From the NCBI GenBank assembly GCA_006226345.1, contig SBHD01000286.1, positions 1 through 36,259 on the forward strand: a DNA stretch of 36,259 nucleotides, read 5' to 3'. Positions 1 through 36,259 of the stretch are shown piece after piece. How positions within the stretch are numbered: the first letter of the stretch is position 1; every line of letters starts with the position of its first letter. Source of the DNA: Bacteroidota bacterium (GTDB lineage Bacteria > Bacteroidota > Bacteroidia > Chitinophagales > Saprospiraceae). The notes under the pieces were generated by a model. The model was not told the DNA's origin. It searched no databases and saw only the letters and a list, made by a program, of their open reading frames with translations. The translations under genes and the position numbers were made by a program.

Positions 1-2
1 TG

Positions 3-365
3 TTATTGTTCAGTTACCTTGCACTGCATCTGATTGTGCGTTTTATGCCACATCTGGCTGAACAGTACTATAATCCCGTTTTTGACCTGGAAGGTGATAA
101 GACTTATCTCTATTTTCTCCACCCGTTCATTCTGAGCTTTGCTCTGGCCTGGTTTTGGAGCCGTTTCAAAGAGCTGTTCACCGGCTCTTTCTGGTGGCGG
201 GGCACAGAGATGGGTCTTGTATATGGACTGGTAGCAACCCTGCCTTCCATGTGGATCACCTTCAGTTCACTGGCAATTTCGTTCCCGATGGTCCTGACCT
301 GGTTCCTGTATGGACTTTTCCAGGCTATTGTAGTAGGGATCGTTTATGCTAAGATCAGTCCCTAA
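3..365 (+). CDS. Small multi-pass membrane protein, 5'-truncated by the window edge
   Basis: Open frame runs to the window edge. The ORF-track start at position 6 is a TTG, so the true start is probably upstream. Several hydrophobic segments (HPFILSFALAWFW, GLVYGLVATLPSMWITF, MVLTWFLYGLFQAIVVGIVYA). TAA at 363-365. Confidence 0.6.
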   Translation, partial: LLFSYLALHLIVRFMPHLAEQYYNPVFDLEGDKTYLYFLHPFILSFALAWFWSRFKELFTGSFWWRGTEMGLVYGLVATLPSMWITFSSLAISFPMVLTWFLYGLFQAIVVGIVYAKISP

Positions 366-433
366 TGCTATTAAGATTTGTGATTAAGGCTGTTTAGTAA
401 GCCTGCATATTTGTTAGCGGTTTATTTCAATTT

Positions 434-481
434 GGTGATAGTCTCCTACGCCGGCAGGCATAGTGAGACTATCACCTTTTT
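434..481. terminator. Strong hairpin, probably a bidirectional terminator between convergent genes
   Basis: Perfect 12-nt arms GGTGATAGTCTC (434-445) and GAGACTATCACC (465-476), flanked by AATTT on the left and TTTTTA on the right, between convergent CDSs. Confidence 0.75.
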
Positions 482-503
482 ATCCCCGGGATTCAACGAA
501 CTC

Positions 504-2315
504 TTACCGAATGAGTGTTACATCTCCCCTGTAAACTTCCCGGTTACCATCCAGAAATTCTATTTCCGCAATGTATACATAAACTGCGGGCGGGGCCTTT
601 TCGCCATTGATCCGTCCGTCCCAGCTCAATAACGGATCACCGGGGCTCAGGTCATGCTGCTCCACAATGGCATGTCCCCAGCGATTGAATATGCTGAACT
701 TGCGGACGATGGCTACGTCCTCCCCACCAAATATCCGGAATGCCGAATTATCGGAGGGGCTATCTGGTACAAATACATTGGGGATATAGATCCGACGGTT
801 TTTGTCCACGGTTATGGTGCGTTCATCAGTAGCCCGGCAGCCGTTGGAGTCCAACATGGTGATTTCATAGCGAAAGGAGTTCAGCGGCTGATACAGACAA
901 GTGTCGCACAACATATCCACAAGCAAAGGCGGTGTGACCAGTACCTGGTCCTGCCTGCCCGGGTCACTGAGCGCATCCGGTTGCAGCAATCTGACTTTCT
1001 GACCTAGCAACAGGGTGGTATCGGGATCCAGTTCAAGGATCAGGTCATCGGGTTCAAGTACGGTGAACAGCGTATCCATTTCACATCCGTCAATAGCCTG
1101 TACGGTCAGGTTGTGTTCACCCGGCCCCAACCGGCGGAATTCCGGTGCGACCATGAATGGGGCGTCATCCAGTGCATACGTATACGGGGCGGTACCGCCC
1201 GTTACCTGGCCGATCAACAGGATGCCATCACCTTTCTGGAAACAGGTAATATGCCGCACCTGTAATTTAACTGCAGTAGGGAGGTCCGGCTCCCCGACCC
1301 GGACAGTAGTGCTCGAGGAGCATCCGGTGACTAAATTCGTAGCCACCAGTGTATAGTGCCCGGTCTGGTCTACCCTGGCCTGGGGAGAATTGGCGCCGCT
1401 GAGGATATGGCCTGTGCTGTCGGTCGTCCATTGAAACGTGTATCCGGCAGGGGGCGTAACGCCTACAAACAGCCGGGTAGGGGACTCGGTACAACTCAGA
1501 CTGGCGACCGAATCCGTTGTCAAATTTGGCCGGTAGGAGTCGTCCAGAATGTTGATATACAATGAACTGGCACAGGGCGGGTTCGCTTCGCAGGAGTTGG
1601 CGGCCTGGACACAAAGGTTGCCGCTTTGGTCACCCAAGGTGACTTGCACGACATTGCCGCCACTGCCCACGATCGTCGCCGGGACGGGCATACTGTCCAC
1701 CAGGGTACCGGGTGGGCCATCCCAGATATAAGCGCCGGCCCCGAACACAGACGGTACGGCATAGGTAAAAATCGCTCCCGGACAGCCTTCTGTTTTACCT
1801 TGTATCTCCTGAACCATACCGAGCGGTGGCTCGTATACGGCTTCTTTAGGCGAAACATCAACAGAAAAATCGCATTGGTCTCCGGCATAGCCGTCGATCA
1901 GCAGGAAATAGTTGTGGCCGGGTGTAAGGGGAACTGTGATCGACACAGGCAGAAGCCCGCCATTTTCCTGGCCCTTGTCGCAGGCCAACGGTGGTTGTGT
2001 GCAGTCTTTGTAAAGCGCGATCTGTACACCATTACCGTCATTACAGTCAGACGGATACACTGTGAATGTCGCTTCTGCCGTGCCGGCTATAAATCCCATC
2101 CACTGGGCATTTTCCACAGTTCCGCAGAAATCAACCGCAGGACCGGAAGGATATCCCTGTGTGGAGCCGACATATCCGTCAAAATTGCAGGATATGCAGG
2201 CTTGTTCACAAATAATTGCTGAAAAAGTACCATTGCAGGTGGGCGGCAACTGAGCACGCAGTGCAGAAACAGTAAATAAACCGGAAAGAATTAGCAGGTA
2301 GATTAAGCGGTTCAT
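504..2315 (-). CDS. Secreted protein with gliding-motility-associated C-terminal domain (T9SS type B sorting), PKD/Ig-like repeats
   Basis: Signal peptide MNRLIYLLILSGLFTVSALRAQ. C-terminus IYIPNVFVPDSPSDNSAFRIFGG...FSIFNRWGHAIVEQ...WDGRINGEKAPPAVYVYIAEIEFLDG...RGDVTLIR is the CHU_C/type B pattern. Confidence 0.85.
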   Translation of the reverse strand: MNRLIYLLILSGLFTVSALRAQLPPTCNGTFSAIICEQACISCNFDGYVGSTQGYPSGPAVDFCGTVENAQWMGFIAGTAEATFTVYPSDCNDGNGVQIALYKDCTQPPLACDKGQENGGLLPVSITVPLTPGHNYFLLIDGYAGDQCDFSVDVSPKEAVYEPPLGMVQEIQGKTEGCPGAIFTYAVPSVFGAGAYIWDGPPGTLVDSMPVPATIVGSGGNVVQVTLGDQSGNLCVQAANSCEANPPCASSLYINILDDSYRPNLTTDSVASLSCTESPTRLFVGVTPPAGYTFQWTTDSTGHILSGANSPQARVDQTGHYTLVATNLVTGCSSSTTVRVGEPDLPTAVKLQVRHITCFQKGDGILLIGQVTGGTAPYTYALDDAPFMVAPEFRRLGPGEHNLTVQAIDGCEMDTLFTVLEPDDLILELDPDTTLLLGQKVRLLQPDALSDPGRQDQVLVTPPLLVDMLCDTCLYQPLNSFRYEITMLDSNGCRATDERTITVDKNRRIYIPNVFVPDSPSDNSAFRIFGGEDVAIVRKFSIFNRWGHAIVEQHDLSPGDPLLSWDGRINGEKAPPAVYVYIAEIEFLDGNREVYRGDVTLIR

Positions 2316-2402
2316 GCAATCGGAATTTGTAACGGATAAGATTGATTATTTCAGATCAAAAAGGGCTGCAGACAATGGAAAGGCTTCGTTCTTTTCCGAA
2401 GA

Positions 2403-4049
2403 TCAGCGCGTAATACTCAGCTTGATCACCTCGGCCTTCCCGTTTGCCGGGATTTCCAGACGTACGAAATAGGCACCAGGCGGTAGGGTCGCCACATCAA
2501 AATGATAGAAATTGGTGCCTGGTTGCACCTGTACCGGTCTGATCTCAATCAAAGCCCCCCCCAGGCTGTGCAGCGACAACCGTGCATCCGCATTACCCTG
2601 GCTGTAAAATGATACCTGGGTACGGTAACCTGCCGGGTTGGGAAATACCTGTAATGGCCGTCCTGCGGACTCCTGATCAAAAACGCTGGTGGCGATATAG
2701 CAGTCCGGCTGAACAGTATAGGAGTTACTGATAATGGGCAATTTGACGTATCCGTCAAACATAGTCTGTTCCAGTACATAATTGCTGGCGCCCAGCCAGT
2801 CCTGGAGCAATGTGGTAAACACCTGCCGGTAGTCAAATTGTTGTCCCTGGAGCTGGTTATCACCGGCGAGATTGCTCAGGTCGACATTGGTGCCATGTAT
2901 CCCCCCGGACAGCGCCTTCCCAAGAATGAACATAGGGGCAAGGGTTCCGTGATCGGTACCGGCGGAACCATTTTCCCGGGCACAGCGGCCAAATTCAGAG
3001 AAGGTGCACGACACGATCTTGTCCGCCAGGTCCATGCCTTCCAGGTCGTCGTAGAATGTTTTCAGGGAGTCCGACAAGTTACGCAGCAGATCTGCATGCC
3101 GTCCCTTGCTAATGTCACCTTCCGGCGGGATCTGTGAACCATGGGTATCATAACCGCCCATGCTGCACAGGTATATCTTGGTCTTGCACCCGCCTTTTAC
3201 CAGCCGGGCCACGGTTTTGAGCTGATCGGACAGTCCGTTTTGAGGATAGTCGGTGATGGCGTTGGCTCCTGCATTGAAGGCTTGTGTGATGTATTGTGAA
3301 TACTGATCCACGCTGTCCTCTACACCCATAATGAACCTGAGTTCGTCCCCGTAGTCCGAATCGGGTATGTTTGCCAGCGGTGCCCCGCCAATTGTCTGGA
3401 CCAGCGAATAAAAACCATCCGGATCCTGACCATACAGGTTAATGGAGTTCTGATGTTCGGTTTCAGTATGGAATCCAAGAGAAGGGTAGGGGTCTCCAAT
3501 CTGGATGCCCAGGGGGTATAACATATCCGGAATCGGAGTACCCATCACATCAGGGTACATGGCATTCAAGGCACGTCCCATCCACCCGGAACGGACCTTG
3601 GAATGGTCCGGTGTGCCATCCCCACCGGAGAGCCAGATATCTGTGCTTTTGAAATGGGATTGATTGAGGTTTTCGTACCCCACTCCCTGAACGATATTCA
3701 GCCAACCCTTGTCATACAACGCCTTCAGGCCGGTCATTACCGGGTGCAGGCCTACCTGGTCAGCGCTGGGTACCGAGGTGTCCAGTTTAATAAATTGCTC
3801 CGGGCCTGAGTCCGGGATCTTAATAACCGGACGCAGGTCCGCGTAGGTATCGTATTGGGCTATCGGCACAATTGTATTGACGCCGTCATTACCTCCCTTC
3901 AACTGGATCAGGACCATTATCCGGTCTTCGACCTCCTCACAGTCAGCCATAACCCGGGCAATCTTGCTATTGGAAAAAGGGCGCATTGTGTGGCCGTTGA
4001 CAGCAAAAGAGGACACACCTGCTATTTTGAGAAAGTTTCTTCTGTGCAT
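2403..4049 (-). CDS. DUF1501 domain-containing protein with Tat-like signal and T9SS type A C-terminal sorting domain
   Basis: N-terminus MHRRNFLKIAGVSSFA (twin arginine); DUF1501-like motifs (IQLKGGNDGVNTIVPIAQYDTYADLRP, SEFGRCARENGSAGTDHGTLAPMFILG); C-terminus FPNPAGYRTQVSF...LPPGAYFVRLEIPANGKAEVIKLSITR. Confidence 0.88.
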   Translation of the reverse strand: MHRRNFLKIAGVSSFAVNGHTMRPFSNSKIARVMADCEEVEDRIMVLIQLKGGNDGVNTIVPIAQYDTYADLRPVIKIPDSGPEQFIKLDTSVPSADQVGLHPVMTGLKALYDKGWLNIVQGVGYENLNQSHFKSTDIWLSGGDGTPDHSKVRSGWMGRALNAMYPDVMGTPIPDMLYPLGIQIGDPYPSLGFHTETEHQNSINLYGQDPDGFYSLVQTIGGAPLANIPDSDYGDELRFIMGVEDSVDQYSQYITQAFNAGANAITDYPQNGLSDQLKTVARLVKGGCKTKIYLCSMGGYDTHGSQIPPEGDISKGRHADLLRNLSDSLKTFYDDLEGMDLADKIVSCTFSEFGRCARENGSAGTDHGTLAPMFILGKALSGGIHGTNVDLSNLAGDNQLQGQQFDYRQVFTTLLQDWLGASNYVLEQTMFDGYVKLPIISNSYTVQPDCYIATSVFDQESAGRPLQVFPNPAGYRTQVSFYSQGNADARLSLHSLGGALIEIRPVQVQPGTNFYHFDVATLPPGAYFVRLEIPANGKAEVIKLSITR

Positions 4050-4085
4050 GAATGGATTGATTAGGCAATTGAGCGATTGAATGAA

Positions 4086-5744
4086 TTAACCGACCTGGTA
4101 CTCCGGGGCATACAGCATGGCATTGAACAAACGTCCAAGTGGTATTTGAACTTCAAAATCATCGCCGGAGGCGATGAAGTTTTGCCATTCATACGTCCAG
4201 TCAGCTGGTGGGAGCCCATTGAGGAAGATCGTGGTAAGAAAGTAGTCAAACCGTTCGCTATCCGGCTCTTCCGGAAAAAGGTAACGCAAGAGTTCCTGCA
4301 CCAGAACATAGGAATCCGCGGGATCGGATATCACTCCGCTGTCCCGTAGCCAGGCTGCAAAATTGAATTTGGTACCCAGCGGTTCATCTGCTCCCGGGCC
4401 CCATGCGTGTGTGCCGCTTAGTAACATTTCCGGCCATTTGTACCTGGAAACGATCGTAGCCGAATTAAAGAACTGGCGGTTGAAATCGGGATCCTGGTAA
4501 TATCCCGGGTACCCTGCAACATCAGGCGGGTAAAACATAAACATTCCGGCCCAGTCCATCAGCCGGCCCATAATGCCTTTATCGTACAGGGTTTCATAGT
4601 GTTCCTGGGTTTCCGTCATCGGATCAGGGATCGGCAGGCCGAAAAATGACAGGGTTTGCAAAGCGAGGTCCAGCGGAGACTTGATCAGTGCGCCCAGGTT
4701 TTCATCCAAGCTGTCGGCATCGTCCGCATCATAGAAGTGTTCACTTTGCAGGAGTTGATCTACGACCGGCAGGATCTCGAAGTTATTGGCGATGAACGTC
4801 TGGGCCAACGGGCCAATGATGTCCGTTTCCACTTCGGTGTCGATCGGGCGCCGGATGAAGAAGCGGTAAAGCCTGCGGCAAAAATTCCGGGCTGTTTCTT
4901 CCTGAGAAAACACCATATCGACCAGCGCGTTCAGCTCGGCAAACATACCAGCCTCATTATTAGAAGGAGGTTGTATTACAGTGCCGTTGAACCGGGCACT
5001 GAATGTTTTTGGCTGAAAGTCATGGCTTTGTGGATACCCACGGCCTGCCGGTATACCAGTGTCCGGATCCTGGTATTCATCCCGGTCAGCGTGGTTAAAG
5101 CCGGTCAGGACCCTTGCAGCCTGGATAATATCCTCTTCCGTGTAATTGGTATAGTCACCCGGACCCGCGGTGGGGCCGGCGCCGATCGTGTGCAACTCAA
5201 AAAATTCGCGGGCATAATTCTCGTTGGGGTTATTGACAAAATTCTGGTCGTTGTCAATATACTCCAGCATACAGTTGTCCACGACCATTTTGGTGACCAG
5301 TTGTTTGAAATTACCCAGGCATCCCCATCGCAGGAGCATCAGGTAATCGTAAAACTCCATACTGGTCCCGTAATCAGGCGTAACCGCCAAAAACTGATGG
5401 AAGAAAAAGGAAAGCCGGTGTGCACCGCCCGGATCATGCAGCGCTTCGTTCAGCCACCAGGCCATTACATACCGGCGCAGGATATCCTCTTCTGCGGGCA
5501 TTTGTGCATCGGGTGGTTGGGGGGGATTGATCCAGGTAGCAGGTGAAGCGCCGGGCGAATCGGCATACACCGGCTGGTCAAGTTGAAGCGGATGAACCTG
5601 AAGCAGGGCATCCAGTGCATCTGCGGCAGTCTGCCCGGCCAGTTCGTCCACTTTGGTACGGCTATACCGAAAGCTGATGCGGCGCAGCAAATGCGCGGCA
5701 CGGCGCTGCCCCAGGACGCCCTGGAGAGGATTCAAAGAAGCCAT
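4086..5744 (-). CDS. DUF1800 domain-containing protein
   Basis: HLLRRISFRYSRTKVDEL, HDPGGAHRLSFFFHQFLAV, NENYAREFFELHTIG, EEDIIQAARVLTGF and FCRRLYRFFIRRPID are DUF1800 motifs. 36 bp upstream of the DUF1501 gene, same strand. Confidence 0.88.
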   Translation of the reverse strand: MASLNPLQGVLGQRRAAHLLRRISFRYSRTKVDELAGQTAADALDALLQVHPLQLDQPVYADSPGASPATWINPPQPPDAQMPAEEDILRRYVMAWWLNEALHDPGGAHRLSFFFHQFLAVTPDYGTSMEFYDYLMLLRWGCLGNFKQLVTKMVVDNCMLEYIDNDQNFVNNPNENYAREFFELHTIGAGPTAGPGDYTNYTEEDIIQAARVLTGFNHADRDEYQDPDTGIPAGRGYPQSHDFQPKTFSARFNGTVIQPPSNNEAGMFAELNALVDMVFSQEETARNFCRRLYRFFIRRPIDTEVETDIIGPLAQTFIANNFEILPVVDQLLQSEHFYDADDADSLDENLGALIKSPLDLALQTLSFFGLPIPDPMTETQEHYETLYDKGIMGRLMDWAGMFMFYPPDVAGYPGYYQDPDFNRQFFNSATIVSRYKWPEMLLSGTHAWGPGADEPLGTKFNFAAWLRDSGVISDPADSYVLVQELLRYLFPEEPDSERFDYFLTTIFLNGLPPADWTYEWQNFIASGDDFEVQIPLGRLFNAMLYAPEYQVG

Positions 5745-6387
5745 GTGGGAATAAATGTTTAAGATGATCGGTTTTGTCGCGCAGTTTTCCTGGGTTGGCT
5801 TTCCGGAGGCGGGATGGGATGTCTCTGACTGGCGTCAGCAAGAACTGCGTTTGGTGGATTAAAGAAATGAACCGAAGGATTAAGTTCACTGACAAGATTA
5901 TTATAACCGTTTCTGACCGCCCCTTTTGCCCCTGTTCTGCGTTACAAACTCCTTAAATACCGTAGGGTATTCGCGTCGTTTGCGCCTTGAACAGTACCAA
6001 AACTGCCTGGTCAAAACGATTCAATAATCTTGTCAGAGAACTTAAATGCAATTGCAAGTTATCAAAGTCATAACGGAGGGATGCGGAAATTATTAGACTG
6101 CCGAATGTTAAAATTCATGCTTTTGCAAATGCCTCGGCCAGGCTGGATGTGTTTTGACCCATGTCGTTTCCCGAACCGAAAAATGTTTTACCGTTTTTAC
6201 CGGCTGATTCAGATCACTGAGTGCAAGGGAGCAAATCATTTCAGGGTGAATAATTAGGAATTAAGCTTTGTACGATAAAAGTATTCGCTAACAGATTAAA
6301 TCGGGGAGCGTATGTGATTCCCCAGTTGCTTCAGGAAGATACAAATGAGCTACTCGCCCCGGTTTAGTTATTAAACCAATTAAAACC

Positions 6388-7059
6388 ATGTTATTCCTTA
6401 AAAAGTTAGCAGCAATACTATTCCTGTCGTTATTCTGTAGTCCGTTGTTGTTTAGCCAGGTCCGTTTTGGCCTGCAAGGAGGCGTAGGGTTGTCCAACCT
6501 GCTTTACCATGATCCACATCCTTATGACACTGACCCCAATGATCTGACCCCCGTATTCCAGGGTGGCGGGATGCTGGAAATTGGTCCTTCCGAAGGCGTA
6601 GCCTTTACCACCGGCCTGTTGCTCGTGGGAAAAGGTGCGCAATACAAGGATGAGACCGATTATTACGACGCAAAGTTCATTCTGCGGCCCTATTACCTTG
6701 AACTGCCTGCAAGGATTATTTTGCATGGAAGGGGGATTTACGGGGCCGTAGGTCCCTACCTTGCTTATGGTGTCCTTGGTAATTTTAAAACCAAAACGGA
6801 CCCAAAAGGTACGGAAGGCAGAAAAAGTACTTATAGTACACCAATAAGGTTTGGTAATTCGGACGATGACGACCTGAATCCATTCGGATTCGGAGTTACG
6901 GCTGTTTTCGGATTTGAAACCAGGTCCGGTTTCCGGATACTGCTCCAGGCGGAGCACTGTTTTACTGATATGGTGCCAAAGGATAAGCGGGATTATCCGG
7001 ATGTTGAAAAAATTGTGCCGTATACATTCGGGCTATCGATGATGTATATGGTTAATTGA
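6388..7059 (+). CDS. Outer-membrane beta-barrel (PorT-like) family protein
   Basis: Signal peptide MLFLKKLAAILFLSLFCSPLLFSQ; RFGLQGGVGLSNL start; alternating beta-strand pattern, GxGVTAVFGFETRSGFRILLQAEHCFTDMV, C-terminal YTFGLSMMYMVN. Confidence 0.75.
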   Translation: MLFLKKLAAILFLSLFCSPLLFSQVRFGLQGGVGLSNLLYHDPHPYDTDPNDLTPVFQGGGMLEIGPSEGVAFTTGLLLVGKGAQYKDETDYYDAKFILRPYYLELPARIILHGRGIYGAVGPYLAYGVLGNFKTKTDPKGTEGRKSTYSTPIRFGNSDDDDLNPFGFGVTAVFGFETRSGFRILLQAEHCFTDMVPKDKRDYPDVEKIVPYTFGLSMMYMVN

Positions 7060-7096
7060 TCAGCACGTGTAAGTTTATAACAGGCACTGTGGATAC

Positions 7097-7147
7097 ACAA
7101 AAGGGAAGTCCGGCCAGTTGAATAAGGTAGCCGGGCTTCCCTTTTGT
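7097..7147. terminator. Bidirectional terminator between convergent genes
   Basis: 18-nt arms ACAAAAGGGAAGTCCGGC (7097-7114) and GCCGGGCTTCCCTTTTGT (7130-7147), with one non-Watson-Crick position, between the barrel gene and the DUF389 gene. Confidence 0.8.
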
Positions 7148-7164
7148 AAATGTGCTTTCAGTGC

Positions 7165-8496
7165 TTATTTGCGCCTGCCTTTTTTAGGGATATTGCTTTG
7201 CTCAACAGCATATTCGACCTCCACCTTCAGGCTGTCAAACTTGGTTGTCAAAAAGCGTTGGATCTGGGTGTCGTGATCTTTGTCCAAAGGCTGCTTGCAG
7301 GATATCAGGACAGTAACCAAGCTATCTTTTTTCCCGGTTTGGTAGTACATGGGGACTACACCAAAGGCCGTTATATTTGTATCTACGGCAGCAATTTCAG
7401 TTAGTATTTTAGCCTCCCAGGCTTTTCGCACATCGATTTCATTTAGCTGTGTATTGAGCTTATGCACCGAGTCTCGCCAGATTAGGAGCTGTTGTTCTGC
7501 TTCATTTCGATATGCGCGTTCCTTCTCAACAATGTATTCCCGGGCCGATTTAAAGTTAATGGCGGTACTGTCCAGGCTGTAGTATTTCCGCCGGTTCAGG
7601 ATCTGCTGCTGGGTGAGGCTGTCCGGTTCTCCAAGGCTAAAAACCTCGATACTGTTATTACCATAGGAAACTTTGGTTTTAAGGATAGGGATATTCATGG
7701 TCTCCACCTCCTTGGTAAGAAAGTCCTGTGCGTGTTTGTCAAAATCGTTTTTCCGGTAGAGGTTATAGGCGAGCCAAAGGCTGGGCAGAATGGTACAGAT
7801 GATCACAAAGGCGACGATCCGGGTCACCCGTTTTTTGGCACCTTCTTCGTATTGCCGCCGGCGGATGCGCAACGCCAGTTTAGTGACCAGCATAGTGGCA
7901 AAGGCGATCATGACCGAGTTAATAACAAACAGGTACAATGCCCCTGCCAGGTACATGGGTTCCCAATTGGCGAGGCCGTACCCAGCCGTACACAGTGGGG
8001 GCATCAGGGCGGTGGCAATCGCTACTCCCGGTATAATATTGCTCCCTTTTTCTTTTCTGGTATAAGCGACAATACCTGCAATACCGCCGAAAAAACCGAT
8101 AAGCACATCGTAAATGGTCGGATATGTACGGGCGTCCATTTCAGGCGTAGGGTCGTCAAATGGCGAAAGCCCGAAAAACAGCGTGGAGGTGAGCAGGCTG
8201 ATAAAAACGAACGTGAGGAAATTCCGGCCTGCCGTTTTTAACAATTCAAAATCAAACGTAGATAACGCAAAACCGGTACCGACGATCGGTCCCATTAACG
8301 GGGAGATCAACATCGCCCCGATAATAACGGCTGTGGAATTGGTATTCAACCCGACTGATGCGATCAAAATAGCCGCCACCAAGGCCCACAGGTTAGTCCC
8401 TTTGAATTCACAACCGGTTTGGATGCTCTCCTTGATGGCTGCGGTCTCTTCCTGATCGGCCCGGAGATCAAAGTAATATTTTAATATGTTTTGCAT
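7165..8496 (-). CDS. DUF389 domain-containing membrane protein (TIGR00341-like)
   Basis: LVAAILIASVGLNTNSTAVIIGAMLISPLMGPIVGTGFALS and GIAGIVAYTRKEKGSNIIPGVAIATALMPPLCTAGYGLA are characteristic of DUF389. Confidence 0.9.
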   Translation of the reverse strand: MQNILKYYFDLRADQEETAAIKESIQTGCEFKGTNLWALVAAILIASVGLNTNSTAVIIGAMLISPLMGPIVGTGFALSTFDFELLKTAGRNFLTFVFISLLTSTLFFGLSPFDDPTPEMDARTYPTIYDVLIGFFGGIAGIVAYTRKEKGSNIIPGVAIATALMPPLCTAGYGLANWEPMYLAGALYLFVINSVMIAFATMLVTKLALRIRRRQYEEGAKKRVTRIVAFVIICTILPSLWLAYNLYRKNDFDKHAQDFLTKEVETMNIPILKTKVSYGNNSIEVFSLGEPDSLTQQQILNRRKYYSLDSTAINFKSAREYIVEKERAYRNEAEQQLLIWRDSVHKLNTQLNEIDVRKAWEAKILTEIAAVDTNITAFGVVPMYYQTGKKDSLVTVLISCKQPLDKDHDTQIQRFLTTKFDSLKVEVEYAVEQSNIPKKGRRK

Positions 8497-8548
8497 GGTA
8501 AAAGCGGGTTTTAGTATCGTATTTCATTTAGGGCATAAAGGGGGGAGT

Positions 8549-9373
8549 TCAATCGCTTGTATTTTGACGAGGCATATGCACCACCCGTTGTGGGAACGGA
8601 ATTTCTACGCCATGCTCCCGGAATGCTTTGCAGATCGCAAACCGGATATCGCTTTTTGTATTTTCTACGCCGAATACCTCTTTGGTCCAGAAGAGTACCT
8701 CAAAGTCGATCGAGGAATCGCTAAAGTTCAGGATGCGGGCCCTGGGAACACGCTCAGGCGAAACGTGGGGGTGACTTTGTGCAACATCGATCAGGATATC
8801 CCGGACCTCTTCCACATTCGAATTATAGGATACCCCGACAACGATATCAAACCGCGATAGCGCTTTGTGGTGGGTCCAGTTGATCAGTTTCCCCCCGGTA
8901 ATAACAGAGTTGGGGAGAATAATATATTTCTCGTCCCGGGTTTTGACAAGAGAAGTCCGCAGGTTAATTGCCTGTACCCGGGCAACAATGCCATCCACCT
9001 CAATTACATCATCCACTTCCACGGATGCGTCGGCAAGCAAAATGATTCCGGAGACAAAGTCATTGAACAGGTGCTGCAATCCCAGGCCAATACCAACCAG
9101 CAAGGCAGCAGAACCGGCCATCAGCACGGTGAGTTTAACCCCCAGGCTTTCCAGGCCGATCGCTATGGCAATAACCAACGATACATACCGTATGATCTGG
9201 TACAAGGCGTATTTACGGCCGGGGTCCATTCGTCTGGAGCGGAATATTGCCTTGCGGAGGATATACAGGATTGTCCAGGTGACCAGGATAAGTATACCAA
9301 GTGCTACCAGGTGGTAAACGGACAAAGAGTAATCCCGGAACCGGAACAGGTTGTAATTGAGAAATTCTTCCAT
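8549..9373 (-). CDS. MscS-family mechanosensitive ion channel
   Basis: AALLVGIGLGLQHLFNDFVSGIILLADASVEVDDVIEVDGIVARVQAINLRTSLVKTRDEKYIILPNSVITGGKLINW is an MscS core. The track start at 9397 is TTG; an ATG at 9373 (MEEFLNYN) is more plausible. Confidence 0.92.
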   Translation of the reverse strand: MEEFLNYNLFRFRDYSLSVYHLVALGILILVTWTILYILRKAIFRSRRMDPGRKYALYQIIRYVSLVIAIAIGLESLGVKLTVLMAGSAALLVGIGLGLQHLFNDFVSGIILLADASVEVDDVIEVDGIVARVQAINLRTSLVKTRDEKYIILPNSVITGGKLINWTHHKALSRFDIVVGVSYNSNVEEVRDILIDVAQSHPHVSPERVPRARILNFSDSSIDFEVLFWTKEVFGVENTKSDIRFAICKAFREHGVEIPFPQRVVHMPRQNTSD

Positions 9374-9400
9374 GCTGTACAAAATTACCTTTGACAAAGA

Positions 9401-9435
9401 AAAAGGGTTACCCCGAAACTCGGAGCAACCCTTTC
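9401..9435 (-). terminator. Probable terminator of the susCDE operon
   Basis: Inverted repeat AAAGGGTT (9402-9409) / AACCCTTT (9427-9434). On the minus strand the stem is followed by a T-rich run (CCCTTTTTCTTTG), just downstream of the SusE stop. Confidence 0.65.
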
Positions 9436-9453
9436 ACAAAAACACGGAGATAT

Positions 9454-10503
9454 TTAGTTTTTCGTCAATTTATACGTGTAAACCGCCTTGTTCAGGATCA
9501 GGTCTATGGTATAATTGCCGGCTTCAGCAATGGGAATGTCTGCTCCGCCGTACTCCAGGGAGCCATTGGCATCATCATCGCCCAGGTTGATCACCCAATC
9601 GTCGTTGGCGCGGAACTTGATCTTACCGCCTGCGGTCAGATCAAGCGTCAGCGTCAGCTTGTTGTTGACATCATCGAAAACCATATCGGTGTCGTTATCC
9701 CAACCGGTAGGCGTAGCATCTCCGATAACACCCCAACTGGTGAGTTCGTATTTGTGCGTCAGGTCGTTCAAATTGACATTCAATTTGTACATACCAGCTC
9801 CGGAGGCAGCCGTAATATCTGTACCGCCTGCATCCAGGGTGCCGTCGGCGCCGGTATCGCCATAGTTGACATCCCAGCTCGGCCCATCCGTGTACTTGAA
9901 GGTGGGCGATGCGTCATTCATGTAGATATATCCCTCAAACCGGCCGTCACTCTTGAGGGAATAAATTACTGTATTGTCATCCGCCGGGTTCCAGCCCTGG
10001 TAGTTGCCCGGTACCTGCAATTGCGGATATACGATCACGATCGTATAAGGCGTAACCTTCAGGGTGATCGGCGCAGAATATACGACATCTACCTCCGGAC
10101 TGACCTTGACCGACAGGCGCATTTCAATTTCTGATTCGGCTTCACCTGGCAGACTGAGCGTGGTGAACAGCGAAGTATTGAATTTTGAAACGGTGCCATT
10201 CCAGGAGTCTCCGGTGCTCGTACCTACGATAACCGGATTGGCAAAGTCGTTGCCGGCACGGTCGATTTCAATAGTATAAGTGGCAGCGGCCTGGAAGCCA
10301 AAATCAGCCGGCGACCAGGTTACAGTAAAGGCATTGTCCGCATTGTCTTCCAGCAGCACAATAGCATCCTGATCGACCGGACTGGTAATTACCGGAAGTT
10401 TCATGACACTGTAAACCGTGCCCGGAAAAAACTCCCCTTTCCCACAACTGAGTGCAAAAAGCACTACAGCAGTGGTCATTAGATATAATATCTTCTTAAT
10501 CAT
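9454..10503 (-). CDS. SusE/SusF-like outer-membrane glycan-binding lipoprotein
   Basis: N-terminus MIKKILYLMTTAVVLFALSCGKGE (lipobox LSCG); SusE-like Ig region KLPVITSPVDQDAIVLLEDNADNAFTVTWSPADFG; two C-terminal modules (GNYQGWNP..., GDATPTGWDND...). 19-nt gap to the SusD stop. Confidence 0.88.
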   Translation of the reverse strand: MIKKILYLMTTAVVLFALSCGKGEFFPGTVYSVMKLPVITSPVDQDAIVLLEDNADNAFTVTWSPADFGFQAAATYTIEIDRAGNDFANPVIVGTSTGDSWNGTVSKFNTSLFTTLSLPGEAESEIEMRLSVKVSPEVDVVYSAPITLKVTPYTIVIVYPQLQVPGNYQGWNPADDNTVIYSLKSDGRFEGYIYMNDASPTFKYTDGPSWDVNYGDTGADGTLDAGGTDITAASGAGMYKLNVNLNDLTHKYELTSWGVIGDATPTGWDNDTDMVFDDVNNKLTLTLDLTAGGKIKFRANDDWVINLGDDDANGSLEYGGADIPIAEAGNYTIDLILNKAVYTYKLTKN

Positions 10504-10522
10504 TGTTTTAATCTTTTTAGAA

Positions 10523-12718
10523 TTAATAACCAGGGTTCTGCGTCAGGTTGGGGTTCGCACCGATGTCAGAAGCCGGGATCGGGAACACATCGTAGAAAGA
10601 CGGCCGCGATTCGCCGGTTGCCGAATTCCCCTTCCAGGGCCACAGGTAGTCGGTTTCGCTGAACTTGCCAAACCGGATCAGGTCCGTACGGCGATGGCCT
10701 TCCCAGTACAGTTCACGGGCGCGCTCATCCAGAATGAAGTCGAGGTCCATGTCGTCAAGTGTGACATTGCCAGCAGTACCGGCATAAGCACGTTCCCGGA
10801 TCTTATTGACCAGTTCAAGGGCGAGGTTGATATCACCACCCGCACCACCGCGACGGATTGCCTCAGCATACATCAGGTAAGCATCCTCAATGCGGAACAT
10901 GGGGAAGTCGGTATCTACCCAGGTCAGGTTGGAGCCTGGTGTACCGTCGGAGCGCATGTTGGAGAACTTCGTGATGGCGTATCCTTCCGTGAAGATGGCT
11001 ACATCCGATATCTCCAGTGACTGACCATCAGTGTGGAACAGCGCACGGCGATCGAAGATCGGCCGCTCGATGGAGTACGTGTAATCCGGCCGGTCGATGT
11101 ACAGTTTGAACAGGTAGGTGCCAGCATCCGATATGCTAATATTATCACCATCCTGCGACAAGATGCCATCGGCACCGGTATCGCCATAGTTGATCACCCA
11201 GTCATTATTAGCGCGGAACTTGCATGCGCCGGCAGTAAGATCCAACTGGACCGTCCAGGCATCTTCTGCCGGATCATATGTCATGTCCGAATCGATATCC
11301 CAGCCGCCAGGAGTAGCATCGCCGATGAGCCCCCAGGTCGTTTTCGTCATTGTATACGTGTTGCTGTTCAGGTCGACCTTGAGCCTGTAATACCCAGCCT
11401 CGGGGGCTAAAATGTTATCGCCCCCGGCGTCCAGCGTACCATCAGCACCGGTGTCACCGAAGTTGAAATCCCAGTTCGGGCCCAGGGTGAATTTGAATTC
11501 TGTGGCCTCCGTGAAATTAACATACCCCTCGTAGGTGTTATCGTTATTGCGCGAGCTGAGTTGGTTGCCGGTTGCCGGATCCCAGCCCTGGTGACCACCT
11601 GGCACATAAATTACCGGGTAAGTAGCCGTATTGCCGTCATTCGGAGCGACCACTACATTGCCACCCGTAGCCGGGAATTTGGCAACAAAGGCGCTGGTGG
11701 TGCGGGTACCGCCCCAGCCACCGTCAAGTCCGTAAGCAGACGGGCTCATGCTACCGCCAACGGCTGCATGGCAAACGAACGTCATGCCACCCCAGGTGCG
11801 GGTATGTGTGCCGTCGAATAAAACCGGGAAGATAATGCCGTCAGCCTGGTCGTTATCCGCCATAAACATGCGGGTATATTGCGGGTCCATGGTATAACCG
11901 GCATCGATGATCTTTTTAGTGTACGTAATACAATCGGTATAGCGCTCTCGGCCGGTGTACACATCGGCATTCAGGTATAATTTGGCCAGAACCATCCAGG
12001 CTGCTGCCTGATCGGCGCGGCCGTATTCATTCTGGTGCGGAGCAACAAGATCGTTCTCGATTGCGGTCAGTTCACTTTCCACATAGTTAAAGATCTCATC
12101 AGCAGAGCCCTGGCGTGGGAAGAAGGCGCCAACGGCGTCTGCCTCCGTTACGAATGGTACATTACGGAACATATCCAGTGCATGCCAATAGCTGAGCGCG
12201 CGCAGGAAGCGGGCTTCCGCGCGATACTTAACGATCTCGGCGCGCAGTGCTGCATCAACACCACGGCTGTCGAGCTTGGCATCCGTCGTTTCCCGGATAA
12301 ATTCGTTACAAAGCGAGATCTGGTAAAAGATCCGGTTGTACATAGCAGTGACGAATTCATTTTGTGAATCCCAGTCCTGCTGTTCGTAGTCATGGATGTT
12401 ACCGTCATTCCAGGCAATAACCGCCTCATCAGTGGTCAGTTCCTGTGCTTTCCAGTATTGGCGGACATAAGTAGAGAAACCCTCGTCAATGCCGCTGATG
12501 TCGGGCTGGCCGTCGGGTCCGGACTGGCCGCTGACAGAAAGACCGGCATACAACTTGGCCAGTACCTGGCGGTAGGTGGCCGGATCGTCGTATACCGTTG
12601 CCGCCGTAGTTTCATTCGGGTTGATCGGAATGGTATCCAGGTCTTTGACGCAGGAAACCACAAAAAGGGTGACGCCCAGGAGTAAGAGCGAGCCTATTTT
12701 ATAAGATTTAAAAACCAT
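10523..12718 (-). CDS. RagB/SusD family nutrient-uptake outer-membrane lipoprotein with inserted SusE-like modules
   Basis: Lipobox region LLLLGVTLFVVSCVKD; SusD motifs (AEARFLRALSYWHALDMFRNVPFVTEAD, AAWMVLAKLYLNADVYTG, FRIEDAYLMYAEAIRRG, LDFILDERARELYWEGHRRTDLIRFGKFSETDYLWPWKG, VFPIPASDIGANPNLTQNPGY). About 190 aa of SusE-like sequence interrupts it. Confidence 0.92.
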   Translation of the reverse strand: MVFKSYKIGSLLLLGVTLFVVSCVKDLDTIPINPNETTAATVYDDPATYRQVLAKLYAGLSVSGQSGPDGQPDISGIDEGFSTYVRQYWKAQELTTDEAVIAWNDGNIHDYEQQDWDSQNEFVTAMYNRIFYQISLCNEFIRETTDAKLDSRGVDAALRAEIVKYRAEARFLRALSYWHALDMFRNVPFVTEADAVGAFFPRQGSADEIFNYVESELTAIENDLVAPHQNEYGRADQAAAWMVLAKLYLNADVYTGRERYTDCITYTKKIIDAGYTMDPQYTRMFMADNDQADGIIFPVLFDGTHTRTWGGMTFVCHAAVGGSMSPSAYGLDGGWGGTRTTSAFVAKFPATGGNVVVAPNDGNTATYPVIYVPGGHQGWDPATGNQLSSRNNDNTYEGYVNFTEATEFKFTLGPNWDFNFGDTGADGTLDAGGDNILAPEAGYYRLKVDLNSNTYTMTKTTWGLIGDATPGGWDIDSDMTYDPAEDAWTVQLDLTAGACKFRANNDWVINYGDTGADGILSQDGDNISISDAGTYLFKLYIDRPDYTYSIERPIFDRRALFHTDGQSLEISDVAIFTEGYAITKFSNMRSDGTPGSNLTWVDTDFPMFRIEDAYLMYAEAIRRGGAGGDINLALELVNKIRERAYAGTAGNVTLDDMDLDFILDERARELYWEGHRRTDLIRFGKFSETDYLWPWKGNSATGESRPSFYDVFPIPASDIGANPNLTQNPGY
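11065..11625 (-). other. In-frame insert in SusD: two tandem SusE/SusF-like modules
   Basis: VIYVPGGHQGWDP...NFGDTGADGTLDAGGDNI... and WGLIGDATPGGWDIDS...NYGDTGADGILSQDGDNI... match the downstream SusE modules VPGNYQGWNP...NYGDTGADGTLDAGGTDI... and WGVIGDATPTGWDNDT...NLGDDDANGSLEYGGADI. Boundaries approximate. Confidence 0.85.
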
Positions 12719-12737
12719 TGTTTTTACATTTTTTTGT

Positions 12738-15665
12738 TTAGAAACTGGCGTTCAGGCCGAACAGGAATGTACGGGAACGCGGGTAGATATTATCATCAAT
12801 CCCATCGAACTCTTCCGGATCAAGGCCCTGGTATTTGGTTACCAACAGGGGGTTTTGGACAGAACCGAATATCCGCAGACTGCGGATAAAGCCCATTTCT
12901 GCAAAGGAATAGCCCACAGTTACATGATCCAACCGCAGGAAGGAAGCATCCTGAATGAAGTGATCGCTGAAATACCGCGGAGTGGTAAAGTCAATTTCCT
13001 TGTATACCGACTGAATGTTGCCCAGGTAACCCGTGCTGGCATACAGGCGGTTGTAGTCGGTTTGTTCGGACTGACCGTTGTTGTACAGGTAGTTGCCAAT
13101 GCTGGCGCGGCCACCCGTTGAGATATCAAAGCGGCCGAAATTGATGTTGGTATAGAATCCAATCAGCAGATCCGGTGCAGGCTTCTGGTAGAGGTACTGG
13201 TCAGCCGGAGTTATCTGTCCGTCTCCATTCCGGTCTACATACAGGCCTTCAATAGGTATACCTACTTCATCATATACCTGCTCATACACATAGAATGAAC
13301 TGGCAGGGGAGCCGACGCTATGCCGCTGGATGTAGTTACCTACACCACCCTGGATAAGGCCGACAGCAACACCCAGGTAATTGGGGTCGTCTGTTGCGGT
13401 CAGTCGGGTGATCTCATTCTTATTGGCAGTAAAGTTGGCGCCCAGTTCCCAGGTTACTTTTGAACTCTTGACCGGAACCGTATTTACCGATAACTCGATA
13501 CCCCGGTTTTCCAGGTCGCCGACGTTTGTGTTAATGAAGTTGGTCAGGTTGGTACCTGCCGGAACCGGGATAAAGTTGATCAGGTCCGTTGTCTTCCGGT
13601 AGTACACTTCCAATGCACCATAGATTCTACCATTGAACATTTCATAGTCAATACCGGCGTTGTACGTTGTCGTCTCCTCCCACTTGATATTGGAATCATA
13701 GCCGTTTGGACGAAGTGTGGTTACAAACTCGTCTCCAAACTGGTATTGAGCCGTTCCAAGACTGGCCTGGTAACGGGCCAGATACGGATAGTAATCTGTA
13801 CTAATGTCCTGCTGACCGGTTTCACCATAGCTCAGGCGCAGTTTAAGTGCATTGAGCATGCCCGAACGGCCATCCATGATCTTCCATGCAAAAGCAGCGG
13901 ATGGGAACATCCCCCAGCGGTTGTCCTCGGAGAAACGGGAGGTGCCATCGCGGCGCAACGTGAACGTGAACAGGTATTTGTCGTGAATGTTGTAATTCAA
14001 GCGGCCGAACCAGGACAGCAGGTAATATTCACGAAGATCCTGCGTGGTGACGCCATCGGGATTGGCTGAGTTGACAGTAGTAGTCTTATCGTCAAAGTGG
14101 AAATGCTGCCAGGAGTAACCGGCCATTGCATCCATCGAGGTGTTGCCAAAATCCTTGACATAGTTCATGTAATACTCCAGGAGTTTGTTCGTCTTCACCT
14201 GGGAGTAGGAACGATTCAAACCATTGGTGGTATACGCACCCGAGTATTCCGGCGGCTCGATCACGCTGCCTTCACCATCCGCCTTGTCATAGGCAACGTT
14301 CAGGTTTGCCCGCAGTTCCGGCAGGAAGCCAAAGCGGTAATCGATCTGCGCATTGGTAATGATCCGGTTGATATCCGAATTGTCGTCGTGCAGATTCAAC
14401 TGCGCGATGGGGTTGTCGGGCGGCAGCGGGTTGGGCGTACCGTCGGGATTGGTATACGTAAAATATCCGCCATAAGGGCTGTTGGAATCCAGGATCGGTT
14501 GCGTCGGGTCAAAGAAAACAGCTGAACCGATGGCGCCACGATTGGCAAACTGGTTCTTGGTCTTCATCCCTTTGGCATTCAGGTTGATCTGAAGCCGGTT
14601 GTCCATGAAGCTCGGGTTAAGACTCAGGGCACCGGTCAAACGGTTGAAATTGTCCGTTTTCAGGATGCCGTCCCGGTCGGTGTAGCCAAGGGATACCCGG
14701 TACGGAACAACGCCCACACCGCCAGATACAGCCACGTTGTGGTCCATACCGAAGGCGGTTTGGTAGATCTCATCCTGCCAATTAGTGGTTGCTGTACCCA
14801 GCAGGTCGCGAGCAGGGTGACCATCCGCAAAACGGGTGTTGATCAGGTCCCTGAACTCATCGGCAGACAATACTTCAACTTCATTTGCCCGCTTGGCAAA
14901 GGAGAAGTTGGCAGTGTAGTCAACGCCAATTTTCCGCTTCAGTGATCCTTTTTTAGTGGTGATCAGGATTACACCGTTAGAAGCACGTGATCCATAAATG
15001 GCTGTGGCTGAGGCATCTTTAAGCACCGTAAAGGTGGCGATGTCATTCGGGTTGATCACGTTGAGCGCGCTACGGCCGCCGGCGCTGGATTCGTTGCCTA
15101 CGGGCACACCGTCAATTACGATAAGCGGATCGTTAGAGGCACTGAGGGACGAACCGCCGCGGATTCGGATGGTGCCGCCGCCGCCCGGGTCAGAGTTGGG
15201 CGTGACCTGTACCCCGGCGATCTTACCGACGATCAGTTCCTGTGGAGAGTTGAGGGCGCCTTTGTTGAAGTCTTCTTCATCGACGGCCAGGATTGCGCCG
15301 GTGGCATCCTCCTTTTTTACAATACCGTAACCGATGACCACGGTCTCCTGAAGTGCCACACCCGGCATCATCGTGAAGTCGCGCACCGAAACGCCACCGA
15401 ACTCAACGGTAATGGTTTCGTAACCCGTGTATTTGACTTCCAGTTGGGTCGTCCCTTCCGGCACTTCAAATGAATACCGGCCTTCAAAGTCAGTAATGGC
15501 ACCGGCCGTTGTACCTACGGCGCGAACGCTGGCACCGATAAGTGGTTCACCGTTTTCGCCATCTCTGACAACACCGCTGACCTGCCTTTGGGCATAGGCA
15601 AAACCGCTGCCAAAGAGCACCAGGCAAACCACGGCAATGATTGGTTTAAGTTTAAAATACTTCAT
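12738..15665 (-). CDS. SusC/RagA family TonB-linked outer-membrane protein
   Basis: Carboxypeptidase-D-like N-terminal domain (VSGVVRDGENGEPLIGASVRAVGTTAGAITDFEGRYSFEVPEG); plug PNSDPGGGGTIRIRGGSSLSASNDPLIVIDGVPV; TATAIYGSRASNGVILITTKKG-type motif (ASATAIYGSRASNGVILITTKKG); C-terminal YPRSRTFLFGLNASF. Confidence 0.96.
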   Translation of the reverse strand: MKYFKLKPIIAVVCLVLFGSGFAYAQRQVSGVVRDGENGEPLIGASVRAVGTTAGAITDFEGRYSFEVPEGTTQLEVKYTGYETITVEFGGVSVRDFTMMPGVALQETVVIGYGIVKKEDATGAILAVDEEDFNKGALNSPQELIVGKIAGVQVTPNSDPGGGGTIRIRGGSSLSASNDPLIVIDGVPVGNESSAGGRSALNVINPNDIATFTVLKDASATAIYGSRASNGVILITTKKGSLKRKIGVDYTANFSFAKRANEVEVLSADEFRDLINTRFADGHPARDLLGTATTNWQDEIYQTAFGMDHNVAVSGGVGVVPYRVSLGYTDRDGILKTDNFNRLTGALSLNPSFMDNRLQINLNAKGMKTKNQFANRGAIGSAVFFDPTQPILDSNSPYGGYFTYTNPDGTPNPLPPDNPIAQLNLHDDNSDINRIITNAQIDYRFGFLPELRANLNVAYDKADGEGSVIEPPEYSGAYTTNGLNRSYSQVKTNKLLEYYMNYVKDFGNTSMDAMAGYSWQHFHFDDKTTTVNSANPDGVTTQDLREYYLLSWFGRLNYNIHDKYLFTFTLRRDGTSRFSEDNRWGMFPSAAFAWKIMDGRSGMLNALKLRLSYGETGQQDISTDYYPYLARYQASLGTAQYQFGDEFVTTLRPNGYDSNIKWEETTTYNAGIDYEMFNGRIYGALEVYYRKTTDLINFIPVPAGTNLTNFINTNVGDLENRGIELSVNTVPVKSSKVTWELGANFTANKNEITRLTATDDPNYLGVAVGLIQGGVGNYIQRHSVGSPASSFYVYEQVYDEVGIPIEGLYVDRNGDGQITPADQYLYQKPAPDLLIGFYTNINFGRFDISTGGRASIGNYLYNNGQSEQTDYNRLYASTGYLGNIQSVYKEIDFTTPRYFSDHFIQDASFLRLDHVTVGYSFAEMGFIRSLRIFGSVQNPLLVTKYQGLDPEEFDGIDDNIYPRSRTFLFGLNASF

Positions 15666-16133
15666 ACGAATTGAGTTAATTTAATGATCTTTCTTACACC
15701 ATGAGTATGCCTGTCCTGGGTGTAGACAGACAAGCATCCAGCCGTTGGGGAGGATATTAAAAGGACGATTCAACAGGGAAGTGGCGTTTTACTAAAAAAA
15801 ACGACAACTTATTTGGTGATAAAAGATAAGGGCAGAACAAAGTCGTGAAACTGTGGTGCGACTTTATTGGGCGAATATCTGTAGAAATTTACAAAATGAA
15901 AATTCCTTGTTCCTTTTGTGTTAAATTTTTACAAGGATTCTGATAATCGCCGCCCGGATGCAGAATACCGGACCCCGGTATGATAAACCGTTCAGGTCGG
16001 GCGTAAACGTATCTAAAAATCAAGCATTCGCTTATGATCTGAATTACTATTCATACTAACCAATGTCGTTGGCCGGGCCGCAGTCTTTCCCTACCCTTGC
16101 CCTTAATAGTACAACTTTAAACATGCACGTTTT

Positions 16134-17516
16134 ATGAAGACAACGTATAAGCGATCCTGGGCAGAACCCTACAAAATGAAAATGGTGGAATTGCTCCGGA
16201 TGACTACACGGGCACAACGCCTGAAAGCAATCCGGGAGGCCGGATTCAACACGTTTCTGTTGCGGTCTGAAGACGTTTATATTGACCTGCTGACCGATAG
16301 CGGCACTTCTGCCATGAGCGATCATCAATGGGCCGGTATGATGCTGGGTGATGAAGCATATGCCGGCAGCCGAAACTTTTATCACCTGGAAAAGTCTGTA
16401 CAGGATCACTATGGATATAAGTACCTGATTCCGACCCACCAGGGGCGGGGCGCTGAACATATTCTCTCGAAGATCCTTATCCGGCCCGGCGATGTCATTC
16501 CGGGTAACATGTATTTCACAACCACACGGCTGCACCAGGAATTAGCAGGCGGAACCTTTGTTGATGTGATCATCGAGGAAGCGCACGACCCGCAGAGTTT
16601 GCATCCGTTCAAGGGCAATGTTGATTTGGATAAACTGGAAAAACTTATCCGGCAACACGGATCCGAGCGCATTCCTTATGTATGCATTGCGACCAATGTC
16701 AACATGGCAGGCGGCCAACCGATCAGTATGGAGAACCTCCGGGAACTGCGCGCCCTTACTCAAAAACACGGTATCCGGATCATACATGACATGACCCGGG
16801 TTGCCGAGAATGCCTATTTTATTCAGCAAAGAGAGCCGGAGTTCGCCCATACGCCTATCCGCGAGATCGTGAAGGAGATTTGCTCCTATACCGACGGAGC
16901 CACCATGAGTGCCAAAAAGGATGCACTGGTGAATATCGGAGGCTTTCTGGCTACGAATGAATGGGATGTGTTCGAAGAAGCCCGCAATATGGTAGTCGTG
17001 TATGAAGGATTGCATACATACGGCGGACTTGCCGGCCGGGATATGGAAGCAATGGCAATCGGGATCAAGGAAAGCCTTGATGATAACCATATTCATGCCC
17101 GGGTTGGTCAGATCGAGTACCTGGGGCATAAAATGGAAGAGTTTGAGATCCCCGTCGTACATCCGATCGGTGGACACGGCATCTTTGTAGATGCCCGTCG
17201 ATTCCTGCCACACCTGTCTCAGGATGAATTCCCGGCACAGACGCTCGCCGCTGAGGTCTATCTGGATTCCGGGGTGCGGACCATGGAACGCGGGATCGTA
17301 TCTGCCGGTCGCAAACCGGATGGCCAGCATTATTATCCCAAGCTGGAACTGGTCCGCTTTACGGTGCCACGCCGGGTGTACACCCAGGCACACATGGACG
17401 TGATCGCGGAATCAGCCGCTGCCGTGCTAAAACGCCGGAATCGGATAAAAGGGTTGAAAATGGTATATGAGCCCAAATACCTGCGGTTTTTCCAGGCACG
17501 GTTTGAGCGCCTTTAG
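16134..17516 (+). CDS. Beta-eliminating lyase (tryptophanase/tyrosine phenol-lyase family); residues favour tyrosine phenol-lyase
   Basis: TFLLRSEDVYIDLLTDSGTSAMSDHQWAGMMLGDEAYAGSRNFYHLE, NMYFTTTRLHQE, SAKKDALVNIGGFL, VRTMERGIVSAGR and LRFFQARFERL. The MERG Arg and LRFF Phe match TPL positions rather than E. coli TnaA (VEIG, LRHF), compared from memory. Confidence 0.85.
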   Translation: MKTTYKRSWAEPYKMKMVELLRMTTRAQRLKAIREAGFNTFLLRSEDVYIDLLTDSGTSAMSDHQWAGMMLGDEAYAGSRNFYHLEKSVQDHYGYKYLIPTHQGRGAEHILSKILIRPGDVIPGNMYFTTTRLHQELAGGTFVDVIIEEAHDPQSLHPFKGNVDLDKLEKLIRQHGSERIPYVCIATNVNMAGGQPISMENLRELRALTQKHGIRIIHDMTRVAENAYFIQQREPEFAHTPIREIVKEICSYTDGATMSAKKDALVNIGGFLATNEWDVFEEARNMVVVYEGLHTYGGLAGRDMEAMAIGIKESLDDNHIHARVGQIEYLGHKMEEFEIPVVHPIGGHGIFVDARRFLPHLSQDEFPAQTLAAEVYLDSGVRTMERGIVSAGRKPDGQHYYPKLELVRFTVPRRVYTQAHMDVIAESAAAVLKRRNRIKGLKMVYEPKYLRFFQARFERL

Positions 17517-17540
17517 CCTGTTGTGAACCAGTGCAAAGCA

Positions 17541-17613
17541 GTGATTTAAAGGCGGTTGTCAATTCCGGCTGTCACGTACGTCTGCCGGATGATCCTAACC
17601 GCCTTTGAATCAC
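17541..17613. terminator. Extended imperfect hairpin downstream of the lyase gene
   Basis: Outer arms GTGATTTAAAGGCGGTT (17541-17557) / AACCGCCTTTGAATCAC (17597-17613), one mismatch; inner arms TCCGGC / GCCGGA (17564-17569 / 17584-17589). Confidence 0.55.
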
Positions 17614-17677
17614 ACTTTCTGTAATTACATACCCGACAAACCGGAAATTTCGTTTAATCTTTAAAAACTAAGCTGCT

Positions 17678-17803
17678 ATGCCTATTACTGCACTTCTCCT
17701 CATCCTGTTGGCCGGAATCTGTGGGTATGTGATCGGGGTTTTACACGGCATTCTGTTCATGCCGGAAGAAACGGTAAAAAGGATCAAGGACATGATCCGA
17801 TAG
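17678..17803 (+). CDS. Putative 41-aa small membrane protein
   Basis: Translated by hand: MPITALLLILLAGICGYVIGVLHGILFMPEETVKRIKDMIR*. One hydrophobic segment, charged amphipathic tail. Below the track length cutoff. Confidence 0.45.
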   Translation: MPITALLLILLAGICGYVIGVLHGILFMPEETVKRIKDMIR

Positions 17804-17825
17804 TTGTATTCCGGCAGCTATAGGC

Positions 17826-19097
17826 TTATTTGTACTGTTGTCCGTTTTTCAATACCAGTTCTACCTGGCGCAATGCATGTATATCTGCTGCCGGGTTGCC
17901 CCGTACCGCAATAATGTCTGCTAGCATTCCGGCGCGGATTGAGCCTAGTTTGTCTTCCAGATGAAATACCCGTGCGTTGACACTTGTAGCCGCTTTCAGG
18001 GCCTGTACAGGTGTCATGCCATATTCCACCATTAATTCGAGTTCCCGGGCGTTATCGCCGTGCGAAAAGACCCCGGCATCTCCGCCGGCACAGATCGTTA
18101 CACCGGACTGGAGCGCCATTCGGAATGCCTGCTTTTTCACCCGGATCCGTTCCGGCTCCGGATCAACGCCCTTTCGCCAGCCCCGGTATTCCAGTATCGC
18201 CTCGGCTGCTGCCAGTGTCGGGCACCAGGCTACCTCTCTGTCTGCCATCAAGACAAATAAGGTCGAGTCTGCGCCGTCGCCGTGTTCGATGGTTTCCACA
18301 CCTGCCAAAACCGACCGGCGGATACCTTCCGGCGTTGCGGCATGTGCAACAACCGGCCGGCCGCTGCTGCTTGCAGTGCGGACCACAGCCTGCAGTTCCT
18401 CCAGTGTGAAGGTAGGCTTAGCCGTCCCGTCAGGCCCCCAGCGGTAGTCTGCGTACACTTTCACTATATCAGCGCCATTTCCGATCTGGATGCGCGCTAC
18501 TTTTTGTAGTTGTTCCACACCATCGGCTTCTTCTGCTCCTTTGGGAACCTGTACATGTGGAGCGAATCCTTTTGGACCATAACTGCCGCTTGCAACAATA
18601 GCCGGACCGGCCACGAGCATCCGCGGGCCCGGGATCAGGCCTTTTTCAACAGCGGTCTTAATGCCTACATCGGCATAGCCGGCGCCTTCGGAACCCAGGT
18701 CGCGTATGGTGGTAAACCCAGCCTCCAGGGTTGCCCGAAGATGCCCTGTGGCCCGGATAACCCGTTCGGCTTCAGACTCCACTAAAACCTGGTCATTCCA
18801 GGATGTTTCATTATACGGATGGAGCAAAACGTGGCTGTGCCCTTCTATCAGGCCTGGTAAGACTGTCATGTCTGTTAGCTCGAGGATCCTGGTGCCAGTA
18901 GGTATCCTGATGCTGTTTTCCGGGCCTGCAGCGCGGATATAGGCGCCTTCCACTAATACCGACCAGTTCTGGTGCATGGTGTTTCCGTCAAAAACCCGGT
19001 CTGGTCGCAGGAGCAGGGTGGGGGATTCGGATACCTGCGCTGCAATAGTATGATGAAAGAGGAAAAAGAGGAGGGGCAATATAAACGGATGGTTCAT
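17826..19097 (-). CDS. Exported amidohydrolase (imidazolonepropionase-like)
   Basis: Start moved from 19148 to ATG 19097 because of signal peptide MNHPFILPLLFFLFHHTIAAQ. Motifs LTDMTVLPGLIEGHSHVLLHP, TTIRDLGSEGAG, VVAHAATPEGIRRSVLAGVETIEHGDG, ICAGGDAGVFSHGDNARELELMVEYGMTPVQALKAATSVNARVF, GSIRAGMLADIIAVRGNP. Confidence 0.88.
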   Translation of the reverse strand: MNHPFILPLLFFLFHHTIAAQVSESPTLLLRPDRVFDGNTMHQNWSVLVEGAYIRAAGPENSIRIPTGTRILELTDMTVLPGLIEGHSHVLLHPYNETSWNDQVLVESEAERVIRATGHLRATLEAGFTTIRDLGSEGAGYADVGIKTAVEKGLIPGPRMLVAGPAIVASGSYGPKGFAPHVQVPKGAEEADGVEQLQKVARIQIGNGADIVKVYADYRWGPDGTAKPTFTLEELQAVVRTASSSGRPVVAHAATPEGIRRSVLAGVETIEHGDGADSTLFVLMADREVAWCPTLAAAEAILEYRGWRKGVDPEPERIRVKKQAFRMALQSGVTICAGGDAGVFSHGDNARELELMVEYGMTPVQALKAATSVNARVFHLEDKLGSIRAGMLADIIAVRGNPAADIHALRQVELVLKNGQQYK

Positions 19098-19213
19098 GCG
19101 AATGCTTTTTTGTTCATAGATTCGTGGCCTGCAAATGCCGGTTGTCAAATATAGAGCTCCTGCTCCCTTTTACCGGCTCCTGGTTTACAGAATGGCTAAT
19201 TCATTTCCATACC

Positions 19214-22200
19214 ATGAAACATATTGCTCCCTTTTTATCTACCGTACTTATTCTTGTTCTTTCCCTTCAGTCGCAGGGGGGGCATGCTCAGGAAGTCCGG
19301 ACCCATCTAAATATCGACACCGGCTGGAAATTCAGTTTTGGACATGCCCAGGATCCGGCCCGGGACTTTAATTTTGGAATCCCTACGATCTTCTCCAAGT
19401 CCGGTGGTGTCGCCGGAACAGCAATTGATCCTAAATACAACGATAGTCTTTGGCGGGATCTGGATTTGCCCCATGACTGGGCAGTCGAGCTCCCTTTTGT
19501 CGAAGATCCGGCATTCAATGTCATGGCGCATGGCTACAAGCCGGTAGGGGGTAATTACCCTGCCACCAGTATCGGGTGGTACCGCAAACGCTTCACTGTA
19601 GAGGCGACCGGGCCGGGACAACGCTATCAGCTGCAGTTTGACGGTGTTTTCCGGGATGCGGAATTCTGGATCAATGGTTTTTACCTGGGAAACAACAAGA
19701 GTGGATATATCGGTGTAACCTATGACATTACGGATTTTTTGCGCTACGGAAGCGAAAATGTACTGGTCGTCCGGGTAGATGCCACCCAATATGAAGGCTG
19801 GTTTTATGAAGGTGCCGGAATATACAGGCATGTTTGGCTCAACAGCTATAACCCGGTGCACATTGCCCATGATGGGATTTTTACCTATTCACAGGTCAAT
19901 GGAAAACAGGCTGTAGTTATAGTAGAAACAAGTGTTGAAAACCAGGGGAATGCGTCGGCAGATGCTACCGTTACCGTGCTGTTGAAAGACCGGGCGGGTA
20001 ATGTAGTCGTTCGTTCCAAACCGCAGTCTGTTACTATAGGCATGGATGACAGTCAACTGGTCCGGTCGGAACTCGTGCTGGAAACCCCCAGACTTTGGGA
20101 ACTCCAAGACCCGTATCTGTACCGGGTACAAGTGGATGTGGCCGTTGGAGGGCGATTGCAGGACCGGCAGGTGCAACGTTTCGGGATCCGGACCGTTGAG
20201 ATCCGGACCAACGGCGTTTTCCTGAACGGCAAACACCTTAAGTTACAAGGCACCAATTGCCACCAGGACCATGCCGGTGTGGGGAGCGCCTTGCCGGATT
20301 ATCTGCAGTATTATCGGATCCGGCTGCTGAAGAACCTGGGTGTCAATGCATACCGGACCAGTCATAATGCACCTACTCCCGAATTGCTGGACGCCTGCGA
20401 TAGCCTGGGTATGCTGGTTATGGATGAGCAGCGTCTGCTGAACAGCAGTCCCGAATATATGGATCAGTTTGAGCGGCTGCTGAAACGCGACCGCAGCCGG
20501 ACCTGTGTGTTTATGTGGTGTATTGGCAATGAGGAAGGCTGGATCCATACCACTGAAACCGGTAAACGTATCGCCCAAACATTCATCCGGAAACAACAGG
20601 CCCTTGATCCCACCCGCACCTGTACGTATGCTGCCGACGTGCCCAATGTATATAAAGGTGTTAATGAGGTAATCCCGGTACGGAGCTTTAACTACCGGCA
20701 ATTTGCCGTGGCTGATTATCACCGGGACCACCCGGAGCAACCTATTATCGGTACGGAAATGGGTAGCACCGTCACATCCAGGGGTATGTATGAAAAAGAC
20801 AGCATCCGGGGATATGTACCGGATCAGGATATTACAGCACCCTGGTGGGCCAGTACCGCAGAAGCCTGGTGGACATTAGCTGCTGAAAATGACTTTTGGC
20901 TCGGTGGTTTCGTCTGGACCGGGTTTGACTACCGGGGCGAGCCCACACCGTTCCAATGGCCGAACATCAATTCGCACTTCGGCATTATGGATATGTGCGG
21001 CTTCCCGAAGAATCTTTACTATTACTATCAGTCCTGGTGGACGGACAAGGATGTGCTCCACATTTCGCCACACTGGAACTGGCGGGATAAAGGCCGAGAA
21101 CCGATTGAAGTGTGGGTCGACACCAATGCGGATTCTGTTGAATTATTCCTGAATGATAAAAGCTTGGGAAGCAAGTTGATGTCTCGGAATCGCCACCTGA
21201 AATGGACCGTAGAATATGCACCTGGTACGCTGAAGGCCGTAGCTTACAAACAGGGCCGGGTGTTTTCCAAAAAAATAGAAACGACCGGTCCGCCGGCGGA
21301 GATCGTACTGACGCCGTATAAAACAACGATGCTGGCAGATGGGAAAGACGTTACGGTAGTAAATGTCTCGGTCTTCGACCGGGAGGGCAGGGAAGTGCCG
21401 AATGCCAATAACCTGATCCGGTTTTCCATTGAAGGAAACGGGAAGATCATCGGCGTTGGTAACGGGGATCCGTCCTGTCATGAACCGGATATCTGTGCGG
21501 ATGGTGCCTGGCAGCGCAGCCTATTCAATGGAAAATGCCAGGTGCTGATACAGGCCGGTACCAAGCCGGATATGATCAAATTCGAGGCGACTGCTCCAAA
21601 CCTGTGGAAGGGATCCACCGATATTCAGACCGTTCCTCCCGTCAGTGTAGGCGTGATTACAGCGGATGATGCCTACCAGCTGACCCGGGATCAGGCAAAG
21701 CCCCGCACGGTGGACAGGATGATCGGCGCGGACATTTCGTTTTTGCCTCAACTGGAGGCCAGGGGGATCAAATTCAGGGAGAACGGGGAGGAGAAGGATG
21801 CCATCGAACTATTGCGCGAACACGGGTTTAACTACGTTCGGCTGCGTATTTTCCACAATCCGGCTTCGGAAAACGGCTATTCGCCTCAAGACGGATTTTG
21901 TGATCTGGAGCATACGCTGCAGATGGCTAAACGCGTGAAAGCTGCGGGGATGAAACTCTTACTGGATTTTCATTACAGCGACTATTGGGCTGATCCCGGC
22001 AAGCAGTATAAACCCAAGGCGTGGGAGGGTATGAAATTCCCGGCCCTGAAAAAGGCGCTTTACGACTATACATACGAGGTGGTCAGCAAACTGAAGGAGC
22101 AGGGGACTACACCCGATATGGTCCAGATTGGAAATGAGATCAATCACGGCATCGTTTGGCCCGAGGGGAATGTAAGCCACCTGGACAGTCTCGCCCAATT

Positions 22201-22624
22201 GCTCAACGCCGGTACCAAAGCCGTAAAGGATGTCGATCCTTCGGTCGTAATGATGTTGCACGTAGCTTTGGGCGGGCAGAATGACGAGTCGGTTTTCTTC
22301 ATTGACAACATGCTCAAACGCGGGGTGCATTTCGATGTGATCGGCGAATCGTACTATCCAAAATGGCACGGCACCCTGGACGACCTGCGTGACAACCTGC
22401 ACGACCTCGTCCGGAGATATAATAAGGATGTGATCGTAGTGGAATACTCTGCCCGCAAGGAGGAGGTGCACAAGATCACTTTTAGCCTGCCTGGCGGAAA
22501 AGGAAAGGGGACTTGTATCTGGGAACCGCTGAATACCTGGGAAGCCCTGTTTGACCGGGAAGGGAATTCAAATGATTACCTGCAATGGTATGACCGGTTC
22601 AAAGCAGAATATCTGCAAGACTAG
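19214..22624 (+). CDS. GH2 (beta-galactosidase-like) - GH53 (endo-beta-1,4-galactanase-like) fusion enzyme
   Basis: ATG 19214 gives signal peptide MKHIAPFLSTVLILVLSLQSQGGHAQ. GH2: WRDLDLPHDWAVE, GWYRKRFTV, LQGTNCHQDHAGVG, MWCIGNEEGW (acid/base Glu), IIGTEMGST (nucleophile Glu). GH53: GADISFLPQLEARGIKF, NYVRLRIFHNP, KLLLDFHYSDYWADPGKQYKPKAW, VQIGNEINHGIVWPEG, DVIGESYYPKWHGTLDDL, VVEYS. Confidence 0.93.
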   Translation: MKHIAPFLSTVLILVLSLQSQGGHAQEVRTHLNIDTGWKFSFGHAQDPARDFNFGIPTIFSKSGGVAGTAIDPKYNDSLWRDLDLPHDWAVELPFVEDPAFNVMAHGYKPVGGNYPATSIGWYRKRFTVEATGPGQRYQLQFDGVFRDAEFWINGFYLGNNKSGYIGVTYDITDFLRYGSENVLVVRVDATQYEGWFYEGAGIYRHVWLNSYNPVHIAHDGIFTYSQVNGKQAVVIVETSVENQGNASADATVTVLLKDRAGNVVVRSKPQSVTIGMDDSQLVRSELVLETPRLWELQDPYLYRVQVDVAVGGRLQDRQVQRFGIRTVEIRTNGVFLNGKHLKLQGTNCHQDHAGVGSALPDYLQYYRIRLLKNLGVNAYRTSHNAPTPELLDACDSLGMLVMDEQRLLNSSPEYMDQFERLLKRDRSRTCVFMWCIGNEEGWIHTTETGKRIAQTFIRKQQALDPTRTCTYAADVPNVYKGVNEVIPVRSFNYRQFAVADYHRDHPEQPIIGTEMGSTVTSRGMYEKDSIRGYVPDQDITAPWWASTAEAWWTLAAENDFWLGGFVWTGFDYRGEPTPFQWPNINSHFGIMDMCGFPKNLYYYYQSWWTDKDVLHISPHWNWRDKGREPIEVWVDTNADSVELFLNDKSLGSKLMSRNRHLKWTVEYAPGTLKAVAYKQGRVFSKKIETTGPPAEIVLTPYKTTMLADGKDVTVVNVSVFDREGREVPNANNLIRFSIEGNGKIIGVGNGDPSCHEPDICADGAWQRSLFNGKCQVLIQAGTKPDMIKFEATAPNLWKGSTDIQTVPPVSVGVITADDAYQLTRDQAKPRTVDRMIGADISFLPQLEARGIKFRENGEEKDAIELLREHGFNYVRLRIFHNPASENGYSPQDGFCDLEHTLQMAKRVKAAGMKLLLDFHYSDYWADPGKQYKPKAWEGMKFPALKKALYDYTYEVVSKLKEQGTTPDMVQIGNEINHGIVWPEGNVSHLDSLAQLLNAGTKAVKDVDPSVVMMLHVALGGQNDESVFFIDNMLKRGVHFDVIGESYYPKWHGTLDDLRDNLHDLVRRYNKDVIVVEYSARKEEVHKITFSLPGGKGKGTCIWEPLNTWEALFDREGNSNDYLQWYDRFKAEYLQD

Positions 22625-22641
22625 AAGGTGCGGATATTGGT

Positions 22642-23313
22642 TCAGGGCATTTTTTCCAGGCCGGAATTAATTCTGCCATTGAAGATCATCCATCCGGCAA
22701 CGAGCAGGAAAAAACACCCGATCAGAATATTCAGGGCAGTGTGCCAGGGTTTCAGGTACTCCGCCAGGTAGGCACCACCGTAAATATAAGGCGCGAGACC
22801 GACGGCTATTCCGGCCAGGCAACCTGATGCGTATACATTGAATTGCGATACCCGGGGTGGGAGCACATCACGGGCAAGCAGGGTAGCATTGGTGCCCAGC
22901 CAGTATAGGATCATGCTGGGATTCAGCAACCGGAAAATCAGGCCACTGACCAGGCTGCTCTCCAGTGTTGCCGGAGTGAAGATAGAAGTGGTGCCAGGCT
23001 CCCGGAAAAACGCAGTGTGAAAACTGGCCAGGGCCAACACTACCAGTAGAATAAGGATCGTGCGGTTGAGCAATCGCCGTACAATGGTTCTTTCCAGCAG
23101 CTGCTTCAGCCCTCCTAATGATAACCGGATGAACAGAACCTCTAACAGCAGCATGCCGGCGGCGAAATAAATCGCGGTGTAGACCCCGGACTGTAGACCG
23201 ACCTGCAACAGGGTAAGGTTGACCGGACTGATCGGTAGCGTGCCGGCAATGCCTAAACCGAGGCCTGTCAAAAAGGTCCGGACTGAAGGGTTATATTGAA
23301 ACAGTGGATGCAT
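22642..23313 (-). CDS. LysE/RhtB-type transporter family protein
   Basis: FLTGLGLGIAGTLPISPVNLTLLQVGLQSGVYTAIYFAAGMLLLEVLFIRLSL; multi-pass; INxNPxxxLYW-like segment LLNPSMILYWLGTNA. Confidence 0.75.
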   Translation of the reverse strand: MHPLFQYNPSVRTFLTGLGLGIAGTLPISPVNLTLLQVGLQSGVYTAIYFAAGMLLLEVLFIRLSLGGLKQLLERTIVRRLLNRTILILLVVLALASFHTAFFREPGTTSIFTPATLESSLVSGLIFRLLNPSMILYWLGTNATLLARDVLPPRVSQFNVYASGCLAGIAVGLAPYIYGGAYLAEYLKPWHTALNILIGCFFLLVAGWMIFNGRINSGLEKMP

Positions 23314-23394
23314 AGTGGCTTTACTGGCAAGGATAGGCCGGATATTCCGGTATTGTAGTATCGATGTGTATTAAATTTGAAATACTTTTCTGAA

Positions 23395-23838
23395 ATGGAT
23401 AACCCTGTAATCAGCCGTATCCTGTTCTTGTGTACCGGAAACTTTTACCGCAGCCGGTTTGCGGAAATATATTTTAATGAACAGGTGAAACATCACCACC
23501 CGGATATTTCGGCATTTTCCCGAGGCTTTGAGGTGTTTGCTGCCCGCAATTCCGGACCGCTTTCATTGCACACAAATACGTTTTTGGAGCATCTGAACAT
23601 TCCATTACCTGTTCCACTGTCTTTTCCGGTACAACTGGAAGATTCCGATTTCGAGGTGGCAGATTTCACAATTGCACTGGACCATGCCGAGCATTTGCCG
23701 ATGCTCCGGAAGTATTTTCCACACCGGGAATCCGAGGTGGAATTCTGGTCGTTTGCCGATGTGCAGTTCGCTGCGCCCGAACAAGTGCTTCCTGCTTTAA
23801 AAAAGCAACTGGATGATTTTCTGGAATGTTTTATTTGA
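23395..23838 (+). CDS. Low-molecular-weight protein-tyrosine-phosphatase-like protein
   Basis: N-terminal P-loop-like ILFLCTGNFYRSRFAEIYFN (CX5RS). The track start at 23377 is TTG; ATG at 23395 (MDNPVISR) preferred. Confidence 0.7.
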   Translation: MDNPVISRILFLCTGNFYRSRFAEIYFNEQVKHHHPDISAFSRGFEVFAARNSGPLSLHTNTFLEHLNIPLPVPLSFPVQLEDSDFEVADFTIALDHAEHLPMLRKYFPHRESEVEFWSFADVQFAAPEQVLPALKKQLDDFLECFI

Positions 23839-24003
23839 CGGAACCAGGGCCGTAATACCCGAACGGACAGACATTACTGTGACAATTGAATTCAGGTATT
23901 CAGGTGGCCTGGCCGGTAGATTCGTCGAATAAACACGGCCTGTGACAACTATGGGGGTACCTATGCTGTCTTTACTTGCATTTTTCAGCAGCAAAAACTA
24001 CCC

Positions 24004-26427
24004 ATGCGGATCCTTACTACCCTTGTTGTCTCTCTGACAGCATTCCTGCTTTCTGCTCAAACCTCCATTCGCGGTGTTCTACAGGATACCGAAGGAGAAG
24101 CCGTTGTATATGCCAATATAGCACTGTTCAGTACTGCCGACAGCAGTCTGGTAAAGGCCGGCCTCAGTGACGAGACCGGCGTTTTTAATCTGCAAAGCAT
24201 AAAACCGGGCATCTATTTCTTTAAAGCGACCTATTTGGGATTTGATGACCTTTATTTCCCGGAGGTACGGGTACGGGAAACACCGGTTGATCTGGGTATC
24301 CTGAAGTTTGCACCCGGCGCAGTCAAACTAGCTGAAGCTACTGTTACCGCCCAGCGGGCGCTGGTTGAAGTGAAGCCGGACCGGACGGTGTTCAATGTGG
24401 CAGGTACCATTAACAGCGTCGGAGCAGACGCCATTTCCCTGCTGCGGAAGGCGCCGAGTGTTACGGTAGACAATAACGATAATATCACCGTGCTGGGGCG
24501 ATCCGGCGTACTCCTGTATGTAGATGGCAAACGGCTGCCGCTTACCGGTGAGGACCTGAGCAATTACCTGCAGAACCTGCCTGCCGATCAGATCGATCGG
24601 ATTGAGATCATTACCAACCCGGGAGCCCGGTATGAAGCGGAAGGGAATGCAGGTATTATCGACATCCGGTTGAAAAAAGATAAGAACTTCGGGGCTAACG
24701 GTTCCTTTAACAGTACTTACAGCCAGGGTAAATACCACCGGGTAAATCTGAGTGGAAACGGTAATTACCGGAACAAGATCATGAATGCTTTTGGCACACT
24801 TGGATATAATGATGGGGCTGGTTTTAACGACATGGTATTCCTGAGTTACCAAAATGGCCTGATCATGGATGAGATCAACAATCACCGGAACGACTGGGAC
24901 AATGTGAACTACCGCCTGGGCGCCGACTTTTTTATCGGCAAACACCATACACTGGGTTTTCTGGCCTCCGGTGGTCGTAATACGAATCAGGGCAGGTCCC
25001 TGAACAGGATTGCACTGGCGCAGCAGAACACACCCGGCCAGGTCGATAGTATACTGGTTGCTACCAGCTTGGCAGACCGGTTGCGTGACCAACAGGCGTA
25101 TAACCTCAACTACCGTTTTGCCAACAGCAGTGGGCGCAGCCTCAATGTTGATCTGGATTATGGTAACTTCCGGAATGAAACCGAGCGGTATCAGCCCAAC
25201 CGCTACTACGATCCAACAGAATCGGATGTGTTGACGGAGATCATCAACAGTTTTAATACTCCGGTAGAAATTGATATTTACTCCGTTAAACTGGACTATG
25301 AGGATAAATTCCTTGGCGGTATTTTGGCATTAGGCTCCAAACTCACCCGGGTCAACTCAGACAATACGTTTCTGTTTTACGATGAAGTTAATGACATTCC
25401 GGTACAAAACGACTACCGGTCGAACCGATTCGAGTACGACGAGCGAGTATACGCCGGTTATGTCAATTTTGCCCGTGAACTGGGTCCCAAATGGCGGTTC
25501 TCTGCCGGCCTGCGGGCTGAACACACCGATGCCATGGGTAACCTCCTGGCCTTTCGGCCCGAGCTGCAGGAGCCGCCGGTGAAATTCAACTACCTGAGCT
25601 GGTTCCCAAGTGGTGGCCTGACCTGGCAGCTTGCCGAAAAACACAGCCTGGCCCTGAACTACGGGCGCCGTATCAACCGGCCGGACTATAATGTACTCAA
25701 CCCCTTTAATGATCAGATCAGCCAGTTGTCCTATTCAAAGGGAAATCCTTTCCTGCGTCCGGAAATTGTGAACAACCTCGAGTTGGGTTACACACTGGCA
25801 TACCGGTATAATTTCAAACTTGCCTACAGCCGCACAACCGACCAGATCACCCGACTGATGTCCCCGGATGATACGGACCCGCGCGCCGGGTTCATTACCT
25901 GGGATAATCTGGCTGATCAAACGGTGGTCAGCCTGAACGTCAGTGCACCGGTCCAGATCCTGAAAAAATGGAATGCATATTTCAACGCCAGCGCTTCATA
26001 CCTGGACAACCAGGCCGATTATGGCGATGGTGCGATCGTGGACGTGCAGGCCTACACCTATAATATATACCAGCAACATACCTTCGACCTGCCAGCCGGT
26101 TTTAAAGGCGAGATATCAGGCTATTTTTCCGGACCGGGTGTTTGGGGTGGCGTTTTTCTGTATGAAACCAGCTGGAGCCTGGATCTGGGCCTCCAACGTC
26201 GCTTCTGGCAGGACCGCCTCAATGTGCGCCTTAGTGCGAGTGACCTATTCTACGAAACCGGATGGGACGGTTATTCGGAGTTCAACGGCCTGCTGGCATA
26301 TGGTAGTGGCCGGTGGGACAGCCGCCGGGTAAGTCTGAGCCTGTCCTATAATTTTGGCAACGAAAATGTCAAGTCACGCAAGCGCGGGACCGGCATTGAA
26401 GCAGAGGCCGGCCGGGTGGGTGACTAA
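24004..26427 (+). CDS. TonB-dependent receptor / outer-membrane beta-barrel family protein (CarboxypepD_reg-like domain plus barrel)
   Basis: SIRGVLQDTEGEAVVYANIALFSTADSSLVKAGLSDETGVFNLQSIKPGIYFFKATYLGF; plug LLRKAPSVTVDNNDNITVLGRSGVLLYVDGKRLPLTGEDLSNYLQNLPADQIDRIEIITNPGARYEAEGNAGIIDIRLKK; barrel region; terminal RRVSLSLSYNFGNENVKSRKRGTGIEAEAGRV. Confidence 0.92.
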   Translation: MRILTTLVVSLTAFLLSAQTSIRGVLQDTEGEAVVYANIALFSTADSSLVKAGLSDETGVFNLQSIKPGIYFFKATYLGFDDLYFPEVRVRETPVDLGILKFAPGAVKLAEATVTAQRALVEVKPDRTVFNVAGTINSVGADAISLLRKAPSVTVDNNDNITVLGRSGVLLYVDGKRLPLTGEDLSNYLQNLPADQIDRIEIITNPGARYEAEGNAGIIDIRLKKDKNFGANGSFNSTYSQGKYHRVNLSGNGNYRNKIMNAFGTLGYNDGAGFNDMVFLSYQNGLIMDEINNHRNDWDNVNYRLGADFFIGKHHTLGFLASGGRNTNQGRSLNRIALAQQNTPGQVDSILVATSLADRLRDQQAYNLNYRFANSSGRSLNVDLDYGNFRNETERYQPNRYYDPTESDVLTEIINSFNTPVEIDIYSVKLDYEDKFLGGILALGSKLTRVNSDNTFLFYDEVNDIPVQNDYRSNRFEYDERVYAGYVNFARELGPKWRFSAGLRAEHTDAMGNLLAFRPELQEPPVKFNYLSWFPSGGLTWQLAEKHSLALNYGRRINRPDYNVLNPFNDQISQLSYSKGNPFLRPEIVNNLELGYTLAYRYNFKLAYSRTTDQITRLMSPDDTDPRAGFITWDNLADQTVVSLNVSAPVQILKKWNAYFNASASYLDNQADYGDGAIVDVQAYTYNIYQQHTFDLPAGFKGEISGYFSGPGVWGGVFLYETSWSLDLGLQRRFWQDRLNVRLSASDLFYETGWDGYSEFNGLLAYGSGRWDSRRVSLSLSYNFGNENVKSRKRGTGIEAEAGRVGD

Positions 26428-26507
26428 GTTTAAAGTTCGGTAACCAGACCTGACTTTTGCCGCTATTGCACCAGGTTGAACATTCTCCTTTGGCGCATAT
26501 ATAGAAA

Positions 26508-26560
26508 GAGGGGCTGTCTGCTCCGGGATCTTAAGGTTATCCCGGAGCAGACAGCCCCTC
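26508..26560. terminator. Perfect 21-bp stem-loop, bidirectional terminator
   Basis: GAGGGGCTGTCTGCTCCGGGA (26508-26528), 11-nt spacer, TCCCGGAGCAGACAGCCCCTC (26540-26560), then CTTTTATT; between convergent CDSs. Confidence 0.88.
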
Positions 26561-26600
26561 CTTTTATTGAATCAAATGCTTAATGCGCAGTATTCCCGGT

Positions 26601-28217
26601 TCAGATCTCTTCGCCATACAGGAGCCATTTGGCCAGTTTGCCGTCAGGTCCCTGCACGAGGATGATGTTGGGGTACACGCGGATCTGACCGCCAGTAGTT
26701 TCGATCGTCCGGTTGGGGGCAGGGTAGGCGGCTTCAATCTCTGCGGTAGAAGCGCCTATACTGATATGCTTAAGCGTTTCACCTTTATAATCCGGGCTTG
26801 TAACAAGGAAATAGACCAACTGACCGCTGGCGGCATTTTCCATGATATAAAACCTGGAATTAGGGCCAGGGTGCAAGTTGTTGTAGGAACGGATATTATC
26901 GGTCACTTCGATCTCACTGCCCGGATCGGGCTCCGGAATATTGGAACTATCAATAAGAGAAAGGCCGTCAATGGTCTCGTTACCGGCAGTCGGCATGAGT
27001 GTAAGTGCGGGTTTGGCCGGCTGGATAGGTTCGCCGTTGAGGACTTTCAGGTTGTGAGCAGCCAACAGACTACCTTGTTCGGATGCTTTTGTGAAGGCTT
27101 CACGGGCTTTGGCGGTATTCCCTCCCCGGTCAGCCAAAATACCTTCCAGTACCCGGGCGTCTCGCACTGTTTTGGCGTATCCCGTCATTGAAGCCGCCTT
27201 TCCGGCATCGGACTGCGCTTTGGTCAGATCGCCAAGCAGGGCATAAGCACACCCCCGGTTGAGCCATGCCGGCGCATATTCCGGATCGAGGATAATGGCT
27301 GTATCAAAATGGGCGACCGCTTCCTTCAACATGCGGATGCGAAGTTGTTGGAAGTCTGAGATTGAACGGGTACCGGAGGAACCGAGGTCGAGTTCCAGCG
27401 GGTAGTGGTATTTAACTTCGGGTTCGGTAGGCCGGAAATAGTTGAGGGCGCCTAATACGGAAATGACCCCTGCATTATTGTAGGTTGCCGTGCTTTTAAA
27501 GTCTTGAAGCACATACGAGTAGTAGGCGTGTGCGTCTTCATACTTATTGAGTGCCATCAGCAGGTTTCCCATGTCAAACACTTCCGTTAGCTTCCGGAGC
27601 CGCTCACCCAGCTGTTTGTTATGCTCCCGGCGTTCTGCCAGGGTAGGGTAGCCCTCCAGTTTGTCCGGAAGCTCGTAGGCTTTGTAAAGCGCCGATATCA
27701 GTTCCGGACCCTTATCAAAAAGGTTAAAGCCTGCAGTATAGGCCAGGAACCCGCCGAGATAATCGGCCTGGTTCTCATATTCAGTCCCGGTTTGCGATGT
27801 ATTTCCGGTGTTACCCATCCGGTGCTGCAGGTCGTGCTTTTCGTAATAATGGATCAATTCATGTCCGAGCAGGGTCGCCAGCGCTGCGTCGGCCATTTCT
27901 TGATAAGAAACGGCTACATCAAATGCTTTTTCTTCCAGCCCGATCTCGCCGGTTGCTGGATTGGTCCAGGCACCGTACCGGGCATCGCTGGACATAACAA
28001 ATTTGGGGGCCGGTAATCTGCTGTCACCTTTGGTTTTAAGGAGTTGATCAAATATCCGGGATGCCCGCTCGTATTTGGTTTTATCCGGATTTGCCGTAGT
28101 TGCCGGAGCAGTGGTGCCAGTTTTTTTCAACAGGGCAAATACTGCTCCTGAGTTGGATTGCGCCGCAAGCGGGGCCATAATAATAAGGGTCAAAAGGGTC
28201 AAAAGCACTTGTTTCAT
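26601..28217 (-). CDS. Exported M48-like zinc metallopeptidase with TPR-like C-terminal region
   Basis: ATG 28217 gives signal peptide MKQVLLTLLTLIIMAPLAAQ (track start 28313 overlaps the upstream gene). LLGHELIHYYEKHD (HExxH) followed by TEYENQADYLGGFLAYTAG (ENQAD third-ligand region). TPR-like AVAHFDTAIILDPEYAPAWLNRGCAYALLGDLTKAQSDAGKAA. Confidence 0.8.
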   Translation of the reverse strand: MKQVLLTLLTLIIMAPLAAQSNSGAVFALLKKTGTTAPATTANPDKTKYERASRIFDQLLKTKGDSRLPAPKFVMSSDARYGAWTNPATGEIGLEEKAFDVAVSYQEMADAALATLLGHELIHYYEKHDLQHRMGNTGNTSQTGTEYENQADYLGGFLAYTAGFNLFDKGPELISALYKAYELPDKLEGYPTLAERREHNKQLGERLRKLTEVFDMGNLLMALNKYEDAHAYYSYVLQDFKSTATYNNAGVISVLGALNYFRPTEPEVKYHYPLELDLGSSGTRSISDFQQLRIRMLKEAVAHFDTAIILDPEYAPAWLNRGCAYALLGDLTKAQSDAGKAASMTGYAKTVRDARVLEGILADRGGNTAKAREAFTKASEQGSLLAAHNLKVLNGEPIQPAKPALTLMPTAGNETIDGLSLIDSSNIPEPDPGSEIEVTDNIRSYNNLHPGPNSRFYIMENAASGQLVYFLVTSPDYKGETLKHISIGASTAEIEAAYPAPNRTIETTGGQIRVYPNIILVQGPDGKLAKWLLYGEEI

Positions 28218-28276
28218 GTATATAAGGTTGAATGCAGGAATAGGCGAAGTTACACACAGTGGACGATCTGTACTGG

Positions 28277-31200
28277 TTAATGCGAATTTGTTTGTTGCTG
28301 AACTATAGGCCATACCTTTTCCATGATAGCGGCAGGAATACCTTCAATGTTTGTCTTGTCTGCGGTAAGTTCAAAAGTGGCCAGCGATTCTTTTCCCTTG
28401 ATCAGACCACCCGAAATTTGCACTTCGTTTCCGGATACGACATAATTTCCCCGGATGGCATAACCGTTTTCATAGCCGGTCGCCCTGGAATAAATGATCG
28501 GCGCCTGTGCGGGTTTTACGGTTAGCTTCTGAAAATAGGCATCCATGACATTGCCGAGGTCCAGGGGGTCATTGAATGTAACTTTATCATTGAGGGCGCT
28601 TTTGATAAATACCGGTTTCTCCTCTCCCACCGGAATATCGACCGAACTGGATTTTAACCCTATATCAAAGCTGGCGCCGGTAGTGGGGAAAGCCAGGACC
28701 GGTATCTGTACTCCGTTGATGCCTTTGGCCAGTTCAGGTACTTTATTTCGAGAATATTGGAAAAGGGTCATTACATCCACACTGTTGTCATCTCCCAGAG
28801 CTAGGCCATTCATGCCCTGGAGCAGGCTGTATGTGAGCAGCCCGTGCCGGAACATAGTGGTCTCATAACTCACCATATCTGCTGCACTGCCGGTGATAAT
28901 GAACATGCCGGTGCGGTCTTTCATCCGATCCAGCGCCCGTACCTGAGCGGAATTCAGGTCGCGACTTCCACTCGCCAGATCATCCACCAGTTTGCCGGAG
29001 TTGCAGGCATCCAGGATCAATACCTGTTTCAGGGCGGGGATGGCTTTGACCCAGTCGGTGATCTCTGTCGCGGATATGGCGAAATTCTCGCGTATCGCAT
29101 CGTCCTGCAGGTTTTCACTGACAATGTCTTTGGTCAGGTAATAAAACTGGGATTTTTCTGCGGTCCCGTAATTCACGCCGTGACCGGCAAAGTAGATCAG
29201 CAGGACATCCTGTGGCTGGGCCTCTTCAGCGACCTCTTCAAAAGCCTTTCGGATGGTGGTTTTGCTCGATACATCCACCCGGGTGCTGTCCTCGCTATCG
29301 GTATTCAGCAACATAATGTTTACCCGGTTCTCAAATACCCCCGGTGCAAGGAGTCGGAGCGCTGTGCTCATGGAGGCAGCATCGTGGTCGGCGAATTTTA
29401 ATTTGAGTTTTTCACTGGCATAGTTAGACGTGCCGATGACAATTGCGTGAAAACTGATCTTGCGGCGGTTGAGCAGGCTGCTGCGTCGGGTGGTTCCGGG
29501 CTCGGCTCCTTTGGACGTTGGTGCCTTATATTCCAACTCCAACTCCAGGGCCTGACTTTTTAGCCAACCAGCGTCGTTGTATACCCGCAGCGCCAGTTTG
29601 TTCGTCGTATCTGGCAGGCAATACCGGTAAAAATCATCCAGCGGGAGGTTCAGGGCAAGATTCCGGTTGGGGTTGGCGTCTTCCTTGACTTCCTTCCCGT
29701 TTACAAATACGCTGAGTTTCCCGATGCCTCCATTTCGCGGAGTCAGTTTTATTTCCACCTGGGTTTTGTCCGCGTTGAGTGCAGCCACCATTTCCGGATA
29801 CAGTGCCACATCCTTGAAGGTTTGGACCGAACGGGCCGGATCCTTGCTCAGGCCCAGGATCTTGGCCAGCAGGCCAGGCTCATAATACCGCTCTTTGAGC
29901 TGCTCCAATTCGATCACTTCGAGACCGACCACGAAATACATGAGGTTCATAGCTCCGGGGGAAGCGTCAAACATGCCGGACGGCGATGTCACTACCCAAT
30001 CATCGGCATCCACGGCCATCAGCGTGGCCAGTTCCTTTCCGGTGTTACTGTCCCAAAGTTTGGCGGTATTGTCCAGGCTGCCAGTCAGTACAAACTTCCC
30101 ATCTGGTGAAAATTTCGCCGACTGGATATCGTTTTCATGTCCTGTCAGGATGTGGAACACCTTACCATTCATATCCCATAAACGGGCTGTATGGTCAAAA
30201 CTGCTGGTCAGGACCCGGCCGTTGCCGTTTGGAGAAAATGCAACAGCACTGATCCCCTTAGTGTGTCCTTCAAAGGTATGCAGGAGACTACCGTCCAGGC
30301 TCCAGGTGCGGGCAGTGTTATCGTCGCTTCCTGTTAATATGAATTTGCCATCCGGGGCGAATACGGCGGAGGTCACCCAGCCCTCATGCCCGGTGAACGA
30401 AACAGACATCTGCCCATCCAGACTCCAAAGTCTGGCTTCTGTACCTCCGGCGGTGAGGATTTGTTTTCCACCGGGAGCAAAGGAAACGCCGTTTATTACG
30501 GATTCGTCATCGGTAAGTGTTTGAAGTTCCTTGCCACTGGTGTCCCATATTTTTGCTTCAAGACCGGTAGCTGTCAGGAGCTGTTTACTTCCTTTTCCAG
30601 GTGAAAAGGCAACACTGGTAACGACATCGGGATTGTCCAACGTAAGTAGTGCCTTTCCATCCAAATCCCAAAGTCTGGCGGTATAATCATCGCCTCCGGT
30701 TAGTACCTGCATAGGCGAATCATAAGGAGAAAAGCAAACAGACCGGACCCAGCCGACGTGTCCGGTATACAATATTACCATGTTCTGTTCGGGGGCCCAG
30801 CGGCGCACGGTTCCATCCACGCTTCCGGTCAGCAATTGTTTCCCGCCATCGGCATAGGAAAAGTCAACCGCGCTGATACCCTGTGCATGTCCTTTGAAGA
30901 TTTGCAGCATGTGCCCTTTCAGGTCCCAAAGGATAGCTGTGCCATCCTTGCTCCCGGTCACAAATGATTTTCCGTTGGGGGCAAATGCGACCGTTATCCT
31001 GGAAGGCGTGGTCTTGTGGCCACGGTATTCCTGAAGTTGATTGCCCTTCAGATCCCACAAGCGGGCGCTCAGGTCATGACTTCCGGTCAGGATCTGAGCG
31101 CCGTCTGGTGAGAAGACAGCCATGTTCACCTGGTCCGTATGTCCTGAAATGACCTGTAGTATCTCACCGCTCAGGCTCCACAGGATCGCTGTTTTATCGT

Positions 31201-31843
31201 CGCTGCAGGTCAAAACGGACTGGCCATCAGGAGCGAACACGCCGCCTTTAACCTTGCCTTTGTGTCCGGTCAGGGTTTGTAACACGGTTCCGTTCAGATC
31301 CCAGATAATAGCGGTGCTGTCCTTGCTGGCAGTCAGGATCCGCTGGCTGTCTGGTGAAAATGCCACGGTGTTGATATCCTTCTCATGCCCTTTGAATTTT
31401 TGCACTTCCTGCCCATCCAGGCTCCATAGGATAGCTTTATTATCCCGTCCGCCGGTCAGGATATATTTACCGTCTGGTGAAAAGGCGACGGACTCAATGT
31501 ACTTCTTATGTCCTTCAAATCGCTGTAAGATATTGCCGTTCAGGTCCCACAGAATGGCAATTGCGTCCTGGTCGGCCGTCACGATCTTTTTTCCGTCGGG
31601 CGAAAAGGCGACGGCGGCTACTTCCTTTGTATGTCCTTTGAAGGTTCGTATCTCGTGGCCTTTCAGGTCCCAGAGTTTCGCTGTAAAATCGGTACTGCCG
31701 GTCAGTATGTATTTACCGTCGGGTGAAATGGCTATTGCTTCAATCCCTTTGGTATGCCCGATCGGCGTTACCAGTCGCGGGGTTTGGGCACAAAGTTGAG
31801 TCAGGCTCAGGATAAGAAATAGCAGGAACGTTGATTTTTTCAT
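28277..31843 (-). CDS. Exported WD40-repeat (14 units) caspase-family (C14) protease
   Basis: Signal peptide MKKSTFLLFLILSLTQLCAQ; 14 GH...SPDGK.LTGS.D.TA.LWDL units; caspase fold FHAIVIGTSNYASEKLKLKFADHDAASM, DVLLIYFAGHGVNYG (His), QVLILDACNSGKLVDDL (Cys), GMFIITGSAADMVSYETTMFRHGLLTYSLLQGM. Confidence 0.93.
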   Translation of the reverse strand: MKKSTFLLFLILSLTQLCAQTPRLVTPIGHTKGIEAIAISPDGKYILTGSTDFTAKLWDLKGHEIRTFKGHTKEVAAVAFSPDGKKIVTADQDAIAILWDLNGNILQRFEGHKKYIESVAFSPDGKYILTGGRDNKAILWSLDGQEVQKFKGHEKDINTVAFSPDSQRILTASKDSTAIIWDLNGTVLQTLTGHKGKVKGGVFAPDGQSVLTCSDDKTAILWSLSGEILQVISGHTDQVNMAVFSPDGAQILTGSHDLSARLWDLKGNQLQEYRGHKTTPSRITVAFAPNGKSFVTGSKDGTAILWDLKGHMLQIFKGHAQGISAVDFSYADGGKQLLTGSVDGTVRRWAPEQNMVILYTGHVGWVRSVCFSPYDSPMQVLTGGDDYTARLWDLDGKALLTLDNPDVVTSVAFSPGKGSKQLLTATGLEAKIWDTSGKELQTLTDDESVINGVSFAPGGKQILTAGGTEARLWSLDGQMSVSFTGHEGWVTSAVFAPDGKFILTGSDDNTARTWSLDGSLLHTFEGHTKGISAVAFSPNGNGRVLTSSFDHTARLWDMNGKVFHILTGHENDIQSAKFSPDGKFVLTGSLDNTAKLWDSNTGKELATLMAVDADDWVVTSPSGMFDASPGAMNLMYFVVGLEVIELEQLKERYYEPGLLAKILGLSKDPARSVQTFKDVALYPEMVAALNADKTQVEIKLTPRNGGIGKLSVFVNGKEVKEDANPNRNLALNLPLDDFYRYCLPDTTNKLALRVYNDAGWLKSQALELELEYKAPTSKGAEPGTTRRSSLLNRRKISFHAIVIGTSNYASEKLKLKFADHDAASMSTALRLLAPGVFENRVNIMLLNTDSEDSTRVDVSSKTTIRKAFEEVAEEAQPQDVLLIYFAGHGVNYGTAEKSQFYYLTKDIVSENLQDDAIRENFAISATEITDWVKAIPALKQVLILDACNSGKLVDDLASGSRDLNSAQVRALDRMKDRTGMFIITGSAADMVSYETTMFRHGLLTYSLLQGMNGLALGDDNSVDVMTLFQYSRNKVPELAKGINGVQIPVLAFPTTGASFDIGLKSSSVDIPVGEEKPVFIKSALNDKVTFNDPLDLGNVMDAYFQKLTVKPAQAPIIYSRATGYENGYAIRGNYVVSGNEVQISGGLIKGKESLATFELTADKTNIEGIPAAIMEKVWPIVQQQTNSH
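30025..31780 (-). repeat. Coding region of 14 WD40 repeats
   Basis: Hand count from IGHTKGIEAIAISPDGKYILTGSTDFTAKLWDLKG to TGHENDIQSAKFSPDGKFVLTGSLDNTAKLWDSNTG. Units 10 and 11 are degenerate (DNPDVVTS..., TDDESVING...). Confidence 0.85.
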
Positions 31844-32385
31844 GGAAGGGAGTTTGAAACTGCCGGAATTATAAAATTCTAAAGAATTGTTTTAAGTACC
31901 ACATAAAATCCCGGAAGTATGCTAATACAATTACAAATATACCATAATTTTACCGGCGAATAGATTTTGCCCAAAGTCCAAATCCAGCCTGTAGCAGCCT
32001 TAAAACTGATGCGCAACAGGTTGGAAAAATCAAAACATGCCCTTTTGCTTTTATTCGGTGAACTGCGGAAGTGCTGTCGTAACAGCTTCTTTTTAGTAAA
32101 GCAGCCGGATGGCTACAACCATCTTCCGACCCCTTTGTCACTACCTCCAGACCAAAGCACCAACAGGTTGCAACTCTCCACTTTTTGAGTTCCTCGCCGG
32201 ATCTGCTAATAAAGGTATGTACCTGAATAAGTAAAAAGGAGCTATTCCTGAGCATTGTTACAATAATCCACCTTTTTGATACAATAATGGAAGCAGGGGC
32301 TTTCCCTTAGGTTCTAATTTTAATGCAGGAATAATAGTCGTTATTTCTGGTACCCGGTTTGGGGCAAATAGCAAGGCATCGCATT

Positions 32386-34131
32386 ATGAAAACAAGTCTG
32401 AAACCTGTATTAATTATACTTACCGGAATATGCCTGCCACTGGCTTCCCGGCTCCATGCCCAACAATTCAATACCGGTCTACTGCTGGATGAGGAAGGCT
32501 TTGAACAGGAGGTGGAGATGACGCCGGGCTTTAGCAATGACGGCCGGCGGGCCGGTGATCTTCCCCTGGAGTTCAGCCTGCGGCCTTTTTGTCCCAAACC
32601 TAAGAACCAGGGAGAGATAAATTCCTGTATCGGCTGGGCCATGGGGTATGGCGCACTGACCATCAGTCATGCCTACCGCGCCGGGAACCGCAATGCGGAC
32701 GATATTTCAGATCACGCCTTTTCCGCCCTGTACCTGTACAACCAGGCAAAGGTCGGCAACTGTATGGGCGGTGCAAATATTCAGCGGACGGCCAGGATAC
32801 TGAAAGAAAAAGGCGATTGCAAAAGTGACGATTTCGATTCGCCAAAGGCTGACTGCGAGCGGGAGCCCGATTCCGACCTGATCGAGACAGCCCAACAATT
32901 TGCCGTAAAAGACTACCTCGCCCTGTTCACCAACAGCTCCACGCCAAAGGAGAAAGTCGTGCGGACGAAAAGGAGCCTTGCTGAGGGGAAGCCGGTGATC
33001 GTCGGTATGCGGATCCGGGAGAGCCTGCGTAGCCTGAACGAGGAAGACCCGGTCTGGAAGCCGGGTACCAATGACGATAAACAGATGGGGGGGCATGCGC
33101 TGGTAGTGGTCGGATACAGCGACAAGACTGGTGAATTCGAACTGATGAACAGCTGGGGACCAAACTGGGGCGATGGCGGATTTTTCAAAATGAAATATCC
33201 GGATTTCGCCACTTATGCCGCCCAGGGCCTGCACTTGATCCTGGCGGAAGAGGAACTTTCTGCCGATGATATCGTCGGGCTCCAGCAACAGGCACAGGAG
33301 GCAGAAACGGATAAAAAGGAAGCGCTGGAGAAAGAAGAAGCGGCAACGAAGGAAAAGGAACAAGCTGAAATTGAACTCAAAAAGGCGAAAGACGCTCAGA
33401 ATGCTGCTCAGATCGCTGCCGCGCAGCAACAGCTGGAGCAGGCTGCTACCCGGGAGGCTGCTGCCCGCGAACAGCAAAAGGCTGCCGAGGCGGTTATCGC
33501 CGAAGTGGAAGACCGGCTGGTCGCTCTTTACGGCGAATTTCAGGTGCGGATACCGGAGACCGACGAGTTTGGAACACTGATGTATGACGATACGGGAGGT
33601 GTAAAGTTCCGGTATCTGACCCCCCAATGGAACGGCAGCTACTATACGCTCGACAAAATGGACTGGGAGGAAGGTGACGGCTTTCAGATCATTGCCCGTG
33701 ATATTAAAAAGGACCGGTATGTCTACCTCTTTAGTTTTGATGGAAATGAAAAACTCGAGGTGCACTGGCCGCGCAGCCTCCGGGCCAGCTTACATGGCAC
33801 TTCCGAAGGCAGCACCGAGAGTGCACTGGTCGCGCACAAGGGGGCTGAGATACTGATCCCGGGAGAAGATGGTGTGCTTACCCGGGAGAATTTATTGGAC
33901 GATAACATCTGTACCCTATACTCTTTCGATAAAATATCCGACATCGAGCAACGGCTGAACCGGCTCAAAAACCTTGGCGGGCCCTTTGAAGAGCGCCTGC
34001 AAAAAGCCTTTGGTGACCTGCTCATTCCTGCCGACAAGATCGATTACGGCAAAGACCAGATGACCTGTAAAACTGAAGTGAAAGGACAAGGCTCGGTAAT
34101 ACCGATCCTGGTCAAATTGCAAAATCAATGA
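32386..34131 (+). CDS. Exported papain-like C1 cysteine peptidase with coiled-coil linker and C-terminal DUF4384-like region
   Basis: ATG 32386 gives signal peptide MKTSLKPVLIILTGICLPLASRLHAQ. Catalytic motifs KNQGEINSCIGWAMGYGA (Gln/Cys), MGGHALVVVGYSD (His), FELMNSWGPNWGDGGFFKM (Asn). Glu/Lys/Ala-rich coiled coil QQQAQEAETDKKEALEKEEAATKEKEQAEIE...EQQKAAEAVIAEVEDRL. C-terminal RYVYLFSFDGNEKLEVHWPR...KGAEILIPGEDGVL. Confidence 0.88.
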   Translation: MKTSLKPVLIILTGICLPLASRLHAQQFNTGLLLDEEGFEQEVEMTPGFSNDGRRAGDLPLEFSLRPFCPKPKNQGEINSCIGWAMGYGALTISHAYRAGNRNADDISDHAFSALYLYNQAKVGNCMGGANIQRTARILKEKGDCKSDDFDSPKADCEREPDSDLIETAQQFAVKDYLALFTNSSTPKEKVVRTKRSLAEGKPVIVGMRIRESLRSLNEEDPVWKPGTNDDKQMGGHALVVVGYSDKTGEFELMNSWGPNWGDGGFFKMKYPDFATYAAQGLHLILAEEELSADDIVGLQQQAQEAETDKKEALEKEEAATKEKEQAEIELKKAKDAQNAAQIAAAQQQLEQAATREAAAREQQKAAEAVIAEVEDRLVALYGEFQVRIPETDEFGTLMYDDTGGVKFRYLTPQWNGSYYTLDKMDWEEGDGFQIIARDIKKDRYVYLFSFDGNEKLEVHWPRSLRASLHGTSEGSTESALVAHKGAEILIPGEDGVLTRENLLDDNICTLYSFDKISDIEQRLNRLKNLGGPFEERLQKAFGDLLIPADKIDYGKDQMTCKTEVKGQGSVIPILVKLQNQ

Positions 34132-34178
34132 TAACCGGCTTGCTACCGGTTGGATGCTAAAACTATTGGGATAAAACC

Positions 34179-36259
34179 ATGAAAAAGACCTTACTCTTTT
34201 TGCTGCTTATACCGGTATTAGGAATAAGCCAGGAAGCGCCTAACCTATCCTGGAAACGCATTTACGGCGGTAAAAAATCTGAAACCGCTCACGATGTGAT
34301 CTCTACCTATGTTGGACAGATCGTGGTTGTAGGTGAAACAGAATCCCCTCCTGCTGAAAAAACGGACGGGCTGATGCTCCTGCTTGGCCCGCAGGGCGAT
34401 ACGGTATTCGAACGGCGGTATGGCGGAGAAGGAGAGGATGTCATTAAGGCCGTAGTACAAACGTATGATGGCAATTTTGTGCTGGCTGGTCATACCAATT
34501 CACTGGGTAATGGTAAGACAGATGCCTGGTTGCTGAAAGTCAATGGAAGAGGGGATACATTGTGGCAAAAAGTAATTGGCGGTCCAGGTGATGACACCTT
34601 TGAAGATATCATGCAAACAACCGACGGATACCTGGTCGCCGTCGGTGCCACCTCGGATAATGGCCGGGAGGATACCTGGGTGTATAAAGCCTATGATGAC
34701 GGGGAGTTGGTGTGGCAACAAACATATGGTAATAGAGGCTTTGACATGGCAACAGCCGTCACAGAAGGCATGGATGGCAATTATGGTATTGTCGGTATAA
34801 CGTCGGCGGGCAAGGGAAGCCGGAATATTTGGCTGTTTATCCTGAGCAAGGAAGCCAAGCCCCTGGCGCATCAAATCTTCGGGACCCGGCAGTGGGAAGA
34901 AGTACACAGTGTGGTGGGTACTGCCGATGGGGGATATGCACTGGCCGGGTATGCTAAAACGGTAGCGCAGAACAAGGGGTCGGGGCTTAATGACATGTGG
35001 GTGATCAAAACCGATGCGGGAGCCCAGGAGGTCTGGCAGAAGACCTATGGAGGAAACAGTAATGACAGTGCATTTGACCTCATCGAAACGCCTGACAATG
35101 GTCTGGTGGTGGCAGGTTATACTTTTTCCCACCTGATCGGGGCAAACAGACCTGCTGCCATGCTGATCAAGGTCAATGGCCGGGACGGCCGGCTGATCTG
35201 GGAACAAAAACCGCCGTTTGGCGGCTCGGGCACCGACAAACTGGCGGCGCTGGTACTGATGCCGGATGGCAGTTTGGTGTTAGCCGGCCAGACTGACTCT
35301 AAGCAGGAAGGCGCCCGCAGCCAGGATATTTGGGTGCTTCGACTGGTCCCGGAGTATGTGCCGACCACGACGCTGCCAACCGAACTTAAGTTGAAAAACC
35401 TTGAACTCAAAGGAGTCCGGAATGGTGTACTGACGGAAAACGATGAACCTGCTCTTGTATTTACCCTGGAGAACACGGGTAATTTGGATGCCTTCGATGT
35501 CCGCATCGACATACAGGAAAAAGCCGGGGTGTCGGAAGTTTCTTTCCCGGTAGGGGTGCTTGCCGGATTTATCGGTGCCGGCCGGTCAAAAACGATCAAC
35601 CTGCCGCTTCGGGCAAAAAAGATAACCAAGGTGTCCACTGCCCGTTTTCAGGTACATTATTCAGATGCCAGCCGCACCCGCGGTGCCTCGGAGGAGGTCA
35701 GCGTCAAAGTACAACCGGCGGAGATCCCGTCCAATTTCCTGCAGGTCGAATGGGTCAATCCGAGTCTGGAGGAATTCCCGGGAAAAAATAAGGATGTCAA
35801 GATGGAGCGGGTCAGCGTTAAGGTACTCGCACGCAGTGACAAACCTCTGAAGCGCGGCAACTTTACGATCATGCTCAACGGCGAGCCCTACAAGGTCGGC
35901 CAGAAATCAGGTGAAGCGAGCCTGCGCTCCAAAAAGAACAACCAGCAGGATGCCTCCGGGATGTACCTCTACACGTATTCCAATATTCTAACCCTGCCGT
36001 TGGGGGATAATACCGTGGAGGTAGTGGTAGCAAATGACACAAAAAAAGAGTCCTCAGGTATTTTCCGCTTTAATTATAACGACAAACCTAATCTGCACAT
36101 CATTGCCCTTGGAATACAACATGACGATCTGTTGTATACGACCAAGGATGCTGAGGATTTTGCTGCCAGTTTTCAGGGACAGGACGGCAAGGTGTTCGAC
36201 AAGGTGTATATGCGAAAACTGGTCAGCGGGGATACGACCAGGGCCGGAGAAGTGCAAAC
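34179..36259 (+). CDS. Exported beta-propeller / Ig-like protein entering a caspase-like domain; truncated by the window end
   Basis: Translated by hand, no stop through 36257: MKKTLLFLLLIPVLGISQ...; repeats W...YGG..D.....V...DG..V.AG.T.S...G.D.W..K; CARDB-like TENDEPALVFTLENTGNLDAFDVRIDIQE; Ig-like segment; then KPNLHIIALGIQHDDLLYTTKDAEDFAASFQGQDGKVFDKVYMRKLVSG, as at the start of a C14 p20 domain. Absent from the ORF track. Confidence 0.85.
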   Translation, partial: MKKTLLFLLLIPVLGISQEAPNLSWKRIYGGKKSETAHDVISTYVGQIVVVGETESPPAEKTDGLMLLLGPQGDTVFERRYGGEGEDVIKAVVQTYDGNFVLAGHTNSLGNGKTDAWLLKVNGRGDTLWQKVIGGPGDDTFEDIMQTTDGYLVAVGATSDNGREDTWVYKAYDDGELVWQQTYGNRGFDMATAVTEGMDGNYGIVGITSAGKGSRNIWLFILSKEAKPLAHQIFGTRQWEEVHSVVGTADGGYALAGYAKTVAQNKGSGLNDMWVIKTDAGAQEVWQKTYGGNSNDSAFDLIETPDNGLVVAGYTFSHLIGANRPAAMLIKVNGRDGRLIWEQKPPFGGSGTDKLAALVLMPDGSLVLAGQTDSKQEGARSQDIWVLRLVPEYVPTTTLPTELKLKNLELKGVRNGVLTENDEPALVFTLENTGNLDAFDVRIDIQEKAGVSEVSFPVGVLAGFIGAGRSKTINLPLRAKKITKVSTARFQVHYSDASRTRGASEEVSVKVQPAEIPSNFLQVEWVNPSLEEFPGKNKDVKMERVSVKVLARSDKPLKRGNFTIMLNGEPYKVGQKSGEASLRSKKNNQQDASGMYLYTYSNILTLPLGDNTVEVVVANDTKKESSGIFRFNYNDKPNLHIIALGIQHDDLLYTTKDAEDFAASFQGQDGKVFDKVYMRKLVSGDTTRAGEVQ

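Follow-up and report, generated by a model that had tools for sequence, protein, structure and literature searches.

The SusD lipoprotein encoded in the window (the whole 36,259-nucleotide stretch of Saprospiraceae DNA analysed here) carries two tandem X25/SusE-type modules inside its own fold. Our preferred reading, to which we assign a probability of about 0.75, is that it belongs to a SusC-SusD-SusE system for the uptake of alpha-glucan (starch, glycogen or maltodextrin) whose lid gained this tandem once, deep in Bacteroidota. The insert, its fold, kinship and age, and its conserved site residues are drawn from sequence and structure prediction, and from them we infer the roles in binding and transport. 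By existing descriptions, the SusD lid is one capping domain, opening and closing over SusC, and accessory binding is left to other lipoproteins. The two-module lid is a widespread and old variant of the starch SusD and apparently undescribed, the open literature searched having yielded no account of a SusD with X25 or embedded SusE modules.

Architecture of the SusD protein and its insert

The susD gene (10523-12718, minus strand), identified from its open reading frame and from Pfam, NCBIfam and structure matches, encodes a 731-aa lipoprotein. Upstream of it lies susC (12738-15665, minus strand), a TonB-linked outer-membrane transporter matching TIGR04056, and adjacent to it is susE (9454-10503, minus strand), whose 349-aa lipoprotein product combines an N-terminal PF14292 domain with two modules homologous, in order, to those of the SusD insert. 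Elsewhere in the window and outside the present finding, a 1188-aa protein containing 12 or more WD40 repeats (28277-31843, minus strand) is encoded beside a TPR protein (26601-28313).

The SusD fold is present in both terminal parts of the protein. The N-terminal part (residues 1-354; 11657-12718, minus strand) contains the lipobox cysteine Cys23, invariant across 62 sequences, and the starch-site residues D78, R86, W103, W309 and W335; the C-terminal part (residues 554-731; 10523-11059, minus strand) is SusD_RagB. Between them sits the insert (residues 355-553; 11060-11656, minus strand), at 199 aa slightly longer than the roughly 190 aa of the first-pass annotation. In the alignment, residues 42-348 and 554-731 match residues 4-304 and 317-499 of 3jys, and where 3jys has about 12 residues the window protein has about 205. 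The insertion point falls about 20 residues past the equivalent of W320 of the Bacteroides thetaiotaomicron starch SusD (BtSusD) and lies between the starch-site segment and the C-terminal lobe. Pfam places SusD-like_3 at 100-249, SusF_SusE (PF16411) at 464-551 and SusD_RagB at 577-731. The initial description of a SusD fold interrupted by two SusE-like modules was thus borne out by the split alignment, Pfam and the fold search described below. An assembly or annotation chimera is ruled out, because the identical architecture recurs in orthologues from dozens of independent genomes.

The SusD core is of the starch type, with alpha-glucan binding predicted from its sequence. The NCBIfam SusD model matches with E=7.5e-130; this model, NF033071, scores 433.8 bits over the split matches, below its cut-off of 725 bits, and we therefore use the label starch-type SusD and not that of the named SusD of B. 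thetaiotaomicron. The nearest solved structures are 3jys and BtSusD (3ck7-9), which are also the best matches of the full-length predicted model (TM by target 0.91 for 3jys and 0.84 for the starch SusD). We take the starch-contact residues of BtSusD to be D73, R81, W98, N101, Y296 and W320. Four of these, D73, R81, W98 and W320, are identical in the window protein (D78, R86, W103, W335), Y296 is replaced by W309, and the equivalent of N101 falls within the motif AWNDGN, in which the exact register is unsure. The starch SusD (BT3701; PDB 3ck7-3ckc) and 3jys share the lid fold throughout the core (TM by target 0.84-0.91), and BT3701 likewise has its SusC partner upstream, but neither protein has inserted modules.

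An AlphaFold model of the insert, built with 50 homologous inserts, has a mean pLDDT of 97.1 and consists of a pair of all-beta modules, each a beta-sandwich of about 95 aa. With approximate boundaries, the first (M1) spans residues 374-459 (11341-11599, minus strand) and includes W379, K409, W416 and N419; the second (M2) spans residues 461-553 (11060-11338, minus strand) and includes W473, R502, N504, W507 and N510. PF16411 matches M2 with 53.3 bits against a cut-off of 27.5, and X25_BaPul_like (PF22058) matches M1 over residues 374-433, under the family cut-off. A phmmer search of the insert against the PDB gave weak matches only, and it was the fold search that resolved its identity. Three chains alone reached E<0.001 in the PDB: the X25 tandem of Ruminococcus bromii Sca5 (7rpy; the best match, E 4.8e-07), SusF, and SusE with maltoheptaose. 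All three are starch binders. By family, the modules are X25/SusE-type starch-binding modules, for which binding itself is predicted.

The tandem X25 modules of R. bromii bind through four tryptophans, two per module, which form one extended site, and this two-tryptophan pattern is important in tandem X25s (PMC9112005). Each module of the insert also has two conserved tryptophans (W379/W416 and W473/W507), with K409 and R502 close by; the Trp/Lys/Arg pattern is the same in the window SusE, and the tryptophan spacing is like that of Sca5. From this pattern, W379, W416, W473, W507, K409 and R502 are the predicted contact residues.

The same building blocks are known from other settings. SusE and SusF of B. 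thetaiotaomicron (4fch, 4fem, 4fe9) share the module fold of the insert, and the window SusE follows their plan of an N-terminal domain and two modules; they are, however, free-standing lipoproteins, whereas in the window the same tandem also lies inside SusD. Sca5/Sas20 of R. bromii (7rpy) likewise has a tandem of X25 sandwiches, each bearing two tryptophans, but in Firmicute scaffoldin or dockerin proteins and not in a transporter lid (PMC9112005). SusG with its CBM58 is another case of a starch-binding module inside the fold of a Sus protein (PMC11267923), although it is an amylase with a single module of a different family. Among the alpha-glucan SusDs of marine Flavobacteriia, Beidler et al. 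describe a 'looped' group, one member of which is retarded by pullulan and glycogen and whose loci commonly carry SusE (PMC11093988). These resemble the window SusD in their alpha-glucan type and in the SusE and GH13 genes near them, but the feature described for them is a loop of about 17 aa close to the site, and the main text of that paper describes no inserted domains (PMC11093988).

Origin and spread of the tandem

The insert runs collinear with the C-terminal module pair of the neighbouring SusE, as had been noted at the outset, and 96 of 186 residues (52%) are identical; at the DNA level the similarity has decayed, with a third-codon identity of 42%. This likeness, with its equal module order, is what suggested copying between the two neighbouring genes, and a recent event of this kind within the window lineage would explain it simply. 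For the window gene the wider comparison rejects that idea. Of 66 SusE proteins compared with the insert, 24 resemble it more closely than the window's own, which ranks 25th; identities with other SusD inserts go up to 69%. Forcing the insert and its own SusE together costs 98 log-likelihood units and is rejected by the AU test (p-AU 1e-5). SusDs from the same genus and from other families have this insert in the identical position. Two outcomes named beforehand as grounds against local copying have largely been observed: the modules group with the inserts of distant SusDs, and the insert recurs across many genera.

A tree of 50 inserts and 45 SusE tandems divides into these two groups at a single branch (SH-aLRT 90); the SusD-insert and SusE states need one change on this tree against a shuffled mean of 32. 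The split holds across Saprospiraceae, Prolixibacteraceae, Lentimicrobiaceae and others, and all inserts in the trees save one lie on one side. This arrangement argues that the insertion is ancient, probably arising from one duplication of the whole tandem. In the module tree, M1 groups with the first SusE module and M2 with the second (SH-aLRT 96), which argues that the tandem moved as one unit, most likely out of the SusE lineage or a source common to both. The tree of inserts and SusE tandems is unrooted and gives no direction of transfer; SusE as donor and SusD as recipient is the more natural assumption.

The exception is locus L156, from the Bacteroidales MAG S147_9. Its insert lies inside the SusE clade as sister to its own adjacent SusE (bootstrap/SH-aLRT 100/99), with which it shares 64% identity as against at most 53% with any other. 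L156 is a local SusE-to-SusD replacement; overwriting by the neighbour thus occurs, but not at the window.

Lids with the insert are widespread. Of 149 genomes sampled across the family, about 41 encode the long SusD and about 38 its insert-free counterpart, and a collection of named genomes adds at least 80 further loci, almost all with a two-module insert, in Saprospiraceae, Lewinella, Neolewinella, Portibacter, Prolixibacteraceae, Draconibacterium, Lentimicrobiaceae and others. The inserts come in discrete lengths, 2-17, 98-118 and about 200-218 aa; two, of 147 and 158 aa, fall outside these classes. On a SusD core tree of 156 sequences, the states of zero, one and two modules need 12 changes, and three insertless SusDs (L037, L038, L041) are nested in a two-module clade, which reads as loss. 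Later lineages lost one or both modules, leaving inserts of about 0, 100 or 205 aa. One-module inserts occur in two other families, f25 (L098, L100) and f44 (L099, L101-L104, L106-L108). The remaining module is M1-like in f44, for instance in L099; in f25, that of L098 reads as M2-like (WGLVGDATANGW...KFRYNHDW), though its position in the module tree, which is poorly resolved, is on the M1 side. The sequences therefore suggest independent trimming to one module in the two families. At several insertless loci (L043, L044, L046, L048, L049, L051, L071) SusE is often much longer, about 530-640 aa with 3-5 modules, as if SusD and SusE divided a set of modules between them.

Substrate and function of the inserted modules

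The glycan first proposed for this locus was galactan, and the gene neighbourhood offers some reason for that choice. A GH2-GH53 fusion is encoded 3.5 kb beyond SusC (19124-22624, plus strand; Pfam), and no GH13 gene was found on the window contig, so that the system may have a second substrate. Among 99 two-module loci, 18 have GH53 genes in their flanks, which were fetched at differing lengths, and in Portibacter (L169) the GH53 gene (11115-12557) immediately follows susD. In the same flanks, however, GH13 genes are twice as frequent (38 of 99), and both same-genus genomes have GH53 on a contig other than that of susD. The SusD core is starch-type and retains the binding residues, which makes galactan binding unlikely, and the fold matches of the insert are starch binders. 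That the system targets galactan or a mixed galactose-containing glycan bound by the modules is accordingly a highly improbable reading; alpha-glucan is the better-supported substrate, with binding predicted. The recurrence of GH53 beside starch-type SusCD loci is unexpected company for starch-type proteins. At a further locus (L045, genome G126), a 1143-aa open reading frame 76% identical to the GH53 part of the window fusion lies near an insertless SusD.

The predicted sugar sites vary with the presence of SusE. Of the 75 inserts with a SusE nearby, 65 have two intact module sites, as against only 4 of the 43 for which none was found, the other 39 lacking at least one complete site; the contrast reflects few independent changes (five in SusE, two in the motif; sign test p=1), falls mostly within one clade and is not statistically secure, and some calls of an absent SusE are detection failures, as in L140, where the SusE open frame overlaps susD beyond the search window. 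The window SusE, like the insert, keeps both sites. This pattern in the sequences argues, from cases that are not statistically independent, that the insert and SusE cooperate and do not substitute for each other. The insert as a replacement for SusE is not supported, since the site residues are mostly lost where SusE is missing. Mainly in loci of that kind, proteins of about 590-910 aa with 4-8 related X25/SusE-like modules are encoded divergently from susC (L169:4126-5904, minus strand; L057-L063, L152, L174, L179, L183-L186, L189-L193). The L169 protein, the one scanned, has a type IX sorting tail. In the SusE-less clade, this multi-module protein, on the opposite strand upstream of susC, may take over binding.

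Retention of a full-length insert by a lineage without an adjacent SusE, despite the lost site residues in 39 of 43 cases, suggests that something besides sugar binding may maintain it there. The insert could be mainly structural, or a docking arm that joins SusC, SusD, SusE or an amylase, with starch binding secondary. In utilisomes, accessory lipoproteins sit on SusC close to SusD (PMC7618045). Against this, the window insert retains all four tryptophans together with K409 and R502, residues conserved at 87-98% where SusE is present, and we regard a chiefly structural or docking role as unlikely here.

Under the preferred reading of an alpha-glucan uptake system, the two modules would form a four-tryptophan clamp, by analogy with the tandem X25 of R. 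bromii, that holds alpha-glucan helices above the SusD site. Such a clamp could raise the affinity of the lid for long or insoluble alpha-glucan, and chains would reach SusC from the lid as well as from SusE. Against this reading, BtSusE is reported, by Foley et al. in 2018, to be able to act independently of its own starch binding, so that homologous modules need not act by binding. After what was most likely a single acquisition of the complete tandem deep in Bacteroidota, different lineages would have kept it, reduced it to one module or lost it.

A lid with a putative binding arm of its own

A broader proposal, which we advance tentatively and at somewhat less than even odds, is that these proteins form an ancient and widespread lid class with a vertically kept X25 clamp, in which the lid itself, besides SusE/SusF, would take hold of long starch chains and feed them into SusC. 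On this view the arm would have come in as one piece, later losing single modules and, in at least one lineage, being replaced with SusE sequence; its sugar site would have been lost where SusE was lost. If this is true, the lid and SusE would constitute a co-evolving two-clamp device. There is a large class of starch-type lids with a two-module arm of about 200 aa, which lid closure, the placement of SusE and the delivery of chains must all accommodate. The natural versions with zero, one and two modules provide ready comparisons for the role of accessory binding in uptake.

Follow-up and report, generated by a model that had tools for sequence, protein, structure and literature searches.

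In Saprospirales, genes for an exported papain-like protease of family C1 and an exported propeller-caspase stand side by side, and in relatives of the genome analyzed here these two are followed, in conserved order, by genes for a giant surface protein of the CHU_C (type-B CTD) kind and for a PorP/SprF shuttle. The genomic association of the protease pair with this type IX secretion system (T9SS) cassette is, in our judgment, very probably real. We further propose, with about an even chance of being right, that the right half of the locus described below is the front of a T9SS operon in which a periplasmic protease pair matures or clears the co-encoded giant protein. The operon rests on gene order as observed in the relatives, on fragments of CHU_C and PorP genes that this genome contains and on the intact catalytic residues of the proteases; the function is inferred.

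The window, i.e., the whole stretch of DNA analyzed, is an entire contig (G000:C155) of 36,259 nt from a 5.2 Mb genome that is assembled in 410 contigs. It contains the following features:

26601..28217, minus strand: exported M48-like metalloprotease with TPR repeats (by Pfam) and a C-terminal domain of ~120 aa; 538 aa, start ATG 28217 (gene 1)
28277..31843, minus strand: exported WD40-caspase, 1188 aa; WD40 21-610, C14 799-1038, C-terminal domain of ~90 aa (gene 2)
32258..32291, plus strand: putative operator of a hybrid two-component regulator (HTCS), two 12-bp direct repeats TACAATARTSSR with a 21-bp period, ~95 bp before the C1 start
32386..34131, plus strand: exported papain-like C1 protease, 581 aa; PF00112 above cut-off (gene 3)
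34179..36259, plus strand: exported propeller-CARDB-like-caspase, first 693 residues, open at the contig end (gene 4)

The four consecutive exported genes of peptidase type that an earlier note had described were recovered as open reading frames 26601-28217(-), 28277-31843(-), 32386-34131(+) and 34179-36257(+, open). So was their arrangement in two divergent units, for which that note gave gaps of 59 and 47 nt and a separation of about 540 bp; the measured distances are 59 nt (M48/TPR to WD40-caspase), 47 nt (C1 to propeller-caspase) and 542 nt (between the halves). Its domain calls held for WD40 and C14 in gene 2 and for Peptidase_C1 in gene 3, whereas gene 1 stays under the Pfam cut-off and is assigned to M48 through a profile comparison with PDB, and gene 4 is assigned to the caspases through its orthologues. 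Elsewhere in the window, a SusD homologue (10523-12718, minus strand) has SusF/SusE-like modules inserted in the middle of the protein (SusD-like_3 100-249, X25-like 374-433, SusF_SusE 464-551, SusD_RagB 577-731) that resemble the adjoining SusE-type gene (9454-10503), and a GH2 glycosidase fused to a GH53 endo-galactanase domain (19124-22624, plus strand) is encoded close to a SusC/SusD pair.

Gene 3 is predicted, from its sequence and structural model, to encode a genuine C1 protease. The protein consists of a catalytic domain (~27-285), a long helical hairpin (293-375) and a C-terminal beta domain (378-578), with no I29-type propeptide visible. Besides the match to PF00112, membership in Peptidase C1 follows from the catalytic set Gln75, Cys81, His237 and Asn255, of which the first three are invariant and the last nearly so in 25 C1 sequences, and from the AlphaFold model (pLDDT 88.8), whose closest solved fold in PDB is xylellain (3ois, E=5.9e-17). 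Relatives of this protein are present at E<=1e-20 in 41 of 396 genomes evenly sampled from the phylum, some of them matching the catalytic domain alone, and at E<=0.001 in 72 of 150 related genomes.

The contig ends shortly after the start of the caspase domain of gene 4, with ~41 residues of the domain present and the break before the dyad, and the caspase nature of the protein rests on full-length orthologues of 926 aa (genome G022) and 927 aa (genome G031). The former, to which the window protein is 73% identical, matches PF00656, and the His and Cys residues are found in all 46 propeller-caspase homologues that have the C14 domain. The family has a layout of a propeller with sequence kinship to the CylK propeller, a CARDB-like middle part and C14. 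The G022 orthologue was modelled with a pLDDT of 83.7; a fold search with the whole model is dominated by propeller and beta domains (CylK, integrin) and has little bearing on the caspase domain. With the full orthologue as query, the rest of gene 4 was not found elsewhere in the same genome, and the missing part probably falls in an assembly gap. Membership in family C25, together with PorU, was considered and rejected, the complete homologues scanned showing C14 only, with neither C25 nor a sorting domain. The genome also encodes caspase paralogues grouped in twos or threes (L127, L128, L129, L130), several of them at contig ends.

The pairing of C1 with the propeller-caspase is far above chance. 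Our set comprised 83 distinct C1 genes sharing the C-terminal domain, with the next gene visible for 80; a caspase is encoded directly downstream (+1) in 44 of these, and 39 of the 44 caspases are of the propeller type. The pair recurs across Saprospirales, so that the linkage supposed in the earlier note is borne out for this pair. The evolutionary distances among the C1 proteins are mirrored by those among the caspases (r=0.93; the highest value under permutation was 0.18), and the pair label clusters on the C1 tree, with 14 changes compared to 26.9 upon shuffling; the observed clustering was reached in 0 of 500 shuffles. Judging by these sequence comparisons, paired C1 and caspase proteins share one history. 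Among the scorable family members, 28 of 76 have no caspase partner, and one unpaired group (G020, G023, G039) is nested among paired relatives on the C1 tree. It could be argued that proteases merely cluster by chance in a caspase- and peptidase-rich genome, given that 26 C14 domains in 5.2 Mb make a caspase near a caspase less surprising than it appears, and that few genomes retain all four genes together. The frequency of the caspase at +1, the mirrored distances and the shuffled trees speak against this explanation, which we consider very improbable for the locus; it is refuted for each pair and possible for the junction between the halves.

Among 36 loci with a propeller-caspase, 24 encode CHU_C and/or PorP/SprF downstream of the pair (+2/+3), the CHU_C proteins often exceeding 1500 aa; in all but one of the other 12 loci, the downstream gene is cut by the end of the sequence. 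Two of these cut loci, the orthologous ones in G022 and G031, could be read further and encode CHU_C proteins (2690 and 2629 aa, respectively), each followed by PorP/SprF, i.e., a T9SS type-B cassette. In the genome of the window, the cassette is represented by fragments on other contigs: C10 carries a CHU_C tail running into the start of PorP, and C321 and C384 carry PorP tails. These fragments are 71-82% identical to the G031 orthologue, and they are linked to the window by homology and order, as the contigs are not joined. Since CHU_C has only 41 matches in the whole genome, about 1% of the genes, its presence downstream is not background. The T9SS context was absent from the earlier note because the contig ends there. 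The giant surface-protein genes on C10 and C384 (L243, L245) contain tandem repeats of ~51 aa that are common to both contigs and are plausibly the cause of the assembly breaks.

After PorP in G022, there are genes of SIR2/TIR and nSTAND1-FGE type (L227 14545-18611), and a similar pair follows the PorP tail on C321 (L244 281-4077), giving the surface operon defence-like neighbours; the nSTAND-FGE type gene in this position supports the same gene order in the genome of the window. Programmed cell death and anti-phage defence roles have been proposed for other bacterial caspases, and the 26 C14 domains of this genome, along with these SIR2/TIR and nSTAND-FGE genes, would be compatible with such a role. 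We nevertheless regard it as highly unlikely for this locus, given that the signal peptides put the proteins outside the cytoplasm and that the constant neighbours are secretion parts rather than defence genes.

Both the C1 protease and the propeller-caspase have Sec signal peptides, as judged by eye from the sequences, and a T9SS sorting domain was recognised in neither; they are hence most likely retained in the periplasm. Taken together, the gene order and co-inheritance suggest a role of the two proteases in support of the surface protein or of its shuttle. Specifically, we propose that the pair could act on the giant CHU_C protein or the PorP/SprF shuttle in proteolytic maturation or, alternatively, that it might remove stalled or misfolded adhesin. 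In the caspase, recognition would fall to the propeller and the CARDB-like domain, and in the C1 protease to the helical hairpin and the beta domain. Type-B substrates and PorP/SprF shuttles are known to form cognate pairs (PMC12618676, PMC9143113). The type-B substrate PG1035 of P. gingivalis was reported not to be cleaved at the CTD (PMC9143113), which indicates that processing is not a general need of type-B substrates. A narrower version of the proposal, in which the C1-caspase pair would be a machine devoted to the processing or sorting of type-B T9SS proteins and thus a counterpart of PorU, appears doubtful to us.

The left half of the locus encodes a second, separately conserved pair of envelope proteases, the WD40-caspase and the M48/TPR protein. 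The caspase matches PF00656 at 3e-18, and its dyad (His in AGHG, Cys in DACNSG) is present in 15 of 15 family members, as expected of C14. The product of gene 1 contains the motif HELIHYYEKH and the downstream ENQAD (E-x3-D), i.e., the HExxH and Glu ligand typical of M48; it scores 17.5 bits against PF01435, beneath the cut-off of 20.3, and its family profile retrieves from PDB the M48 peptidase 3c37 (E=1.5e-4). This signature is missing from the three closest homologues of gene 1, the M48 catalytic domain being deleted in G022 and G031, and HExxH having decayed to RPLIRF in G023, which implies that M48 activity is not essential to the role of the gene in those genomes. Linkage, likewise supposed in the earlier note, is conserved here as well: a caspase or WD40 gene adjoins 14 of the 24 sampled M48 genes, with WD40 present in 9 of the 14. 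Functional linkage is thus well supported inside each of the two pairs.

In its layout, the left pair appears to resemble the periplasmic M48-TPR protease BepA, the role of which is described in PMC7950410 and PMC8423444. By analogy, all these proteins could be general proteases of envelope quality control or turnover, their place next to T9SS genes being due to common regulation and not to a common substrate, and control by HTCS or ECF sigma factors would fit an envelope stress or nutrient response. Such a reading is unlikely, in our opinion, as the C1-caspase-CHU_C-PorP order is too specific for it and the paired C1 and caspase proteins share one history.

The left pair neighbours the right pair in only a few genomes. 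Among the sampled genomes, the combined divergent locus is seen solely in the window, G022 and G031, the latter two being of the same genus, and in both of them an HTCS gene is interposed between the halves. The single four-protease cascade envisaged in the earlier note is therefore rejected as a general unit, the locus being limited to two sampled relatives in which a regulator separates the halves and the M48 domain is lost. The broader notion that these protease classes form one neighbourhood survives in part: the four-gene set of the window is rare, whereas C1, C14 and M48/TPR genes adjoin in other arrangements in sister families, for example as a C1-C14-M48 gene string in G127. MORN-repeat C1 proteases adjoin M48/TPR genes in sister families (L091, L092, L093, L096), indicating that these protease classes recombine as neighbours, and in L093 the C1, C14 and M48 genes form a single same-strand string.

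With regard to regulation, a 33-bp degenerate pattern (32258-32290) covering the direct repeats ahead of the C1 gene has a single occurrence in the genome and mismatch-free counterparts in the orthologous loci that G022 and G031 carry; in L148 and L149, pair loci that are more distant, a search ahead of the C1 gene did not find it. HTCS_Rgu-1 has 12-bp sites with a 9-bp spacer (PMC3878776), the same geometry as that of the window repeats, and in both geometry and position the putative element has the properties of an HTCS operator, i.e., direct repeats with a period of ~20-21 bp near an HTCS gene. This gene adjoins the element in G022 and G031 and is located on another contig in the genome of the window, where no HTCS gene remnants are detectable between the halves. 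Its closest relative in that genome (57%) is on C229 and adjoins another WD40-caspase. The hybrid two-component regulator thus probably switches on the operon through the candidate operator at 32258-32291, and this part may be played by an ECF sigma/anti-sigma pair in other genomes.

The latter genes bear on another explanation, namely, an extracytoplasmic signalling cascade in which the propeller-caspases would sense a ligand, activate the C1 and M48 proteases and act via anti-sigma factors or other regulators. ECF sigma and anti-sigma/TPR genes are encoded 1-4 genes upstream of C1 in a sizeable minority of loci, most of the predicted anti-sigma proteins inspected have a transmembrane segment, and C1, C14 and M48 genes adjoin in several arrangements. 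However, most pair loci, and the window itself, lack adjoining sigma/anti-sigma genes, M48 activity appears to be lost in close homologues, and the four-gene set is rare. We therefore regard such a cascade as a minority possibility and rank it next after maturation or clearance of the surface protein, for which even chances apply to the statement as a whole. The neighbourhood evidence does not separate processing, degradation and signalling.

This order is rich in bacterial caspase homologues, with 28 metacaspases reported in Haliscomenobacter hydrossis (PMC3501461) and 26 domains here; the expansion as such is thus already known. A fixed operon with a giant surface protein and its shuttle gives these caspases a specific candidate substrate. 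The association also bears on how type-B T9SS proteins are matured, retained or shed. If the pair were indeed a PorU counterpart, exported bacterial caspases would gain a first defined physiological function, and one serving the type-B class of substrates. Our search of the literature on caspases together with T9SS or SprF found no relevant paper, and the pair appears to be undescribed.

Several known systems invite comparison. PorU, the T9SS sortase, belongs to gingipain family C25 of the caspase-gingipain clan and is, similarly, a cysteine protease of this clan tied to T9SS surface proteins; the window-type domain, in contrast, is C14 with no C25 match and no recognised sorting CTD, and its association is with type-B substrates, not type-A ones. 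Bacterial metacaspases and orthocaspases share with the window proteins the C14 domain with its His/Cys dyad, WD40 fusions and the large expansion in this order, whereas signal peptides, the propeller-CARDB-like architecture and a fixed operon partner are distinctive here. Xylellain, the C1 protease of Xylella fastidiosa, is the best structural match to the C1 domain, but at ~20% identity and only over the protease part, with the helical hairpin and the C-terminal beta domain left uncovered. BepA of E. coli has the exported M48 domain and TPR of gene 1, with agreement in layout alone given the weak profile match (E about 0.1); gene 1 is very distant from it and differs in having an extra C-terminal domain, a WD40-caspase partner and close homologues from which the catalytic domain is gone. 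Finally, SprB-SprF of Flavobacterium johnsoniae and PG1035-PorP of Porphyromonas gingivalis have the same succession of a CHU_C protein and its PorP/SprF partner as the cassette described here, which differs in the two exported cysteine proteases upstream, a feature that the available text of PMC12618676 and PMC9143113 does not mention for the known cassettes.
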